DNA of 64,000 bases, from the NCBI GenBank assembly GCA_017416915.1, contig JAFQAN010000006.1:1-64000 (forward strand). The letters are read 5' to 3'. The stretch is from Alistipes sp. Lineage in GTDB: Bacteria; Bacteroidota; Bacteroidia; Bacteroidales; Rikenellaceae. Position 1 is the first letter of the stretch, and every line of letters begins with the position of its first letter. Shown here in pieces: positions 1-64,000 of the stretch. Position numbers and translations under genes: made by a program. Below the pieces are notes generated by a model, which was given only the letters and a program-made list of their open reading frames with translations, ran no database searches and was not told the DNA's origin.

Positions 1-11
1 ATCACGTCAAG
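1..11 (+). repeat. 3' end of a hairpin repeat cut by the window edge
   Basis: The first 11 bases match the 3' terminal stem of the hairpin repeat family described at 23581-23707 (compare ATCACGACAAG at 63612-63622). Two bases separate it from the next copy, the same tandem arrangement as at 63499-63751. The rest of this copy lies outside the window. Confidence 0.6.
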
Positions 12-12
12 G

Positions 13-140
13 GCTTGGTGTCAGAAGGGCGCCGAGTGCTACACTCGGCAAAAATGCCGTCGATGGGTAGTACTAAGGCGTACGTCCCATTGACGGCATT
101 TTTTGTTAGGGGACGCAATCGACCCCTTATCACACCAAGC
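13..140 (+). repeat. Hairpin repeat, AAGGG type, copy 1
   Basis: This is a 128-bp element closed by GCTTGGTGT (13-21) and ACACCAAGC (132-140). Inside come AAGGG (25-29) pairing with CCCTT (124-128), a private hairpin GCCGAGTG/CACTCGGC, and a long arm TGCCGTCgATGGG pairing with CCCATtGACGGCA. The tip is the conserved GTAC-loop-GTAC. It differs from the copy at 63624-63751 at three positions. Its right end abuts the T-tract of a minus-strand terminator-like hairpin (A7 at 141-147 on the plus strand). Confidence 0.85.
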
Positions 141-297
141 AAAAAAAGGAGGTCATCGAAAGATATTCAACTCGCCCGCGAGTACCGCGACCTTGTTTTA
201 GTAACAAAACGTGCCTCATTGCGATAACGCCTTTTGTTACAATCTTTCGATTGACCTCTCCAACCTAAAACTACTAACCTAAATGAACCTTAAAACT
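141..297 (-). ncRNA. Candidate small structured RNA or terminated leader
   Basis: A minus-strand promoter (332-304) would start transcription near 297. The transcript can close GGAGAGGTCaATCGAAAGAT (262-243) against ATCTTTCGATGACCTCC (164-148) and then runs into seven Ts (147-141), an intrinsic-terminator layout. The enclosed part can form GTAACAAAA/TTTTGTTAC and a GC-rich hairpin ACTCG-CGGG-CGAGT, so a three-way junction is possible. Three TTAGGTT-like repeats lie in the single-stranded 5' part. There is no ORF of note on this strand. I do not recognise an RNA family: it could be a stand-alone small RNA or an attenuated leader of a gene left of the window. Confidence 0.5.
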
Positions 298-303
298 TCA
301 CTG

Positions 304-334
304 CAAAGGTAAATAGTTTCTACCAAACACGCAA
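304..334 (-). promoter_or_regulatory. Bacteroidales promoter for the candidate RNA at 141-297
   Basis: On the minus strand TTG (334-332), 20 bases, then TACCTTTG (311-304) match the Bacteroidota -33/-7 consensus. The predicted start is near 297. Confidence 0.6.
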
Positions 335-600
335 GTTTTTTATTAAAAATTTTCAATAATTTTTTCAATAGTTTTAATTAATGCGCATCATTCTTTTATA
401 TTAAGCGCTGAAAATCTGAATATTACGCAAATCAAAAGTTCTTAATAAAAAATTTTAGTTTCTATGATTTTATTGCTACAATTTATCCATTTCGGGTCTG
501 AAAAGTGGGTGTTAGACGTTCATACTCTGCTACAAAAGGGATAAACGACATAGGTAAAAAGGGGAGCAAACTCAATATAGGAGAATAAAAGTTGCATATA
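335..600. other. AT-rich intergenic stretch
   Basis: This stretch between the minus-strand promoter and the glycosyltransferase promoter is rich in A and T runs. I see no convincing ORF, hairpin or repeat in it. Confidence 0.5.
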
Positions 601-632
601 TTTGGTGGGTCGCGGTAATTTTATTACTTTTG
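601..632 (+). promoter_or_regulatory. Promoter of the glycosyltransferase gene
   Basis: TTTG (601-604), 20 bases, TACTTTTG (625-632): a full match to the Bacteroidota consensus. The predicted start near 639 rules out the in-frame TTG at 630 as start codon and favours ATG 678. Confidence 0.75.
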
Positions 633-677
633 CAACATCGTCGCGCGCGCAACGTACGCGCACGTACACATAAAAAT

Positions 678-1838
678 ATGAAGCGTAACCACACGATAGG
701 ATTCGACGCAGAGAGCGCCGCACGTAGCAAGACGGGCATAGGCAACTATGGTCGCTTTATCATCAACGCCCTTGCCTCAGCCTGCGCGAGCAACACATAT
801 CTTCGCCTATACATCACCAAACAGCACAACAACGCCTACTTTGACCGCGTAGCCGCGCTCCGCAACGTAGAGGCGATGGAGCCTGACGGACGCCTGTGGC
901 GCAGGTTGTCGCGGCTGTGGAGAGCGATAGGCGTCTCGCGCGATGCCAAAAATGGTAGCGTTGAGCTATACCACGGCTTAGACAATAGGCTACCATACGG
1001 CTTAGCACACTACAACATCCGCAGTATAATCACCATACACGACCTGCGCTTTATACGCTTTTCATCGAGAAACCCTATTATGGCATACTTAGACAAGCAC
1101 CGTATGCACTCTTCGTGTCGCCGCGCCGACCGCATAATTGCCGTCAGCGAGGGTACGAAGCACGACCTTGTCGAACTTATGAACATCGACCCCGAAAAGA
1201 TAGATGTCATATACACAGGTTGCGACCCCTGCTACACTGCACCTATCGACGCAGACTACGTGGCAGCCGTCAAGGAGCAATACAAGCTCCCCGAGCGATA
1301 TATACTCAACGTAGGCACCCAGTCGAAGCGTCGAAACATAGAGCTAATTCTCGATGCAATGACCAAGCTACCCGAGCCAATAGACCTTGTGGCCGTGGGA
1401 GCGCCCACATCGCATACACGCCGCCTGGCAGCCCTTGCACGAAAATTGGGCATAGATAGCCGCGTACACTTCATCGTATGCGACAGCAACGAGGAGCTTG
1501 CGGCAATATACCGTGGCGCAGAGCTATTGGTAAATCCCACACACTACTCCACCTTCGGTATGCCATTAGTCGAGGCGCTCAACGTGGGCATCCCCGTAAT
1601 AGGCGCTACTGGTTCGAGCCACGAGGAGGCAGCAGGTCCCAACGGAATATACGTATCCCCCGATAATAGCGCCGAGTTAGCAGACAAAATAGATGCACTG
1701 CTAAACAACGAGGAGCTGCGTAGGCAGGTAGTCGAGAGTGGCAAAAGCCACGTCTCTCGCTTCCGTCCCGAGGTTACAGCGTACAACATTCTGAACTGCT
1801 ACAAGCGCATAGGTATCGACCTAAACGAATATTTATAA
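678..1838 (+). CDS. GT4-family glycosyltransferase
   Basis: This protein of 386 residues is a GT-B fold glycosyltransferase of family 4, which transfers a nucleotide-activated sugar to a lipid or glycan acceptor at the cytoplasmic membrane. The N-terminal part has YHGLDNRLPYG and HDLRF. The C-terminal donor domain has NVGTQSKRRN (about residue 211) and STFGMPLVEAL (about residue 291). In the usual E-x7-E motif the first Glu is replaced by Ser here, while the second is kept. No signal peptide or membrane segment is seen. The longer reading from TTG 630 overlaps the promoter, so ATG 678 is chosen. The gene has its own promoter and stands alone upstream of etfB. Donor and acceptor cannot be read from the sequence. 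Confidence 0.85.
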   Translation: MKRNHTIGFDAESAARSKTGIGNYGRFIINALASACASNTYLRLYITKQHNNAYFDRVAALRNVEAMEPDGRLWRRLSRLWRAIGVSRDAKNGSVELYHGLDNRLPYGLAHYNIRSIITIHDLRFIRFSSRNPIMAYLDKHRMHSSCRRADRIIAVSEGTKHDLVELMNIDPEKIDVIYTGCDPCYTAPIDADYVAAVKEQYKLPERYILNVGTQSKRRNIELILDAMTKLPEPIDLVAVGAPTSHTRRLAALARKLGIDSRVHFIVCDSNEELAAIYRGAELLVNPTHYSTFGMPLVEALNVGIPVIGATGSSHEEAAGPNGIYVSPDNSAELADKIDALLNNEELRRQVVESGKSHVSRFRPEVTAYNILNCYKRIGIDLNEYL

Positions 1839-1966
1839 GCCGCGAAGGGGTATTAGAGGAGTGTTAGAGGAGTAACAATGATTGGCAAAACAGAAAAATT
1901 GAATAGATTTTTATTCTACTGATTTACAAAGGCTTAAAATATTATTTTTTAGTTTAACGGTAATTA

Positions 1967-1999
1967 TTGGCGATTTTTAGACAATTTTAAGTATCTTTG
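1967..1999 (+). promoter_or_regulatory. Promoter of the etfB-etfA-acd operon
   Basis: TTGG (1967-1970) and TATCTTTG (1992-1999) match the -33 and -7 elements with 21 bases between. A leader of about 90 bases precedes ATG 2097. Confidence 0.7.
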
Positions 2000-2096
2000 C
2001 AAAGTTTTGTGCAAGTCGCTACTACGCCATAAACAGCACTGCAAAGGCACAAAAGCGAAGAGCAAAAGAGACAATATACATACAATTAATATAGTT

Positions 2097-2972
2097 ATGG
2101 GAAAAGTAACGAAAATCGTAGTTATGGCAAAGCAGGTCCCCGACACACGCAATGTGGGCAAGGATGCCATGACCGCGGAGGGTACGGTAAACCGTGCCGC
2201 TCTTGCCGCAATCTTCAACCCCGAAGACTTGAACGCCTTGGAGATGGCCCTTCAAATGAAGGATCGTCTCGGTGAGGCGACCGTACACGTACTCACAATG
2301 GGTCCTCAGCGCGCTGCCGACATCATTCGCGAAGCTATGTTTCGCGGTGCTGATGGTGGCTACCTGCTTTCGGGCAGAGAGTTCGCAGGCTCTGACACCC
2401 TTGCAACATCGTATGCACTATCGTGCGCACTACGCAAGATAAACCCCGACATCATCGTAGCTGGTCGCCAGGCTATCGACGGCGACACGGCACAGGTAGG
2501 TCCTCAGGTTGCCGAGAAGCTCGGTATGCCGCAGGTAACATACGCCGAGGAGCTTATCGAGATTAAGGATGGCGAGATTGTGGTTAAGCGCCGTTTGGAG
2601 CGTGGCACCGAGGTAGTGGTATCGCCACTGCCCGCCGTAATCACAGTGAACTCGTCAGCAAAGGAGTGTCGTCCGCGTAACGCCAAGCGCGTGATGAAGT
2701 TCAAGTATGCGTTGGCAACATCGGAGCTTGCAGCTGCCGATGAGCAGTGCCGCAACTTCATCGACGAGCGTCCCTATCTACACATCGTGGAGTACGCCGC
2801 AGCAGATGTAAACCCCGACCCCGAACAGCTCGGTCTGGCAGGCTCACCCACGAAGGTTAAGAAGATTGAGAACGTGGTATTTCAGGCTAAGGAGGCAAAG
2901 GCTCTTACCGCAGAGGATGCCGACATCGAGAGCCTAATGGTTGAACTTATTTCGAGCCACACGCTCGGTTAA
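2097..2972 (+). CDS. etfB: Electron transfer flavoprotein, beta subunit
   Basis: EtfB (291 residues) is the AMP-binding small subunit of the electron transfer flavoprotein, which takes electrons from acyl-CoA dehydrogenase in the cytoplasm. The start KIVVMAKQVPD, the central AGRQAIDGDTAQVGP and the region VNSSAKECRPRNAK are typical of the family. ATG 2097 is chosen because it lines up with family starts; the longer frame from 2007 runs back into the promoter leader. It is first in an operon with etfA (15-base gap) and an acyl-CoA dehydrogenase, so its direct partner is encoded alongside. Confidence 0.95.
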   Translation: MGKVTKIVVMAKQVPDTRNVGKDAMTAEGTVNRAALAAIFNPEDLNALEMALQMKDRLGEATVHVLTMGPQRAADIIREAMFRGADGGYLLSGREFAGSDTLATSYALSCALRKINPDIIVAGRQAIDGDTAQVGPQVAEKLGMPQVTYAEELIEIKDGEIVVKRRLERGTEVVVSPLPAVITVNSSAKECRPRNAKRVMKFKYALATSELAAADEQCRNFIDERPYLHIVEYAAADVNPDPEQLGLAGSPTKVKKIENVVFQAKEAKALTAEDADIESLMVELISSHTLG

Positions 2973-2987
2973 ACGATTTTTTTGAGT

Positions 2988-4007
2988 ATGAATAACGTAT
3001 TTGTATATATCGAAGTCGAGGAGCAACAGATTGCCGATGTCTCTTTGGAGCTTCTCACAAAGGGTCGTGAGCTGGCAGACACGTTGGGCGTGAAGCTCGA
3101 AGCGGTAGTTGCCGGAAAGGATGTTAAGCCCCTCGCTAAGGAGCTTGCAAAGTATGGTGCAGACACCGTATGGGTGGCAGATGACGAGATTTTTGCACCC
3201 TTCCGCACCCTCCCCCACACAGCCGTAATGGTAGGTCTTATCGAGCAGGAGAAGCCGCAGATTGCCCTGTTTGGCGCCACTCCCGTAGGTCGCGACTTCG
3301 CACCCCGCGTATCGTCGGCACTGCACAGCGGACTTACGGCAGACTGCACCGAGCTTGTTATCGGCGAACATAAGGACCCCAAGACGGGCAAGGAGTATGA
3401 CTCACTGCTCTACCAGATTCGTCCCGCCTTTGGCGGCAACATCATCGCCACCATCGTAAACCCCGAGTGCCGCCCACAGATGGCTACCGTGCGCGAGGGC
3501 GTTATGCGTAAGGAGGAGTGCCAGACCCCACACGCTGGCGAGATTAAGGAGATAGAGTGGCAAAAGATGGTCAAAGATACCGACCTTGCAGTACGCATCG
3601 TAGAGCGCCACATCGAGGAGCGCAAGATAAATATCAAGGGCGCATCGGTGATTGTCGCTGGTGGCTACGGCGTAGGCTCTAAGGAGGGCTTCAAGCTCGT
3701 TCACGAGCTTGCCAACGTGCTTGGTGGCGAGGTAGGTGCTTCACGTGCTGCTGTCGATGCAGGCTTCACCGAACACGAGCGACAGATTGGTCAGACAGGC
3801 ATTACGGTACGTCCTAAGCTCTATATCGCTTGCGGTATCTCGGGACAGATTCAGCATACGGCAGGTATGGATGGCTCGGCAATGATAGTATCTATTAACA
3901 CCGACCCTCAGGCACCTATCAACAAGATTGCCGACTACGCTATCACAGGTAGCGTCGAGGAGGTAATTCCCAAGATGATTAAGTATTACAAACAAAACTC
4001 GAAGTAG
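2988..4007 (+). CDS. etfA: Electron transfer flavoprotein, alpha subunit
   Basis: EtfA (339 residues) forms a heterodimer with EtfB and binds FAD. The N-terminal Rossmann-like domain is followed by the C-terminal FAD domain: GGYGVGSKEGF, then CGISGQIQHTAGM (about residues 280-292) and NTDPQAPINKIADYA, all diagnostic. A TTG six bases upstream is in frame, but ATG 2988 is more likely. Only two bases separate its stop from the start of the dehydrogenase gene, which indicates coupled expression. Whether the complex bifurcates electrons cannot be judged here. Confidence 0.95.
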   Translation: MNNVFVYIEVEEQQIADVSLELLTKGRELADTLGVKLEAVVAGKDVKPLAKELAKYGADTVWVADDEIFAPFRTLPHTAVMVGLIEQEKPQIALFGATPVGRDFAPRVSSALHSGLTADCTELVIGEHKDPKTGKEYDSLLYQIRPAFGGNIIATIVNPECRPQMATVREGVMRKEECQTPHAGEIKEIEWQKMVKDTDLAVRIVERHIEERKINIKGASVIVAGGYGVGSKEGFKLVHELANVLGGEVGASRAAVDAGFTEHERQIGQTGITVRPKLYIACGISGQIQHTAGMDGSAMIVSINTDPQAPINKIADYAITGSVEEVIPKMIKYYKQNSK

Positions 4008-4009
4008 CA

Positions 4010-5719
4010 ATGGCAAACTTTTTTTCAGATAACAAAGATCTACAATATCACCTCTCGCATCCATTGATGAAGAGGATTATCGAGCTGAAAGAGCGCAACT
4101 TTGCCGATGCAGGCGTCTATGACTACGCACCGCAAAATGTGGAGGACGCCTTAGACTCATATCAGCGCGTCTTGGACATCGTCGGCGAGGTATGCGGCGA
4201 GGTTATCGCAGCCAACGCCGAGAGCGTCGATAAGGAGGGTCCTCGCGTGGTAAATGACCACGTGGAGTATGCCGCAGGCACTGCTCGCAACATCGAAGCA
4301 CTCATTGAGGCGGGGCTGAGCGGTATGACACTACCCCGCAAGTATGACGGTCTGAATATGCCCGTTACGTGCTTCGCTATGGCAAACGAGATGGTTGCAC
4401 GTGCCGACGCTGGCTTCGAGAATATCTGGGGCTTGCAGGACTGTGCCGAGACTATCAACGAGTTTGCCTCGGAGGAGATTAAGGCTAAGTTCTTGCCATG
4501 GGTATCGGCAGGTGCTACCTGCGCTATGGACCTCACCGAGCCTGATGCAGGCTCGGACCTCGGCGCAGTGATGCTCAAAGCTACCTACGACGAGGCTGCT
4601 GGCGTATGGCGTCTCAACGGCGTTAAGCGCTTCATCACCAACGGTGATGGCGACATATCGCTCGTGCTGGCACGTACCGAGGATGGCACGAAGGATGCCC
4701 GCGGTCTGTCGATGCTCATCTACGACAAGCGCGACGGTGGCGTAAAGGTGCGCCGCATCGAGAATAAACTCGGCATCAAGGGGTCGCCCACCTGCGAGTT
4801 GGTATTCAACAATGCCCCTGCAACACTCGTTGGCGACCGCAAGATGGGTCTTATCAAGTATGTTATGTCGCTGATGAACGCGGCACGTCTCGGCATCGCA
4901 GCGCAATCTACGGGTCTGTGCGAGGCCGCCTACCGCGAGGCGTTGAAGTATGCTGGCGAGCGTGAGCAGTTCGGCAAACCTATCATACAGTTTGCTGCCG
5001 TGGCTGAGATGCTTAAAAATATGGAGGCTAAGACCATCGCATCGCGCGCCATGCTCTACGAGACCGCCCGCTTTGTGGATATATACAAGCAGCTCAACCA
5101 TATCTCGCACGAGCGCAGCTTAGAGCCAGAGGAGCGCCAGGAGATGAAGTTCTACAACCGCCTCGCCGATGGCTTCACGCCGCTTGCCAAGATGTTCGCA
5201 TCGGAGTACGCCAATGAGGTCGCCTACGACTCGATACAGATTCACGGTGGCTCGGGCTATATGAAGGACTACGCCTGTGAGCGCCTCTACCGCGATGCTC
5301 GTATTATGAATATATACGAGGGTACTACGCAGTTGCAGGTAGTGGCGGCCATCAACCACGTAACGAAGGGTACGTACCTCGAACAGATTATGCGTTACGA
5401 GGAGAATACTCCCACCGAGGCAACCAAGGCGATGTTCGACAAGCTCGTAGCACTGCGTGAGGTATATACGAAGGCTGTTGAGCGCGTCGAGAGTATAGAC
5501 AAGGAGTGCGCAGGCTACAAGGACTTCCACGCACGCCGCCTTGTTGAGATTGCGGGCTATATCATCATGTCGCACATCCTCCTGCGTCAAGCTGGCGAGA
5601 ATGAGGAGTACGTTGCTCCCGCACAAATCTTCGTTAAGTACGCATCAAAGAAGATTGTCGAGGCCTCGTCGTACATCGAGCAGAGCGAGGCTTCGGATGT
5701 CGAGCTATTCCGCGCATAG
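4010..5719 (+). CDS. Acyl-CoA dehydrogenase (long form)
   Basis: A cytoplasmic FAD enzyme of 569 residues that oxidises an acyl-CoA to the 2,3-enoyl-CoA and passes electrons to EtfAB. Signature 1 is LTEPDAGSD (about 174-182) and signature 2 is QIHGGSGYMKD (about 409). The catalytic base is the Glu of YEGTTQLQ (about 437). The protein is longer than the usual 380 residues because of a C-terminal helical extension of about 120 residues, a form commonly paired with etf genes in Bacteroidales. Chain-length preference is not readable; a short-chain substrate is plausible. It is the last gene of the operon and is followed by a strong terminator. Confidence 0.93.
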   Translation: MANFFSDNKDLQYHLSHPLMKRIIELKERNFADAGVYDYAPQNVEDALDSYQRVLDIVGEVCGEVIAANAESVDKEGPRVVNDHVEYAAGTARNIEALIEAGLSGMTLPRKYDGLNMPVTCFAMANEMVARADAGFENIWGLQDCAETINEFASEEIKAKFLPWVSAGATCAMDLTEPDAGSDLGAVMLKATYDEAAGVWRLNGVKRFITNGDGDISLVLARTEDGTKDARGLSMLIYDKRDGGVKVRRIENKLGIKGSPTCELVFNNAPATLVGDRKMGLIKYVMSLMNAARLGIAAQSTGLCEAAYREALKYAGEREQFGKPIIQFAAVAEMLKNMEAKTIASRAMLYETARFVDIYKQLNHISHERSLEPEERQEMKFYNRLADGFTPLAKMFASEYANEVAYDSIQIHGGSGYMKDYACERLYRDARIMNIYEGTTQLQVVAAINHVTKGTYLEQIMRYEENTPTEATKAMFDKLVALREVYTKAVERVESIDKECAGYKDFHARRLVEIAGYIIMSHILLRQAGENEEYVAPAQIFVKYASKKIVEASSYIEQSEASDVELFRA

Positions 5720-5734
5720 TGCGCAACAAAGGAT

Positions 5735-5779
5735 AAAACGAGGTGTTCTCTGCAATAGCGGAGGACACCTCGTTTTTTT
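5735..5779 (+). terminator. Intrinsic terminator of the etf operon
   Basis: The stem AAAACGAGGTGTtCTC pairs with GAGgACACCTCGTTTT and is followed by a run of Ts, 15 bases after the stop codon of the dehydrogenase gene. Confidence 0.88.
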
Positions 5780-5828
5780 AGATAGTTTTGAAGTGATAGA
5801 AATTGGGAGGCTTAGATGTCGGGCGCGG

Positions 5829-6044
5829 TTGGGAATGGCTGAGAGGCGCGCGATTGACTGGGAAAGACTGAGAAAGACTGAGAACACCTGGGAATGACTG
5901 AGAGGCGCGCCAACAAGACCACAAGACTGCGAGACCGCGAGACTGCGAGACCACGGGACGACGAGACTGCTGAAAAACCCAGGCGTTCTCAGGCGTTCTC
6001 AGGCGTTCTCAGTCGTGCGTGGCAGTGCGCTATCGAGCGTGATT
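5829..6044 (+). repeat. Low-complexity foldback arms of composite repeat 1
   Basis: The left arm (about 5829-5912) carries degenerate decamers such as GAGAAAGACT and the motif GGCGCGCC. The middle (about 5913-5970) is an octamer-like run of GAGACnnCGAGAC. The right arm (about 5980-6024) carries CAGGCGTTCT decamers, roughly the reverse complement of the left arm. The hairpin repeat at 6045 follows directly. No gene is seen between 5720 and 6248. Confidence 0.75.
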
Positions 6045-6174
6045 GTTTGGCGTCAGAAGGGTTGCAGATGTGTTCTATCGCAAAAGAGAGTGCCGTGGGA
6101 TAGTACTAAAACGTACAGCCCACGGCACTCTACTTTTTGGGATAGGACGCAGATGCGCCCTTATCACGCCAAAC
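6045..6174 (+). repeat. Hairpin repeat, AAGGG type, copy 2
   Basis: It is closed by GTTTGGCGT (6045-6053) and ACGCCAAAC (6166-6174). GAAGGG pairs with CCCTT, an internal loop holds GCAGATG on both sides, and AGTGCCGTGGG pairs with CCCACGGCACT under a GTAC-TAAAAC-GTAC tip. The stem sequence differs from the other copies but stays paired. The right end abuts the T-tract of the exbD terminator. Confidence 0.85.
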
Positions 6175-6211
6175 AAAAAAAGGATGGCTAATATTATAGT
6201 ATTAGCCATCC
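6175..6211 (-). terminator. Intrinsic terminator of the exbB-exbD operon
   Basis: On the minus strand GGATGGCTAATA (6211-6200) pairs with TATTAGCCATCC (6193-6182), followed by seven Ts (6181-6175). It lies 38 bases after the stop codon of the last gene. Confidence 0.9.
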
Positions 6212-6248
6212 CTCTTATCGTGTGGCGCTTGCCACACACTATTGTAGA

Positions 6249-6710
6249 TTAGTTGTTCTCGACAGCTCTTGCTGCATAAGAGATAGACAACGCGTCTGCC
6301 TTACGCAACTCCTGCTTTACAGCCGTCAGCTTACCTACGGTAGCACCTTCGTCCACGCGCAAGTTTACTGTCAATGACTGCACATCCATCTTCTTGGTTA
6401 CTGCCGAAGCAGCCACAAAGTTCTGGATATCGGCAACATCACCAGTCTGGTCGTTGAGCTGAATCATCAACGCATCACCCTCCTGGCCCTTAGCACTCAG
6501 GGGTTTACCCATCCAAACATTTACTAAATTCTTCTTATCGAGCTCCGTAATCTCATGTGCCTCTGGCATCGCAACGGTTACCAAAGGATCTGTCTCACGC
6601 ATGGTCGTTGCCGCCATGAAGAAGAACAGAAGCATGAAGATAATATCGGGAAGCGACGATGTCGATAGCGCGGGCACCTCTTTCTTGCCCTTCTTTGCCA
6701 TTACTGCCAT
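6249..6710 (-). CDS. exbD: ExbD/TolR-family protein
   Basis: A protein of 153 residues with one N-terminal membrane helix and a periplasmic domain. It is the stator-type partner of ExbB that couples the proton gradient to TonB-type work at the outer membrane. The helix SLPDIIFMLLFFFMAATT carries the Asp needed for proton movement in this family. The periplasmic part looks like a compact ExbD fold. A second in-frame Met three codons later is an alternative start. It begins two bases after the stop of the other exbD, so the two are translated together as the last genes of the operon. Confidence 0.88.
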   Translation of the reverse strand: MAVMAKKGKKEVPALSTSSLPDIIFMLLFFFMAATTMRETDPLVTVAMPEAHEITELDKKNLVNVWMGKPLSAKGQEGDALMIQLNDQTGDVADIQNFVAASAVTKKMDVQSLTVNLRVDEGATVGKLTAVKQELRKADALSISYAARAVENN

Positions 6711-6712
6711 AA

Positions 6713-7309
6713 CTACTTCTTTGTTTGATCGTTAGGCTCAGCCTCAGATATTCGCATAGGAACAGCCTTACGGATGTTATTTGCCTGAATATCCTCCAAC
6801 TCGCCGTACTTCTTACCATATACCTTCAATGAGATATCATCGCGATAGAGGTTGAAAGCGTGCGTAAGCTCATCCTGAACCTGCAAGTAAATCTTATACT
6901 TGGTCTCGTCATCGGCTTTAAGCGACACCAAACCCTCGCTGATATCGTAGTTCATACCGTCGATTTCGGTAGCCTTCTTAGCCGAACGATCGGGCAATGT
7001 AAGGAAGTTGTAAACCTCCTGCGACAAGCGTGAATGGCGACCGTTACGTCTAAGATCGTTAGGCACGTACTCATCGGTACCCACCATGATCATACCACTC
7101 TTTGACACGTTCACTTTGAGAACGTTACGCTCGTTTACATCGACGTCGTTCTGTTGCTCGGTAGTATCGACCCATTTAGGAAGCGTACGCTTCATACCAG
7201 TATCGACATCCATCGTAGTAGTAACCAAGAAGAATATCAACAGCAAGAACGCAATATCCGCCATTGAGCTGGAATTGATCTCACCAGCCTTTTTCTTTCC
7301 TCTTGCCAT
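6713..7309 (-). CDS. exbD: ExbD/TolR-family protein, larger paralogue
   Basis: An ExbD-like protein of 198 residues: a short cytoplasmic tail rich in Lys, a membrane helix MADIAFLLLIFFLVTTT with the conserved Asp, and a periplasmic domain longer than usual (ExbD is typically about 140 residues). The extra length lies in the middle, around residues 80-150. Two different ExbD subunits next to one ExbB are common in Bacteroidota and may form a mixed stator, which is inference. It is five bases from the preceding gene and two bases from the following one. Confidence 0.88.
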   Translation of the reverse strand: MARGKKKAGEINSSSMADIAFLLLIFFLVTTTMDVDTGMKRTLPKWVDTTEQQNDVDVNERNVLKVNVSKSGMIMVGTDEYVPNDLRRNGRHSRLSQEVYNFLTLPDRSAKKATEIDGMNYDISEGLVSLKADDETKYKIYLQVQDELTHAFNLYRDDISLKVYGKKYGELEDIQANNIRKAVPMRISEAEPNDQTKK

Positions 7310-7314
7310 ACTAA

Positions 7315-8286
7315 TTACGATTTAAATGTGCCACGAACAGCTGAGTAAATTGCTGCCAAAGCTGCACCTACGAAAGCAATATAAGTTACCAAGATACATA
7401 CGTCGGCGGCCATATACTCAAACTCGCCGAATACGGTACGTGTAGCGGGATCGTTACCAACACCAAGGGGCAGACCCTTAACATCGTAAAGAACCGTACC
7501 ATCAGCCCAGCCGTGACCAGCTGCTACGAAGTAAGCGATGCCTATGATAGCAACGACAACAACCAGTGATACGAGAGCCTTAACGACACCGCCCTTGCTC
7601 TGGAACATACCCAAAATAGCCTGGAAGACAACAAAGACAACAGCAAATACCATCAAGAAGTAGAACCACATGATGTTGATGCTGATAGCCTGAGCCAAAG
7701 CGCCTACGTTCTCTGCATCCTTCTCTGACTGAGCCATAGCCTCCTCGATAGCGGGGATATTCTCCGACCAAGCTACCTCGTTATCACGACGAGTCTTCAA
7801 CTCTGCCTCAACCTTGGCATACTCCTCGGCAACCTTCTGAGCCTCCTCGTAAGCCCTCTTCTGTGAGCCATTCTTGTACTTTACATCCTTCAACTCGTCG
7901 AGAGTTGCCTTTGCCTCGTCGTAAGCAGCCTGCTGCTCAGCAACCTTAGCCTCCAACTCCGAAATAGCCACCTTGTTCTCCTCGCGCTTTGCCTTTACCT
8001 CATCAAGAGTCAAGCCAGGGAAAGTGGTCTCCATTTCAGCCTTATACTGTGTTGCGAACACAGTCTTCAAAGCCTCGATACCCTCCTCAGTAGTTCTGAC
8101 GGGCATAGGCTTACCATCCTCACTGTTGATAGGCTCGCCGTTCTCGTCGAACTGCTGAACAAGAGCCATATTACCAGCGATCTTGGCTGACTCGGGGGCG
8201 CTTGCACCAACATAGATGGCGTAGCCCATCAAGGCAACCGAGATAACGGCAACGATGAGGAATACTATTCTATTAATATTTTTCAT
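7315..8286 (-). CDS. Four-helix coiled-coil membrane protein of the ExbBD operon
   Basis: A protein of 323 residues without a recognised domain. There is a membrane helix at about 7-29, then a charged region with a predicted coiled coil (about 95-180, rich in Glu, Lys and Ala). Three more hydrophobic helices follow at about 205-228, 236-257 and 292-315. It sits between exbB and exbD with short gaps (32 and 5 bases), so it very probably works with the motor complex, perhaps as an extra membrane subunit. That role is inferred only from position. Similar uncharacterised proteins occur at this place in other Bacteroidales. Confidence 0.8.
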   Translation of the reverse strand: MKNINRIVFLIVAVISVALMGYAIYVGASAPESAKIAGNMALVQQFDENGEPINSEDGKPMPVRTTEEGIEALKTVFATQYKAEMETTFPGLTLDEVKAKREENKVAISELEAKVAEQQAAYDEAKATLDELKDVKYKNGSQKRAYEEAQKVAEEYAKVEAELKTRRDNEVAWSENIPAIEEAMAQSEKDAENVGALAQAISINIMWFYFLMVFAVVFVVFQAILGMFQSKGGVVKALVSLVVVVAIIGIAYFVAAGHGWADGTVLYDVKGLPLGVGNDPATRTVFGEFEYMAADVCILVTYIAFVGAALAAIYSAVRGTFKS

Positions 8287-8318
8287 AATAAATTTCTCCT
8301 TAATAATTAGGTCTTAGT

Positions 8319-9107
8319 TTATCGCTTGCTGTATGCTGTGAGCATATCTACCAAGGTGATAGATGTATCCTCCATCTTAACTACCTGCGACTCGATCTTC
8401 GAGAGGATGTAGTTGAAGAATACCTGAAGAATAACAGCCGAGATAAGACCCATCAAAGTAGTCAAAAGAGCCACCTTGATACCACCTGCAACGACGGTAG
8501 GAGAAATGGTTGCCTGAGCCTGGATGTCATCAAATGCCTGAATCATACCAACAACGGTACCCATGAAACCGAGTGAAGGAGACAAAGCGATGAACAATGA
8601 AATCCAAGAAAGACCTGACTCCATATGACCCTGCTGAACTGAGCCGTAAGATACAACTGCCTTCTCAACAGCCTCCAAGCCCTGATCGTAGCGCATAAGA
8701 CCTTGATAGTAAATCGACGCGATAGGACCACGAGTGTTGCGGCAGAACTCCTTAGCAGCCTCAACGCCCTCCGAGTTGAGCAACTCCTCAACGCGAGCAA
8801 CGAACTTCTTGGTGTTGATCTGAGCAAAGGTCAAGTAGAGGATACGCTCGATAGCGATAGCCAAACCGAGAACCAAGCAGACAAGCACGGGAAGCATCCA
8901 CTCCCAACCACCTTCCAAGAACTTCTTCATCAAAGCGAAGTGCATAGGCTCGCCCTGCAAATCCTCAGTAGCCTCTGCCTCTGCCTCAGCCTCAACAGCG
9001 GGTGCAGCCTGCTCTACGGTCTGCTCCTGTGCGGGAGCCTCATCCTCTGCATAAGCAGCGCCAAATGACAATGTGGCAGCTGCCAAAACCAAAAATAATT
9101 TTTTCAT
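8319..9107 (-). CDS. exbB: MotA/TolQ/ExbB proton channel family protein
   Basis: ExbB-like channel of 262 residues. A signal-like hydrophobic start (1-20) is followed by an acidic linker rich in Ala and Glu (about 21-50). Three membrane segments lie near 70-90, 165-190 and 205-230; the second contains LSPSLGFMGTVVGMIQAF, the hallmark of the family. With the two ExbD proteins it forms the inner membrane motor that energises TonB-dependent import, relevant to SusC-type transporters such as the one at 31086. It is first in the operon. I found no clear promoter upstream. Confidence 0.92.
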   Translation of the reverse strand: MKKLFLVLAAATLSFGAAYAEDEAPAQEQTVEQAAPAVEAEAEAEATEDLQGEPMHFALMKKFLEGGWEWMLPVLVCLVLGLAIAIERILYLTFAQINTKKFVARVEELLNSEGVEAAKEFCRNTRGPIASIYYQGLMRYDQGLEAVEKAVVSYGSVQQGHMESGLSWISLFIALSPSLGFMGTVVGMIQAFDDIQAQATISPTVVAGGIKVALLTTLMGLISAVILQVFFNYILSKIESQVVKMEDTSITLVDMLTAYSKR

Positions 9108-9278
9108 AGTGTTTTGTTAAGTTAAAATTTGAAATTTTTAGTAGTTGTTATCTTTATTGGTTTTATTCATTTTTTTGCCTTACGCCCCTCTCACGCACGT
9201 ACGCGACGGCTGACCAAACCACACCAAACGGGTGGCGACAACCTCGCGAAGTACATATCAATCAAACCATTACGCTCT

Positions 9279-9315
9279 AAAAGAGTCCTCTACACTCAGC
9301 AAAAGCACTCTTTTT
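9279..9315 (-). terminator. Possible terminator of the asparaginase gene
   Basis: AAAAGAGT and ACTCTTTT form an 8-bp stem with a 20-base loop; on the minus strand the second arm ends in TTTTA. The loop is large and the T-run short, so this is only a suggestion. Confidence 0.35.
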
Positions 9316-9367
9316 GAGACATTTTACAGTGCGAAATTTACAAATTATTTTCGTAAAATGCAACCCT

Positions 9368-10405
9368 TTACAGAGTAAATTCGCCACGCAGCGGACGACG
9401 CATCAAGCTAAGTGTTTCCGATAAAGGCAAATTTTTGCCCAAAACGTACATTAACTTAGTAACTGCCGCCTCGATTGTCATATCGTGTCCCGACACCACG
9501 CCAGCCTCTTGCAATGCTAAACCTGTCTCGTAGAGGTGCATCTGCACAGCACCATCCTTACACTGCGACACATTTACCACAACAACGCCGCGTTCGATGC
9601 TCTCCTTTACCAAATCGACAAACCACTGCGACGTGGGGGCATTACCAGCGCCATAGGTCTCCAAGACAACGCCGCGCGCACCACTCTCCAACAGCATAGC
9701 ACGCAACACCGAGGGTCGTATACCAGGGAAGAGCTTAACCACAACCACATCGTTCGAGAGCGACTCGCTGATACGGAACTCGTCCGAAAAGTCGGGCGCA
9801 TAGGGGGCAATAGCCGATGTATTATACTGAATATTAACGCCTACGTCTGCCAACGGAGCGTAGTTGAACGATGCAAAGGCGTTAAGCGCCTCGGCACTAA
9901 ACTTCGTGGTGCGGTTGCCGCGGAACAGCTTATTTTGGAAGTAGAGAGCCACCTCTGGCACGAGGGGTGCGCCATCGTCGTTACGCGCTCCTGCAATCTC
10001 GATAGCCGTGATAAGGTTCTCTCTGCCGTCGGTACGTAGTATGCCGATAGGAATTTGGCTACCAGTGAAGATTACGGGCTTCGAGAGGTTTTCGAGCATA
10101 AAGCTCAGTGCCGACGCCGAGTAGGACATCGTGTCGGTGCCGTGAAGGATGACAAAGCCATCGTAGCGCGAGTAGTTATCGCGGATGATACGTGCCATAT
10201 CCACCCAGTTCTCCACCGATACGTTCGAGGAGTCGATAGGGGGCTTTATGGTAAATACCTCAATATCGACATTGAGTCGCTTCAACGAGGGGAACTCCTC
10301 ATATATACCGCTAAAATCGAAGGGGACGAGCGCCCCCGTAGCCTCATCGGTCTTCATACCGATAGTACCACCGGTATATATAATAAGTATCGAAGATCGT
10401 CTCAT
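9368..10405 (-). CDS. ansA: Type I L-asparaginase
   Basis: A cytoplasmic enzyme (345 residues) that hydrolyses asparagine to aspartate and ammonia. The two catalytic threonine motifs are present: TGGTIG (residues 11-16) and HGTDTM (88-93). FTGSQIPIG and the C-terminal ETYGAGN are also as in the family. There is no signal peptide, which fits type I. A longer reading from ATG 10438 is rejected because the promoter at 10446-10474 puts the RNA start at about 10439. The gene appears to be transcribed alone. Confidence 0.93.
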   Translation of the reverse strand: MRRSSILIIYTGGTIGMKTDEATGALVPFDFSGIYEEFPSLKRLNVDIEVFTIKPPIDSSNVSVENWVDMARIIRDNYSRYDGFVILHGTDTMSYSASALSFMLENLSKPVIFTGSQIPIGILRTDGRENLITAIEIAGARNDDGAPLVPEVALYFQNKLFRGNRTTKFSAEALNAFASFNYAPLADVGVNIQYNTSAIAPYAPDFSDEFRISESLSNDVVVVKLFPGIRPSVLRAMLLESGARGVVLETYGAGNAPTSQWFVDLVKESIERGVVVVNVSQCKDGAVQMHLYETGLALQEAGVVSGHDMTIEAAVTKLMYVLGKNLPLSETLSLMRRPLRGEFTL

Positions 10406-10445
10406 AACAATCGCTCGTACGGCGTTAGTGCCGCACATATCCTTA

Positions 10446-10474
10446 CAAAGATACGAAAAATTTTAGAAACACAA
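10446..10474 (-). promoter_or_regulatory. Promoter of ansA
   Basis: On the minus strand TTG (10474-10472), 18 bases, then TATCTTTG (10453-10446). It decides the start codon of ansA at 10405. Confidence 0.65.
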
Positions 10475-10558
10475 CCCTTCAAGAGCGATAATTTTCACAC
10501 CCCAAAACATTTATACTATGAGGAGTGGGCTGAGAGGACGTATCAAGGGGGCGGTAAA

Positions 10559-10618
10559 AGAAGATTAAAGGGTAGTTAAAGGGCAGTCAAGGGGTAGTCA
10601 AGAGATAATCAAAGGATG
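10559..10618 (+). repeat. Degenerate 11-bp tandem repeat
   Basis: About five imperfect units of the form AGTTAAAGGGT/AGTCAAGGGGT lie between ansA and tatD. No coding potential is apparent. Confidence 0.5.
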
Positions 10619-10636
10619 TGGTCGCCAATAGGCTGA

Positions 10637-11413
10637 CTACAAAGAGAATAGCTCCGTAGCATTTTTCGTTGTGAGAAAATCTACCCTATCCGCCGCGACG
10701 CCGTGCAGCTCAGTAATCTTATCGCGCACAAACGCCACGTATGCCGACTCGTTACGCTTGCCACGATGCGGCACTGGGGTAAGGTACGGGCAGTCCGTTT
10801 CGAGCAATATACGCTCCAACGGCATCTCTGCCACAACTGCACCCAAACCACTATTTTTGAAGGTTACGACACCACCCACGCCGAAGTAAAAATCGCCCAT
10901 CGAGGCAATCTTGCGGTAGGTGTCGATGCTGTCGGCGTAGGCGTGAAAGACACCTCTAAGACCACGCCCACGATACGTAGCAACGGCATCCAACATCTCA
11001 TCGTATGCCGAGCGGGTATGCAGCACCACGGGGAGGTTGTGCCTCAAAGCCAGCTCCAATTGGGCGTGCAACACCTCGCGCTGCTCGCGGTAGAAGTCGC
11101 GACTCCAATAGAGGTCGATACCTATCTCACCCACACCATATAGACGCATAGGTGGCTCTTGAAGCAGTCGCTCGACCATATCCACCTCGTCCCTCCAACG
11201 CGAATTATCGTTTACCGAGGTGGGGTGCAGACCCGCCATAGGGTGGCAAAAATCGGGGTACTCGGCAGCAAGCGAGAACATCCTATCACGGCTCTCGGAG
11301 TCGATGTCGGGCAACATAAGGCACTCAACACCCGCCTCGCGGGCGCGCTGTAACGCTGCTGCACGGTCATCGTCGAACTCCTCGGCGTATATGTGTGAAT
11401 GGGTATCAATCAT
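10637..11413 (-). CDS. tatD: TatD-family metal-dependent hydrolase
   Basis: A TIM-barrel nuclease family protein (258 residues) that uses two metal ions; family members degrade DNA from the 3' end. Metal ligands are visible in the N-terminal DTHSHIY, in GEIGID, in LHTR and in the C-terminal LLETDCPYLTP. ATG 11413 places DTHSH at the usual position; an in-frame ATG at 11431 would overlap dprA by 14 bases. It is the last gene of a minus-strand run MATE-dprA-tatD with very short gaps. Confidence 0.92.
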   Translation of the reverse strand: MIDTHSHIYAEEFDDDRAAALQRAREAGVECLMLPDIDSESRDRMFSLAAEYPDFCHPMAGLHPTSVNDNSRWRDEVDMVERLLQEPPMRLYGVGEIGIDLYWSRDFYREQREVLHAQLELALRHNLPVVLHTRSAYDEMLDAVATYRGRGLRGVFHAYADSIDTYRKIASMGDFYFGVGGVVTFKNSGLGAVVAEMPLERILLETDCPYLTPVPHRGKRNESAYVAFVRDKITELHGVAADRVDFLTTKNATELFSL

Positions 11414-11417
11414 AGCA

Positions 11418-12515
11418 CTAAATCTTTTCATATTTGCGCCCCGCGAGGCAGCGTATGACGCCTTTTAGCTCCAACTCCATAATGACCATAGACAGCTCGC
11501 CAAAGCTCATCGAGGAGCGCGCCAACAGCGTATCCATATCAATTGTCTGCTCCGAGGAGATGATGTCGTAGATACGACTTTGGGCATCGGTAAGTTGCAA
11601 CGTTTCGCTCTCCGTACAGCTCTGCGTCGGCACGGAGCATTGCCAGCCTACATCTTCGAGGACATCGGCGGCGGTAAGCACTAAGCGCGCCTTGCCCGTG
11701 CGGATAAGGTTATTTGAGCCAAATGAGGCGCTATCCGAAGCGCGTCCAGGCAGCGCTAAGACCACACGATGGTAGCTATCGGCGATGTCTGCCGTGGCGA
11801 GTGAGCCTCCCGAGGCGGGCGACTCGGCAACGAGCGTCGCCGCCGAAAGACCCGCGATAATGCGGTTACGAGCGAGGAAGAATGTGCCGTTTTGGCGCGT
11901 TGCGGAGTGCAGCTCGCTCACTATCGCGCCTCCATTTCGTAAAATATCGTCGGCAAGTGAGCGGTGTGCAGCGGGTGTAACATCGGGTAGGGCGTTGGCA
12001 ACGACAGCAACGGTACGTACGCCGTGTGCAAGCGCGGCGCGGTGTGCCGCAGCATCGACACCGTATGCCAACCCGCTAACAACAACCAAGTCATCGACCA
12101 TCGTGGCGAGGTCGCCGACAAGCGACGTGGTGATATGCTGTCCGTGGGGCGTCATCGCACGTGTACCCACCACCGAGAGCATACTCCCCGCGAGCGCCGT
12201 AACATCGCCACACACAAACAGCACGTGCGGACGGTCGGGCGTATCGCGCAGCAGCGATGGATACTCCTCGTCGGTAGCGGCAAGGGCGCGTATGTTGTGC
12301 TTGCGACAATACTTTATCTCACGCTCCGCCAGAGACATACCCTCGCGCGCGAGTATGCGTTCGGCAAGCTCCGTGCGTAGCCTTGCCCCCTCGATAAGCT
12401 CTGCGCGCGACGCGCCAAAGAGCGCCTCGGCACTACCGAAATAGTCGATGAGGTGTGCAGCACCGCGGCTACCAATGCCACGCGTAAAGAGCAGAGCGAA
12501 ATCTTCGATGGTCAT
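11418..12515 (-). CDS. dprA: DNA-processing protein DprA
   Basis: DprA/Smf (365 residues) protects incoming single-stranded DNA and loads RecA during natural transformation. The N-terminal helical domain is followed by the Rossmann-like domain: VVGTRAMTPHG, VVSGLAYGVDAAAHRAAL, then ESPASGGSLATA and ALPGRASD, all standard. A C-terminal winged-helix part (about 300-365) is present. It lies 14 bases after the MATE gene and 4 bases before tatD, so it is probably co-transcribed with both. No other competence gene is in the window. Confidence 0.94.
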   Translation of the reverse strand: MTIEDFALLFTRGIGSRGAAHLIDYFGSAEALFGASRAELIEGARLRTELAERILAREGMSLAEREIKYCRKHNIRALAATDEEYPSLLRDTPDRPHVLFVCGDVTALAGSMLSVVGTRAMTPHGQHITTSLVGDLATMVDDLVVVSGLAYGVDAAAHRAALAHGVRTVAVVANALPDVTPAAHRSLADDILRNGGAIVSELHSATRQNGTFFLARNRIIAGLSAATLVAESPASGGSLATADIADSYHRVVLALPGRASDSASFGSNNLIRTGKARLVLTAADVLEDVGWQCSVPTQSCTESETLQLTDAQSRIYDIISSEQTIDMDTLLARSSMSFGELSMVIMELELKGVIRCLAGRKYEKI

Positions 12516-12529
12516 AATTGCCTATATCT

Positions 12530-13981
12530 CTATTTTGTGCGGCGCAGGTCGCGCTCCATACGTCTGAGCTTACGTACCTGCACTATCAGCAGTGTGCCTG
12601 CAACGACAATCGCAGCGCTATCGGCGATAGGCATCGACATCCAGGCACCCATAGCGCCATACTTCGGCGCGAGAATCGCAAGCAACGGAAGTAGGAACAA
12701 CAGCTGACGTGTAGTCGAGAGAAACATTGCCAACGGCGCACGACCGATATATTGGAAGAAGCTACCTGCAACAATCTGAAAGCCGACAAACGGAAAGACC
12801 AACATCGCCACACTCAAACCCTGAGCCACAACATCGACCATAGCCTTATCGGCAGCACCATTGCTCGAATCAACAAACAGCGACGCCACCTGCGTAGGGA
12901 AGAAGTAGCCTATCAAAAAGGCAACCGTCGTAACGCACGTAGCACATATAATCGTATATTTAAGCACCTTAATAACGCGGTCATACTGCTTTGCTCCGTA
13001 GTTATAGCCCACGATAGGCTGCATACCCTGATTGAAGCCCTGCACAACCATTATAAAGAGTAGTAGCACACGGTTCATAATACCGTAAGCTCCCACATAC
13101 ACATCGCCGACATTACCGTCAAACGTCGCCGCCTGAATGACATCATCGGCACCCGTACCGCCATACTCCAACAGCGCAGTGTTCATAAAGCGTGTAACGA
13201 ACGAGGCGCAGAGGTTGAGCAGAAACGGCGCCATACCTATCGAGATTATAGCCACGACGATACGTCTATTGAAACGGAAGCTCGCGCGCTTAAAGCGCAG
13301 AAAACTCGACGGCGCAGTATAGTGGTGTATCTGCACCAGTAGAGCGACGCTCTGCGCGATGACCGTAGCCCACGCCGAACCCTTGACGCCCCATCCGAAG
13401 CCGTAGATAAACAGTGGGTTAAGCACCAAGCATATGGCCATCGCCATAAGCATTATATACATCGCCTTACGCGGATAACCCGAGGCACGAAGCTGCTCGT
13501 TAAGACCCAAGTAGAGGTGCGTAACGATATTACCGAACATAATAATCTGCATAAAGTCCCGCGCATACTGCAACGTCTGCTCCCCAGCATCGCCGCCCGA
13601 GAAGAAGTATAATATAGGGTCGAGGAATAACAAGAAAATGAGCATTATAGCCACGCCAAGTACGAGGTTTAGCAGCACAGCATTACCCAATATATGCTCC
13701 GCAGCGCGCTTATTACCCTCGCCCAGACGTATCGAGATACGAGCAGCAGCGCCCACACCCACCATAGCGCCAAAGGCGGAGGCTATGTTCATAATAGGCA
13801 ACGTGATAGCCATACCTGCAATAGCTGCACCGCCCACACCATTACCGATAAAGATGCTATCGATGATGTGGTACAGCGATGACGACGCCATAGCGATAAT
13901 CGCAGGGATAGCGTAACGCGCAAGGAGCTTTCCCAACGAGTCGCTACCCAACGAAATGGTACTATTTTGTTCTGCTGTCAT
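12530..13981 (-). CDS. MATE-family efflux transporter
   Basis: An inner membrane protein of 483 residues with about twelve hydrophobic segments arranged as two similar halves, as in multidrug and toxin extrusion exporters driven by Na+ or H+. The first helix region ends with HIIDSIFIGNGVG, and the family pattern around GFNQGMQPIVGYNYGAKQ is clear. Substrate is unknown. It is first in the run with dprA and tatD. Confidence 0.92.
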   Translation of the reverse strand: MTAEQNSTISLGSDSLGKLLARYAIPAIIAMASSSLYHIIDSIFIGNGVGGAAIAGMAITLPIMNIASAFGAMVGVGAAARISIRLGEGNKRAAEHILGNAVLLNLVLGVAIMLIFLLFLDPILYFFSGGDAGEQTLQYARDFMQIIMFGNIVTHLYLGLNEQLRASGYPRKAMYIMLMAMAICLVLNPLFIYGFGWGVKGSAWATVIAQSVALLVQIHHYTAPSSFLRFKRASFRFNRRIVVAIISIGMAPFLLNLCASFVTRFMNTALLEYGGTGADDVIQAATFDGNVGDVYVGAYGIMNRVLLLFIMVVQGFNQGMQPIVGYNYGAKQYDRVIKVLKYTIICATCVTTVAFLIGYFFPTQVASLFVDSSNGAADKAMVDVVAQGLSVAMLVFPFVGFQIVAGSFFQYIGRAPLAMFLSTTRQLLFLLPLLAILAPKYGAMGAWMSMPIADSAAIVVAGTLLIVQVRKLRRMERDLRRTK

Positions 13982-14076
13982 CCTATAATTATCATTTATG
14001 CGCTAACGCCACCTCTATGGTATTTGTAAGGAGCAAATTGTCTTCTGTCGTTCGCAAAATACCTCTTTGAGCCTAA

Positions 14077-14487
14077 CTACTCCTCTTGGGGTGTCAAAAA
14101 CGGCATTTCCATTCTCTTGAAAGCCTTACCTCCTTCATCTCCCTCTCCATATCGCCACATCTGCCCCGTGTGAACATTCAGTAAAAAGCATATCCTTGAA
14201 TCGGTAGCACTCATATAAATTTGATAGTTTACTATAGTTGTATCTACCGCATCTGCATCCTCTCGTATTATCTCAACAAAGCCTCTTCTTTTACCCTTAT
14301 ACTTCCATACCCTACCTGCAAATTTATCAACAAGTAAAGATTGAGAACTATCCGTTGGAGCCTGCACAAATTCATACCTCACATCAGAGAGTTGTGTGGT
14401 TACAGCTGGACGCCCACTACCCACCTGAGCCTCTGCTTCAAGTGCAATAAAGCACAAGGCAACGAATATAAGTATAATTCGCTTCAT
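14077..14487 (-). CDS. Small exported protein of unknown function
   Basis: A protein of 136 residues with a clear signal peptide (MKRIILIFVALCFIALEAEA, cleavage near residue 20). The mature part is mostly beta-like, with two similar stretches: DKFAGRVWKYKGK and NVHTGQMWRYGEG, which look like a repeated small motif. The longer frame from 14556 is rejected because ATG 14487 directly precedes the signal peptide. A promoter-like TATCTTTG lies about 100 bases upstream. No family is recognised. Confidence 0.72.
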   Translation of the reverse strand: MKRIILIFVALCFIALEAEAQVGSGRPAVTTQLSDVRYEFVQAPTDSSQSLLVDKFAGRVWKYKGKRRGFVEIIREDADAVDTTIVNYQIYMSATDSRICFLLNVHTGQMWRYGEGDEGGKAFKRMEMPFLTPQEE

Positions 14488-14588
14488 AATCCTACATGTA
14501 TTTATTTTACCTATCGCTTGCTGCGAACGCCCACAACTATAACGCTCAATAGACATAGCAAGGTATTTATTTTACTCTTTTACGGCGA

Positions 14589-14596
14589 CAAAGATA
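14589..14596 (-). promoter_or_regulatory. -7 element upstream of the small exported protein gene
   Basis: TATCTTTG on the minus strand (14596-14589), overlapping the end of the phosphopantetheinyl transferase region. A matching -33 TTTG is not clear at the expected distance. Confidence 0.45.
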
Positions 14597-14601
14597 CCAA
14601 A

Positions 14602-15177
14602 TTACTTGGCGTGCGCTAACGCCACAACCAAATTTTCGGCAGGATGCGATATTTCGACCTCGACACTATGCTCTCCGACCAAACATCCTACCGCCACGCC
14701 ACGCTCAGCGTCGTAGCGCTCGATACGCAGGTCGCTCAAAAGCTCTATACCCCGCACACCATAGTACTTAAACATCGCCTCCTTAGCACTCCACACCGCT
14801 GCCGACCACCACTTCTCGGACGATAGCGACGCCTCACTATCACTCATATAGCGCGACTGCACACGGTCGAAGTCCCTATCTATAAGCTCCACATCGACGC
14901 CAACCCTACAATCGGCAATAGCCACCGCCACGCAGCCGCGGGCGTGCGACACACTTATATATATATTAGGGGTATCAACAATGGGGGCGCCCACCTCGTC
15001 ATAATCTATGACAACATCGCGTCCAAGCTCTCGACGCACCACCCTACGCCACGCCAGATGCTCAGCACGGCGACGCTCATTCTGAAAGCGCGATGCCGAG
15101 GCAATATCCTGCGCCGTGAGCAGCACATCGCAACAGGCATATAGCGGCGCTACCTCCTCTATGAAGAGCTTAACCAT
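14602..15177 (-). CDS. 4'-phosphopantetheinyl transferase superfamily protein
   Basis: A protein of 191 residues that transfers the phosphopantetheine arm of CoA to a serine of a carrier protein. The magnesium-binding GVDVE (93-97) and WSAKEAMFKYYG (129-140) are both present, as in the Sfp-type two-domain form. YISVSHARG lies before them as expected. ATG 15177 gives an 8-base overlap with gldE; an upstream ATG at 15186 is possible. The carrier substrate is not evident from the neighbours. Confidence 0.88.
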   Translation of the reverse strand: MVKLFIEEVAPLYACCDVLLTAQDIASASRFQNERRRAEHLAWRRVVRRELGRDVVIDYDEVGAPIVDTPNIYISVSHARGCVAVAIADCRVGVDVELIDRDFDRVQSRYMSDSEASLSSEKWWSAAVWSAKEAMFKYYGVRGIELLSDLRIERYDAERGVAVGCLVGEHSVEVEISHPAENLVVALAHAK

Positions 15178-16453
15178 CGACCTCAACCTTTACCTTATCG
15201 ACACGTCGTCCATCCATCGTAGCGATGAAGAAGCGCACACCGTGTGCCGAAAGCTCGTCTCCGCGGCGCGGCAGGTCGCGTTTAAGCTCCATCATAAGAC
15301 CCGCCAACGTCTCGGCATGCCCCTCGACATCCGAGAAGGTCTCCTCGTCGAAGCCTAACGCTCGCTCAAACTCGCCAATATGTATCTTAGCATCAAAGAT
15401 ATAGGTGTTTTCGCCTATCTTCTCGTAGAGGCGCTCCTCGTCATCACTCTCGTCGGTAATCTCGCCCACGACCTCCTCCAACACATCCTCCAACGACACC
15501 AAGCCCTGCGTAGCGCCATACTCATCGACGACGATGGCGATATGTATCTTCCTCTTTTGGAAAGCCTTTAACAGGTCGTCAATCATCATATGCTCAGGGA
15601 CGAAGTAGGGCTTGCGCAGCAGGCTCTGCCACTCGAAATCGCGTCCCTCGGAGATATGCGGCAACAAATCCTTGACATACAGCACGCCGCGCACATCGTC
15701 CAAGTCGTCGCCATAGACTGGAATACGCGAGTAGCCCGTCTCGACGATGACCTTACGCACAGCGTCGTAGTCGGCATCGTACTCTATACCCGTTATATCG
15801 ACGCGCGAGTGCATAATCTCCACAACCTCGGTATTTCCGAAGCTGATGATGCCCGACAACATCTTCTGCTCCTCCTCCGAGCCTGTCTCCGTCAAATCGA
15901 CAGCATCGGCAAGCTCCTCAATAGAGATTTCGGCACTCTTCGACGCAAAGCGGCTCACGTGGCGGCTGGTGCGCATAAGCACAAACGCCAGCGGATACAA
16001 CGCCCAACGGAAGAATTTGAACGGCACGGAGAATATACGCGCCATCTTCACGGGGTTGCTCTGCGTAAAGACCTTGGGCATAATCTCGCCAAAGAGCAAC
16101 AGGATAAAGGTTACAACGACGGTCTTGATAAGGAAGTCCGAGATGCCCGTCAGGTCGGGTAGCAGGATGTCTATAATCTGTGCCGAGATAATTACCAAAC
16201 AGATGTTTACCAGATTGTTAGCCACTAATATAGTAGCCAACAGTCGGTCGGTATTATCCAACAACGACAACACTCGCTGCGACGCAGCATCGCCACGTGC
16301 CTCAAAATCCTCAATATCGGCACGCGTAAGCGAGAAGAATGCCACCTCCGAGCCTGATGCTATTGCCGAGAAGACAATAAGCACAAGGGCGATAAGCAGT
16401 TTGACGATAAGTTCGCCAATATCAATGTTTGTAACAAGTAGCTCCATCATCAA
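15170..16453 (-). CDS. gldE: GldE-like CNNM/CorC transporter-associated protein
   Basis: A membrane protein of 427 residues of the hemolysin C/CorC family. The CNNM membrane domain (about 1-190) contains SGSEVAFFSLTRADIE. A pair of CBS domains follows (about 215-330, with DDVRGVLYVKDLL and VVDEYGATQGLVSLED), then a C-terminal CorC_HlyC domain (about 345-427). The family includes the gliding-associated GldE, but in non-gliding Bacteroidales it is a common membrane protein perhaps linked to Mg2+ handling. It begins 15 bases after ftsZ ends and overlaps the transferase gene, so the three may share a transcript. Confidence 0.85.
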   Translation of the reverse strand: MMMELLVTNIDIGELIVKLLIALVLIVFSAIASGSEVAFFSLTRADIEDFEARGDAASQRVLSLLDNTDRLLATILVANNLVNICLVIISAQIIDILLPDLTGISDFLIKTVVVTFILLLFGEIMPKVFTQSNPVKMARIFSVPFKFFRWALYPLAFVLMRTSRHVSRFASKSAEISIEELADAVDLTETGSEEEQKMLSGIISFGNTEVVEIMHSRVDITGIEYDADYDAVRKVIVETGYSRIPVYGDDLDDVRGVLYVKDLLPHISEGRDFEWQSLLRKPYFVPEHMMIDDLLKAFQKRKIHIAIVVDEYGATQGLVSLEDVLEEVVGEITDESDDEERLYEKIGENTYIFDAKIHIGEFERALGFDEETFSDVEGHAETLAGLMMELKRDLPRRGDELSAHGVRFFIATMDGRRVDKVKVEVDG

Positions 16454-16468
16454 TCGTTAAAGTACACC

Positions 16469-17830
16469 TTAGAAGAGCGAACCACCAACATCCGATGTGT
16501 TGCTCTCCACCGCATCCTCCTTCTGCTGTGGCGCAGGGCGGAACATAGTACGTGTCTGAGTCTCGCTCTCGGCAGCAAACGTAGCACCATCACGCACGTA
16601 GGCAGGCTGCAACATCTGTATCTTCAACTGCTCGTAGCGACCCTTCGACGGCGTGATAGTGGGAATGTCGTGCGGCATAGGCTGCACAGGCTGTGTAGAG
16701 GGCTTGGCAGCAATACCACCCGTATTTCCACCCACAGACACCTTGTTCTTGAACATTTCGCCGTCGTCAAATGGCTTCTGCTCGCCGAGGTTATAGCCAT
16801 CGGCAAAGCCCGTAGCAACAACAACCAACTCCAACTCATCGTCCGCCAACCACGGCTTCTGGCAAGCACCCCAGATAATGTCGGCAGCGTGAAGGTTGCC
16901 ATCCTCATCCTTGTAGCTTGCGTTCTGCTGTATGTGGGTCATTGCCAACGTAACATCCTCGTGTGTGATGTTGTTCAAATCCGACACGGCGAAGTTAAGC
17001 AGTATGTTTTTCGCCCCTGCGATGTAGTTGTTGTCGAGCAGAGCCGATGTTAATGCGCGCTCGGCAACCTGCACGGCACGGTCCTCGCCCGCCGCCGTAA
17101 CCACCGACATAAGCGTACGTCCGCTCTTGCGCATAACGCGGCTGACATCGGCAAAATCGACACGTACCAGCGCCACCTCGACAGTGATAAGCTCGGCGAT
17201 ACCCTTCGTCGCCATACCCAGCACCTCGTCAGCCTTGCCGAAGGCCTCTTTAAGCTGTAACTTACCATACATCTGCATCACCTTCTCGTTGTCGATGATA
17301 AGAATGGCATCTACCCACTGCTTCAACTCTTCGAGACCCTTCAACGCCTGCTCGTAGCGCGTAGGACCCTCCATACGCAGAGGCATCGTAACTACCGCCA
17401 CGGTGAGGATATTAAGCTCGTTGGCGAGCTTCGCGATGATGGGCGACGCACCCGTACCCGTACCACCACCCATACCTGCGGCGATGAAGAGCATACGTGT
17501 ATCCGACGTGGTGAGCAGGCTACGTAGCTGCTCCTCGCTCTCTATGGCGAGCTTGCGGCCAATCTCGGGGTCGTTACCAGCACCCTCGCCAGGACCCATC
17601 TGTATCTTGTTGGGGACATTGCAGTTATCCAAAGCCGCCTTATCGGTATTGCAAGCAACGAAGTTTACTCGCTCGATATTCATCGTCTGCATGTGGTGTA
17701 CTGCATTGCCACCAGCACCACCAACACCCGCAACCATAATCTTCGAGGCGGGGTCGAGTTTAAGGTTTGAGAGCTTATCGCCAGCAACAGCCACCAACAG
17801 CTCGTCCGTCGCTATATTATTTGTATTCAT
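16469..17830 (-). CDS. ftsZ: Cell division protein FtsZ
   Basis: The tubulin-like GTPase (453 residues) that forms the division ring. VAGVGGAGGNAVHHM is the start of the GTPase fold, and the signature GGGTGTG lies at 121-127. The T7 loop that completes the active site of the next subunit reads LVRVDFADV (221-229): both Asp residues are kept, but the usual Asn is Arg223. The nucleotide-contact strand reads TMPLRMEG instead of the usual TxPFxFEG. A long linker from about 330 ends in QPAYVRDG, probably the counterpart of the C-terminal FtsA-binding peptide, and 35 further residues follow. It is downstream of ftsA with a 23-base gap. Confidence 0.95.
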   Translation of the reverse strand: MNTNNIATDELLVAVAGDKLSNLKLDPASKIMVAGVGGAGGNAVHHMQTMNIERVNFVACNTDKAALDNCNVPNKIQMGPGEGAGNDPEIGRKLAIESEEQLRSLLTTSDTRMLFIAAGMGGGTGTGASPIIAKLANELNILTVAVVTMPLRMEGPTRYEQALKGLEELKQWVDAILIIDNEKVMQMYGKLQLKEAFGKADEVLGMATKGIAELITVEVALVRVDFADVSRVMRKSGRTLMSVVTAAGEDRAVQVAERALTSALLDNNYIAGAKNILLNFAVSDLNNITHEDVTLAMTHIQQNASYKDEDGNLHAADIIWGACQKPWLADDELELVVVATGFADGYNLGEQKPFDDGEMFKNKVSVGGNTGGIAAKPSTQPVQPMPHDIPTITPSKGRYEQLKIQMLQPAYVRDGATFAAESETQTRTMFRPAPQQKEDAVESNTSDVGGSLF

Positions 17831-17853
17831 ACTCTTAGTCTGATTTTTAAGTT

Positions 17854-19338
17854 CTAAAATTCGCTATCGTTCTCGTTCTGCACAAAGGCGTTGTTCAGCT
17901 TATTCCACATCTTCGAGAGGCGGCTTGTAAGGCTCGATGTCTTGCTCGCCTTATCATCACCACCCTCGGGGTTGAAGCTGACACCCTCGTCGTCAAACTT
18001 CTGAGGCTCCTGCACGGTCTGTTCCACTGGCGTCTGCTCGGTGTTGTTATCAGCGGCCTGAGGCGCATCGTCGATAAGTGAGCGACGGCGCACGTGGACG
18101 GGTGCGGGGTCGGGGGTATTCACAACCACGTTCGACGGCTGATGACGGCGCACAGGACTCTCCGAAACGGCACACTCGCCGTGCGTAGCACCATAGATAA
18201 GCAGTGAGGCGGCAGTAGCGTAGGCTGGTGTGGTAACATGCTCCAATAGCGACTCCTCGACGAAGCCATACTCGGGGTGTACGGCGCGCACATCCTCATA
18301 GCCCAACTCGCGGGCAAACAGCGCCTCTATATCTCGCATATTAGAGCCACCACCCGTAAGCAACACCACAGGCATAAACTTAGAGCCGCAGCCCGCATCC
18401 TTAATCTCGCGAGCTACCCACCCTGCAATCTCCTTCAAGCGCGACTCGATGACCGTAACGAGGTTGCGACGCAGAATACTCTTGGGCATACCGCGACGCA
18501 TCGACTGGAAGACGATGATGTCATCGACAGCCCTCTCGACCATTGCCGAGCCATACTGCACCTTCAAGTCCTCGACATAGTTTGAGGGGATGCTGTATGT
18601 GCGGATGTCGTTGTTGATGGCATTTGCACCAATGGGGATAGAGGCCATATAGCGCACCTTGCCGCCATAGAGTACCGTAACGTCCGTTACGCCACCACCG
18701 AGGTCCACCACCACAGCACCATCCTGCATATCGTCGGTATTGGCTATCGACAGATGCGACACGAAGGCATTGGGAACAAACTCCTTAACCGAGATGCCGT
18801 GGACCTCCAAACACTGGCTCAAACGGTCGCGCATAGCCTTGTCGCAGAGGATGAAGTTGTAGGTCGCCGTGAGCAGATGTCCGTAAGCACCCACGGGAAC
18901 ATCTACCTCCTTCTCGTCAATCTTGTAGCGCAGGGGCTGCATCGTCATAATCGTCTCGCGGTCATCGGGGAGCTTCACGGTCTTCATACGACGGTCCAGC
19001 TCGTCGATGTCGCTCTGGGTTATCTGGTTGCTGCCGTTGCGCAGTTCATCCTTGACATAGACGTGGTCGGTAACCTGCACACAACGCACATACTCGCCCG
19101 ACAGACCCGCATATACCTCCGTAAGGCGGATGTTAAGACGCTGCTCTATCTTCTTCTTGGCAGAGGCTATCGCCAAGCCAACCATATCGCTATTCTCGAT
19201 ACGACCTGCATTTACACCCGTTACAGGCTCTGCAACAATATAGACGATATTCACTCTACCATCATCTTCCACAGCACCCACGGCAATCACAACATTCGAT
19301 GTACCTACATCGACAACTACAATCTGCTTGTTTTTCAT
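17854..19338 (-). CDS. ftsA: Cell division protein FtsA
   Basis: An actin-like ATPase of 494 residues that anchors FtsZ to the membrane. VVDVGTSNVVIAVG (phosphate 1), VVDLGGGVTDVTVLYGG (phosphate 2) and LLTGGGSNMRDIEAL (adenosine motif) are clear. The SHS2-type 1C subdomain lies around residues 85-165. The C-terminal part (about 395-494) is a long, low-complexity, acidic and Gln/Pro-rich tail ending in a possible amphipathic stretch near SSLTSRLSKMWNKLNNAF, fitting membrane attachment. It sits between ftsQ and ftsZ in the cluster. Confidence 0.95.
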   Translation of the reverse strand: MKNKQIVVVDVGTSNVVIAVGAVEDDGRVNIVYIVAEPVTGVNAGRIENSDMVGLAIASAKKKIEQRLNIRLTEVYAGLSGEYVRCVQVTDHVYVKDELRNGSNQITQSDIDELDRRMKTVKLPDDRETIMTMQPLRYKIDEKEVDVPVGAYGHLLTATYNFILCDKAMRDRLSQCLEVHGISVKEFVPNAFVSHLSIANTDDMQDGAVVVDLGGGVTDVTVLYGGKVRYMASIPIGANAINNDIRTYSIPSNYVEDLKVQYGSAMVERAVDDIIVFQSMRRGMPKSILRRNLVTVIESRLKEIAGWVAREIKDAGCGSKFMPVVLLTGGGSNMRDIEALFARELGYEDVRAVHPEYGFVEESLLEHVTTPAYATAASLLIYGATHGECAVSESPVRRHQPSNVVVNTPDPAPVHVRRRSLIDDAPQAADNNTEQTPVEQTVQEPQKFDDEGVSFNPEGGDDKASKTSSLTSRLSKMWNKLNNAFVQNENDSEF

Positions 19339-19382
19339 CGCTTTATATATTTTTCATTTTTGTTTCTTCATCTATTTCGCCC

Positions 19383-20474
19383 CTAACGGCACACCACCTG
19401 TCCCTCATACCTCAGACTGATAGTCGAATAGCTATCCCAGCCCACGTTTGGTAGCGCCTTATCGTAGAAGCGATGCAGCATAGCGAGCTTGTCGCCCATC
19501 TGCTCGGCATAGCCCATATCCACTACGAAGCTCGCTGAACGTGGCACGAACGATAGCTGCATCGGCACCGTGCCACCACCATCGACGAGTATCTGCACAA
19601 CCTCTGCCCGCCAAAATCTGTCGGCATCGACCCTATGCACAAAGTCCATAAGGTTATCGAAGTCGCTGCCCACGCACTCTACATATCGACGCTGCTCGCG
19701 CAGACGCTCCTGCTGTCGGTCGAGTATCGCAATGTCGGCATCTATGCGGTCGTGGCGCTCCTCATTCTCCCTCTGCGCCTCAATCTTGCGCTGGTCCAAC
19801 TCCTCCTTACGCTTCGCCACCTCGTAGTCCGACATAAACATCTCGCGGCGCACACGGCTATTTAGCACCGAGCGCAACTCCTTATCGTACTGGCGCAATA
19901 GCTTGTAGTGAGGCACCTTCTGCTGCTCGACATCGGCAATCGCGCGTTCGATGGTCGCCACCGAGTCGCGCACCATATCGTGAACATATCCCGAATAGTC
20001 GGCAGCAAAGATAGGTTTGTAGCCACCCGTAATCACAGGCACAAGCACCGCATAGCCATCCGACGCTGGGAATATGTAGCCATCCTCGGTGATATACATA
20101 TCGTAGCCATCGACCCTCAGACGCACCACAGGCTCACGCTGCGTGATATTGACCGTAACACAGCCGCCGTGCGTAACATAGGCATTGACACTCTCTACGG
20201 CACTATGCGAGAGCGCCGTACGCTCCAACGCTGCGAGGTCCACCTCCGATAGGGGGCGTCCCACGGGCGATACGCCGTGTAGCTCGAACCACTCCTGCAT
20301 AAGGCGCGCATCGACCAACTGACGCTCGGCACTGCCCTCAACGACGATATTACACTCCTCGACACGCTGCGTGGCACGATACTCCTTGCGGCCGCCGTCA
20401 GCCCAGCGCCACACGAAAAATAGTGCTACCCACATCAGGGCATAGCCTATGTATCTGCCTATCTTGCGTAACAT
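19383..20474 (-). CDS. ftsQ: Cell division protein FtsQ with a coiled-coil insertion
   Basis: A bitopic division protein of 363 residues: a membrane helix at about 8-23, then a POTRA-like region (about 38-115) and a beta domain. The start of the beta domain (YITEDGYIFPASDG, VPVITGG) and its end (DRFWRAEVVQILVDGGG, LPNVGWDSYSTISLRY) match Bacteroidales FtsQ. Between them, about residues 165-270, lies a charged helical insertion rich in Arg, Glu and Gln that is absent from the usual 240-270 residue form. The gene is 10 bases from murC and 44 bases from ftsA, so the placement supports the name. Confidence 0.88.
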   Translation of the reverse strand: MLRKIGRYIGYALMWVALFFVWRWADGGRKEYRATQRVEECNIVVEGSAERQLVDARLMQEWFELHGVSPVGRPLSEVDLAALERTALSHSAVESVNAYVTHGGCVTVNITQREPVVRLRVDGYDMYITEDGYIFPASDGYAVLVPVITGGYKPIFAADYSGYVHDMVRDSVATIERAIADVEQQKVPHYKLLRQYDKELRSVLNSRVRREMFMSDYEVAKRKEELDQRKIEAQRENEERHDRIDADIAILDRQQERLREQRRYVECVGSDFDNLMDFVHRVDADRFWRAEVVQILVDGGGTVPMQLSFVPRSASFVVDMGYAEQMGDKLAMLHRFYDKALPNVGWDSYSTISLRYEGQVVCR

Positions 20475-20484
20475 TCTACCCTTT

Positions 20485-21873
20485 TTAAGCCCGTTTTTGC
20501 AATAGTGCGGCTACATCGTTGCACACAACATCTATGTTTCCTGCTCCGAAGGTTACCACCACGTCGGTATTCCTCGCAGCAAGCCTTTCGACAAGCTCTT
20601 CGCGCTCTGCCAACGACCACTCCACCGTAAGCATACCGCCGATAAGCTCCGAGCATACACCCTCGATAGGCTCCTCACGTGCTGGATATATAGGCACGAG
20701 AATAACATCGTCCGCCAACGACAACGCCTCGGCAAATTCGGGGGCGAGGTCGCGCGTGCGGGTGTAGAGGTGTGGCTGAAATATCGCCGTTATATGTCGA
20801 TTGGGGAAGATGCCGCGTAGCGATGTTATCGTAGCGCGCAGCTCCTCGGGGTGGTGAGCATAGTCGTCGATATATACCTGCTTGGGGCTATTCACATAGA
20901 CCTCCATACGTCGCTTGACACCGCTAAACGATGCCAAGGCACGACGTACCGCCTCGCCATCGAAACGCCTATTCTCCATCCTTGCCGCAGCCCACAACAT
21001 AGCCACTGCCGCCACCGAGTTCTCGATATGCACCTTACCAGGTATGCCGAGCGTACAACCCTCGATGCGTCCATCGGGAAGCACTATGTCGTAGCGATAG
21101 CTGCCACCCTCTTCGAGCGTTATGTTCTCGGCGTGGAAGTCGCCGCCCTCATCGCACGAGTAGCGGTAGAGGTCGCGCTGCGTAGCATCGAAGCGCAATG
21201 CCACGCCCTGCTTCAATATCAGCGCGCCACCCACCTTAATCTGCGCCGCGAACTGCTCGAACGCCTCGACCACAGCCTCCACCGTGCCATAGATGTCGAG
21301 ATGGTCGGCATCCACCGCCGTAATCACAGCCACGTCGGGGTGTAGGCGTAAGAATGAGCGGTCGTACTCGTCAGCCTCGACAACAAGCCTACGTCCTGCA
21401 CCCAAGACAAGGTTTGACGAGAAGTTGCGCGATATGCCACCAAGAAAGGCACTACCCTCCTGCGCCGCATCGCTATTGAGCCACGCCGCAAGTGTCGATG
21501 TAGTGGTCTTGCCGTGCGTACCCGCCACCGCCATAACCAACTTACCCTCGCTCAGGTAGCCAAGCATCTGTGAGCGCTTCTCGATGCGGAAGCCCCTCTC
21601 ACGTAGCCACGCCCACTCGCGGTGGTCGGCAGGTATTGCGGGTGTCAGCACCACCAACGTATCCTCCGCCGAGCGCATCGTCTCGGGAATTAGCTCGGGG
21701 TTATCGTCGTAGTGTACCAACGCCCCCTCAGCCTCCAACGCGCGCGTGAGGGGTGTCGCCGTGCGGTCATAGCCCGCCACAGCGTAGCCCTCGTGCATAA
21801 AGTAGCGGGCAATAGCACTCATACCAATACCACCTATGCCGAGAAAATATATGTTTTTAAGCTCCGTGTTCAC
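20485..21873 (-). CDS. murC: UDP-N-acetylmuramate--L-alanine ligase
   Basis: A cytoplasmic Mur ligase (462 residues) that uses ATP to add the first amino acid, L-alanine, to UDP-N-acetylmuramic acid. The N-terminal UDP-binding GIGGIGMSAIARYF, the P-loop AVAGTHGKTTTS, the central VEADEYDRSFL and YIDDYAHHPEE are diagnostic. The length is normal. It lies 13 bases after murG and 10 bases before ftsQ. Confidence 0.96.
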   Translation of the reverse strand: MNTELKNIYFLGIGGIGMSAIARYFMHEGYAVAGYDRTATPLTRALEAEGALVHYDDNPELIPETMRSAEDTLVVLTPAIPADHREWAWLRERGFRIEKRSQMLGYLSEGKLVMAVAGTHGKTTTSTLAAWLNSDAAQEGSAFLGGISRNFSSNLVLGAGRRLVVEADEYDRSFLRLHPDVAVITAVDADHLDIYGTVEAVVEAFEQFAAQIKVGGALILKQGVALRFDATQRDLYRYSCDEGGDFHAENITLEEGGSYRYDIVLPDGRIEGCTLGIPGKVHIENSVAAVAMLWAAARMENRRFDGEAVRRALASFSGVKRRMEVYVNSPKQVYIDDYAHHPEELRATITSLRGIFPNRHITAIFQPHLYTRTRDLAPEFAEALSLADDVILVPIYPAREEPIEGVCSELIGGMLTVEWSLAEREELVERLAARNTDVVVTFGAGNIDVVCNDVAALLQKRA

Positions 21874-21886
21874 TGTTCCAAAATTT

Positions 21887-22996
21887 TTAAGCCTTCGACA
21901 GCTCGTTCTCTATCTCGTGTACCACACGCTCTGCCGAGTCCGATATGGCAAGCAGGGCGATATTTTGTCTTAGCTTCGCGAGACGCTCGGCATCAAACAC
22001 AAGGCTCACCGCCTCGCTCATTGCGCGCTCCACAGCCTCGCTGTCGCGCACAATCGCCGCAGCACCCCTCTCCACAAGCGCCATAGCATTCTTTGTCTGG
22101 TGGTCCTCCGCCACGTTGGGCGACGGCACAAATATCGTGGGCTTCGCCACCAAACATAGCTCCGACACGGTGCAGGCACCGCTACGCGATATTACCACGT
22201 CGGCAGCGGCATAGGCATAGTCCATACGCTCGATAAACGCCCCCTGCCAGATATTCTTTGTCGGATGTTCGGCAAGAAAGTGCTGCATCTCGCGCTCGTA
22301 GTACTTGCCCGTCTGCCATATCACCTGCACAGGGGCCTCGCCATCGAGCGTCAGCAGCCACGCCTTCATCATCTCGTTGAGTGTTCGTGTGCCGAGCGAA
22401 CCTCCCACGACAAGTATCACGGGGAGTCTGTCGTCGAAGCCGTAGTGCGCCAATGCCTCACTGCGGTTGCTGCCCTCCGCCGAAAAGCGACCACGCAACG
22501 GGTTACCCGTCATCACGATACGGTCGGCAGGGAAGAAACGCTCCATATTGTCGTATGCGACACAGATGCGCTTAGCGCGCTTCGAGAGAATCTTGTTGGT
22601 CAGGCCTGCATAGGAGTTCTGCTCCTGTATGATTGTCGGGACGCCAAGACGCTGTGCCGCCCACAGCACTGGTGCTGAGGCGTAACCGCCAAAGCCTACG
22701 ACGATGTCGGCACGAAAGTCGCGTATTATGCGCTTAGCACGGCGGATGCTCGATGCCACCTTGAAGGGCAATGCCAAGTTTTTGAGCGTCAGTCGGCGCT
22801 GCAAGCCCGCTACGGGCAGACCCTCGATGCGATAGCCGAGCGCAGGTATCTTCTCCATCTCCATCTTACCCTCAGCGCCCACAAAAAGAAGCTCGACGTC
22901 ATCGCCCCAATGGCGTTTTAGCGCTTCGGCAACCGAAACGGCGGGATATATGTGTCCTCCGGTACCACCACCAGAGAGAATTACTCTTTTCATCAT
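21887..22996 (-). CDS. murG: Undecaprenyl-PP-MurNAc-pentapeptide N-acetylglucosaminyltransferase
   Basis: MurG (369 residues) adds N-acetylglucosamine to lipid I to make lipid II at the inner face of the membrane. The N-terminal SGGGTGGHIYPA, the conserved VVGFGGYASAPVLWAAQ and PTIIQEQNSYAGLTN, and the C-terminal donor motif SRSGACTVSEL are all present. A Met directly after the first could equally be the start. It is the first gene of the division cluster here and has its own promoter about 100 bases upstream. Confidence 0.96.
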   Translation of the reverse strand: MMKRVILSGGGTGGHIYPAVSVAEALKRHWGDDVELLFVGAEGKMEMEKIPALGYRIEGLPVAGLQRRLTLKNLALPFKVASSIRRAKRIIRDFRADIVVGFGGYASAPVLWAAQRLGVPTIIQEQNSYAGLTNKILSKRAKRICVAYDNMERFFPADRIVMTGNPLRGRFSAEGSNRSEALAHYGFDDRLPVILVVGGSLGTRTLNEMMKAWLLTLDGEAPVQVIWQTGKYYEREMQHFLAEHPTKNIWQGAFIERMDYAYAAADVVISRSGACTVSELCLVAKPTIFVPSPNVAEDHQTKNAMALVERGAAAIVRDSEAVERAMSEAVSLVFDAERLAKLRQNIALLAISDSAERVVHEIENELSKA

Positions 22997-23106
22997 CTAA
23001 AATTTTCGTTGTTTGTCGCCATAAGAGTAGAGGCAAACAATATGATTTTCAAAAACATAGCACACGGCGATTACCAAAATCGCGATATGTATGCAATTTC
23101 ACTCTA

Positions 23107-23137
23107 CAAAATTATAAATTCTCTGCGGAAAATCAAA
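23107..23137 (-). promoter_or_regulatory. Promoter of the murG-ftsZ cluster
   Basis: On the minus strand TTTG (23137-23134), 19 bases, TAATTTTG (23114-23107): an exact consensus match. The predicted start near 23100 leaves a leader of about 100 bases before murG. Confidence 0.75.
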
Positions 23138-23188
23138 TTGAAATTTGCAGTTTTTTTCTATGAAAAAAGATTTTTTTTGTTACGGGGA

Positions 23189-23362
23189 GAGGGGCGTGAT
23201 TGGCTGGGTGGCGCGCGGTTGGCTGAGGGGCGCGCGATTGGCTGGATGGCGCGCGGTTGGCTGGGTTGCGCGCGATTGGCTGGGTTGCGCGCGATTGGCT
23301 GAGAATGACTGAGAACGACTGAGAACGACTGGGAATGCCTGAGAACGCCTGAGAGGCGCGCC
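23189..23362 (+). repeat. Left arm of composite repeat 2: 18-19-mers and decamers
   Basis: Five to six units of about 18-19 bp built on GGCGCGCGATTGGCTG are followed by GAGAACGACT-type decamers and end in GGCGCGCC (23355-23362). The decamers are the reverse complement of the right arm at 23536-23580. Confidence 0.8.
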
Positions 23363-23372
23363 GTTCACTACC

Positions 23373-23525
23373 GCGAGACAGCGAGACGACGAGACGACGA
23401 GACAACGAGACAACGAGACGACGAGACGACGAGACGACGAGACGACGAGACAACGAGACAACGAGACGACGAGACGACGAGACGACGAGACGACGGGACA
23501 ACGGGACAACGAGACCACGGGACCC
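23373..23525 (+). repeat. Octamer tandem repeat (GACGACGA/GACAACGA)
   Basis: Roughly eighteen units of period 8 alternate GACGACGA and GACAACGA. All frames stay open, which creates false ORFs on the minus strand. The tract sits between the inverted decamer arms of composite repeat 2 and is likely length-variable. Confidence 0.85.
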
Positions 23526-23535
23526 CTGAAAAACA

Positions 23536-23580
23536 CAGTCGTTCTCAGGCATTCTCAGTCGTGCGAGGCTGTGCGAGGCA
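23536..23580 (+). repeat. Right arm of composite repeat 2
   Basis: CAGTCGTTCT, CAGGCATTCT and CAGTCGTGCG units are followed by GTGCGAGGCT/GTGCGAGGCA decamers that run straight into the hairpin repeat at 23581. Confidence 0.8.
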
Positions 23581-23707
23581 GCTTGGCGTCAGAGTGGTGC
23601 AGATGTGGTGCCAAGTCGAAGTTTGGCTGGATGGGGGTGTACTTGGCGTACATCCCCATTCAGACGAACGAGCTTGGTGCCGCAGATGCGCCGCTATCAC
23701 GCCAAGC
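23581..23707 (+). repeat. Hairpin repeat, AGTGG type, copy 3 (type example)
   Basis: A 127-bp element. GCTTGGCGT (23581-23589) pairs with ACGCCAAGC (23699-23707) and AGTGG pairs with CCGCT. An internal loop has GCAGATG on both strands, GGTGCCAAG pairs with CTTGGTGCC, and CTGgATGGGG pairs with CCCCATtCAG below the GTAC tip. It is almost identical to the copies at 50578 and 55984. Bases 23708-23720 repeat the last 13 bases, a remnant of a tandem neighbour. The minus-strand AraC gene ends three bases further on. Confidence 0.9.
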
Positions 23708-23722
23708 TATCACGCCAAGCAA

Positions 23723-24610
23723 TTAAATGATGATGCGCTTCTTTACAAATTGCTCCCTAAACTGTTGGGGAGTGAAACCCCTGAGTCTCTTGAATATACG
23801 ATTAAAATTCGAGATATTATTAAAGCCACATTTATAGGCTATATCGGCAATCGAGTTAGTGGGTTCATCTACAAGTAGTCGCGCCACAGCACTCACTCGT
23901 ATCTCATTGAGACAGTCGATAAAGTTGCTGCCTGTGCGTATCTTGATAAAGCGGCTGAACGACGAGGTACTCATATTGACCAAACGAGCCACATCGGCGA
24001 GTGTTATACGTTCGGCATAGTGCTGATGCAGATACTCCATAACGAGTTTCACACGGCGCGAATCATAGACCTGCGCACCTTCGGAGAACATCTCGTGCGA
24101 CAGCTCCTCCGCCCTCTCATCTGAGGCCAAGAGCTGCAACATACGCAAAAATATGAGCATCGAGTTAAACTTATCGTCGGAGTGCAACAACTCCTGTAAC
24201 AGAGGCTTAACAGCGATGATGGTGTCGCGCGAAAACGACAAGCCATACGCCGCACGTGCCATCATACGACTGATGAGGCGAAACTGCTTCTTGGCAAGGA
24301 GTCCTCCCTCGAAGAGGTCGCCATTCATCTGTATCGTAATCTCATAGATGTCCTGCGAAGTGCAATTGTGATTTACCCACGCGTGTTCGAGGTTACGGCC
24401 CGTGATAAGCACAAGTTCCAGGTCGTCAATCTCTGCCGAGTGGTCGCCAACAATACGTCGCGCACCTCGCGCCCCCTCGATATAGTTGAGTTCGTAGAGC
24501 GAGTGGATGTGTATCGGGAAGTTGAACGACGACTTATGGCGCTCAAATATCGCAAAACTCTCCTCCTCCTTTACTGGGGGTATTTCGGTAAGGACTCCAA
24601 TACTTGCCAT
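23723..24610 (-). CDS. AraC-family transcriptional regulator of the mannan locus
   Basis: A cytoplasmic regulator of 295 residues. The N-terminal half (about 20-100) looks like a cupin-type sugar-sensing domain (FNFPIHIHSLYELNYIEG). The C-terminal AraC/XylS DNA-binding domain (about 195-290) has two helix-turn-helix units: ITLADVARLVNMSTSSFSRF and NSIADIAYKCGFNNISNFNR, followed by GFTPQQFREQ. It starts four bases after the GH26 gene and is co-transcribed with it, divergent from the rest of the mannan locus, so it probably controls both promoters. The stop codon lies three bases from a hairpin repeat. Confidence 0.9.
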   Translation of the reverse strand: MASIGVLTEIPPVKEEESFAIFERHKSSFNFPIHIHSLYELNYIEGARGARRIVGDHSAEIDDLELVLITGRNLEHAWVNHNCTSQDIYEITIQMNGDLFEGGLLAKKQFRLISRMMARAAYGLSFSRDTIIAVKPLLQELLHSDDKFNSMLIFLRMLQLLASDERAEELSHEMFSEGAQVYDSRRVKLVMEYLHQHYAERITLADVARLVNMSTSSFSRFIKIRTGSNFIDCLNEIRVSAVARLLVDEPTNSIADIAYKCGFNNISNFNRIFKRLRGFTPQQFREQFVKKRIII

Positions 24611-24614
24611 ACTC

Positions 24615-25730
24615 TTACCTCTGCAAGTCGTTCATCATCAACACATCATCTCGTTGCACAAAGTTTTTCATATCCTCAGCTGAGCTATGTCCTGGATACG
24701 AGGCGTAAAAGTGGTTGGGGCGGTTAAAGGCGTTGCGCCACAACAGCAGATGGCTACACTGCTTACCCTCGATACCAGGCAGCAGCACCGTGGTAAACCA
24801 GTCATCATCGGGGATGGTCTCGTAGCCCGTCTCGCACACCGCCCACAGCTTGCCGTGTTCTTCGGCAAATTGGCGCGCTACATCTGCACGAACGGTCATC
24901 TCGGCGATATAAGCCTCACCCGTAGAGTAGTGGTAGATGTCGAAACCTACAATATCGACATAGTCGTCGCCTGGGTAGCGCTCGGCGAACTCCTCAATGG
25001 TCTCATAACCCGCCATAGAGTACGATATGAGCATATTGTGCGCTCCCTTATCGCGCAGATAGTCAATGGTGTATCGCCATAGCGCCACATAATCCTCGAC
25101 ACTACACTGTGAGGCGCACCACCAGAACCAATTACCCGATAGTTCGTGGTAGGGGCGGAAGATGACAGGTATCAACTCGCCATCGGCACGACGCAGGCTC
25201 AACATAAAATCTGCCATACGGTCGAGCCACAGGCGATACCTCTCGGCAACAGCCTCATCATTGAGTATCGACCACACCACCTTATCCGACGACACATCCC
25301 ACGAGTCGCCATCGGTAAGCGGGTTGCGACCGTGCCACGAAAAGCTATTGATTGCACCGTGAGCATCTGCCCAGATGATGTTGCGGCGCATATCGTCAAA
25401 CGGCACGTTATCGAGATTGTTGGCAGCGCCCAATTCGAGCATTCCCAAGTCCCAGCCGAAGAGTGCGGGATAGTCGCCCGTGACGCCCTCGACATCGCTT
25501 CGGTAGTTGCCCTCATCGACCCAACCTATGCCGTATGCCAAGTCGTCCTGATGACCAAAGATAACTCCCTTAGTAGCAAGGTCATACATATAGTTGTAAA
25601 GCTCTACGGTAGCCGCTGTTGCCTCCTTATCGGCAGGCACTCTATTTGAGGTCTTTTCATCCCTATTTTCGGTTGCGGCGCAACCCACAAGCAAAAGGGT
25701 TGCAATGGTAGTTAATAGGTAGTGTTTCAT
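24615..25730 (-). CDS. GH26 beta-mannanase lipoprotein
   Basis: A surface or periplasmic lipoprotein (371 residues, lipobox LLVGC with Cys17) of glycoside hydrolase family 26, which cuts internal beta-1,4-mannosidic bonds with retention. The acid/base Glu196 lies in FRPYHELSGNWFWW and the nucleophile Glu300 in WAVCETGYE. YGIGWV near the N-terminus and the aromatic cleft residues fit a mannanase rather than a lichenase. It is first in a two-gene minus-strand operon with the AraC regulator and is divergent from the main mannan operon. Its low similarity to the second GH26 (39878) suggests a different role, for example a periplasmic oligomer-cutting enzyme. Confidence 0.9.
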   Translation of the reverse strand: MKHYLLTTIATLLLVGCAATENRDEKTSNRVPADKEATAATVELYNYMYDLATKGVIFGHQDDLAYGIGWVDEGNYRSDVEGVTGDYPALFGWDLGMLELGAANNLDNVPFDDMRRNIIWADAHGAINSFSWHGRNPLTDGDSWDVSSDKVVWSILNDEAVAERYRLWLDRMADFMLSLRRADGELIPVIFRPYHELSGNWFWWCASQCSVEDYVALWRYTIDYLRDKGAHNMLISYSMAGYETIEEFAERYPGDDYVDIVGFDIYHYSTGEAYIAEMTVRADVARQFAEEHGKLWAVCETGYETIPDDDWFTTVLLPGIEGKQCSHLLLWRNAFNRPNHFYASYPGHSSAEDMKNFVQRDDVLMMNDLQR

Positions 25731-25756
25731 AGCGTAAAAAAAGTATTATCACACCA

Positions 25757-25787
25757 CAAAGTTAGCACATTTTTTCAGATGCACAAT
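25757..25787 (-). promoter_or_regulatory. Promoter of the GH26-araC operon
   Basis: TAACTTTG (25764-25757) with ATTG (25787-25784) 19 bases upstream on the minus strand. A TATTGTG sequence (25788-25782) covers the -33 region and resembles the half-sites at 25892 and 25914. Confidence 0.6.
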
Positions 25788-25891
25788 AATACTTTTTTAA
25801 CAAATTATAATACTATTACTCTACTTATCGCACTTAATAATAGGTGTAAATGCAAAAGCTCAAAAAAATCAACTATGATATATTAGTATTG

Positions 25892-25922
25892 TATTGTGTT
25901 AAAATAGTATTACTATTGTGTT
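25892..25922 (+). promoter_or_regulatory. Candidate AraC operator: two TATTGTGTT direct repeats
   Basis: TATTGTGTT occurs at 25892-25900 and again at 25914-25922, 22 bases apart start to start, about two helical turns, the spacing expected for an AraC-type dimer. The second repeat overlaps the place where the -33 element should be, and no good TTTG is seen there. This is what an activator-dependent promoter looks like. Confidence 0.5.
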
Positions 25923-25933
25923 GAGATATGTGT

Positions 25934-25941
25934 TAAATTTG
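25934..25941 (+). promoter_or_regulatory. -7 element of the main mannan operon
   Basis: TAAATTTG is a consensus -7 box 24 bases before ATG 25966. The -33 box is poor, see the operator at 25892-25922. Confidence 0.6.
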
Positions 25942-25965
25942 CAATATGAAATAATGTATAGCGGT

Positions 25966-27315
25966 ATGAACGGAATTTTTAGTCGCACAACAACACTGAT
26001 TTTGATGCTTGCAGCCGCCATCACACTTGGCACATCTTGCACATCACAACCCACAGAGAAGCCCCAAGCAAAGGATTTTGTAAAGGTTGAAAACGGACAA
26101 TTTATCCGCAACGGCAAGCCCTACTACTTCGTCGGCACCAACTTCTGGTACGGCGCAATTCTCGGCTCACAGGGCGAGGCGGGCGACCGTGAGCGTCTTG
26201 TAAAAGAGTTAGATATGCTCAAAAGTATGGGTGTCGATAATCTCCGCATATTGGTAGGTGGCGATGGCGACAACGGCGTACCCTTGCGCATAGAGCCTAC
26301 GTTGCAGACGGCGCCTGGCGTATATAACGAGGAGCTACTCGACGGCTTGGATTATCTGCTGATGGAGATGGGCAAGCGCGATATGACCGCAGTACTCTAC
26401 CTCAACAACTCGTGGGAGTGGAGCGGCGGCTACACACAGTATGTTGCTTGGGCAAACGGCACAGAGGTTCCCGTGCCTACCCCAGGTAGCGAGGGCTGGG
26501 ATGGCGAAGGCTGGGCGCGCTACATGGCGAGCGCCCGCACCTTTGTACGCGACGAGCGCGCCAAAGAGCTGTTCTATGACCACGTGCGCTTCATCGTGAG
26601 CCGCACAAACAGCTACACCGACGTACGCTACATCGACGACCCGACAATCTTCTCGTGGCAGATAGGCAACGAGCCACGCGCCTTCGACCCCGAAAACAAG
26701 GAACTTTTCGCCGAGTGGATACTCCAAAGTGCAAAGCTCATACGCGAACTCGACCCCAACCACCTCATCTCGACTGGCTCGGAGGGCTATCACGGCTGCG
26801 AGCAGGACATCGAGCTATGTCAGAAGATACACGCCTACGACGAAATAGGGTATATCAACTGCCACGTATGGCCCTACAACTGGAAGTGGATAGACGAAGA
26901 GAATATGGGCGAGCAGCTACCCACCGCGTGTGAGAACACTAAGCAGTATATCGCAATGCACATCGACGTAGCGGAGGCTATCAACAAACCTCTCGTAGTT
27001 GAGGAGTTCGGCTTCCCGCGCAACGATATGAACTACGCCAAGCAGAGCAACACCTCGTACCGCGACACCTACTATGGCTACGTATTCGATATGGTCAAGC
27101 AGTCGGCGGCCGAAGGTGGCAAGTTTGCAGGTTGTAACTTCTGGGGCTGGGGCGGACACGCCGAGAAGATTGCCGACGACTACAAGTGGGCGCACGGCTA
27201 CGACTACACGGGCGACCCCGCACAAGAGCCACAGGGCTGCAACTCGGTATTCGCCGACGACAGCACGACAATAGAGCTTATCAAGCTGACTAACGAGACC
27301 CTGACAAACCGATAA
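25966..27315 (+). CDS. GH5 subfamily 7 endo-beta-1,4-mannanase lipoprotein
   Basis: A lipoprotein of 449 residues (signal with TLGTSC, Cys25). The catalytic domain begins at FVKVENGQFIRNGKPYYFVG, the usual start of GH5_7 mannanases. Acid/base Glu236 is in WQIGNEPRAF and the nucleophile is Glu347 in VVEEFGFPRN. CNFWGWGG near the C-terminus is also typical. ATG 25966 is chosen over upstream in-frame starts because it precedes the signal peptide and those lie across the promoter. It opens the plus-strand mannan operon, 19 bases before another GH5 gene. Likely role: first cuts of the mannan chain at the cell surface. Confidence 0.9.
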   Translation: MNGIFSRTTTLILMLAAAITLGTSCTSQPTEKPQAKDFVKVENGQFIRNGKPYYFVGTNFWYGAILGSQGEAGDRERLVKELDMLKSMGVDNLRILVGGDGDNGVPLRIEPTLQTAPGVYNEELLDGLDYLLMEMGKRDMTAVLYLNNSWEWSGGYTQYVAWANGTEVPVPTPGSEGWDGEGWARYMASARTFVRDERAKELFYDHVRFIVSRTNSYTDVRYIDDPTIFSWQIGNEPRAFDPENKELFAEWILQSAKLIRELDPNHLISTGSEGYHGCEQDIELCQKIHAYDEIGYINCHVWPYNWKWIDEENMGEQLPTACENTKQYIAMHIDVAEAINKPLVVEEFGFPRNDMNYAKQSNTSYRDTYYGYVFDMVKQSAAEGGKFAGCNFWGWGGHAEKIADDYKWAHGYDYTGDPAQEPQGCNSVFADDSTTIELIKLTNETLTNR

Positions 27316-27334
27316 CCAAAAAAAACGCAAAGAT

Positions 27335-28312
27335 ATGAGACGCTACACCTTATATATAATATATAGTATCGCGGCACTCTTCGCCACGACATCTACCACG
27401 CTTGCCGTAGAGCCTCTGGCCGTGCGCAACGGCAAGGTCGTGGAGGCTAAGAGCGGTAAAACACAGGCGCTCACGGGTGTATCGCTTGCGTGGCACCACT
27501 TTGCCGACCAGTACTACAATGCGGATGTGGTGCGCACCCTCACCGAAGATTGGCATGCCGAGGTGATACGTGCCGCTGTGAGCGTGGAGCTTGGTGATGG
27601 CATCCTCAAAAACCCCGAGCGCGCATACAAGGCACTATACACCGTAATTGACGAGTGCATCAAGCGCGACTGCTACGTGGTGGTTGATTGGCACTGCCAC
27701 AACATCCGCCTCAACGAGGCAAAGCAGTTCTTCACACGTGTAGCTACCGACTACGGAGACAAGGCAAATATCATCTACGAGATTTTCAACGAGCCTGAGT
27801 ATCAGAGCTGGGCTGAGGTCAAGGCGTACTCGGAGGAGGTTATCGAAACCATACGCGCCATAGACCCCGACAACCTTATCATCGTGGGCTGCCCTCACTG
27901 GGACCAGGATGTAGATATTGTTGCCGATGACCCCATCAAGGGCTTCGACAACCTTGTATATTCGTTCCACTTCTACGCCGCAACACACCAGCAGGCAAAT
28001 ATGGACCGTTGCGACTACGCCCTCGCAAAGGGTCTGCCGCTCATTATATCGGAGTGTGGCGGTATGGACCACCTCGGTCAAGGTATGGTAGATATAGAGT
28101 GGTGGGGACGCTGGACCAACTGGGCGCGCCGCAACGACATAGGCTGGATAGCGTGGTCGCTGTCGGACAAGGTGGAGACCTGCTCTATGCTGCGCCACGG
28201 CACCACGACAACACCCGCCGAGGGTGGCTGGGAGGTTGCCGACCTGAAAGATTGGTCGCTTTTGGTAATGGCAACACTGCACCAAGAGGCGGAGCTAAAC
28301 AACGCCAAATAA
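27335..28312 (+). CDS. GH5-family endo-glycanase (glucanase or glucomannanase)
   Basis: A secreted enzyme of 325 residues with a signal peptide (about 1-24). The family 5 fold is clear: VVDWHCHN, acid/base Glu153 in EIFNEPEYQ, nucleophile Glu240 in LIISECGG, and GWIAWSLSDK near the C-terminus. The pattern is closer to the cellulase-type subfamilies of GH5 than to GH5_7, so the likely bond is beta-1,4 next to glucose. In a mannan locus this suggests use of glucomannan; that is inference. It lies between two mannan-related genes with gaps of 19 and 48 bases. Confidence 0.85.
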   Translation: MRRYTLYIIYSIAALFATTSTTLAVEPLAVRNGKVVEAKSGKTQALTGVSLAWHHFADQYYNADVVRTLTEDWHAEVIRAAVSVELGDGILKNPERAYKALYTVIDECIKRDCYVVVDWHCHNIRLNEAKQFFTRVATDYGDKANIIYEIFNEPEYQSWAEVKAYSEEVIETIRAIDPDNLIIVGCPHWDQDVDIVADDPIKGFDNLVYSFHFYAATHQQANMDRCDYALAKGLPLIISECGGMDHLGQGMVDIEWWGRWTNWARRNDIGWIAWSLSDKVETCSMLRHGTTTTPAEGGWEVADLKDWSLLVMATLHQEAELNNAK

Positions 28313-28360
28313 AAGAGATACGGACGACACTCAACCCTAAACCCAAAAAAAACGCGAACT

Positions 28361-29605
28361 ATGAAACGCTTATCTACCCTACTACTTATCCTCGGCATCA
28401 TCCTCTCTGTCGAGGGACTTCGCGCACAGAAGTACGAGGAGTTAGCAAAGACTCCGCAGATGGGCTGGAACTCGTGGAATAAGTTTGCCTGCGACATCAA
28501 CGAGGAGCTTATACGCGAAATTGCCGATGCGATGATAGAGAAGGGCATCGCCGACGCAGGATATGTATATATCAACCTCGACGACTGCTGGCACGCCTCG
28601 GAGCGCGACGCCGACGGCTTCATACAGTGCGACGCTGAGCGTTTCCCATCGGGCATAAAGGCGCTGGCAGACTACGTACACGAGCGCGGGCTGAAACTCG
28701 GCATCTACTCCGACGCGGGAACACACACCTGCGGCGGTCGTCTCGGCTCTCTTGGCCACGAGTATCAGGATGCGTTGCAGTATGCTCGCTGGGGCATCGA
28801 CTACCTCAAATACGACTGGTGTTCAACAGACAACATCAACGCCAAGGGTGCTTATACGCTGATGAGCAACGCCCTACGCGCTGCGGGACGCCCCATACTC
28901 TTCTCGATGTGCGAGTGGGGAACAGCAAAGCCGTGGGAGTGGGCAAAAGATATAGCGCACTCGTGGCGTACAACGGGAGATATATGGCTCTCGTTCGACC
29001 AAGTGCAGGACCTCGGCACGTGGAAGGCATGGAGCGTGATGCACATCCTTGATATGAACGCCGACCTACGCCGCTACGCAGGTCCTGGACACTGGAACGA
29101 CCCCGATATGTTGGAGGTGGGCAACGGACTGACGCAGAGCGAGGATAGAGCGCACTTCACGATGTGGTGTATGCTCTCGGCGCCGCTTATCCTCGGCAAC
29201 GACATCCGCACAGTATCTGACCAGACACTCGACATCATACTCAACCGCTGCGTGATAGCCATCGACCAAGACCCTCTGGGTGTGCAGGGCTACCGCTTCT
29301 TGGACGAGGGCGACTTCGAGGTGTGGCTCAAACCCCTTGCAGGGGGCGACTGGGCGTTCTGTATGCTCAACCGCGGTAGTGAGCCGAAGCAATATACCAT
29401 CGAGTGGGCAAACTTCGACTGGACAGATGACGAGGTGTCGGGACTCTCGACAGAGCTATCAACAAAGCTCTACAACATCGAAAACCTCTGGAAGGAGGGC
29501 AAAGAGGCCAACGAGGGGACAACAAAGCGCAGCAAGAGCGTAACAATCCCGTCGCACGACGTAGTGCTATACCGTCTAAGTCCCGTAACGAAGAAGAGAC
29601 AATAA
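28361..29605 (+). CDS. GH27 alpha-galactosidase
   Basis: A secreted enzyme of 414 residues (signal about 1-22) that removes alpha-1,6-galactose side chains from galactomannan. The start TPQMGWNSWNKFACDINEEL is characteristic of GH27. The nucleophile is Asp152 in LKYDWC and the acid/base is Asp207 in WRTTGDIW. LDDCWHAS and GIYSDAGTHTC are also conserved. A C-terminal beta-sandwich domain runs from about 310. Its place in the operon supports galactomannan as one of the natural substrates. Confidence 0.94.
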   Translation: MKRLSTLLLILGIILSVEGLRAQKYEELAKTPQMGWNSWNKFACDINEELIREIADAMIEKGIADAGYVYINLDDCWHASERDADGFIQCDAERFPSGIKALADYVHERGLKLGIYSDAGTHTCGGRLGSLGHEYQDALQYARWGIDYLKYDWCSTDNINAKGAYTLMSNALRAAGRPILFSMCEWGTAKPWEWAKDIAHSWRTTGDIWLSFDQVQDLGTWKAWSVMHILDMNADLRRYAGPGHWNDPDMLEVGNGLTQSEDRAHFTMWCMLSAPLILGNDIRTVSDQTLDIILNRCVIAIDQDPLGVQGYRFLDEGDFEVWLKPLAGGDWAFCMLNRGSEPKQYTIEWANFDWTDDEVSGLSTELSTKLYNIENLWKEGKEANEGTTKRSKSVTIPSHDVVLYRLSPVTKKRQ

Positions 29606-29634
29606 CAGAGACCCTAATAAAACCATAAAATATT

Positions 29635-30894
29635 ATGACTGAGCTTTTTAGACGATTAACACTTGTTGTAGCGCTGCTTAGTGCTGCTGCAACACTCTCA
29701 GCAAAGGGGCTTGCGGAGGTTAAGGTAGAGTGTACCAGCAATTGGATATACGACCAAGAGGCATACTTCAACATTATGCTCACCGCAGGCGAGCAACACG
29801 CCACGGGTGTCATCGAGTTCTCGGTGGCAACAGACCAGGGTGTGGCCATTATGGCGATGAGCCAGTCGTACAGCATAGCTGCGGGCGAGCCATGCCAGCT
29901 GCAATTCCGCATCGCAGCACTCGACGCTGGCTTCTACCGTGTAACGGTAAAGGATGATGGCGCGGAGGCTACGGCATTCAACTTCGGCATACGTCCTGAC
30001 GAGGTGGTGTCGGCACGCGACGCACAGCCCGACTTCTGGGAGTTCTGGCAGCAGAGCCTCGACGAGTTGGCACAGGTGGCACCCGAATACAAGCTAAAAC
30101 GCGACAAGACCCTCTCGGGAAAGCTACGCAACGTATATACCGTAGAGATGCTGTCGTGGGGCGGCGAGACGATACGCGGCTACTGGGTAGTACCCAAGGC
30201 GAAGGGTAAGTACCCCGTAACGATTACCTATATGGGTTACAGCTCGAAGCCGTGGTGTCCCGAGGCTGACAGCCGTGGCGACATAGCGGAGTTTGTACTG
30301 TCGCACCGCGGTCAGGGACTCAACGAATTTGAGAACAAGTACGGCGACTGGATACGCTACGGCCTCGCCGACAAATACACATACTACTACCGTGGTGCAT
30401 TCCTCGACGCGGTACGTGCGATAGACTTCGTATGCTCGCGCCCCGAGAGCGACTTGAAGCACATCTTCGTAGATGGCGGCTCGCAGGGTGGCGCGCTGAC
30501 ACTCGTAGCAGCATCGCTCGACAACCGTGTGGCAGGCGCAGCACCCTTCGTACCCTTCCTCTCGGACTACCCCGACTACTTCGCAACGGTAGATTGGCCC
30601 AAATGGCCCGTGATGGAGGAGGCAAAGCTCTTAGGACTGAGCGACGAGGAGCTATACCGCACACTGTCGTACTTCGACGTGAAGAACTTTGTGGAACATA
30701 TCGAGTGTCCCGTGCTGATGGGCTTCGGCTTGCAGGACTTCGTGTGTCCGCCACACACCAACTTCGCAGGATTTAACAACATCCCCACCGAGAAGCAGTG
30801 GATAGTATTCCCCCACGCAGGACACCAAGTGGAACGCGAAGCAGAGTGGTGGAACGCCCGCTCCAATTTTTATTCTCGATTGATTGGGGAATAG
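29635..30894 (+). CDS. CE7-family acetyl esterase
   Basis: A secreted alpha/beta-hydrolase (419 residues, signal about 1-23) of carbohydrate esterase family 7, the acetyl xylan esterase/cephalosporin C deacetylase group. An N-terminal beta domain (about 25-118) precedes the catalytic domain. The catalytic triad is Ser283 (GGSQGG), Asp368 (LQDFVCPP) and His397 (HAGHQ); HRGQG forms part of the oxyanion region. In this locus it most likely removes acetyl groups from acetylated (gluco)mannan. A gap of 191 bases then separates it from susC, with no clear promoter or terminator. Confidence 0.9.
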   Translation: MTELFRRLTLVVALLSAAATLSAKGLAEVKVECTSNWIYDQEAYFNIMLTAGEQHATGVIEFSVATDQGVAIMAMSQSYSIAAGEPCQLQFRIAALDAGFYRVTVKDDGAEATAFNFGIRPDEVVSARDAQPDFWEFWQQSLDELAQVAPEYKLKRDKTLSGKLRNVYTVEMLSWGGETIRGYWVVPKAKGKYPVTITYMGYSSKPWCPEADSRGDIAEFVLSHRGQGLNEFENKYGDWIRYGLADKYTYYYRGAFLDAVRAIDFVCSRPESDLKHIFVDGGSQGGALTLVAASLDNRVAGAAPFVPFLSDYPDYFATVDWPKWPVMEEAKLLGLSDEELYRTLSYFDVKNFVEHIECPVLMGFGLQDFVCPPHTNFAGFNNIPTEKQWIVFPHAGHQVEREAEWWNARSNFYSRLIGE

Positions 30895-31085
30895 AGGACC
30901 GAGCGAAAAAAGTTTGCCGAGCGTGAGTAATACCCTCAGACACAGCGTCGCACTGTCGAAGAGAGATGCTGAACAAAATTAAGTATAAACCGCTTAGGCA
31001 CAGCAACCAAAACAACGAAATTATATCATTTCACCCGAAAACCTGATATAACTAAACAAATTTTTACTAACTAATAACAAAGCCT

Positions 31086-34000
31086 ATGAAAAACTTGACT
31101 TACAGAATCGCATTGGTCATAGCGATCCTATGCGTAGGCACTGCTTCGGCATTTGCCCAACAAGTGAAGGGTACCGTTAAAGACACGGCAGGCTCACCGA
31201 TAATCGGCGCAGCCGTTGTTGTCGAAGGTACAACCGTCGGCACGACAACAGGTACTGACGGTCGCTTTACAATCAATGTCAGCAACGGCAAGGCATTGGT
31301 TGTATCGTACATCGGTTTCAGCGACGAGCGCGTAGCGCTGGTTAGCGGCAAAACCTCGTACGACATCACTCTTAAAGAGGATGCTACCGACATCGACGAG
31401 GTAGTAGTAGTAGGTTACGGTACGCAGAAGCGTTCGGACCTCACTGGCTCTATCGCCTCGATATCGACCGAAAACCTCAAAACGTCGGTTATCACTAACG
31501 CCGACCAGATGTTGCAGGGTCGCGTAGCAGGTGTGCAGGTAACACAGAACTCTGGTGCGCCAGGTGGTGCTGCCTCTATCCGCGTACGTGGTGCATCTTC
31601 TATCAACTCGTCAAACGAGCCTCTCTATGTCATCGACGGTATTCCATTCTCGGGTGATGGTACCTCAATCGGCGGCTTTGACTGGGCTGGTGGTACGAGT
31701 GGTCAGACCAAAGTAAACCCCCTATCGACAATCTCTCCGTCGGACATCGTATCGATGGACGTCTTGAAGGATGCGTCGGCAACGGCAATCTACGGTTCGG
31801 CAGGTGCTAACGGTGTGGTTATCATCACAACACGTCGTGGCGAGAAGGGCTCTATGAAGCTCAACTACGACGGACACGTAGCTTGGCAGCAGCAGGGCAA
31901 GCGTATCGATATGATGAACTTGCAGGAGTATGCAGCATACCAGAACGACATCGCAGCGCTCTACCCCAATATCGAGGTGGACGAGACCCTCGCTGACCCC
32001 ACAATCCTTGGCGACGGCACCGACTGGCAGGATGCCATCTTCCGCACAGCACTGACACACTCTCACTCAGTATCATTCTCGGGTGGTACCGATAAGTTCC
32101 AGTTTGCTGGCTCGGGTGGCTATATGTCGCAGGATGGTACGGTAGTAGGCTCAGGCTTCGAGCGTTACAGCGCACGTTTCAATGGCGACGGTCAGATCAA
32201 CAAGTGGTTGCGCGCCGGTGGTTCGTTGGCATTTACACACACCGACGAGGTAATCACACGTCAGGATGGTAACGACGGTGTTATCATGGGCGCCCTCTCG
32301 ATGATGCCAAACGTACCCGTCTATGACTTCGAGGGCAACTACGCTACGCCTAACTCAATCTACGCCTCTTCGGGCTACAACCCATTGTGGCAGGCTGAGT
32401 CGCAGACAAACACCCTCGTACGTAACCGTACTATGGGTAACCTCTACTTGCAGATCGACCCCGTAGAGGGTCTTAACCTCCGCACCGAGTTCGGCTTCGA
32501 CCTCTCGAACAACAAGAACGAGAGCTTTATGCCTCGCTACGACTTCGGTACGGTAGCCAGCAAGATTAATCAGGCATTGGTACGCAACGACGACTCGATG
32601 TTCTGGATTTGGAAGGCTTACGCAACATATAACAAGACCTTCAACGAGAAGCACCACTTCTCTGTAATGGCAGGTTTCGAGGCTCAGAAGAGCGCTTGGT
32701 CTGGCACACAGCTTATCAAGCACGGTCTGTCGAGCGACGACATCAAGATTGTAACGGCTGACGGTACTTTCGGCTCAAACAACGGCTGGAAGGATGAGGC
32801 AACAAAGGCTTCGGCATTTGCACGTGCAAACTACAACTTCGACGACCGCTACCTCTTTACCGCAACATTCCGTGCCGACGCATCTTCGAAGTTCGGTCCC
32901 GAGAATAAGTGGGGCTTCTTCCCCTCGGCAGCATTCGCTTGGCGTATCTCTAACGAGGCATTCCTGCGCGACGTAGAGGCTGTATCGAACCTTAAATTGC
33001 GTTTGGGTTACGGTTTGGTAGGTAACGACAACATCGGTACCTACAAGTATGGCTCAACAATGACCACACTGCTGTCGCCCTTCACAGGCTCGTCGTATCG
33101 CCCCTCGAACATCTCTAATGCCAACCTCAAATGGGAGGCTTCGGAGCAGTACAACATCGGTATCGACGCTGGCTTCGTGAACAACCGTGTAGCATTCTCG
33201 GTTGATCTCTACCAGAAGGATACTCGCGACCTCCTGTTGCAGGTATCTGTTCCCTCATACCTCGGCACAGGCATTCAGCCTCCGTTTGCTAACATCGGTA
33301 AGGTGCGCAACCGCGGTATTGACATCGCAGTAAACCTCGTACCCGTAGAGAAGCCCAACTTCCAGTGGCGTTCGGACATCATCGTATCGCTCAACCGCAA
33401 CGAGGTGCTTGCTCTTAACGACGACGCTCAGGTAATCTACAACGGTGTGGATGTCTATTTCGGTGCAGCCTTCAAGACCGCTTCGGTTATCCAGGTAGGT
33501 CAGCCTATCGGTGCCTTCTACGGCTACGTTACCGATGGCTACTTTGCCAACGAGGAGGATGTGTTGTCGCACGCCGTACAGGTTGAGGATGGCAACAACA
33601 AGGGTACAAACCTCTATAACAAGAATAACGGTGCTTACGTCGGCGACGTTAAGTTCAAGGACCTCAACGGTGATGGCTTCATCACATCTGAGGACCAGAC
33701 AATCATCGGCGACCCCAACCCCGACTTCACATTCGGTTGGAACAACACCTTTACCTACAAGAACTTGGAGCTTACCATCGGTCTTAATGGCGTATATGGT
33801 GGCGACATTCTTAACATTGCACGTTACCGCGTAGAGTCGCTCAGCTCGCAGTGGGACAACCAGTCGGCACGTATGACTAACCGCGCGCTGATTGCTACCG
33901 ACGAAAATGGCAACGACTACCTCGCAAACGCTGGCTCGGCTATCGCACCTCGCTTCGCTCCTAACGACATCAACGGCAACCGCCGTATGAGCGACCGCTG

Positions 34001-34256
34001 GTTGGAGGATGGCTCGTACCTGCGTATTCAGAACATCACCTTGGCTTACAACTTCCCACAGCACTGGATGAAGAAGATTCATATGCAGAGCTTGAAGCTG
34101 TATGTAACCTTGCAGAACCTCTACACTTGGACAGCCTACACTGGTTATGACCCCGAGATTGGTGCATTCAACCAGTCGGCTGCTATGCAGAACTACGATA
34201 TGGGTCGTTACCCCACGCCTCGTATGTATATCGTTGGTTTGAACATCGGTTTCTAA
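31086..34256 (+). CDS. SusC/RagA-family TonB-dependent glycan importer
   Basis: An outer membrane transporter of 1056 residues. A signal peptide (about 1-24) is followed by a carboxypeptidase regulatory-like domain (about 27-100, VKGTVKDTAGSPIIGAAV). Then come the TonB-box region DEVVVVGYGTQKRSDLTGSI, the plug and a 22-strand barrel ending in an aromatic residue (NIGF). It pairs with the SusD protein encoded 13 bases downstream and imports oligosaccharides, here presumably manno-oligosaccharides, using energy from an ExbBD motor. There is no STN domain, so direct signalling to an anti-sigma factor is not expected. Confidence 0.96.
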   Translation: MKNLTYRIALVIAILCVGTASAFAQQVKGTVKDTAGSPIIGAAVVVEGTTVGTTTGTDGRFTINVSNGKALVVSYIGFSDERVALVSGKTSYDITLKEDATDIDEVVVVGYGTQKRSDLTGSIASISTENLKTSVITNADQMLQGRVAGVQVTQNSGAPGGAASIRVRGASSINSSNEPLYVIDGIPFSGDGTSIGGFDWAGGTSGQTKVNPLSTISPSDIVSMDVLKDASATAIYGSAGANGVVIITTRRGEKGSMKLNYDGHVAWQQQGKRIDMMNLQEYAAYQNDIAALYPNIEVDETLADPTILGDGTDWQDAIFRTALTHSHSVSFSGGTDKFQFAGSGGYMSQDGTVVGSGFERYSARFNGDGQINKWLRAGGSLAFTHTDEVITRQDGNDGVIMGALSMMPNVPVYDFEGNYATPNSIYASSGYNPLWQAESQTNTLVRNRTMGNLYLQIDPVEGLNLRTEFGFDLSNNKNESFMPRYDFGTVASKINQALVRNDDSMFWIWKAYATYNKTFNEKHHFSVMAGFEAQKSAWSGTQLIKHGLSSDDIKIVTADGTFGSNNGWKDEATKASAFARANYNFDDRYLFTATFRADASSKFGPENKWGFFPSAAFAWRISNEAFLRDVEAVSNLKLRLGYGLVGNDNIGTYKYGSTMTTLLSPFTGSSYRPSNISNANLKWEASEQYNIGIDAGFVNNRVAFSVDLYQKDTRDLLLQVSVPSYLGTGIQPPFANIGKVRNRGIDIAVNLVPVEKPNFQWRSDIIVSLNRNEVLALNDDAQVIYNGVDVYFGAAFKTASVIQVGQPIGAFYGYVTDGYFANEEDVLSHAVQVEDGNNKGTNLYNKNNGAYVGDVKFKDLNGDGFITSEDQTIIGDPNPDFTFGWNNTFTYKNLELTIGLNGVYGGDILNIARYRVESLSSQWDNQSARMTNRALIATDENGNDYLANAGSAIAPRFAPNDINGNRRMSDRWLEDGSYLRIQNITLAYNFPQHWMKKIHMQSLKLYVTLQNLYTWTAYTGYDPEIGAFNQSAAMQNYDMGRYPTPRMYIVGLNIGF

Positions 34257-34269
34257 TTCTTAATATTGG

Positions 34270-36087
34270 ATGAAGATGAAAAAGTTTGTAAAAATATTCG
34301 CTTTCTCGGCAGCCCTTCTCACAATGGGTTGCGAGCAGTTCCTTACGGTAAATCCACAGGATTCACTCGTTAAGGAGAACTACTATACAAGCAGCGAGGC
34401 AGTACGTGCCAACACCGCAACACTTTACAGCCACGTATGGTGGGACTTCCAGAACCGCTTTATGTGGATGGGTGGCGATATGATGGCGGGCGACCTCCAC
34501 TACACCTATGGCGACGAGGGTCAGTTCTACCTCAACACCGTTACCGATAACAACCAGTACTCGAACAACGGTTGGGTAGGTCTTTACAATGTCGTATCGT
34601 ACGCCAACTCTGTGCTTAACGATATGCCCGCCGCAGCACGCGAAAATGGCGTATCGGAGAGCGTTATCTCGGCAGCAATGGGTGAGGCATACCTCTTCCG
34701 TGCCTTGGCTTACTACTTCCTCACGGAGTACTGGCACGAGGTACCTATCATCACCAATGCCGAGTCTCTGATTACGTCGGGTAATACGCAGGACATCTAC
34801 GTACCTAAGGCTACACAGCGCTCACTCTACCGCTTCATCTCTGAGGACTTGGAGAAGGCTATCGAGCTACTCCCCGAGAGCGATTCGGAGGCTGGTCGCG
34901 TGAACAAGTGGTCGGCAAAGGGTCTGTTGGCAAAGGTGTACCTCACACGTGCCGTATATGAGAAGACTCACGGCGGCTACGAGGGCGACACCAACGACTA
35001 CTTCGAGCTTGCTAAGAGCTACGCTAAGGAGGTCATCACCGCAGGTCCTGCCCTCTACAAGAACTTCTCGGAGTTGTACGAGATTGAGGGCGAGAACCTC
35101 TCGGAGTCGCTTATCGCCATTCAGTGTATGGTAGGTGGCTACGGCTACGGCAACAACCGCTCTATCGAGTGGGGTCGTAACGGTACTGTTACTGGCGCAA
35201 GCTGCTGGGGTGCAGGTAAATCGCCCACCGTGGCATTGCAGGAGGTATTCGAGGAGCATCCCGAGGATGGTCGTCGTAAGTGGACCTATATGAAGCAGGG
35301 CGACGTCTATCCGTCGTTGGCTATCGGCGAGTCGGACTACTACGGCAATGGCGAGGTGGACTACTCGAACGGCTATGTATATCGCAACGCCTCTCTCGAC
35401 GGCTCAACAGAGGGCGCTAACGAGGGTCTTGCACACATTAAGAAGTATATCATCAACGCACACGGTGGCGCAAACATCGGCACAATGCAGGATGGCTCGA
35501 ACAACATCTACTTGTTGCGCGTGGCTGACGTCTATTTCGTATATGCCGAGGCTTGCTTGAAGGGCGACCTCTCAGCAACGCTTACCGACGCTGAGGCTCT
35601 TGGCTATGTAAACCAGGTGCTTAACCGCGGTGGCGACTCTGACGCAGGTTACACCGTTGATGCACTCACATATTTGGAGCTTATCAAGGAGCGCCGCAAG
35701 GAGTTCGCATTCGAGGGTATGAACTGGTTGGATATCCAGCGTCTCTACTACCTCGACGTGAACACAGCGTTGGAGTATCTGAACAATATGTATCGCGACA
35801 AAATCTACCTGTTCAACTGGCAGAAGTATGGCGAGGACTACCCCGACAACACCGAGGAGAACCTCTACGAGGCACAGAACAACAAGGACTACTTCGTACG
35901 CTCGTGGTACACACGCGTAGAGGCTGAGGACTACACCGACGTAGGTGCGGGTAGCAATGTCGACACCTCGAATCGTGCTGCCGCTATCGTGCTGAGCGAG
36001 AAGAACCTCACAGTTGCTATTCCTGCTGACGTAGCAACAAAGGCTCCTATCCTCAACAGCGCTGCCGTAGATTATTATGCCGAGTAA
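34270..36087 (+). CDS. SusD/RagB-family glycan-binding lipoprotein
   Basis: A surface lipoprotein of 605 residues (lipobox LTMGC, Cys near 21) that closes over the SusC barrel. The start FLTVNPQDSLVKENYYTS and the C-terminal ERRKEFAFEGMNWLDIQRL are standard SusD landmarks; the middle contains tetratricopeptide-like helices. At 605 residues it is slightly longer than average. A second ATG two codons later could also be used. Direct neighbours are susC and two further surface glycan-binding proteins, the usual order. Confidence 0.95.
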   Translation: MKMKKFVKIFAFSAALLTMGCEQFLTVNPQDSLVKENYYTSSEAVRANTATLYSHVWWDFQNRFMWMGGDMMAGDLHYTYGDEGQFYLNTVTDNNQYSNNGWVGLYNVVSYANSVLNDMPAAARENGVSESVISAAMGEAYLFRALAYYFLTEYWHEVPIITNAESLITSGNTQDIYVPKATQRSLYRFISEDLEKAIELLPESDSEAGRVNKWSAKGLLAKVYLTRAVYEKTHGGYEGDTNDYFELAKSYAKEVITAGPALYKNFSELYEIEGENLSESLIAIQCMVGGYGYGNNRSIEWGRNGTVTGASCWGAGKSPTVALQEVFEEHPEDGRRKWTYMKQGDVYPSLAIGESDYYGNGEVDYSNGYVYRNASLDGSTEGANEGLAHIKKYIINAHGGANIGTMQDGSNNIYLLRVADVYFVYAEACLKGDLSATLTDAEALGYVNQVLNRGGDSDAGYTVDALTYLELIKERRKEFAFEGMNWLDIQRLYYLDVNTALEYLNNMYRDKIYLFNWQKYGEDYPDNTEENLYEAQNNKDYFVRSWYTRVEAEDYTDVGAGSNVDTSNRAAAIVLSEKNLTVAIPADVATKAPILNSAAVDYYAE

Positions 36088-36110
36088 CTAACCAATAAAG
36101 CATAAGAGAT

Positions 36111-37325
36111 ATGAAAAATATATTGAAAACCATAATGTTGGGTGGCGTAGCGATGATGTCGCTGCTGTTCACGGCGTGTGATCAGCCCAACGTTAATGAC
36201 AAGGATAGCGAGTCGATACCGTCGATTAAGTATATCCGTCCTACCGACCCCGCAACGCAGGATCAGCTGCTTACGAGCGCTGCTATGGGCGACGTTATCG
36301 CCATCATCGGCGAGGGTCTTGAAGGCGTCGTATCGTTGAAGTTCAACGACATCGAGGCAGAGCTTAACCCCGCGCTCATCACGGCAAACTCTATCGTATG
36401 TTCGGTACCCGCGGTGATGCCTACCGAGATTACCAACACCATCACCCTTACCACGGGCGTCGGCAACGTCGTTGTCTATGACTTCGCCGTAGAGATTCCC
36501 AAGCCCTTCATCACAGGCGTAAACTGCGAGTGGGCAGCCCCAGGCAAGCAGATGGTACTTACGGGTCAGTACTTCTACCCCTTCACCGATACCAACACCT
36601 TCAACGTAACCTTCCCTGGTGGCGTTGCAGCCGAGGTTGTCGAGTTCACGGAGACATCGCTCACCGTAACCGTTCCCGAGTGCTTTATGGAGGGTGCTAT
36701 CTCTGTTGAGGGCGAGTATGGCGTAGGTCTCACGAAGTTCAACTACCGCGACTCGAAGGGTCTGTTCATCGACTTCGAGGATTTGTGGTGGGATGGTTGG
36801 AGCTACTCTGGCGCGTGGACACGCACCGACAGCAACTCGTTGTCTGGCAACTACGTAGAGTTCAACACCCCCGCATCGGATTGGAACTGGAACACCAACG
36901 GTGGCGCTCTGTTCTTCAACAACGTGCAGCCCGACGGCTCACGCAAGGTTGACCTCATCCCCGAGGGCGATAACCCCACGGACTACACCCTCAAATTCGA
37001 GGTTAAGATTAACACTTGGCAGGATTTGCACCTCTCGATGTGGTTCTCGGGCGTATATAACGAGTTTACGACCGACGGTCCTCAGGCACAGTACCACTGG
37101 GCTCCCTTCACCGAGGGCGTAACAGCTACCGAGGATTGGATTACCGTAAGCATACCTCTCTCAGCGTTCAAGACCAACAAGGAGGAGAATGCCAACGACC
37201 GCGTAGTGCTTCCTGGCGATATGGGTAACTTCTGCATCTTCTTCTTCGGTGGCGTGAAGGATGCTGCCAATGCAGGTACTCCTATCAGCTTCTATATGGA
37301 TAACCTTCGTCTTTCGAAGAACTAA
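36111..37325 (+). CDS. Surface glycan-binding lipoprotein with IPT/TIG domains
   Basis: A lipoprotein of 404 residues (lipobox LFTAC) of the kind placed after SusD. Two Ig-like IPT/TIG modules (about 35-125 and 128-215) lead to a C-terminal beta domain (about 220-404) with many exposed aromatics such as FEDLWWDGWSYSGAW, expected to bind the glycan. It ends in YMDNLRLSKN, similar to the end of the next protein (FDNMRLSLK), so the two share a related C-terminal binding domain. No catalytic motif is present. Confidence 0.85.
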   Translation: MKNILKTIMLGGVAMMSLLFTACDQPNVNDKDSESIPSIKYIRPTDPATQDQLLTSAAMGDVIAIIGEGLEGVVSLKFNDIEAELNPALITANSIVCSVPAVMPTEITNTITLTTGVGNVVVYDFAVEIPKPFITGVNCEWAAPGKQMVLTGQYFYPFTDTNTFNVTFPGGVAAEVVEFTETSLTVTVPECFMEGAISVEGEYGVGLTKFNYRDSKGLFIDFEDLWWDGWSYSGAWTRTDSNSLSGNYVEFNTPASDWNWNTNGGALFFNNVQPDGSRKVDLIPEGDNPTDYTLKFEVKINTWQDLHLSMWFSGVYNEFTTDGPQAQYHWAPFTEGVTATEDWITVSIPLSAFKTNKEENANDRVVLPGDMGNFCIFFFGGVKDAANAGTPISFYMDNLRLSKN

Positions 37326-37337
37326 AACTGAGAAGAT

Positions 37338-39815
37338 ATGATACGAAATATTTTTAGCAAGATAGCAATGCTCGTGGGTGTGGCAGCAGTGGCACTCACA
37401 GCGTGTACGGAGAACCAAAACGAGTTCCCGTGGGACAAGAGCGATGAGGATGCTACCACGTTGGAGGCATTCGGTCCCAAGGTGCAGCGCAATGGCGACC
37501 TGACCATCATCGGCAAGAACTTGCAGAATGTCGTAGCGGTGATCTTCCCCGAGGCTGTACGTGTCGAGGATTTCACCTTGGAGTCAAACGAGAAAATCGT
37601 CGTTAAGGTTCCCTACGAGGCTGAGGCAGGTAAGCTACAACTCGAATTGAAGGATAAGTCGGTTATCACATCTACCGCCGACCTTATCTTTGTGGACGTA
37701 TTTACCGCTCCTACTATCAATATGGGTGAGGGCGTTGAGTCGGTACGTGGTGGCGACCAGATTACAATCGAGGGCGACTACCTCTACAACGTGGCAACCA
37801 TTACCTTTATGTCGGGTGTCGATGTAGCTATCGACTCGGAGGCCGTAGTAGAGGTTACACGTAACCATATCAACGTGATTGTTCCCAATAACGCCGTTAC
37901 GGGTCAGATTAAGATTGCCGACGCCGATGGCGTCAACGTATATTCGACCAATGAGGTTGTTGTACGTCAGCCTGTCATCGAGAGCGTTAGCCCCACCACT
38001 ATCAAGGCGGGCGAGACTCTTACCATCAAGGGTAAGGATGTAGATCTTATCGAGACGGTTACCTTCGCTACGGACGTTGCGGTTAGCGACATCGAGGTTG
38101 TCGATGCCAAGACTATCAAGGTTGTCGTTCCCGCTACGGCTACCGACGGTGCTGTTAAGGGTACCTCGTTTGCAGGTGTCGAGACCGTTGCTCCCGACCC
38201 CATCACGCTCATCGGTCTTAGCGACATCAAGGTTGCTGCCGAGAGATTCAAGGTTGGCGAAGAGGTTACCATCACGGGTAACAACCTCGACTTGGTAACA
38301 TCACTCGCATTTGCGTCGGGCGTTGCTGCCGATATGCTTTACGACGTTGATACTAAGGCTATTACCACTACTATTCCCGCTACGGCTGTCGATGGTGCTA
38401 TCACCCTCTCGTTGGCTAACGGCACGACGGTAGATACCGAGGCTTTGACCCTTGTTAAGGCTGTTGTTACGGCAGTTACGCCTACCGAGCTTATGGCTGG
38501 CGAGCAGATTACCGTTAAGGGTACCGACCTCGACTTGGTTAAGGGTGTTAAGCTCAATGGCGCAGACCACGAGTTCACACTCTCGGGCGAGGACATCTTT
38601 ATCTCTACTACGAACACCTCGCAGAGTGGTCTTATCGTACTTACACAGGAGAATGGTGTTAAGGTAGAGCCTACCGAGACCATCTCGCTCACTTACGACT
38701 CATTGGTTATCGTTACCACAATGCAGGAGAGCTGCTCGGTGGGCGATGTTATGAGCATCGAGGGTTCTAACTTCTCGCTCGTCGAGAACGTCTTTATCGG
38801 TGGTCAGAAGGTTACCGCTTACAGCGAGCGTACCGACACCAAGCTCAGCTTCACCGTACCTGCAACCGTGGATACGGGTAGCTATCCTTTGGAGTTCTTG
38901 CTCTTCTCTGGCGACACCGAGTTCACGGCGCAGACCGTTGAGATTCGTGGCGCTATCGCCGAGATTGTCATCGCTGAGGGTCTCTCTCACGACCTGGCTT
39001 ACTCTTGGAGCAATGCTTGGCAGCTCTACGACGGTAGCGTATTTGCCAAAGTTCCGCGCACGGGTGCTACCCTGCACGTGGACTACACGCTCTCTACGGA
39101 GAACAACTACTGGCAGATTCAGCTCAACGACGCTACTTGGGCACAGCTTCCGAGCTTCCCCGGCAACGAGTATGGCGTTGTAGCTGTTGATGCAGGTACT
39201 ACATCGTATGCTCATCCTCTGACTACCGAGGATGTCGAGAAGTTGTATGCTACGGGTATTGTAATTGGTGGCTGCGGTCTTATCATCGAGCGCATCTACA
39301 TCACCTACGAGAACACCTCGGCAGAGCCTTACTACATCAGCGACGTTATGATTCTCGACTACGAGCAGCACGGCGACCACAATGCCGACTGGGATGGCTC
39401 GTGGGGCGTTCCTGCTGAGATTGTCAAGGAGGAGGGTAACGCCTACATCCGCACAACAGGCTCAGGTACAGGCTGGATTATGAACTGTAACCACCAGGCA
39501 AACTACGGCGAGGGCTACTTCCCCACGGTAAACTTCGACAACTACAACTTCAAGCTCGATGTTAAGATTGACGGCACTCCCGACATTGACCCCGCAACTA
39601 CCGCTTTGCAGGTTGTCCTCAACGGCTGGCAGTGGGTTAATGCAGGTATCCTGCCCTCAACTACCGATGGCAAGTGGGTAACCATCACTATCGACTGCGC
39701 CGCTCTCAACCTCACAGGCGAGTTCGACCTCTCAACAGGCGACCTCGGCTTGGCGTCAGGTACCGACATCGGCGCTGGCGTTGCATTCGACAATATGCGT
39801 CTATCACTCAAATAG
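37338..39815 (+). CDS. Large multi-IPT/TIG surface glycan-binding lipoprotein
   Basis: A lipoprotein of 825 residues (lipobox ALTAC). About six consecutive IPT/TIG modules fill residues 35-545, each with a phrase like GxxITIxGxNLxxV, for example GGDQITIEGDYL, AGETLTIKGKDV and AGEQITVKGTDL. They form a stalk. The C-terminal region (about 550-825) is an aromatic-rich beta domain (YSWSNAWQLYDG, NADWDGSWGVP) likely to hold the glycan. It is probably the long arm that captures mannan away from the cell. Codon use in the repeats is similar between modules, which fits recent internal duplication. Confidence 0.85.
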   Translation: MIRNIFSKIAMLVGVAAVALTACTENQNEFPWDKSDEDATTLEAFGPKVQRNGDLTIIGKNLQNVVAVIFPEAVRVEDFTLESNEKIVVKVPYEAEAGKLQLELKDKSVITSTADLIFVDVFTAPTINMGEGVESVRGGDQITIEGDYLYNVATITFMSGVDVAIDSEAVVEVTRNHINVIVPNNAVTGQIKIADADGVNVYSTNEVVVRQPVIESVSPTTIKAGETLTIKGKDVDLIETVTFATDVAVSDIEVVDAKTIKVVVPATATDGAVKGTSFAGVETVAPDPITLIGLSDIKVAAERFKVGEEVTITGNNLDLVTSLAFASGVAADMLYDVDTKAITTTIPATAVDGAITLSLANGTTVDTEALTLVKAVVTAVTPTELMAGEQITVKGTDLDLVKGVKLNGADHEFTLSGEDIFISTTNTSQSGLIVLTQENGVKVEPTETISLTYDSLVIVTTMQESCSVGDVMSIEGSNFSLVENVFIGGQKVTAYSERTDTKLSFTVPATVDTGSYPLEFLLFSGDTEFTAQTVEIRGAIAEIVIAEGLSHDLAYSWSNAWQLYDGSVFAKVPRTGATLHVDYTLSTENNYWQIQLNDATWAQLPSFPGNEYGVVAVDAGTTSYAHPLTTEDVEKLYATGIVIGGCGLIIERIYITYENTSAEPYYISDVMILDYEQHGDHNADWDGSWGVPAEIVKEEGNAYIRTTGSGTGWIMNCNHQANYGEGYFPTVNFDNYNFKLDVKIDGTPDIDPATTALQVVLNGWQWVNAGILPSTTDGKWVTITIDCAALNLTGEFDLSTGDLGLASGTDIGAGVAFDNMRLSLK

Positions 39816-39877
39816 TGTGAATCTTTGGATAGCGGGGGCTGACTACCGCCGCTATCCCCAACCAAAAGAGATTAATT

Positions 39878-41263
39878 ATGAAACTACTCAAAAGTTTATC
39901 GCTGTTGCTGCTTGTAACAGTCGTGATGGCTTGTGCTGAGGAGGAGCCTATCGGCACTTCGGAGATAAACCCCGAGGTAACGTCGTCATCGTTCACATCG
40001 GGCGCAACGGATCTATCGTTAGAGCCGTTCGAGATAAAGCTACTCTTCAACCGCGCCGTTGTAGAGGGCGATATGAGCAAGATTACGCTCAGCCCCGCTA
40101 AGGCGTTGGAGACATCGGTGCAGAATACATCGCTACGCATCGCCATTACAGAGGAGTTGGACTACGAGACCGACTACACGCTACGCATCGCTGCGGGCGC
40201 ACTGCTCGACAAAAGCACATCGGGCGAGAACGTGGAGTACACCATCCACTTCCGCACCAAGGATAAGCCCTACACACCCCCCACCGACCCTACCACAACA
40301 CTCGTGATGCCCAACGCTATGCCCGCCGCACAGCGCATCTACGACTATCTGTGGGAGTCGTATGGCGAGAAGTGTCTGTCGGGTGCTATGGCAAAGGTAG
40401 CGTGGAACATCGACGAGGCGCAGTGGGTATATAACAACACGGGCAAGTGGCCAGCGATGGCAACCTTCGACTACATACACCTCGACTACTCGCCAACAAA
40501 CTGGATAGACTATACCAACACTGCCGTAGCCGAAGATTGGTGGGAGGCAGGCGGCATCGTCTCGGCGGGCTGGCACTGGAACGTGCCTGTGAGCGAGGGG
40601 TCTTCGACACACGCCTTCTACACCGACAACAACAGCTTCTCCGTAAAGCGCGCCCTTAGAGAGGGTACGTGGGAGAACGAGGTGATGAAGAGCGACCTTG
40701 CCGAGATGGCAGATATGCTTCTGCTGCTCCAAGATAAGGGTATTCCCGTGGTATGGCGTCCACTACACGAGGCTGCAGGCAACATCTACGAGCCGTGGCA
40801 CGGCACAGCGTGGTTCTGGTGGGGTAACGATGGCGCGGAGGCCTACCGAGAGTTGTGGCGCACGATGTTCGACTACTTCGTCGAGCGCGGTATCAACAAC
40901 CTGATATGGGTGTGGACCACACAGCTCAACGATATGGAGTTCTACCCTGGCGACGAGTATGTCGATATGGTCAGCCGCGACATTTACAACGTAACGAACG
41001 CCTCGGAGTACCCCAATCAGTGGCAGAGCGTAGCGCAACACTTCCCGCACAAGATGATTACGCTTAGCGAGATGGGCAACGTGGCATACATCGGCGATCA
41101 GTTAGATGCAGGTGCTATGTGGAGCTACTTTATGCCGTGGTACGACAACAATAACAACTTCACGGCAGCATATAAGCATATGCACGCCGACATAGCGTGG
41201 TGGCGCAAAGCCTTCGAGGATAGCCGCGTCATTAGCCGCGATGAGCTACCGTCGTTCAAATAA
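39878..41263 (+). CDS. GH26 beta-mannanase lipoprotein with an N-terminal Ig-like domain
   Basis: A surface lipoprotein of 461 residues (lipobox VVMAC, Cys19). An Ig-like domain of the bacterial Big_5 type (about 40-128) precedes the GH26 catalytic domain (about 143-461). Acid/base Glu298 lies in WRPLHEAAGNIY and nucleophile Glu398 in MITLSEMGN; WFWWGNDG is the usual aromatic region. It precedes GH130, symporter and epimerase genes, the same four-gene order known for the Bacteroides fragilis mannan pathway. Likely role: releases mannobiose or short oligomers. Confidence 0.92.
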   Translation: MKLLKSLSLLLLVTVVMACAEEEPIGTSEINPEVTSSSFTSGATDLSLEPFEIKLLFNRAVVEGDMSKITLSPAKALETSVQNTSLRIAITEELDYETDYTLRIAAGALLDKSTSGENVEYTIHFRTKDKPYTPPTDPTTTLVMPNAMPAAQRIYDYLWESYGEKCLSGAMAKVAWNIDEAQWVYNNTGKWPAMATFDYIHLDYSPTNWIDYTNTAVAEDWWEAGGIVSAGWHWNVPVSEGSSTHAFYTDNNSFSVKRALREGTWENEVMKSDLAEMADMLLLLQDKGIPVVWRPLHEAAGNIYEPWHGTAWFWWGNDGAEAYRELWRTMFDYFVERGINNLIWVWTTQLNDMEFYPGDEYVDMVSRDIYNVTNASEYPNQWQSVAQHFPHKMITLSEMGNVAYIGDQLDAGAMWSYFMPWYDNNNNFTAAYKHMHADIAWWRKAFEDSRVISRDELPSFK

Positions 41264-41303
41264 CGAAACAGCTTGATAACCAATAATTAGCAATCCCAAT
41301 ACA

Positions 41304-42470
41304 ATGGCAACATTTCATCAAAAGCTACAACACTTAAAGCGCAACCACGAAGATTTGTTGGCGCGTCGCAACCGCCGTGTGGAGCATACCAACGGCATAT
41401 ACTATCGCTACGAATACCCCGTCATCGAGGCAGAACACGTACCCTTGGAGTGGCGCTACGACTTCGACGAGCACACCAACCCCTACCTTATGGAGCGTAT
41501 CGGCGTAAACGCAGCCTTCAACGCAGGTGCCATTAAGCTCGATGGACGCTACCTTATGGTTGTGCGTGTCGAGGGCAACGACCGCAAGTCGTTCTTCGCC
41601 GTGGCAGAGAGTCCCAATGGCACTGACAACTGGCGCTTCTGGGAGCATCCCGTAATTATGCCCGAGTGGGGTGAGCCTGCTACGAACGTCTATGATATGC
41701 GCCTCACACAGCACGAGGACGGCTGGATTTATGGCATCTTCTGCGTCGAGCGCAAAGACCACACACAGCCCAACGACCTCTCGGCAGCTACCGCCTCGGC
41801 AGGTATCGCCCGCACCAAGGACCTTATCACGTGGGAGCGCCTTGCCGACCTCAAATCCGATAGCCAGCAGCGCAACGTGGTGCTGCACCCCGAATTTGTG
41901 GATGGCAAATACGCCCTCTACACACGTCCTGCCGATGGCTTCATCGAGACGGGCAGCGGCGGCGGCATTGGCTGGGCTTTGGTCGATGACATTACGTGTG
42001 CCGAGGTACACGACGAGAAGATTATCGACGCCCGTGCCTACCACACCATCAAGGAGGTAAAGAATGGCGAGGGTCCGCACCCCATACGTACCGAGCAGGG
42101 CTGGTTGCACCTGGCACACGGCGTGAGAAACTGCGCGTGGGGTCTGCGCTACGTCCTCTATATGTATATGACGGCGTTGGACGACCCTACACGTGTTATC
42201 GCCGCCCCCGCAGGCTTCTTTATGGCGCCCGAGGATGACGAGTACATCGGCGATGTGGGCAACGTACTCTTCTCGAATGGCTGGATTAAGGATGACGACG
42301 GCAGAGTACTTATATACTACGCCTCGGCAGATAAGCGTATGCACGTTGCCGAATCGACGGTTGAGCGCTTGGTAGATTACTGCCTCTCGACACCCGAGGA
42401 TGGTCTTCGTACGGCGGAGTCGGTGGCTGCCATATGCCGCCTTATTGACAAAAACAAAAACTTGAAATAG
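41304..42470 (+). CDS. GH130 4-O-beta-D-mannosyl-D-glucose phosphorylase
   Basis: A cytoplasmic enzyme of 388 residues without a signal peptide. It uses phosphate to split beta-1,4-mannosyl-glucose into mannose 1-phosphate and glucose. The N-terminal part [40 protein letters not shown] and [17 protein letters not shown] match the GH130_1 group, as does the length. The general acid Asp is expected in VYDMRL. It is followed eight bases later by the symporter and then the epimerase, which makes its substrate. A mannobiose phosphorylase activity (GH130_2) is less likely given the epimerase. Confidence 0.92.
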
Positions 42471-42478
42471 AGACTGTT

Positions 42479-44071
42479 ATGGCAAAGCTACGAGAAAAGA
42501 TAGGTTACGGCTTCGGCGACTTCTCATCGTCGATGTTCTGGAAGATATTTATGTACTACATAATGTTCTTCTATACGCAGGTCTTCGGACTGACGTTGGA
42601 GGACGCAACGCTGCTTATCCTTGTTACCAAGATGTGGGATGCCATCAGCGACCCACTTATGGGCGTTATCGCGGACCGCACCTCGACACGTTGGGGTAAG
42701 TATCGCCCCTATCTGCTCTGGATAGCCCTCCCCTTTGCCGTATGCGGTGTGCTTACCTTTACTACGCCTACGTTCGGCTACGGCGGTAAGTTAGTTTGGG
42801 CGTACTGTACCTACGTGATGATGATGACCGTATATACGGCCATCAACGTACCCTACGGCGCCATGCTCGGCGTGATGTCGGCAGATGGCAAGGAGCGCAA
42901 CGTCTTCTCGTCGTACCGTATGTTCTTCGCCTATGCAGGTAGCTTCGTGTCGCTGATGATATTTGGTCCGCTGTGCAACCTGTTTAGCACCAACAACGCC
43001 ACAAGCACAGATGGCAATATACAGCTCTCTACCGACCCTGCCGCTTGGCAGACAACGATGATTGTCATCGGCGCGATATGCCTCTTCTTCTTCCTTATGT
43101 GCTTCTTCCTCACGCGCGAGAGGGTTAAGACGGTTGTAAACAACGAGCAACATTCGAGCATCGGTCGCGACCTCAAACTTCTGGTGCGCAACGCCCCGTG
43201 GTGGATACTTCTCGGCGTATCATTGGCGGTTGTGATGTTCAACTCGATACGTGGCGGTGTCGCAGCGTACTACTTCTCGGACTACATCGGCAACGATAGC
43301 TTTATGGGCGCTCTCTTTGGTGCAAATATCTTCCTTACGTGTACCATCTTCCTCACCATTGGCGAGGTCGCCAATATGGTGGGTGTGGCTCTCGCCGTAC
43401 CCCTTGCCAAACGTCTGGGTAAGAAGTGGGCATACATCTGGTCGATATTGGTTGTGGCACTCTTCACCGCACTCTTCTACTTCATACCCTCGACGGGTGC
43501 TATGAGCTACTGGCTGATACTGCTCCTGCAAGTTGTCATCTCGGTTGCTGCGGGCGTTACACTGCCTCTGGTATGGTCGATGTTTGCCGATGTCGCCGAC
43601 TACTCGGAGCATAAGAACGGCACAGGCTCGGTAGGTCTTATCTTCTCGTCATCGTCGATGGCGCAGAAGTTCGGTGCAGCCTTTGGCTCGTTGGTTATCG
43701 GCTGGCTGCTGCTATCGTTCAACTACGTCGTACCCGAGGATGCCAAGCGATACACCGAGGGTGAGGTTAAGCAGGCGCGCGAGGTGCTTATGGCACAAGA
43801 CCAGATGCCTAAGTATGAGTTCGGTGTGCAGCACGACAGCGGCGCGGTGATTAACATCACACTCGAAAAGCAGGCCGACGGCACCATTACGGAGAGCTAC
43901 TCTACGGTGCAGAGCGAGACGGCAATCGACGGCTTGAAGTCGCTCATAAGCTGGATACCCGCCCTTGCGGCACTGCTTGGCGCACTTATAATGCTGCTCT
44001 ACCCGCTCGGCGAGAAGCGTATGGAGGGCATACGTGCAGAACTGAAACTAAAACGTGAGATTGATGAATAA
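42479..44071 (+). CDS. GPH-family glycoside:cation symporter
   Basis: An inner membrane protein of 530 residues with about twelve helices, of the glycoside-pentoside-hexuronide family within the major facilitator superfamily. The N-terminal KIGYGFGDFSSSMFW and WDAISDPLMGVIADRT are signature stretches. A periplasmic or cytoplasmic loop near 435-490 is unusually long for the family. It most likely brings mannobiose or small manno-oligosaccharides into the cytoplasm with Na+ or H+. It overlaps the epimerase gene by eight bases. Confidence 0.9.
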   Translation: MAKLREKIGYGFGDFSSSMFWKIFMYYIMFFYTQVFGLTLEDATLLILVTKMWDAISDPLMGVIADRTSTRWGKYRPYLLWIALPFAVCGVLTFTTPTFGYGGKLVWAYCTYVMMMTVYTAINVPYGAMLGVMSADGKERNVFSSYRMFFAYAGSFVSLMIFGPLCNLFSTNNATSTDGNIQLSTDPAAWQTTMIVIGAICLFFFLMCFFLTRERVKTVVNNEQHSSIGRDLKLLVRNAPWWILLGVSLAVVMFNSIRGGVAAYYFSDYIGNDSFMGALFGANIFLTCTIFLTIGEVANMVGVALAVPLAKRLGKKWAYIWSILVVALFTALFYFIPSTGAMSYWLILLLQVVISVAAGVTLPLVWSMFADVADYSEHKNGTGSVGLIFSSSSMAQKFGAAFGSLVIGWLLLSFNYVVPEDAKRYTEGEVKQAREVLMAQDQMPKYEFGVQHDSGAVINITLEKQADGTITESYSTVQSETAIDGLKSLISWIPALAALLGALIMLLYPLGEKRMEGIRAELKLKREIDE

Positions 44072-45251
44072 CGCAGATAAGATACTTAGCAAGATGTTGT
44101 CCACGTTGGAGGACAACATCTTGCGTTTTTGGCTCGACAAGATGATTGACCGCGAGCAGGGTGGCTTCTACGGTCGTATGCGCGCCGACGGTGTTGTAGA
44201 GAGAGATGCCCCAAAGGGTGCTATCCTCACGGGACGCATACTATGGAGCATGTCGGCGGCATACCGCATCACGCACAACCCCGAATACCTGGATGCCGCA
44301 ACACACGCCAAGCGCTTCCTTCTCGACAAGCTCTACGACAAGGAGTTTGGTGGCGTATATTGGTCGGTCGAGGCGGACGGCACACCCCTCGACACGAAGA
44401 AGCAGTTTTACGCCCTCGGCTTCGCCATCTACGGTCTCTCGGAGTATGTGCGTGCTACGGGCGATGAGGAGGCACTGAGCTACGCTATACGCCTCTACGA
44501 CGCTATCGAGGAGCATAGCCACGACCGTCGCTACGGCGGATATATCGAGGCCACAACGCGCCAGTGGGGCGAGATAGAGGATATGCGCCTCTCAACAAAA
44601 GACCGCAACGACCGCAAGTCGATGAATACACATCTGCACATCATCGAGCCTTACGCCAACCTACTGCGTGTATGGCGTAGCGACGAACTTGTGGAGAGCG
44701 TCTGCGGGCTGTTGGACACCTTCGAGAAGCATATCATCGACTCAGAGACCTCGCACCTACGCCTCTTCTTCGACGACGAGTGGCAGTCGCAGAGCGATAT
44801 GGTCTCGTACGGACACGACATCGAGGCTGCGTGGCTGCTTATCGAGGCGGCACAGGTGGTCGGCGACGAGGCACTTATCGACCACTTTGGCAGGATAGCA
44901 CAGCGCATCGCCGCTGCCGCCGCGGAGGGTCTTAACGCCGATGGCTCAATGAGTTACGAATACACCCCGTCGAGTGGTGAGCGCGACGATGACCGCCACT
45001 GGTGGGTGCAGGCAGAGAGTGTCGTGGGCTACTACTATATGTGGCATCTGTTTGGCGACACGGAGGCTCTTGCGCGCGCTACGGCGGCGTGGGAGTATAT
45101 CGAGCGTGAGATTATCGACCGCGAGGGCGGCGAGTGGTGGTGGAGCCGCAAGGCGGACGGCTCAATTAACCGTACAGACGATAAGGCGGGCTTCTGGAAG
45201 TGTCCCTACCACAACTCGCGAATGTGTATCGAACTGCTGCAAACGATGTAA
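44064..45251 (+). CDS. Mannobiose/cellobiose 2-epimerase
   Basis: A cytoplasmic (alpha/alpha)6-barrel enzyme (395 residues) of the N-acylglucosamine 2-epimerase family, cellobiose 2-epimerase group. It inverts C2 of the reducing-end sugar: beta-1,4-mannobiose becomes mannosyl-glucose, the GH130 substrate. SMNTHLHIIEPYANLLRVW, YGHDIEAAWLL, WWVQAESVVGYYYMW and KCPYHNSRMC contain the conserved His and Arg/Trp residues. ATG 44064 lies within the end of the symporter gene (8-base overlap), showing translational coupling. It is the last gene of the mannan operon and is followed by a terminator. Confidence 0.93.
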   Translation: MNNADKILSKMLSTLEDNILRFWLDKMIDREQGGFYGRMRADGVVERDAPKGAILTGRILWSMSAAYRITHNPEYLDAATHAKRFLLDKLYDKEFGGVYWSVEADGTPLDTKKQFYALGFAIYGLSEYVRATGDEEALSYAIRLYDAIEEHSHDRRYGGYIEATTRQWGEIEDMRLSTKDRNDRKSMNTHLHIIEPYANLLRVWRSDELVESVCGLLDTFEKHIIDSETSHLRLFFDDEWQSQSDMVSYGHDIEAAWLLIEAAQVVGDEALIDHFGRIAQRIAAAAAEGLNADGSMSYEYTPSSGERDDDRHWWVQAESVVGYYYMWHLFGDTEALARATAAWEYIEREIIDREGGEWWWSRKADGSINRTDDKAGFWKCPYHNSRMCIELLQTM

Positions 45252-45317
45252 CCTACACATAGAGAGGGTGTTCGATAAATTCACACCAATACCTTGCTCC
45301 AAAGAGGGCACTGTTTT

Positions 45318-45374
45318 AGGGGTAAGATGGACTTATGATTTTTTAATCAAAGCTACATCTTACCCCCTTTTATT
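45318..45374 (+). terminator. Terminator of the mannan operon
   Basis: AGGGGTAAGATG (45318-45329) pairs with CATCTTACCCCCT (45356-45368), followed by TTTTATTT. The loop of about 26 bases is itself AT-rich. Confidence 0.75.
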
Positions 45375-45504
45375 TCGCACATTGTTGAGCGACAAATAAG
45401 ATTTTTGCTGAATGGGCATAGTAGAGGCTTCTTTCTCGGCAAATTTTATCTATGCATCTATAAATCAAGGCGTTACACCCGCACAACAAACAACACTCAT
45501 AACT

Positions 45505-45567
45505 CGCTGATAATCAATATGTTGAAAAATTGACATTTTAGGCTGTATTTTATCCGCTGATAATCAA
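45505..45567 (+). repeat. Two direct copies of CGCTGATAATCAA
   Basis: The 13-mer occurs at 45505-45517 and 45555-45567, 50 bases apart (about five helical turns), and a third partial copy (CGCTGAAAAATTATC) follows near 45585. They lie upstream of the promoter at 45610 and could be protein-binding sites; this is speculative. The rest of 45375-45609 shows nothing else. Confidence 0.45.
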
Positions 45568-45609
45568 CAATTTAAGACAGACAACGCTGAAAAATTATCT
45601 GCTAAAAAA

Positions 45610-45641
45610 TTTGGTAAAGGCTCTATCCGTAAGTAACTTTG
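45610..45641 (+). promoter_or_regulatory. Promoter of the outer membrane three-gene operon
   Basis: TTTG (45610-45613), 20 bases, TAACTTTG (45634-45641): exact consensus. Leader of about 45 bases before ATG 45693. Confidence 0.75.
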
Positions 45642-45692
45642 CAGAAGAAAACAGGAGAGTTTTTATCATACGAACTATAAACTTTCTATTCG

Positions 45693-46448
45693 ATGAAGAG
45701 GGTCAATTCAATATCGACATTACACCTCGTCGCCGTGGCGGTGTTACTACTCAGCGTGGGCATAGGCAGTGCATCGGCGCAGTACAACTACACCTTCCGC
45801 GACTCGTTAGGTAGCTACCGTGTGCAGTTCACGCCACACGAGCATAATGCAAAAATCGCAACGCCACGAAAAAAGCCACTAAACGCCCGCACCTTCGAGG
45901 TACGTTTAGGCATTGCCTACGCTGCACACACGGCTTACGGCATATCGTCGTTGGATGGGTCGCTACCCTACAACCATTACTACGACTACGAGAATAACAA
46001 GCAGCACGACTACTCGGGTGCAGTAAATATCTCGGGGGAGCGATGGGCTACACTCAATGGCGACTTCGGCTACTGGATAAAAGAGTGGCTCTATGTGGGT
46101 GGCACACTCACGTGGACAGGAGGCTTCGAGCATACCTACCGCATATCGGATAGCAAGCGCGTGGAGACGCAGAGCTACAACCAGCTAACCATTATGCCCA
46201 CAGTGCGCTTAGCGTGGCTTAGACGCGGCATCGTGCAGCTATACTCGGGCGCAGGCTTAGGTGTAGGGGTGGCGTTACACAACACGTTCAACAGCGAGCC
46301 ATACGCAAAACCCGCCATCGCCTACGACATCACATTTTTGGGTATTGCCGTGGGTCGCGACTGGTTTGGCTATGCCGACTTCGGCATAGGCACTCGCGGC
46401 ATAGTAAGCGTGGGCTTCGGACACCGTTTTACAGGTAGGTCTCACTAA
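45693..46448 (+). CDS. Putative outer membrane beta-barrel protein
   Basis: A protein of 251 residues with a signal peptide ending at SVGIGSASAQ (about residue 29). The mature part alternates polar and hydrophobic residues as in a small barrel. It ends in IGTRGIVSVGFGHRF plus a short tail, an aromatic end usual for outer membrane insertion. It is paralogous to the next gene: GAGLGVGVALH and ITFLGIAVGRDWFGYADFG line up with IGVGLAARI and ATFIGLSVGRRVYGFVELG. The middle WATLNGDFGYWIKEWLYVGG is also shared in kind. Function unknown. Confidence 0.75.
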   Translation: MKRVNSISTLHLVAVAVLLLSVGIGSASAQYNYTFRDSLGSYRVQFTPHEHNAKIATPRKKPLNARTFEVRLGIAYAAHTAYGISSLDGSLPYNHYYDYENNKQHDYSGAVNISGERWATLNGDFGYWIKEWLYVGGTLTWTGGFEHTYRISDSKRVETQSYNQLTIMPTVRLAWLRRGIVQLYSGAGLGVGVALHNTFNSEPYAKPAIAYDITFLGIAVGRDWFGYADFGIGTRGIVSVGFGHRFTGRSH

Positions 46449-46460
46449 TTGATTGGAGCT

Positions 46461-47237
46461 ATGCAGAGATTATATAGATATATGGTGTTTACCGTGGCGG
46501 CAGTTACCGCCACCTTCACCGCCCTCGCACAGGAGGTCGAGGATAGTGCCGCGCACAGTGGCTCTTCGCAGCCTATTACCGAGCAGATGATAGAGCAGAG
46601 CGTGGCAAAGAGCGTCACTAACATAGAGTTTGAGACAACACGCAAAGAGCAGCGCCACAGCAAACAGATTTCGGATATTCGCTTCCGCCACAACCTAAAT
46701 ATCGGCATCGGCACGCCGAGCCTCGTAAATACGGCACTGATACGGGATGGCTTAGTGATTGGGGACGCATACGAGCCGTGGATGCCCGACAACCTTAGCG
46801 ACGAGATACACGCCAACCGCCACTATTGGGGCAAGGAGTACGTCATATACTCCATAAACGCCGAGTATCTCTACACCGTTAAGCCGTGGCTGAGCCTTGG
46901 CGCAAAGTGCAACTTTGGCGCACTCTGGCGCAATGAGTACAACGGCGACACCTACGACATTACAGGTAGGCAACGCAGCTACAACGCAGCGGCGATATTC
47001 AACATCCACTTCGGCTGGCTGCGTCGCAACGTTGTCGAGCTGTACTCTGCCATAGGTGTCGGTCTTGCAGCACGTATAGAGCGCCACGACGGCATCATAG
47101 TACCGATGTTCGATGCCACGTTTATCGGTCTTAGCGTTGGTCGCCGCGTATATGGCTTTGTGGAGCTTGGCGGCGGCATAAGTGGCGTAGCAAGAGCTGG
47201 TATCGGCGTACGTTTTAACACCTCTAAACAGCAATAA
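46461..47237 (+). CDS. Putative outer membrane beta-barrel protein, paralogue
   Basis: A protein of 258 residues with a signal peptide (MQRLYRYMVFTVAAVTATF, cleavage near TALAQ) and a barrel-like mature part. The region SINAEYLYTVKPWLSLGAKC and the end GVARAGIGVRF resemble the preceding protein. Residues about 25-75 are polar and helical (Gln, Ser, Glu rich) and have no counterpart in the neighbour. The in-frame TTG at 46449 directly after the previous stop is less likely than ATG 46461. Third-gene spacing is four bases, so all three are one operon. Confidence 0.72.
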   Translation: MQRLYRYMVFTVAAVTATFTALAQEVEDSAAHSGSSQPITEQMIEQSVAKSVTNIEFETTRKEQRHSKQISDIRFRHNLNIGIGTPSLVNTALIRDGLVIGDAYEPWMPDNLSDEIHANRHYWGKEYVIYSINAEYLYTVKPWLSLGAKCNFGALWRNEYNGDTYDITGRQRSYNAAAIFNIHFGWLRRNVVELYSAIGVGLAARIERHDGIIVPMFDATFIGLSVGRRVYGFVELGGGISGVARAGIGVRFNTSKQQ

Positions 47238-47241
47238 CAGT

Positions 47242-48060
47242 ATGAGAAGATTGATATACGCTGCCCTCATTGCCACCATAGGCATAGCGTGTGAACCCGA
47301 GGGTGCAGAGAATAACCGCGCTGAGTATGTTGGCGTAAACATCGCCTACGCATCAATGACGGAGTTGGGATATGCCGCAGCAATCATCAAGGAGGTCATC
47401 AACTACAACGACTACCTCGCAATTGAGAGTAGCGACGCGGAGCAGAGCGTCAAGCAGCGCGCGTGGAAGGCACTCGGCTACAAGTCGCGTACCGTCAATG
47501 GCGACAAACATATCCTCATAACCGCGGCCGCAAGTGGCAATAACGGGGCTACGACCACGATACTCCTCGATGCAGTGGGGTTAGACGCTGGTGGTAAGTG
47601 GACGGTTGAACGAACGGGATATAAGCCCTACACGATGGAGATTTCGGGTAACAACGGCGAGGCGGGACGCTACGCCGTGAGGTTTGAGAGTATCACCGTA
47701 GGCGATGGGTTTGGCAAGGAGCATCACGGCACGGCACACTTCGACGTTAAGCGCAACGAGCAGAGGTATAAACTGTTAATAGAGGGCAAGATAAGCTCGA
47801 TACACCGCGACAAGAGTGAGCATTACCCACTGAGACTAACCACCGAGACTACTACGCCTTTGTGCGTAAATATCAGCCGCGAGTGCTTCACCGAGGGTTC
47901 GACAAGGATTGTCTGCACGGATCAATACTACCACACGACAGATAATGTTCGGATGGCCATACTTCCCGATATGAATGAACTCAATGGCAGACATATCGTC
48001 GAGGTAGAGCGTAACGGTAATCATATAGAGATAGAACGATTATTTAAGCTATGGCGCTAA
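47242..48060 (+). CDS. Lipoprotein of unknown function
   Basis: A protein of 272 residues with a short signal and a lipobox-like TIGIAC (Cys near 17). The mature part is mostly beta-strand in character, with a phrase KEVINYNDYLAIESSDAEQS and later ITAAASGNNGATTTILLDA. No known domain is recognised. It is the last gene of the operon with the two barrel proteins, so it may be their periplasm-facing or surface partner; that is inference. Its stop codon overlaps the A-run of the convergent terminator. Confidence 0.7.
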   Translation: MRRLIYAALIATIGIACEPEGAENNRAEYVGVNIAYASMTELGYAAAIIKEVINYNDYLAIESSDAEQSVKQRAWKALGYKSRTVNGDKHILITAAASGNNGATTTILLDAVGLDAGGKWTVERTGYKPYTMEISGNNGEAGRYAVRFESITVGDGFGKEHHGTAHFDVKRNEQRYKLLIEGKISSIHRDKSEHYPLRLTTETTTPLCVNISRECFTEGSTRIVCTDQYYHTTDNVRMAILPDMNELNGRHIVEVERNGNHIEIERLFKLWR

Positions 48061-48100
48061 AAAGTTGGGCTGACTCAATATGAAATTGGTCAGCCCAGCA
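48059..48100 (-). terminator. Terminator between convergent genes
   Basis: GTTGGGCTGAC (48065-48075) pairs with GTCAGCCCAgC (48090-48100). On the minus strand the hairpin is followed by six Ts (48064-48059), so it serves the fimbrillin-like gene; the T-run overlaps the stop codon of the plus-strand lipoprotein gene. Confidence 0.8.
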
Positions 48101-48137
48101 ACGGTAGTCTTTGCGCAGGTGCTAATTAAGCAGTAGC

Positions 48138-49871
48138 CTAATAGCGCGCATACTCAACCCTCATATAACGTACCACCGAACTGGGTAATATCTGGGCAGT
48201 ACGATGCTCAATCTGTATGCAGGGGTAATCGGGCGTCATGCCCACCTTCGGAGAGGTCAATTCCAGCGTCTCTCCCGCCTTAATATCGACAGCAAAGAGG
48301 TCCTCGGGGTTGTCGTCGCCCTCAGGCGTAGAGAAGAACATACCAACCTGCACCTCAGCATACGAGTTTTGCAGCTCCCACGATACTTTCACGTCGGTAG
48401 TTTGAGGAATACAGAACTTGGGAGAGAGTATTTGCGCCCAGCGAAATATTGCAGCATGCAGACCTACGCCTCCGTGTCCATACCACTTGGTATTATCGGT
48501 CAAATCCAAAGAGCCGTTTGATATGTCGTACCAGAAAAACTTCATATAACGCTCATCCATAGCACTTTCACCCCAAGTCTTCTCGTCCACGGTGTAGAAT
48601 CCGTGGTATAGACCCTCCTGGGTGTCATACGGAAGCCCCGTAACAACTATATGCCTTGCATCAGAGAGCAACGTTCGTCCATCTTTGAGCGTTACGTACG
48701 CCGTTGCAAGATACTCTGCCCACTCGATACTCTCAAAATCGAGGTTGAACTCACAATCCTTTCCGATGATGCCATCGCCAAAGGGCAGACTATACTTCAT
48801 ATCCACACCCGACCCATTCTTGCGGAGGATAACACCAGCATCACTAATCTCATCGTCGTATATGTCGGTGTATGTAGATGTAGCATTCGTATTGTAAGAT
48901 ACACCATCAATGGTAACGTCCGACCCCAACACCACGGCAATATCGGTCATCTTATTGGCAAATTCCCACGCCCCATCCTTATAGTAGTCATAGCTGGTGC
49001 GCGCACCGCAGCTCACACTACCACGCAACGAGGCATCACCCCACTGAACAGAGGTGCGGTAGGTATATCCACACTTAAACAGAAAGTCCTCCTCGAAGAC
49101 CTTGTGTACCGACATATCCCCAGACCTAATCGTGAGCGTGAAACCATCGGCGATATAGGAGCTTGCAGGGAAGCTAATAAAGAAACCATCGCTACTGGGC
49201 TTCTCGATAACCAACTCCTCGACAATGTTAGGCTCGTCGTCATAGTAGAACATAGGACCTTCGTTGCCATTGTAATTGATGTAATATACGCCGTTATTGA
49301 TAAATGTGCGGCTCTGGTGGGGTGTGATGACAGCGGCATCAATCTGCGACGGCGCATCCTCCACGGTAACATACAACAGCGAATTTATGGGATGAAAGTC
49401 AAGGTGTAGCTGGTCGCCAGAGACATTGTACGCCACAGCGCCTAACAGAGCAGCATCGCCACCATCGCCTGTCTGCACATCGAAGAAGTTATCGACATGG
49501 AACGAGCCGTCGGGCTGCAACTCGTAGGTCGCAGGGTATATGGCATAGTAGGTATCGACCTCCGCAACAGGTCTGAAATCGCCGTTAAAGCGGATACCCT
49601 TGCTACCTGCACTCTCGGCAGTAAGCACCACATCCACACCCCTCTCTGATACCAGACAAATCTTGTCGCCCGCAGCAAATGTGTACTCCGTTAGAGTCTC
49701 GCCGCCAATCTCAACGCCCCATATCGGAGGCTCCTGCTGCGAATCATCGTCCGAAGAGTCGGTTGGTGTGAATGAGCCTGTTACGCCCATCTGCTGGGGC
49801 ATCGAAGGCTTATCGTCAGTGCAAGCTACAAATAGCGTCGCTACGGCAAGTATGGCTAATAATCGTCTCAT
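48138..49871 (-). CDS. Fimbrillin-like lipoprotein (Mfa-like)
   Basis: A lipoprotein of 577 residues (MRRLLAILAVATLFVAC, Cys17). The first 300 mature residues resemble the fimbrillin/Mfa-like fold of Bacteroidales: FAAGDKICLVSERG, STYYAIYPA-like AEVDTYYAIYPAT, a hydrophobic core HLDFHPINSLLYVTVE and FISFPASSYIADGFTLTI. The C-terminal half (about 300-577) is a separate beta-rich region of unknown kind. It could be a fimbrial tip or anchor protein, or a surface protein with this fold. ATG 49871 is preferred over a start nine codons upstream because it begins the signal peptide. A 38-residue peptide gene lies 52 bases upstream. Confidence 0.72.
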   Translation of the reverse strand: MRRLLAILAVATLFVACTDDKPSMPQQMGVTGSFTPTDSSDDDSQQEPPIWGVEIGGETLTEYTFAAGDKICLVSERGVDVVLTAESAGSKGIRFNGDFRPVAEVDTYYAIYPATYELQPDGSFHVDNFFDVQTGDGGDAALLGAVAYNVSGDQLHLDFHPINSLLYVTVEDAPSQIDAAVITPHQSRTFINNGVYYINYNGNEGPMFYYDDEPNIVEELVIEKPSSDGFFISFPASSYIADGFTLTIRSGDMSVHKVFEEDFLFKCGYTYRTSVQWGDASLRGSVSCGARTSYDYYKDGAWEFANKMTDIAVVLGSDVTIDGVSYNTNATSTYTDIYDDEISDAGVILRKNGSGVDMKYSLPFGDGIIGKDCEFNLDFESIEWAEYLATAYVTLKDGRTLLSDARHIVVTGLPYDTQEGLYHGFYTVDEKTWGESAMDERYMKFFWYDISNGSLDLTDNTKWYGHGGVGLHAAIFRWAQILSPKFCIPQTTDVKVSWELQNSYAEVQVGMFFSTPEGDDNPEDLFAVDIKAGETLELTSPKVGMTPDYPCIQIEHRTAQILPSSVVRYMRVEYARY

Positions 49872-49923
49872 AATATACGGCGTTGTGATAGTTGTCAATT
49901 TTGTGATATATAGCTATTTAACA

Positions 49924-50040
49924 TCAAATTTCGCCTCCATCCTCACCATCACCAATGTCGCCAGTTACCAAGAAACCAGCCTCAAATACTATCTCAATAA
50001 CGTCCATCTCGGGTGTTGCATAATCAAAATAACTCTTCAT
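49924..50040 (-). CDS. Short acidic Gly-rich peptide (38 residues)
   Basis: An ATG at 50040 opens 39 codons ending in TGA (49926-49924). The peptide begins MKSYFDYATPEMDVIEIVFE and ends in an acidic tail of Gly, Asp and Glu. The pattern Tyr-x(1-3)-Pro-Glu-hydrophobic-Asp/Glu followed by such a tail is common in short unannotated genes beside fimbrillin-like genes in Bacteroidales. It is 52 bases upstream of the Mfa-like gene on the same strand. No function is known to me; it is too short for standard gene calling. Confidence 0.6.
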   Translation of the reverse strand: MKSYFDYATPEMDVIEIVFEAGFLVTGDIGDGEDGGEI

Positions 50041-50297
50041 ATTATATAGTGTTACAAAATAAAGTTTTAATGAATAGATAATTTAACTTGTCAAATATAA
50101 TATTAAATTTTGAAATGAATTTGAAATTAATCATATTTTTATTACCAATATGGCCATTTGGTCAATCATAGCACGGGCTACTACAAAGCATAATATATTG
50201 TAATATAGCAAATTATAAGATTAGTGATACAATATTGCTCGGCGCTAAGTTTTTTTGCGTATGCAGAGCAGATAGTAAGAAGGACCGAGAGGGAGAA
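50041..50297. other. AT-rich intergenic stretch
   Basis: Strongly AT-rich. The only structure seen is a near-perfect palindrome, ACCAATATGGCCATTTGGT, at 50144-50162. It precedes the minus-strand peptide and fimbrillin-like genes and may hold their regulatory region, but no consensus promoter was found. Confidence 0.45.
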
Positions 50298-50300
50298 GAA

Positions 50301-50577
50301 GAGACAACGAGACAACGAGACTGCTGAAAAACCCAGGCATTCTCAGGCGTTCTCAGCTGTGCGAGGCTGTGCGAGGCTGTGCGCTATCGAGCGTGGTTGA
50401 TTAGAGAATTTAGGGAAAATAGGGAGTTTAGGGATGTGCGGGCGATGCCCGCTACAAACCAAGTATCTGACGTCTTACCGCTAAATCGAGCGGCGCGCTC
50501 CCTAACCTCTCTAAATTCCCTAAACTCACTAAACTCCCCACTAACTGCGCGCTATCGCCACGCTCCCAAGCGAGATT
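50301..50577 (+). repeat. Arms of composite repeat 3, with a nested inverted repeat
   Basis: GAGACAACGAGAC units (50301-50321) are followed by CAGGCATTCT/CAGGCGTTCT decamers and GTGCGAGGCT units (50334-50395). Between two copies of a GCGCTATCG motif (50381 and 50549) lies an extra segment whose ends are inverted: TTAGAGAATTTAGGG (50402-) against CCCTAAACTCACTAAACTC and TCTCTAAATTCCCTAAACTC (50508-50537), with the hairpin GCGGGCGATGCCCGC in between. No real gene is seen here. Confidence 0.7.
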
Positions 50578-50704
50578 GCTTGGCGTCAGAGTGGTGCAGA
50601 TGTGGTGCCAAGTCGAAGTTTGGCTGGATGGGGGTGTACTTGGCGTACATCCCCATTCAGACGAACGAGCTTGGTGCCGCAGATGCGCCGCTATCACGCC
50701 AAGC
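50578..50704 (+). repeat. Hairpin repeat, AGTGG type, copy 4
   Basis: Practically identical to the copy at 23581-23707, including the closing GCTTGGCGT/ACGCCAAGC stem. It is followed by CCCCTTATCAC (50707-50717), which matches the 3' end of AAGGG-type copies and suggests a lost tandem neighbour. The rlmH gene (minus) ends 19 bases to the right. Confidence 0.9.
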
Positions 50705-50722
50705 ACCCCTTATCACAAAAAT

Positions 50723-51196
50723 TTACTCGTGGTGGTAGGGCTCGTGATTAATAATCGTAAATGCTCGGTAGAGCTGCTCGGTAAATATAGCACGAACAAT
50801 CTGGTGCGAAAAGGTCATCTTCGAGAGAGAGAGCTTGGCATCAGCGCGCTGGTAGAGAGCATCCGAAAAGCCATAAGGACCACCTATGATAAAGACAAGA
50901 CGCTTGGTGCCTGACGCCATACGGCGCTGCATAAGGTCGGCAAACTCGATAGAGCGCAGCTCCATACCATGCTCATCGAGCAGCATAACGTAATCGGTAT
51001 CTGTGAGTTGCTTCATTATCGCCTCGCCCTCGATGCGCTTCTGCTCTACAACCGACAGCTTCTTGGTGTTGCGCACATCGGCAATCGTCGTAGTGGCAAA
51101 GCGAACATAGCGGTTGATGCGCTTGGCATACATATCAACCAACGCCTCAACCTCCCTCATATCGGTTTTACCGACAACGATAAACTCAATATTCAT
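50723..51196 (-). CDS. rlmH: 23S rRNA (pseudouridine-1915-N3)-methyltransferase
   Basis: A SPOUT-class methyltransferase of 157 residues that methylates pseudouridine 1915 in helix 69 of 23S rRNA, using S-adenosylmethionine. FIIGGPYGFSDALYQRAD with the knot glycines and the C-terminal SLSKMTFSHQIVRAIFTEQLYRA are conserved through the end HHE. LLDEHGMELRSIEFA is the usual central motif. Normal length. It lies 40 bases after the GH2-like gene and is probably co-transcribed with it. Confidence 0.96.
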   Translation of the reverse strand: MNIEFIVVGKTDMREVEALVDMYAKRINRYVRFATTTIADVRNTKKLSVVEQKRIEGEAIMKQLTDTDYVMLLDEHGMELRSIEFADLMQRRMASGTKRLVFIIGGPYGFSDALYQRADAKLSLSKMTFSHQIVRAIFTEQLYRAFTIINHEPYHHE

Positions 51197-51236
51197 AATC
51201 GTCTATCTTAGGGTTATATCGCTAATAGTATGATAC

Positions 51237-52568
51237 TTACTCAATATCGGTATTCCACTCGCCCTCGGCTGCGGGGTAGATAATGGCACGGCTATCGCCC
51301 ATCGACTTCAACAGCTCGTACGCCTTGTAGAGGTTGTAGCCATTGCCCGATGAGGTGTTGCTCAGCGAAAAGGCGATGATGCAGACGTGATTTTGTGCGC
51401 GTCGGTACATCGCCTCGACACGTGCGAGGTAGTCTTCGACGAGTTCGGGGGCGTTTACGGGCGTACCCTCAGCAGTACGAATATCGCTATTTGTAGGCGA
51501 CGACACAGCGGCGCAGTCGATGACATATATGCCCACCTTATCGCATATATCATAGAACCACGATGGTTGCGGGTAGTCGGGACAAAGGGTGTTTGTTCCC
51601 TTAGCTTTCAGCGCCTTTATCTCTCGCTCGGTAGTTGCACGATCCACCGCTGCATTGTAGCGTTCACGCTTCAACGCCAACGGTTTATCGAAGAGTGTTA
51701 TCTCGCCATTTTCGTTATAGCCATACTCGGCAAAGCCGACCTTCAATGGTATATACTCCCACAGGATGCCGCTACGCTTGACATAGAGCGTGAGGTCGTA
51801 GAGTTTGGGGTTGCTTGGCGACCAACGGTTGGGATTTGAGTGATATACATAGGGGGTAAAGCGCAGTGTATCACGCGAACGCCCCCTCAACGATATGTCG
51901 TTTACGCTATAATCGACGAGCTTGCCTGCGGGGTCGTATAGGTCGTAGCCTACCTCGATGGTCTCGTCGGTGGTGAAAGAGTTATCTACCAACACGTCGA
52001 GGTGCAGCTGCGCAAAGCGGTCAAGCGAGTCGGGCAGGAGACGCACATTGAAGTCGTAGATGCCCAGGCGGCGCTGCGCAAAGATGTAGCTATTGGAGAA
52101 TTGTGTGCGTTTCACGGGGTTAGCCTCCTCAAATATACGCGACATATAAGGCTCCTCGACCACGGCAATAGCCACCACATTTTCGCCCTGCTGCAAGTAG
52201 GGCGAGATAAATAGCTCGCCAGGGGTGAAGCAGTCGATGGGTGCGCATAGCTGCTTGCCGTTGATGAACACCACGTAGTCGGCGCCGACATTCTCGACGT
52301 GCATATATGCGTTATAGTCGTTCCAGGCGGCGGGGACGTCGATGGTCTGCTCATAGACAGCGCGTAGCGTACCCTCCTGCTCGAAGCTGAGCGTCGGGCT
52401 AAGGGCTATATATTTGTCGATATTTTGGCGGATGTCGCGCTTGGCATCCTCACGCTTATCATAGCAGATGAACTCCGAGCGCGCTATACGTGCCTGAGAG
52501 TGTGCCACAACGGGCATCAACAGCAGGGCGACGATGAGCAGCAGCGAACAATATATTCTCGTTTGCAT
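51237..52568 (-). CDS. GH2-like protein, probably catalytically inactive
   Basis: A secreted protein of 443 residues (signal about 1-25, ending VVAHSQA). It keeps the sugar-binding jelly-roll (about 60-180) and Ig-like sandwich (about 181-280, with NRWSPSNPKLYDLTL) of the beta-galactosidase family GH2. The barrel that follows is short, about 160 residues. The acid/base motif, usually SLGNES, reads SLSNTSSGNG with Thr405 in place of Glu, and the protein stops before the nucleophile region. It is therefore probably a binding protein or a relic. The start at ATG 52568 fits the signal peptide and the promoter at 52594-52623. Confidence 0.75.
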   Translation of the reverse strand: MQTRIYCSLLLIVALLLMPVVAHSQARIARSEFICYDKREDAKRDIRQNIDKYIALSPTLSFEQEGTLRAVYEQTIDVPAAWNDYNAYMHVENVGADYVVFINGKQLCAPIDCFTPGELFISPYLQQGENVVAIAVVEEPYMSRIFEEANPVKRTQFSNSYIFAQRRLGIYDFNVRLLPDSLDRFAQLHLDVLVDNSFTTDETIEVGYDLYDPAGKLVDYSVNDISLRGRSRDTLRFTPYVYHSNPNRWSPSNPKLYDLTLYVKRSGILWEYIPLKVGFAEYGYNENGEITLFDKPLALKRERYNAAVDRATTEREIKALKAKGTNTLCPDYPQPSWFYDICDKVGIYVIDCAAVSSPTNSDIRTAEGTPVNAPELVEDYLARVEAMYRRAQNHVCIIAFSLSNTSSGNGYNLYKAYELLKSMGDSRAIIYPAAEGEWNTDIE

Positions 52569-52593
52569 AGTTATATTCTTAAATATTCTCTCA

Positions 52594-52623
52594 CAAAGGT
52601 ACAAAAAAGTGGCGAGAGTGCAA
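52594..52623 (-). promoter_or_regulatory. Promoter of the GH2-like gene and rlmH
   Basis: TACCTTTG (52601-52594) with TTG (52623-52621) 19 bases upstream on the minus strand. It is divergent from the asnS promoter. Confidence 0.65.
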
Positions 52624-52642
52624 TCGTTTACGAAATTTTTAG

Positions 52643-52650
52643 TAATTTTG
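52643..52650 (+). promoter_or_regulatory. -7 element of asnS
   Basis: TAATTTTG, 57 bases before the asnS start. The -33 region is not a clear match. Confidence 0.5.
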
Positions 52651-52707
52651 CACGATATTATGCCCTGCATAGAGAACGATACAAACGAATAAAATAATAT
52701 ATACACT

Positions 52708-54096
52708 ATGAAACTTATCAGAATAGCCCAGATGCTCCAAATGGAGGGCGACGGCAGAGAGATTACCGTTAAGGGTTGGGTAAGAACCAAACGCGGAAAC
52801 AAGAACGTGGCATTCATCGCACTTAACGATGGCTCGTGCGTGTCTAATATTCAGGTAGTTGTCGATTTGACAAAGATTGACGAGTCAGAGTTAAAGAGCG
52901 TAACGACGGGTGCTTGTCTGCGCGTCGATGGTAAGCTTGTAGCATCACTTGGCGCAGGTCAGGGTGTCGAAATTCAGGCAGATAAAATCGAGGTATATGG
53001 CACTGCCGACCCCGAGACCTACCCTCTACAAAAGAAGGGACACTCGCTCGAATTTTTGCGCGAGATAGCCTACTTGCGCCCCCGCACCAACACCTTTGGC
53101 GCCGTGTTGCGCATACGCCACGCTATGGCATACGCCATCCACAAGTACTTCAACGACCGTGGCTTCTACTATATGCACACACCCCTTATCACCGCTTCGG
53201 ACTGTGAGGGTGCTGGCGCTATGTTCAACGTAACGACGCTCGACATCAAGAACCCGCCACGCACCGAGACGGGCGAGGTGGACTACTCGCAGGACTTCTT
53301 CGGCAAGCCGTGCAGCCTCACCGTATCGGGACAGTTGGAGGGCGAGCTTGGCGCCTTGGCATTGGGACAGATTTATACCTTCGGTCCTACGTTCCGCGCC
53401 GAGAACTCTAACACGCCACGCCACCTTGCCGAGTTCTGGATGATTGAGCCTGAGATGGCTTTCTACGAGTTGCAGGACAATATGGACCTCGCCGAGGACT
53501 TCCTCAAATACCTCATTCGCTACGCTATGGAGAACTGCCGCGAGGACCTCGAATTTATGAATAAGATGTGGGACAAGGGTCTTATGGAGCGTTTGCAGTT
53601 TGTTCTCGACAACGACTTCGTGCGCTTGGACTACACCGAGGGTATCGAGATTTTGAAGAGGTCGGGCAAGAAGTTCGAGTTCCCCTGCGACTGGGGTTGC
53701 GACTTGCAGTCGGAACACGAGCGCTACCTCGTCGAGGAGCATTTCAAGCGCCCCGTAATCCTTATTAACTATCCTAAGGAGATTAAGGCGTTCTATATGA
53801 AGCAGAACGAGGATGGCAAGACCGTACGCGCTATGGACGTCCTCTTCCCGCAAATTGGAGAAATTATCGGTGGCTCGGAGCGCGAAGCAGACTTTGGCAA
53901 GCTTTGTGCAAGAGTGGACGAGTTAGGCATGAGCCGTCGCGAGCTGTGGTGGTACCTCGACACACGTCGTTGGGGGTCGGCGCCCCACTCGGGCTTCGGT
54001 CTTGGCTTTGAGCGTCTGCTACTCTTCGTTACGGGTATGGCAAACATCCGCGATGTGATACCCTTCCCGCGTACGACGAAGAACGCCGAGTTCTAA
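52708..54096 (+). CDS. asnS: Asparaginyl-tRNA synthetase
   Basis: A class IIb aminoacyl-tRNA synthetase (462 residues) that charges tRNA-Asn in the cytoplasm. The N-terminal OB-fold anticodon-binding domain (about 15-105, [17 protein letters not shown]) precedes the catalytic domain. Motif 2 is [21 protein letters not shown]-like around residue 230 and motif 3 is [15 protein letters not shown] near 430. The His in NTPRHLAEF distinguishes Asn from Asp enzymes. It has its own promoter and is followed by a large stem-loop before rpoN. Confidence 0.97.
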
Positions 54097-54113
54097 GCCG
54101 CGACACGACACCT

Positions 54114-54240
54114 AAGGGGCTGATTAAAAGAGGATGGCTCACGCCTAATGACCCTACGTAAGCTGCATCTACACTAAGAGTATGCGGCGCGTCAGAGGCG
54201 AGGCACGACGACAACCCCTTATGGTCAGCCTCTTGTATTT
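54114..54240 (+). terminator. Large stem-loop between asnS and rpoN
   Basis: AAGGGGCTGA (54114-54123) pairs over ten positions with TCAGCCTCTT (54225-54234) and is followed by GTATTTTT, so it may end asnS transcription. The 100-base loop is itself structured, for example GCTGCAT/ATGCGGC near 54163-54187. TATTTTTG (54236-54243) could at the same time be the -7 box for rpoN. Confidence 0.45.
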
Positions 54241-54261
54241 TTGTGTAACAGAAGATAAACT

Positions 54262-55686
54262 ATGGCAAATCGACTTCAACAGACTATTGCGTTGCAGACC
54301 AAAATCTCGCCGCAACAGATACAGATGATTAAGCTCTTGGAGCTGCCCACAATGCAGCTCGAAGAGCGTATCAAGCGCGAGATTGAGGAGAATATTGTGT
54401 TGGAGGAGGATGCCGATAGCAAGAGCGAGGAGGAGGCTCCCGAGAAAATCTCTGTCGAGGAGTACCTCGGCAAGGAGGACGATACGCCGTCGTATAAGTC
54501 GAGGGTGAACAACTACTCGAAGGACGACAAGCAGCGCCCAGTATATATCAGCGAGGGTCGTTCGCTCAGCGAGTCGCTTATGGAGCAGCTCAGCTTCCGC
54601 TCGCTCAGCGACGAACAGATGGTCATCGCCGCATATATCGTCGGTAGCATCGACGATGATGGCTACCTGCGCCGCGACCTCGTATCGCTCTCGGACGACC
54701 TCGCCTTTACGCGAGGTATGGACGTCAGCGTCGAGCAGATAGAGGAGGTGCTTGCCATCGTTCACGAATTGGAGCCTGCTGGCATCGGCGCCCGCACATT
54801 GCAGGAGTGCCTGCTGTTGCAGATGCGCCAACAGAGCTTAGATACGCCCGCTAAACGTCTGGCGATGAAGATACTAACCTCGCATTTCGAGGCTTTTACG
54901 AAGAAGCATTACGAGAAGCTTATCGCACGTCTTGGCGTCAGCGAGGCGGAGTTCCGCGACGCCATAGAGCATATACGCAGCCTCTCGCCTAAGCCTGGCA
55001 ACCTATATTCGGAGGGGGGCATCGACACCACGCCATACGTCGTCCCCGACTTCATCCTCGATATGTCGGACGGCAATATGCGCCTCTCGCTCAACTCGTC
55101 GGGCATCCCCGAGGTGCGTATCTCGCGCCGCTATCGCGATATGATACGCGATATGGTCGCCCCCGACGGCACGGTCAAGGAGAAGGACCGCGAGGCGTTG
55201 CAGTTTGTCAAGAGCAAGATAGACTCGGCAAAGTGGTTTATCTCGGCGATTAAGCAGCGCCACGATACCCTTATGCGCACTATGCAGACCATCTTGGACC
55301 TACAACGCGACTACTTCGTCGATGGCGATATGAGTAAGCTGCGCCCGATGATATTGAAGGATGTGGCAGACCGCACAGGGTTGGACGTCTCGACAATATC
55401 GCGCGTGGTCAATAGCAAGTACATACAGACGCACTTCGGCATAATATTGTTGAAGTCGCTCTTCTCGGAGGGTATGCAGACCACCTCGGGCGAGGAGGTG
55501 TCGTCGCACGAGATAAAGAAGATTTTGCAGGACTGCATCGCCAGCGAGGATAAGCGCCATCCGCTCACGGATGAACATCTTATGGACATTCTCAACGAGA
55601 AGGGCTATCGCATTGCTCGCCGCACGGTCGCCAAATACCGCGAGATGCTCGACATCCCCGTTGCCCGTATGCGCAAGCAGATATAG
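54262..55686 (+). CDS. rpoN: RNA polymerase sigma-54 factor
   Basis: Sigma-54 (474 residues) directs RNA polymerase to -24/-12 promoters that need an enhancer-binding ATPase. The Gln- and Leu-rich region I (LQQTIALQTKISPQQIQM) contacts the activator. An acidic region II follows (about 45-80), then the core-binding domain (about 100-300). The C-terminal RpoN box ARRTVAKYRE lies at about 452-461. Length is normal. No enhancer-binding protein gene is seen in the window. It is directly followed by composite repeat 4. Confidence 0.95.
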   Translation: MANRLQQTIALQTKISPQQIQMIKLLELPTMQLEERIKREIEENIVLEEDADSKSEEEAPEKISVEEYLGKEDDTPSYKSRVNNYSKDDKQRPVYISEGRSLSESLMEQLSFRSLSDEQMVIAAYIVGSIDDDGYLRRDLVSLSDDLAFTRGMDVSVEQIEEVLAIVHELEPAGIGARTLQECLLLQMRQQSLDTPAKRLAMKILTSHFEAFTKKHYEKLIARLGVSEAEFRDAIEHIRSLSPKPGNLYSEGGIDTTPYVVPDFILDMSDGNMRLSLNSSGIPEVRISRRYRDMIRDMVAPDGTVKEKDREALQFVKSKIDSAKWFISAIKQRHDTLMRTMQTILDLQRDYFVDGDMSKLRPMILKDVADRTGLDVSTISRVVNSKYIQTHFGIILLKSLFSEGMQTTSGEEVSSHEIKKILQDCIASEDKRHPLTDEHLMDILNEKGYRIARRTVAKYREMLDIPVARMRKQI

Positions 55687-55719
55687 GCGGTTGGGCAGCG
55701 GCACAGCGGGACGGCTGAT

Positions 55720-55983
55720 AGGCGCGCGATTGGCTGGGGCGCGATTGGCTGGGGCGCGATTGGCTGAGAATGACTGGGAATGCCTGAGAAAGACTGAGAA
55801 AGACTGGGAAGCGCGCCAATGAGACTGCGAGACTACGAGACAACGAGAGTACAAAAAAAATGCGGGCATCGCCCGCAATATCCCGTAGTCCCGAAGTCCC
55901 GTGTTCTCGTAAAAAACACAGGCGTTCTCAGGCATTCTCAGGCGTTCCCAGTCGTGCGAGGCAGTGCGAGGCAGTGCGAGGCA
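55720..55983 (+). repeat. Foldback arms of composite repeat 4
   Basis: The left arm (about 55720-55817) has GGCGCGCGATTGGCTG and GCGCGATTGGCTGG units, then GAGAATGACT/GAGAAAGACT decamers and GCGCGCC. The middle has GAGACTGCGAGAC-like units and a perfect hairpin TGCGGGCATCGCCCGCA (55861-55877). The right arm (55918-55983) has CAGGCGTTCT decamers and three GTGCGAGGCA units leading into the hairpin repeat. Confidence 0.8.
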
Positions 55984-56110
55984 GCTTGGCGTCAGAGTGG
56001 TGCAGATGTGGTGCCAAGTCGAAGTTTGGCTGGATGGGGGTGTACTTGGCGTACATCCCCATTCAGACGGACGAGCTTGGTGCCGCAGATGCGCCGCTAT
56101 CACGCCAAGC
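55984..56110 (+). repeat. Hairpin repeat, AGTGG type, copy 5
   Basis: Differs from the copy at 23581 by one substitution in the stretch examined (ACGGACGAGC for ACGAACGAGC). This is the only copy whose right side is not next to the 3' end of a minus-strand gene or terminator. Confidence 0.9.
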
Positions 56111-56304
56111 GCAGCGTTTCAACCTCAATTTTTTCCGCTTCACTGATTTTTTTGCGTTAATGTGCTACGATTTGCTATTTTTTCACTATCTTGCAACGAA
56201 TTTGGAATGGTAGCCAAAAATTGTCTTACCCTTGGTAAGAGTTTGGCATCAGCCAAAATGTGATATTAGAGAGTAAAATATTAACTTAAAACTTCTATTG
56301 AACT

Positions 56305-56787
56305 ATGAAAAAGATGTTGTTTTTGATGCTTGCACTCTTCGTTGGCGTAAGCGCATCGGCTCAGACTTTGCCCGATGTAAAGGTTGAAAATCAGGATGGT
56401 AAGGTTATCTCTACCAAGTCGTTGGCAGATGGTACGCCTATGATTATCTCGTTCTGGTCAACAACGTGCAAGCCCTGTATTATGGAGCTTAACGCTATCA
56501 ACGACTCACTCTACGACTGGTTGGAGGAGGTAGATATGAAGGTTGTTGCCGTATCGGTGGACGACGCTCGTACCGTAAGCCGCGCTCGCGCTATGGCTCA
56601 GGGTCAGGGCTGGGACGACTTCGAATGTATCTACGACAAGAATCAGGACTTCAAGCGCGCTATGAACGTGAGCCTCACACCCCACGTATTCATCGTCGAT
56701 GGCAAGGGCAACATCGTATATTCGCACTCGGGCTACACCCCTGGCAGCGAGCAGGAGCTATTCGAGAAGATTAAGAAGCTCCGCTAA
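56305..56787 (+). CDS. TlpA/thioredoxin-like thiol-disulfide oxidoreductase
   Basis: A periplasmic protein of 160 residues with a signal peptide (ends ...GVSASAQ, about residue 20) and a thioredoxin fold. The active site is Cys55-Lys-Pro-Cys58 in FWSTTCKPCIMEL. The cis-Pro is in SLTPHVFIVDG. It resembles TlpA/ResA-type proteins that reduce or exchange disulfides outside the cytoplasm. The next genes include two Omp28 lipoproteins with CPNC motifs, so these extracytoplasmic thiol proteins may be functionally linked; that is inference. Confidence 0.88.
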   Translation: MKKMLFLMLALFVGVSASAQTLPDVKVENQDGKVISTKSLADGTPMIISFWSTTCKPCIMELNAINDSLYDWLEEVDMKVVAVSVDDARTVSRARAMAQGQGWDDFECIYDKNQDFKRAMNVSLTPHVFIVDGKGNIVYSHSGYTPGSEQELFEKIKKLR

Positions 56788-56877
56788 GAGAGTCTCATTT
56801 CCTTGAAATTAGGTTAGTTAATGGGGTTGTGCGACACCCTCACACAACCCCCTCTTTGAACACTAAAAGAGCATAGA

Positions 56878-58746
56878 ATGAAGAAATTTTTACTTTTTGT
56901 TGGTGTGGCAGCGGCTACATTTATGGTTGAGAGCGCAAGCGCACAGGTGCAGGTCGGCAAGGGACAGTTGTCTGGCTCGTTGGAGAGCAACAACATCCTA
57001 TACGTTACCGACGAGGCAACAGCCTCAGTGGACGATTGGCAGGACCCACGTCTGCGTAACTTCGGTTCGCACGACTACCTCAAATTGGACTATACCCTCG
57101 ACCGCTTCTCGGCAGGTATTCAGATTGATGGCTACCTCCCCGCACTCTATGGTTATGACGTTTATCGTTTTAACCGCAACGAAATGGAGGACCCCAAAGG
57201 CAAGAGGCTATTTGGCGGCTTCCTTACGAAGTACATACAGTGGGAGGATACCAACTATGGCATCCGCGTAGGCGATATTTACGACCAGTTTGGTAATGGT
57301 CTTATCTTCCGTGCATACGAGGAGCGCGCCTTGGGCTTCAACAACTCGGTAGCGGGCGCTCGTGTTCACTACAACCTCAAAAACTACTTCAACATCAAGG
57401 TTTTGGCAGGTAGCCCCCGCCTCTATGACGAGCGCGCTGGCAACTGGGTGTGGGGTGGCGATTTGAGCCTCTCAATCTCGGATATGGCGGGCTGGAACGA
57501 CGGTATGGTATCGTTGGAGGGTAGCTACGTTGGTCGCTACCAGAAGGATGCGCAGCTTGTAACGCTGCCGGCATATGGCTTATCATTGGCAGATAAGGGT
57601 CTCGACAGCGACCTGCTCAATATGGTATCGGGTCGTTTCAACTTCGAGTATGCAGGCTTCACGCTGCGTAGCGAGTATGCCGCAAAGCTCAACAACGACA
57701 TCTTCCCAGGTAGTGATGCCGCTAAGGGTAACGCCATATACCTCGACTTAGGTTATAGCTATAAGCGCTTCTCGGCAACGGCAACATTCCGTCGTCAGGT
57801 AAATATGAACACTATGACGAAGCTCGACGGCAAGTGCTTTGATGAGCCGCCAATTATCCACACTATCAATTACTTGCCAATGCTTACGCGTCAATATACC
57901 TACTCGCTTGCCAACCTTAACCCCTACACAGGTGTTAAGAACGACCGCGAGGCGGGTGGTCAGATAGACCTCTACTACTCGTTGCGTAACCCGAAGAACC
58001 GCGCTAAGTATTGGAACTTCCACCTTAACGCATCGCTCTTCTATCAGCTTAAAGACGAGTTGCACCCCGAGGCACATTTAAGATGGTTCGATATCAACGC
58101 CGATGTTGATAGACAGTGGAGCCGCAAGCTCAAAACTACGTTCCTCTACTCGCGTCAGCAGTACGACAGCAACTACCTTGGTTGGGGTCCAAACGGCGAG
58201 AAGGAGACTATCTACTGCGTATCGGACATCTTCGTAGCAGACCTTACCTACAAGTTCAACAAGAAGCACTCGTTGCGCGTAGAGTTGCAGTATCTGTGGG
58301 ATGCTACCAACCTCTACTACCCCTTCAAGGATGACGAGACAGCGCAGAGTACCTTTGAGATGAGTATGAGCGACAAGGAGGCCAAGCTCTTTGAGCAGGG
58401 CAAGATTGACGAGGCGACAATGATTCGCAAGGGTAAGAATCGCGCCTACGACAACGACGGCGACTGGGTTGCTGCAACCATAGAGTACAACTTCGCACCT
58501 ATGTTCAGCTTCTACGTTAGCGATATGTGGAACATTACCAAGAGCTTGGGCTATTATAGCGTAGATGGCGGTAATCAAGGCAAGTTGCTACACTACTACC
58601 AGGTGGGTGCAAGCTTTACATACGACCGCTACCGTGTGCAGCTCTCGTACGGACGTAACCGCGCAGGTACCGTCTGCTCGGGTGGTGTATGCCGCTACCA
58701 GCCCGCATACACAGGTGCTAACCTCTCATTCACAGCATCGTTCTAA
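56878..58746 (+). CDS. DUF6029-like putative outer membrane protein
   Basis: A protein of 622 residues with a signal peptide (about 1-23, ending ESASAQ). Long stretches alternate as in beta-barrels, with many aromatic girdle residues, and the protein ends in ANLSFTASF, a typical barrel terminus. The start GQLSGSLESNNILYVTD and RVGDIYDQFGNGLIFRAYE match, from memory, the Bacteroidales family DUF6029, whose function is unknown. It follows the thioredoxin-like gene by 90 bases and precedes the Omp28 pair. Confidence 0.72.
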   Translation: MKKFLLFVGVAAATFMVESASAQVQVGKGQLSGSLESNNILYVTDEATASVDDWQDPRLRNFGSHDYLKLDYTLDRFSAGIQIDGYLPALYGYDVYRFNRNEMEDPKGKRLFGGFLTKYIQWEDTNYGIRVGDIYDQFGNGLIFRAYEERALGFNNSVAGARVHYNLKNYFNIKVLAGSPRLYDERAGNWVWGGDLSLSISDMAGWNDGMVSLEGSYVGRYQKDAQLVTLPAYGLSLADKGLDSDLLNMVSGRFNFEYAGFTLRSEYAAKLNNDIFPGSDAAKGNAIYLDLGYSYKRFSATATFRRQVNMNTMTKLDGKCFDEPPIIHTINYLPMLTRQYTYSLANLNPYTGVKNDREAGGQIDLYYSLRNPKNRAKYWNFHLNASLFYQLKDELHPEAHLRWFDINADVDRQWSRKLKTTFLYSRQQYDSNYLGWGPNGEKETIYCVSDIFVADLTYKFNKKHSLRVELQYLWDATNLYYPFKDDETAQSTFEMSMSDKEAKLFEQGKIDEATMIRKGKNRAYDNDGDWVAATIEYNFAPMFSFYVSDMWNITKSLGYYSVDGGNQGKLLHYYQVGASFTYDRYRVQLSYGRNRAGTVCSGGVCRYQPAYTGANLSFTASF

Positions 58747-58816
58747 GGCATAGTTCAAAGACCGAAAAACAGAGAATACAATAGAAGAAAACAAACAATT
58801 AAAAATTTACAAAGCT

Positions 58817-59938
58817 ATGAAAATTACAAAGTTCTTTGCGCTTATGTGCGCAGCGATTGCATTTGTGGGTTGCGATGATTCCAATCCCGATGATTCAGGC
58901 AAAGGGCCAATACCGCCCGAGCCCAAAGGCAATCTTGAATTGACCGCAAGTGTTGAGATTGGCGAGATGAATCAGCCTATCACCTTTACCGTAATGCAGG
59001 GTGAGGATGAGGCTTCAATGGTAGATGTTACTGCCGATTGCACTATCTACAACAAGGAGACCTACGAGCAGGTTAGCAACCCCTTTACCCCCACTTTGGA
59101 TGGCGTTTACAGCTTCTACGCTGTTAAGGGTCCGTCGGTAAGCCCCACCATTTCGATTACCGTTAAGGAGGCTGTTCCCGTACTTCCCACAGACCCCGAC
59201 GCTTCAAGCACCGACTTCAAGCACCGCGCCTTGATTATCGACCACACAGGTACTGGTTGCCCCAACTGCCCCCGTGTATTCTCGGCTATCAAGTTGTTGG
59301 AGGATACCAAGTACCACGACTGGTTCTATGAGGCATTTGCTCACTCTTACAACAGTAGCGACCCTGCATCTTCGGATGACGCTTACGTTGTTAGCTCATT
59401 CTGTGGCGTAAGAGGCTGGCCAACTGTAACGGGTAACTTCTATGGCTCAATCAATTCTGGTGATTATCCGTCAGGTATCGCTTCGAACATTATGGAGTTC
59501 CTCGATGGCGTACACAAGGAGAAGGCGGATGTAGGTATCTCAGCATCTACTGTTGCTCTCTCGAAGAAGGTATCGGTAGCCGTTGAGGTTAAGTCGGGCA
59601 AGAGCCAGGAGTACAGAGTTGCTTGCTGGTTGCTCGAAGACAACATCTACGGTCAGCAGGCGCATGCTTCGGAGGCTTGGCAGAACACGCACAACAACGC
59701 TATCCGCAAGATTACTGGTGTGAACAACAGCAATATCACTGGCAATAGCATCGGCGTAGTAAACGAGGGTGAGACTTGGAGCGACATCATCGAGATTACT
59801 CCTCTTGGCAAAAAGTGGGTACGCGAGAACTTGGAGGTAATGGTTATCGTAACAGCAGCTAACGAGAGCGGCAAGTTCGACGTGGCTAACGTAGCCATCT
59901 GCCCCATCAACTCTACCGTTGAGTACGCTTACAACTAA
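58817..59938 (+). CDS. Omp28-related outer membrane lipoprotein
   Basis: A lipoprotein of 373 residues (lipobox AFVGC, Cys19). An Ig-like domain (about 38-120) is followed by the Omp28 domain with a thioredoxin-like start: HRALIIDHTGTGCPNCPR (Cys148 and Cys151), AHSYNSSDPAS, RGWPTVTGNFYG. It ends in the beta-rich part EYRVACWLLEDNIYGQQ and ICPINSTVEYAYN. Omp28 of Porphyromonas is a surface protein proposed as an adhesin; the CxxC suggests a redox role instead or in addition. It is a paralogue of the next gene. Confidence 0.85.
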   Translation: MKITKFFALMCAAIAFVGCDDSNPDDSGKGPIPPEPKGNLELTASVEIGEMNQPITFTVMQGEDEASMVDVTADCTIYNKETYEQVSNPFTPTLDGVYSFYAVKGPSVSPTISITVKEAVPVLPTDPDASSTDFKHRALIIDHTGTGCPNCPRVFSAIKLLEDTKYHDWFYEAFAHSYNSSDPASSDDAYVVSSFCGVRGWPTVTGNFYGSINSGDYPSGIASNIMEFLDGVHKEKADVGISASTVALSKKVSVAVEVKSGKSQEYRVACWLLEDNIYGQQAHASEAWQNTHNNAIRKITGVNNSNITGNSIGVVNEGETWSDIIEITPLGKKWVRENLEVMVIVTAANESGKFDVANVAICPINSTVEYAYN

Positions 59939-59958
59939 TCGTACAAGCCCTAATGGAT

Positions 59959-60046
59959 GTAGCCTGCCGTAGGTGGGCTACTCCCATTTATGGGGAGTAC
60001 TTTAAGAGGGGCGAAGGGTGAAACCACCCATAATAGAGATCGCCCT
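59959..60046 (+). other. Three consecutive hairpins between the Omp28 genes
   Basis: GTAGCC/GGCTAC (59959-59981), TACTCCC/GGGAGTA (59979-59999) and GGGCGA/TCGCCC (60009-60045, with an inner GGGTG/CACCC) fill the 134-base gap. The first two overlap by three bases and so exclude each other in part. There is no T-run, so this is not a plain terminator; it may be an mRNA processing or stability element. Confidence 0.45.
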
Positions 60047-60072
60047 ACAACCTTTCAACAAGACAAAAAGTT

Positions 60073-61170
60073 ATGAAAGCAACAAGATTTTTTGCACTGC
60101 TTGCTGCCGCAGCGACACTCGGCACAGCCTGCGAAACAACCGAGACCCCTGGCGAGGACGACAAAGGCAACAAGCCCGACACGACAACAATCGAGTTGAG
60201 CGTGAATAACGACCTCCCCAGCATCGAGGAGCAGATAACCTTCACCGTAACACATAACGGCGAGGATGTTACTGCACAATCTACAATCTACAACGCCGCA
60301 GATAACTCGGTTGTGAGCAACCCCTACACCACACCGTCGGAGACCTGCTCATTGGAGTTCTACGCACAGTGGGGATTCTACGAGTCGGACCGTATCAGCG
60401 TAGAGGTATCGACGGGCGATAACTTCAACCACCGTGTACTGCTCGTGGACCATTCGGGAACAAACTGCCCGAACTGCCCCCGTATGATGGCGGCGCTAAA
60501 AGCACTGAGCGAAGATAGCAAGTACCACCGCCGCTACAACGAGGTAGTATGCCACACATACAACTCGTCAGACCCCGCATCATCGACCGACGCATACACC
60601 ATATCAAACTACTATCGCACAAACATTGATCCTTCGTTTGGCTACCCGCGTCTATTCTTCAACTTCTGCCATATGGAGTCAGCAAGCGGCGGACAGACAC
60701 CCGCAATAGGTCGCGACAACATCATCAAGGAGATTGACAAGTTGTGGAAGGTTGCCGCAGATGCTGGCATCAAGGCATCATCAACATTCGAGGGCGATAA
60801 CTTGGTTGTCGATGTGGAGGTAACGGCTAAAAAGGAGCAGGAGTATCGCGTTGCCGTATGGCTCTTGGAGGATGGCATCAGCGCCCGCCAAAATGGTGGT
60901 TACGAGCCGTGGATGAACACCCACAACAACGCTGTGCGCCGCATTAGCGCAGGCTCAGCCGAGGACCTCTCGGGCGAGAGCCTTGGCACAATCGCCGTGG
61001 ATGGCGTAGCTACCAAGAAGATTAGCTTAGGGGTAAATAGCGGCTGGGAGCGCGAAAACCTCAAAGCCCTAATCATCGTGAGCGCACCAAACGCTGTCGG
61101 TGGCAAATACGAGGTGGTAAATACCGCCCTATGCCCCGCAGCTGGCTCGGTGGACTACGAGTACCGTTAG
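60073..61170 (+). CDS. Omp28-related outer membrane lipoprotein, tandem paralogue
   Basis: A lipoprotein of 365 residues (lipobox LGTAC, Cys20) built like its neighbour: an Ig-like domain, then HRVLLVDHSGTNCPNCPR (Cys132 and Cys135), CHTYNSSDPASSTDAY, YRVAVWLLEDGISARQ and ALCPAAGSVDYEY. The segment after the CxxC differs (MMAALKALSEDSKYHRRYNE), and one region is longer around SFGYPRLFFNFCHMESASGG. Clearly a duplication that has since diverged. A tandem 12-mer repeat begins 15 bases after the stop. Confidence 0.85.
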   Translation: MKATRFFALLAAAATLGTACETTETPGEDDKGNKPDTTTIELSVNNDLPSIEEQITFTVTHNGEDVTAQSTIYNAADNSVVSNPYTTPSETCSLEFYAQWGFYESDRISVEVSTGDNFNHRVLLVDHSGTNCPNCPRMMAALKALSEDSKYHRRYNEVVCHTYNSSDPASSTDAYTISNYYRTNIDPSFGYPRLFFNFCHMESASGGQTPAIGRDNIIKEIDKLWKVAADAGIKASSTFEGDNLVVDVEVTAKKEQEYRVAVWLLEDGISARQNGGYEPWMNTHNNAVRRISAGSAEDLSGESLGTIAVDGVATKKISLGVNSGWERENLKALIIVSAPNAVGGKYEVVNTALCPAAGSVDYEYR

Positions 61171-61185
61171 TGGGATAGGAGCTTA

Positions 61186-61293
61186 GGGAGACCTCGCGGG
61201 AAGACCTTGTGGGAAGACCTTGTGGGAGACCTCGTGGGAGACCTCGTGGGAGACCTCGTGGGAGACCTCGTGGGAGACCTCGTGGGAGACCTC
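61186..61293 (+). repeat. Tandem 12/13-bp repeat
   Basis: Nine units: one GGGAGACCTCGC, two of the 13-bp form GGGAAGACCTTGT, then about six GGGAGACCTCGT. It lies directly after the second Omp28 gene, has open frames that give a false Gly-Asp-Leu-Val ORF, and is likely variable in copy number. Confidence 0.88.
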
Positions 61294-61313
61294 GGCTACC
61301 TATATATAATAAT

Positions 61314-61351
61314 AAGGCACGATTCTCTTCGGGAGTTGTGCCTTGTTGTTT
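61314..61351 (+). terminator. Probable terminator of the Omp28 genes
   Basis: AAGGCAC (61314-61320) pairs with GTGCCTT (61338-61344), with an inner TTC-TCTTC-GGA-like loop, followed by GTTGTTTG. T-run imperfect. Confidence 0.5.
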
Positions 61352-61468
61352 GCGGCATTAGCACAATATTATGCGCCCAATTTAGCAACCGAGGGGTAAT
61401 TAGAGCGGTAATAGCATATTATTTGCATATTAAACGTCCGAAACGCAATAATTTTTATTTTTTTTCGC

Positions 61469-61476
61469 TATATTTG
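61469..61476 (+). promoter_or_regulatory. -7 element of the ompH pair
   Basis: TATATTTG, 25 bases before ATG 61501. The -33 region is a T-rich stretch without a clear TTTG. Confidence 0.5.
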
Positions 61477-61500
61477 TAGAACGAACTAACATTTAATATT

Positions 61501-62010
61501 ATGAGACGTTGGATTTTAACCCTCGCCGTGGCTGTGATGAGCATCGGCTGGGCATCGGCACAGAACTATATGGTCGTAGATAGCGAGAAGATTTTTAAGT
61601 CTATCTCGGCATATAACGACGCATTGGAGAAGATTGAGACCCTCGCAGAGGAGTACCAAAAGAGCGTGGACGCCAAGTTCGCAGAGGTGGAGAACCTCTA
61701 CAACAGATATATGGCGCAGCGCGCATCGCTCAGCGAGGCAACACGTCAGCAGTACGAGCAGGAGATACTCAACAGAGAGGCTGAGGCGACCGAGTATCAG
61801 GAGTCGCTATTTGGCACCGATGGCGAGCTGATGAACAAGCGTGTGGAGCTTATACAGCCCATTCAGGAGAGGGTATTCGACACCATCGAGAACTTCTCGA
61901 AGCAGTATGGCTACGACCTCGTACTCGATATTTCGGCAAACCCCACCGTGCTGTACTACTCGACAAAGGTGGACTTCACCGACCGTATCATTCAAGCACT
62001 GAGATACTAA
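61501..62010 (+). CDS. OmpH/Skp-family periplasmic chaperone
   Basis: A periplasmic protein of 169 residues (signal about 1-20, ending GWASAQ). After a short beta-segment (YMVVDSEKIFKSISAY) it forms long charged helices with Glu, Lys and Gln (about 40-125), the tentacles of the Skp fold, and ends in a beta strand pair (YDLVLDISANPTVLYYS). Family members hold unfolded outer membrane proteins. It is followed 71 bases later by a second member. Confidence 0.87.
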   Translation: MRRWILTLAVAVMSIGWASAQNYMVVDSEKIFKSISAYNDALEKIETLAEEYQKSVDAKFAEVENLYNRYMAQRASLSEATRQQYEQEILNREAEATEYQESLFGTDGELMNKRVELIQPIQERVFDTIENFSKQYGYDLVLDISANPTVLYYSTKVDFTDRIIQALRY

Positions 62011-62081
62011 GGGACGATAACATAGCCGTCATTAGCAACAAAAAAAATAGCTGAGATAACTAATAATTAAGATAATCTAAG

Positions 62082-62624
62082 ATGAAGAAGTTTTTGAAAC
62101 TGACCCTCGCCGTAGCACTCGTATTGAGCTGCTCGACGACATTTGCACAGAAGTTCGGACGCTTTGATATAGCAGCCGTAGTACCCAACATGGCGGAGTT
62201 TAAGGAGGCACAGACCAACCTCGAAGCCTATGGTAAGGACTTGCAGGACCAGCTCGAACAGATACAGGTGGAGTTCAACACGAAGCTCGCCGAGTACGAG
62301 AAGAACGCTGCGACATATACCGACTCGGTACGTCAGCTCAAAGAGAGCGAGCTTACTCAGTTGCAGCAGCGCTACCAAGACTTCTCGCAGATAGCACAGC
62401 AGGATATGCAGAAGAAGCAGCAGGAGTTGCTTGCACCTATCTATGAGAAGGCTAATGCCGCAGTAGAAAAGATTGCGAAGGAGGGCGGCTTCCTCGTGGT
62501 GTTCAGCACCGCGGGCGATGACCCCGCATCAGCAGGCTTGGCATACTTCGACAAGGAGGCGCTCATCGACATCACTGCACAGGTGAAGAAGGAGCTTGGC
62601 GTAACCGACGCCCCTGCACAGTAA
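62082..62624 (+). CDS. OmpH/Skp-family periplasmic chaperone, second copy
   Basis: A protein of 180 residues with a signal peptide (about 1-22, ending STTFAQ) and the same plan: FGRFDIAAVVPNMAEFKEA, then a coiled coil with a marked Gln-Lys-rich stretch (about 50-125), then the strand region GGFLVVFSTAGDDPASAG. Tandem ompH genes usually follow bamA in Bacteroidales; here no bamA is nearby. The two copies share the fold but little sequence. Confidence 0.87.
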   Translation: MKKFLKLTLAVALVLSCSTTFAQKFGRFDIAAVVPNMAEFKEAQTNLEAYGKDLQDQLEQIQVEFNTKLAEYEKNAATYTDSVRQLKESELTQLQQRYQDFSQIAQQDMQKKQQELLAPIYEKANAAVEKIAKEGGFLVVFSTAGDDPASAGLAYFDKEALIDITAQVKKELGVTDAPAQ

Positions 62625-62678
62625 ACAGTTGCCGCGTGGTGGACTCGTGAGGAGCCTACAACGCAGATAACGACCAAC

Positions 62679-62716
62679 AAAATTAGGCTGTCCCAATCTC
62701 GGGACAGCCTAATTTT
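62679..62716. terminator. Bidirectional terminator between ompH and dksA
   Basis: AAAATTAGGCTGTCCC and GGGACAGCCTAATTTT form a perfect 16-bp inverted repeat with a six-base loop, giving T-runs on both strands. It separates the convergent ompH and dksA-like genes. Confidence 0.92.
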
Positions 62717-62792
62717 ATGGTGTTGTATGCGTGGTAGTTGCAACGAGCGGCACACACGAAGGGTGCAGCACTCGCATCCGCCTGTTCACACG

Positions 62793-63167
62793 CTACCTGC
62801 GGGCATTCTTCGCCTCGATGCACTCTGTTGCGTGAGGTACGCACATAAGGCGCTCCTTGGGGATGAGCTTGCCCGTGGTCTTGCAGATGCCGTAGGTCTT
62901 GTTCTGGATACGCACCAGAGCCATTTCGAGGTTGCGTATAAACTTTGCCTGACGTGCTGCCAAACGACCATACTCCTCCTTAGATAGCGTTGTAGCACCC
63001 TCCTCCATCACCTTGAAGGTGGGCGACGAATCCTCAGTATCGTTCTCGTTCACTGTCGAAGAACGCAACATTTCGTAGTCGGCACGTGCCGATGCCAACT
63101 TCTGCTCAATCAGCTGACGGAACTCTTCAAGCTCAACGTCGCTATATCTTGTCTTCTCCGCTGCCAT
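62793..63167 (-). CDS. dksA: DksA/TraR-family protein with a reduced zinc finger
   Basis: A protein of 124 residues expected to bind in the secondary channel of RNA polymerase. The N-terminal half is a coiled coil (RYSDVELEEFRQLIEQKLAS and later KEEYGRLAARQAKFIRNLEM). The C-terminal finger reads YGICKTTGKLIPKERLMC...HATECIEAK: of the four zinc Cys in the C-x2-C and C-x2-C pairs only the first of each remains, as often in Bacteroidota. The start at 63167 is chosen over one 18 codons upstream as the extra residues look non-coding. It is downstream of ileS, its usual neighbour in this phylum, but about 590 bp of repeats separate them. Confidence 0.88.
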   Translation of the reverse strand: MAAEKTRYSDVELEEFRQLIEQKLASARADYEMLRSSTVNENDTEDSSPTFKVMEEGATTLSKEEYGRLAARQAKFIRNLEMALVRIQNKTYGICKTTGKLIPKERLMCVPHATECIEAKNARR

Positions 63168-63351
63168 AGTTGTATGCGTTTTTTGCAGTTTTCTAATATT
63201 AATAATTGTAAAATTAAACAAAAAATATCAAACTTGCAAATATTGGACAAAAAAAGTATCAAGCAGGGAGATAGTAAGACCCGCAAGGAAAGAGTGATAA
63301 CGACGTAAAGGGGGCAAAATGGCTATGTTTTCAGCGGTAGGGGACAATGCA

Positions 63352-63498
63352 CCCAGGCACTCTCAGACGCCCCAAGTTTTCCCTGTCGTTCTCAGTCGTT
63401 CTCAGTCGTTCTCAGTCGTTCTCAGTCGTTCCCAGTCGTTCCCAGTCGTTCTCAGCCGTTCTCAGTCTTTCTCAGGCGTTCTCAGTCGTGCGAGGCCA
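63352..63498 (+). repeat. Decamer tandem repeat of composite repeat 5
   Basis: About ten units of CAGTCGTTCT or close variants (63402-63498), preceded by looser CAGGCACTCT and CAGACGCCCC. Only the right-arm type is present here; no left arm is seen. It ends in GTGCGAGGC directly before the hairpin repeat. Confidence 0.85.
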
Positions 63499-63622
63499 CT
63501 TGTCGTCAGAGTGGTGCAGATGTACCGCCGATAAAGAGATTGGGCTGGATGGATAGTACTGTGCGTACATTCCATTCAGCCCAATGATTGAGGCGGCGCA
63601 GATGTGCCACTATCACGACAAG
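63499..63622 (+). repeat. Hairpin repeat, AGTGG type, copy 6
   Basis: It is closed by CTTGTCGT (63499-63506) and ACGACAAG (63615-63622), a compensatory change relative to CTTGGCGT/ACGCCAAG. AGTGG pairs perfectly with CCACT. CCGCC/GGCGG and ATTGGGCTGgATGG/CCATtCAGCCCAAT form the upper stem below a GTAC tip. The stem sequence is unlike that of copies 3-5. Confidence 0.88.
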
Positions 63623-63623
63623 T

Positions 63624-63751
63624 GCTTGGTGTCAGAAGGGTGCCGAGTGCTACACTCGGCAAAAATGCCGTCGATGGGTAGTACTAAGGCGTACGTCCCA
63701 TTGACGGCATTTTTTGTTAGGGGACGCAAACGACCCCTTATCGCACCAAGC
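63624..63751 (+). repeat. Hairpin repeat, AAGGG type, copy 7
   Basis: Differs from the copy at 13-140 at three of 128 positions; one change (TATCGCACC) turns a closing A-T pair into a G-T wobble. It follows copy 6 after one base. The ileS stop codon (minus) lies eight bases to the right. Confidence 0.88.
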
Positions 63752-63758
63752 TATAACT

Positions 63759-64000
63759 CTAAGCCAACGAAATGGCAATCTTCAACGACGCCTCCTCCAA
63801 GTCGGTATCTACCACAAACTTACCCTCGGGCGATGCCGCTGTGCGAACTTCGACAGAGAGGGTCTGCGATGCGATGTAGTCGGCAAAGCTCTCGACAGCA
63901 GCCGCTGTGAGGTCGTTATGCTCAATCTCGACACTAATCTTATCGGTAACCTCCAAGCCTGACTCCTTACGGATGTTCTGGATGCGGTTTACAAGCTCGC
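63759..64000 (-). CDS. ileS: Isoleucyl-tRNA synthetase, 3' end (partial)
   Basis: The last 80 codons of a gene that continues past the window edge. The sequence ELVNRIQNIRKESGLEVTDK is the helical anticodon-stem region near the C-terminus of class I isoleucyl-tRNA synthetases. The rest (ISVEIEHNDL... ending KIAISLA) is the small C-terminal domain found in the long Bacteroidota form. The ileS-dksA order supports the call. The start is not in the window. Confidence 0.82.
   Translation of the reverse strand, partial: ELVNRIQNIRKESGLEVTDKISVEIEHNDLTAAAVESFADYIASQTLSVEVRTAASPEGKFVVDTDLEEASLKIAISLA

Follow-up and report, generated by a model that had tools for sequence, protein, structure and literature searches.

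What kind of element is the hairpin at 23581..23707 (+ strand) of an Alistipes contig, why does it sit where it does, and does it serve the neighbouring gene or its own spread? A first-pass annotation had described it as a member of a family that shares a fold rather than a sequence. Short palindromic repeats are common in bacteria, and how they spread and whether they are functional is mostly open. The window, which here means the whole 64-kb stretch of DNA that was analysed, is part of contig C21 of a 1.97-Mb genome in 42 contigs with a completeness of 92.84%.

Hairpin copies in the window

The seven complete copies announced by the first-pass annotation, at 13, 6045, 23581, 50578, 55984, 63499 and 63624, are all present, but the covariance model starts the sixth at 63498. 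All are on the + strand, at 13..140, 6045..6174, 23581..23707, 50578..50704, 55984..56110, 63498..63623 and 63624..63751, the last two forming a head-to-tail pair. The copy thought to be cut at position 1 was recovered as well: bases 1..12 (+ strand, ATCACGTCAAGG) are the right end of a further copy and lie immediately before the next one, as at tandem junctions on other contigs. The count of seven stands, but it represents four sequence types and not seven independent cases. Copies 23581 and 50578 are identical over 127 bases, the copy at 55984 differs from them in one base, and copies 13 and 63624 are near-identical. Copy 13 is of the AAGGG class and has an additional stem (GCCGAGTG..CACTCGGC); copy 23581 is of the AGTGG class, and at its right end GCTATCACGCCAA is duplicated (23693-23705 and 23706-23718).

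The common plan was also described correctly. The closing stem changes as stated, the second stem is AAGGG/CCCTT or AGTGG/CC(A/G)CT, GCAGATG stands on both sides in five of the seven copies (in most, according to the annotation), and the tip pattern GTACT(n)CGTAC is found seven times in the 64 kb, always on the + strand and always within a copy. Besides the window at bases 1-12, contigs C12, C14, C17, C21, C22, C23, C28 and C38 of G000 have ends inside a hairpin copy or some 20 bases from one, which is expected if the assembly breaks at repeats. As a caution, such MAGs often have contigs that stop within these repeats.

Copy number and taxonomic range

The covariance-model search that the first-pass annotation had proposed was carried out with a model built from six rows (R1). 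It gave at least 149 matches in the genome itself at E≤1e-3, cut copies included, with 150 of 643 first-look candidates scored. From these, 148 of 149 were extracted; 144 have at least 110 bases and 139 are distinct. There are 37 adjacent same-strand pairs arranged head to tail, in which the AGTGG class stands to the left of the AAGGG class in 14 and to its right in 3.

Further copies occur in 45 other genomes. The 46 genomes with R1 matches, out of 120 and including the one studied here, all belong to a single Rikenellaceae genus out of 48 genera, and 294 other genomes of the order gave no R1 match at E≤1e-5 with stricter filters. Among the genomes searched the hairpin family is restricted to one genus. 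A pattern scan of named genomes returned at least 62 stretches. Alistipes sp. or Rikenellaceae stands in the title of 57, many of which come from ruminant guts; one is Bacteroides and four are unrelated bacteria. The covariance search of these stretches used 55 of the 62, leaving out the four unrelated ones and L139, L147 and L157. The set of elements from other species comprises 156 distinct sequences. It had been pruned by hand of loci that occurred twice, of second matches to the reverse strand of one palindrome, and of truncated or the weakest matches.

That the first-pass annotation did not recognise the hairpin as a known family agrees with Rfam 15, which has no family at gathering score in the window or in seven loci; three weak matches in the composite described below are far below gathering (the best has E 0.15 and 19.7 bits, where the cut-off is 90). 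The open-access literature searched yielded no description of repeats of this kind from Alistipes or Rikenellaceae, which is weak evidence of absence. Carriage by a phage or plasmid was rejected, since the 421-bp composite has no match among plasmid or phage records and the exact 21-letter element pattern has none in IMG/VR.

Fold and covariation

RNA folding of five copies gives z values of -8.5 to -12.7, with none of 200 shuffles equally stable in each case; copies 13 and 63624 fold with an additional branch. When four copies were folded as DNA on both strands, the + strand was the more stable one in all four. Among 200 distinct end pairs from this and other species, 1638 of the 1800 cells of the nine closing pairs hold a standard pair; 1000 reshuffles of the right arms averaged 1352 and reached 1400 at most. 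Two mismatches are kept and act as a control within the same data: of 201 distinct ends, 94 from this genome and 107 from others, 137 have C.C at pair 10 and 176 have G.A at pair 12.

Because the copies are related, a stricter test of covariation was done at single orthologous positions. Behind tsf (12 rows) an arm pairs with its own partner at 8.00 of 9 positions and with a partner from another species at 5.65, and none of 20,000 permutations reached the observed sum; two of these rows (L194, L202) are second copies behind the tsf stop and one (L196) is out of register, and all three were kept. Behind fba (11 rows) the values are 8.82 and 7.70 of 9, with 1 of 20,000 permutations. The covariation of the stems holds up under this control. 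Together with the reshuffles of the closing stem, these permutations bear out the claim that the fold is kept through compensatory change.

The wobble pairs are unevenly divided between the strands. Read on the + strand, G.T outnumbers A.C by 804 to 125 in the copies of this genome, with more G.T in 139 of 139 (the count is symmetric for both strands), and by 730 to 155 in other species, where 143 of 156 elements have more G.T, 4 show the reverse and 9 tie.

Complementary arms that change together would also arise if no fold were selected and the palindromes were renewed by template switching at the replication fork, which copies one arm into the other. We find this barely credible. Such copying should erase the C.C at pair 10, the G.A at pair 12 and the kept internal loop, and it leaves the G.T/A.C asymmetry unexplained.

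Composite context

In this genome the hairpin is one end of a larger composite. An array of TTCYCAGNC motifs stands before the hairpin in 82 of 99 clusters with enough upstream sequence and after it in none, and the arrays form long inverted repeats of their own. Before hairpin 23581, all on the + strand, a left arm of 10-bp units (TGAGAACGAC, 23300..23354), of which 23325-23351 is complementary to 23536-23562 (93%), is followed by an 8-bp array (CGAGACNA, 23374..23522) between the arms and by a right arm of GTTCTCAGNC and then GTGCGAGGC units (23536..23580) that extends up to the hairpin. Also on the + strand, composite arrays precede hairpin 6045 (5856..6023, motif positions), hairpin 50578 (50308..50577, with a AAGCGAGAT module), hairpin 55984 (55762..55983) and the pair 63498/63624 (63389..63487, a 10-bp array with ten TTCYCAGNC matches at 10-bp spacing).

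The intergenic arrays of 8-10 bp units (CGAGACNA, GTTCTCAGNC, GTGCGAGGCT) are seen at 23300-23562, 55762-55983 and 63389-63487, and mini-hairpins GCGGGCGATGCCCGC and GCGGGCATCGCCCGC lie at 50438 and 55862 inside further array palindromes. The exact two-unit GTTCTCAGNC pattern is present in 2 of 76 genomes of the genus, and in other species a hairpin of this kind is preceded by other arrays or flanks. Outside this genome, the left flanks of L036, L177, L171 and others have, by eye, an AGCAC..ACCYA-like stretch before the hairpin. Judging from such common left flanks, the element may be longer than the hairpin.

Position behind stop codons

Genes were predicted with a custom codon-score finder. 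In this genome the right neighbour lies on the opposite strand in 83 of 97 clusters that have a predicted right neighbour, which means that the gene ends towards the hairpin. Its stop is within -16 to +20 bp in 70 of these 83 clusters, with a median distance of 2 bp. The stop is overlapped by exactly one base in 17 of the 83, and in four clusters with a gap of -11 (for example C5:137993) the gene runs 11 bases into the element, which provides the stop codon. The 84 clusters with both neighbours comprise 42 between convergent genes, 30 with both genes against the element, 12 with both along it and none between divergent genes; the last value says little, as divergent genes make up only 2 of the 47 neighbouring pairs in the window.

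Three of the six clusters in the window are at a stop (23581, 50578 and 63498/63624). An AraC-like regulator gene (23723..24610, - strand; family matches all below curated cut-offs) has its stop 15 bp from hairpin 23581, and the stop of an rlmH-type gene (50723..51196, - strand; NF000990 above cut-off) is 18 bp from hairpin 50578. The gene at 6249..6710 (- strand, no NCBIfam match) ends 74 bp from hairpin 6045 and does not abut it, and to the right of copies 13 and 55984 the next gene lies on the element strand.

The hairpin can follow orthologous genes in other species too. Matches to tsf and fba occur in 64 and 68 of the 76 genomes of the genus, and an abutting hairpin was found in 12 of the best 30 tsf loci and 11 of the best 30 fba loci; several others carry, by eye, an ordinary hairpin with a T-run instead. 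Of 148 elements from other species, 95 have a right flank that opens with TA and 113 end in T. This final T can complete TTA, a TAA stop on the other strand.

Orientation relative to replication

On contigs of this genome with at least two copies, 142 of 145 copies are on the majority strand of their contig. The corresponding values in two other genomes, among the matches listed, are 66 of 72 (G040) and 63 of 71 (G041). The strand that carries the elements is low in G and high in A (GC skew -0.021 and AT skew +0.043 over 442 kb), and the sign agrees in 13 of 14 contigs with a majority strand and more than 10 kb read. Genes expected to inform on direction point the same way: rplB runs against the elements in all three genomes where it was located, out of five searched (none found in G000 and G017), as do the 5S rRNA on G040:C10 and, on C5, rpsB-tsf and rplM-rpsI (identified by eye). 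The genes next to the hairpins appear to be read in the direction of replication.

Some observations are contrary to this naming of the leading strand. Ten of 15 tRNA genes lie on the element strand, the contigs used for the count below have in sum 362 kb of coding sequence along and 310 kb against the elements, and the GC skew of the window drifts from -0.10 to +0.015 though all its copies are on the + strand. In copy-centred stretches 170 kb of coding sequence is along and 207 kb against the elements. Since the coding totals disagree in direction, gene strand bias is not the source of the element bias, and the label 'leading' rests on skew, rplB, rRNA and ribosomal genes.

With this label, an abutting hairpin is found at 33 of 136 leading but only 2 of 150 lagging transcription-unit ends (Fisher p 5e-10), counted over four contig stretches of two genomes (791 kb; one contig of this genome, the window, and parts or all of two G040 contigs) that were all known to hold copies.

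Orthologous sites and mobility

Sites A to D are orthologous positions that are occupied by the element in some genomes but not in others; a site E, differing by a gene-sized stretch, was left out. At A and D the relative without the element has, by eye, a short intergenic gap and no obvious terminator. Extra bases accompany the hairpin at the compared sites, so that the joint is not a clean target duplication. Behind fba, G040 and its close relative G011 (92% DNA identity over the query) carry different hairpin classes. The near-identical copies that lie far apart within a genome, and the different closing stems that prevail in different species, point to spread or conversion within genomes. 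In L142, positions 6945-7343 hold, by eye, an apparent partial tandem triplication that includes a hairpin with another core. Other hairpins in L225, L231, L134 and L142, some of them like ordinary terminators, have in the gene sense a common tip TAYG(n)AGTA (by eye), which suggests a wider family of tips in the genus.

A mobile hairpin could move via the single-stranded lagging-strand template and insert 3' of TA. On that template only genes of the leading strand expose their stop as TAA or TAG; an element that starts with A or G would rebuild the stop and other insertions would be purged. Insertion of single-stranded DNA 3' of TA would produce both polarities and the TA joint in one step. 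The frequent TA in the right flank, the occupied and near-empty sites and the distant near-identical copies are in agreement with this, and the replication-strand bias expected of IS200/IS605-like insertions is present in the hairpin copies. We nevertheless judge it rather unlikely. The Y1 transposase (PF01797), the HUH enzyme expected with IS200/IS605-like elements and with REP/REPIN systems carrying RAYT, is present in only 1 of 76 genomes of the genus and not in this one, the lagging-strand template is not the strand that folds more stably, the compared sites lack a clean joint, with extra bases next to the hairpin, and purging does not explain why copies crowd at stops rather than anywhere between genes.

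In a variant that we regard as unlikely, the hairpin is a DNA element that is placed or kept only where a stop reads along the lagging-strand template; the direction of replication would license insertion or retention, and the stop would be completed by the element. If true, selfish spread and a function at gene ends would coincide in a structured DNA element that completes stops.

The TA joint is also reminiscent of an IS630/Tc1-mariner MITE that duplicates TA, the origin proposed for RUP. The length and the terminal complementarity would fit, TA is found at the right end in the proportion given above, and 25 of 116 single copies from other species have TA on both sides. Yet 42 of 124 left flanks have CA and 32 have TA, and DDE_3 (PF13358) is over its cut-off in none of the 76 genomes of the genus, with three weak matches below it and none in this genome. 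IS630/Tc1-mariner transposases recognise fixed end sequences, whereas the terminal stem of the hairpin varies and covaries. This origin accounts for neither polarity and is highly unlikely. A reverse transcriptase (PF00078), which a group II intron or retron would need, is absent from this genome and present in 26 of 76 genomes of the genus. Y1, reverse-transcriptase and IS630-type DDE classes were not adopted, none of these enzymes being found in this genome at its completeness. The first-pass annotation had offered an RNA element, folded single-stranded DNA or a mobile hairpin; these searches speak against the obvious mobile classes. An autonomous element between close copies was not adopted either, as the genes there look, by eye, like ordinary chromosomal ones.

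Possible role at gene ends

The reading that we tentatively prefer, with a probability of about 0.4, is that of an ERIC-like, genus-specific dispersed repeat acting as a 3'-end or terminator module of leading-strand transcription units. The hairpin probably marks the place where the neighbouring gene ends. The mRNA in gene sense, corresponding to the minus strand of the element, would run from the stop into the hairpin, often after a few bases, and the inner part of the hairpin usually resembles an intrinsic terminator. The hairpin may end transcription or tune the 3' end of the mRNA. Its near-absence from lagging-strand ends could reflect a need to keep the more stably folding, G.T-rich + strand off the lagging-strand template, or else a strand-specific copying process, and the near-identical copies would stem from a duplicative or conversion process within each genome. 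The direct basis is the place, the polarity, the range of one genus, the covariation, the presence and absence at sites and the terminator-like inner hairpin.

By a custom score, with no shuffle control, 224 of 295 distinct elements (101/139 own, 123/156 other) have a terminator-like inner hairpin on the minus strand and 154 of 295 (60/139 own, 94/156 other) have one on the plus strand. An earlier limit of 8 loop bases, which gave 14/139 and 19/156 on the minus strand, is unsuited to these stems and was replaced. Terminator-like ends are found at 21 of 30 leading ends with an element, 63 of 97 leading ends without one and 70 of 137 lagging ends, with no clear excess.

The main difficulty for a terminator module is that the G.T pairs occur on the strand that is absent from the mRNA of the gene; an mRNA element should show the reverse. 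Also against it are hairpin 6045, which is 74 bp from the stop, copies 13 and 55984, which have no right neighbour on the opposite strand, and sites A and D, where the relative that lacks the element has, by eye, no obvious terminator in its place.

The wobble excess would be explained by an RNA made from the + strand, against the neighbouring gene, which could be a small structured RNA or terminate head-on (antisense) transcription. The skewed base composition of this strand, which has fewer G and more A, should by our argument favour A.C and not G.T, and the conserved C.C and G.A mismatches are also compatible with such an RNA. It is distinctly unlikely, since terminator-like hairpins are rarer on the plus than on the minus strand and since leading ends that face a convergent gene carry the element in 13 of 66 cases, compared to 20 of 70 for other leading ends (summed). 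A role as an antisense guard was likewise not favoured, convergent ends not being enriched.

The terminator module and insertion into single-stranded DNA are not mutually exclusive. Three handles, namely stems that covary at orthologous positions, the exact place at stop codons and the strong bias to genes of one replication strand, together let experiment separate a function at gene ends from strand-specific insertion. The gene-end placement, the replication polarity, the single-genus range and the composite context go beyond what the first-pass annotation had described.

Comparison with known systems

In gross form the hairpin resembles ERIC, REP and Correia repeats. ERIC is described as a 127-bp intergenic sequence with a predicted single long stem-loop (PMC2267715), and it is reported to be co-transcribed and to affect mRNA in an orientation-dependent manner (PMC2229807). 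The enterobacterial ERIC (IRU, RU-1) is thus, by its description, alike in length, fold and intergenic location. However, it belongs to another clade. The Alistipes hairpin has a closing stem that covaries, copies that abut stops and one orientation relative to replication. REP sequences are likewise palindromes at the 3' ends of genes, and those lying no more than 15 nt from a stop codon reportedly stall ribosomes and reduce translation (PMC12306157). They are shorter, 20-40 bp (PMC3733652), and the Y1 transposase is nearly absent from the genus studied here.

Correia, ERIC and RUP repeats are listed with TA at their termini, and RUP was proposed to be a MITE of the IS630/Tc1-mariner class (PMC2229807). 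Like the hairpin, Correia/NEMIS and RUP are short and dispersed and have terminal inverted repeats with TA at the ends, but here TA on both sides is confined to the minority of copies given above and no IS630-type transposase exceeds the cut-off. Group IIC introns are a mobile class with a similar preference for gene ends; they are reported to insert just after terminators with a bias to the lagging strand (PMC8919778). The hairpin differs in that this genome has no reverse transcriptase, in its size of about 125 bp, in its sense opposite to the neighbouring gene and in the lack of an Rfam match in the window. Ordinary terminators as the target, as for these introns, are not favoured by sites A and D.

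Integron attC sites are structured hairpins behind stop codons as well. They have the core GTTRRRY/RYYYAAC and go with an integron integrase. In contrast, the genes between close copies of the Alistipes hairpin look, by eye, like ordinary chromosomal ones, and a GTT/AAC core was not seen by eye.

The hairpin is assigned to none of these families, and it was not filed under ERIC, REP or Correia because the partner enzymes tested were not found. As far as tested, it is distinguished by the combination of a covarying closing stem, a joint at the stop codon and a polarity relative to replication.
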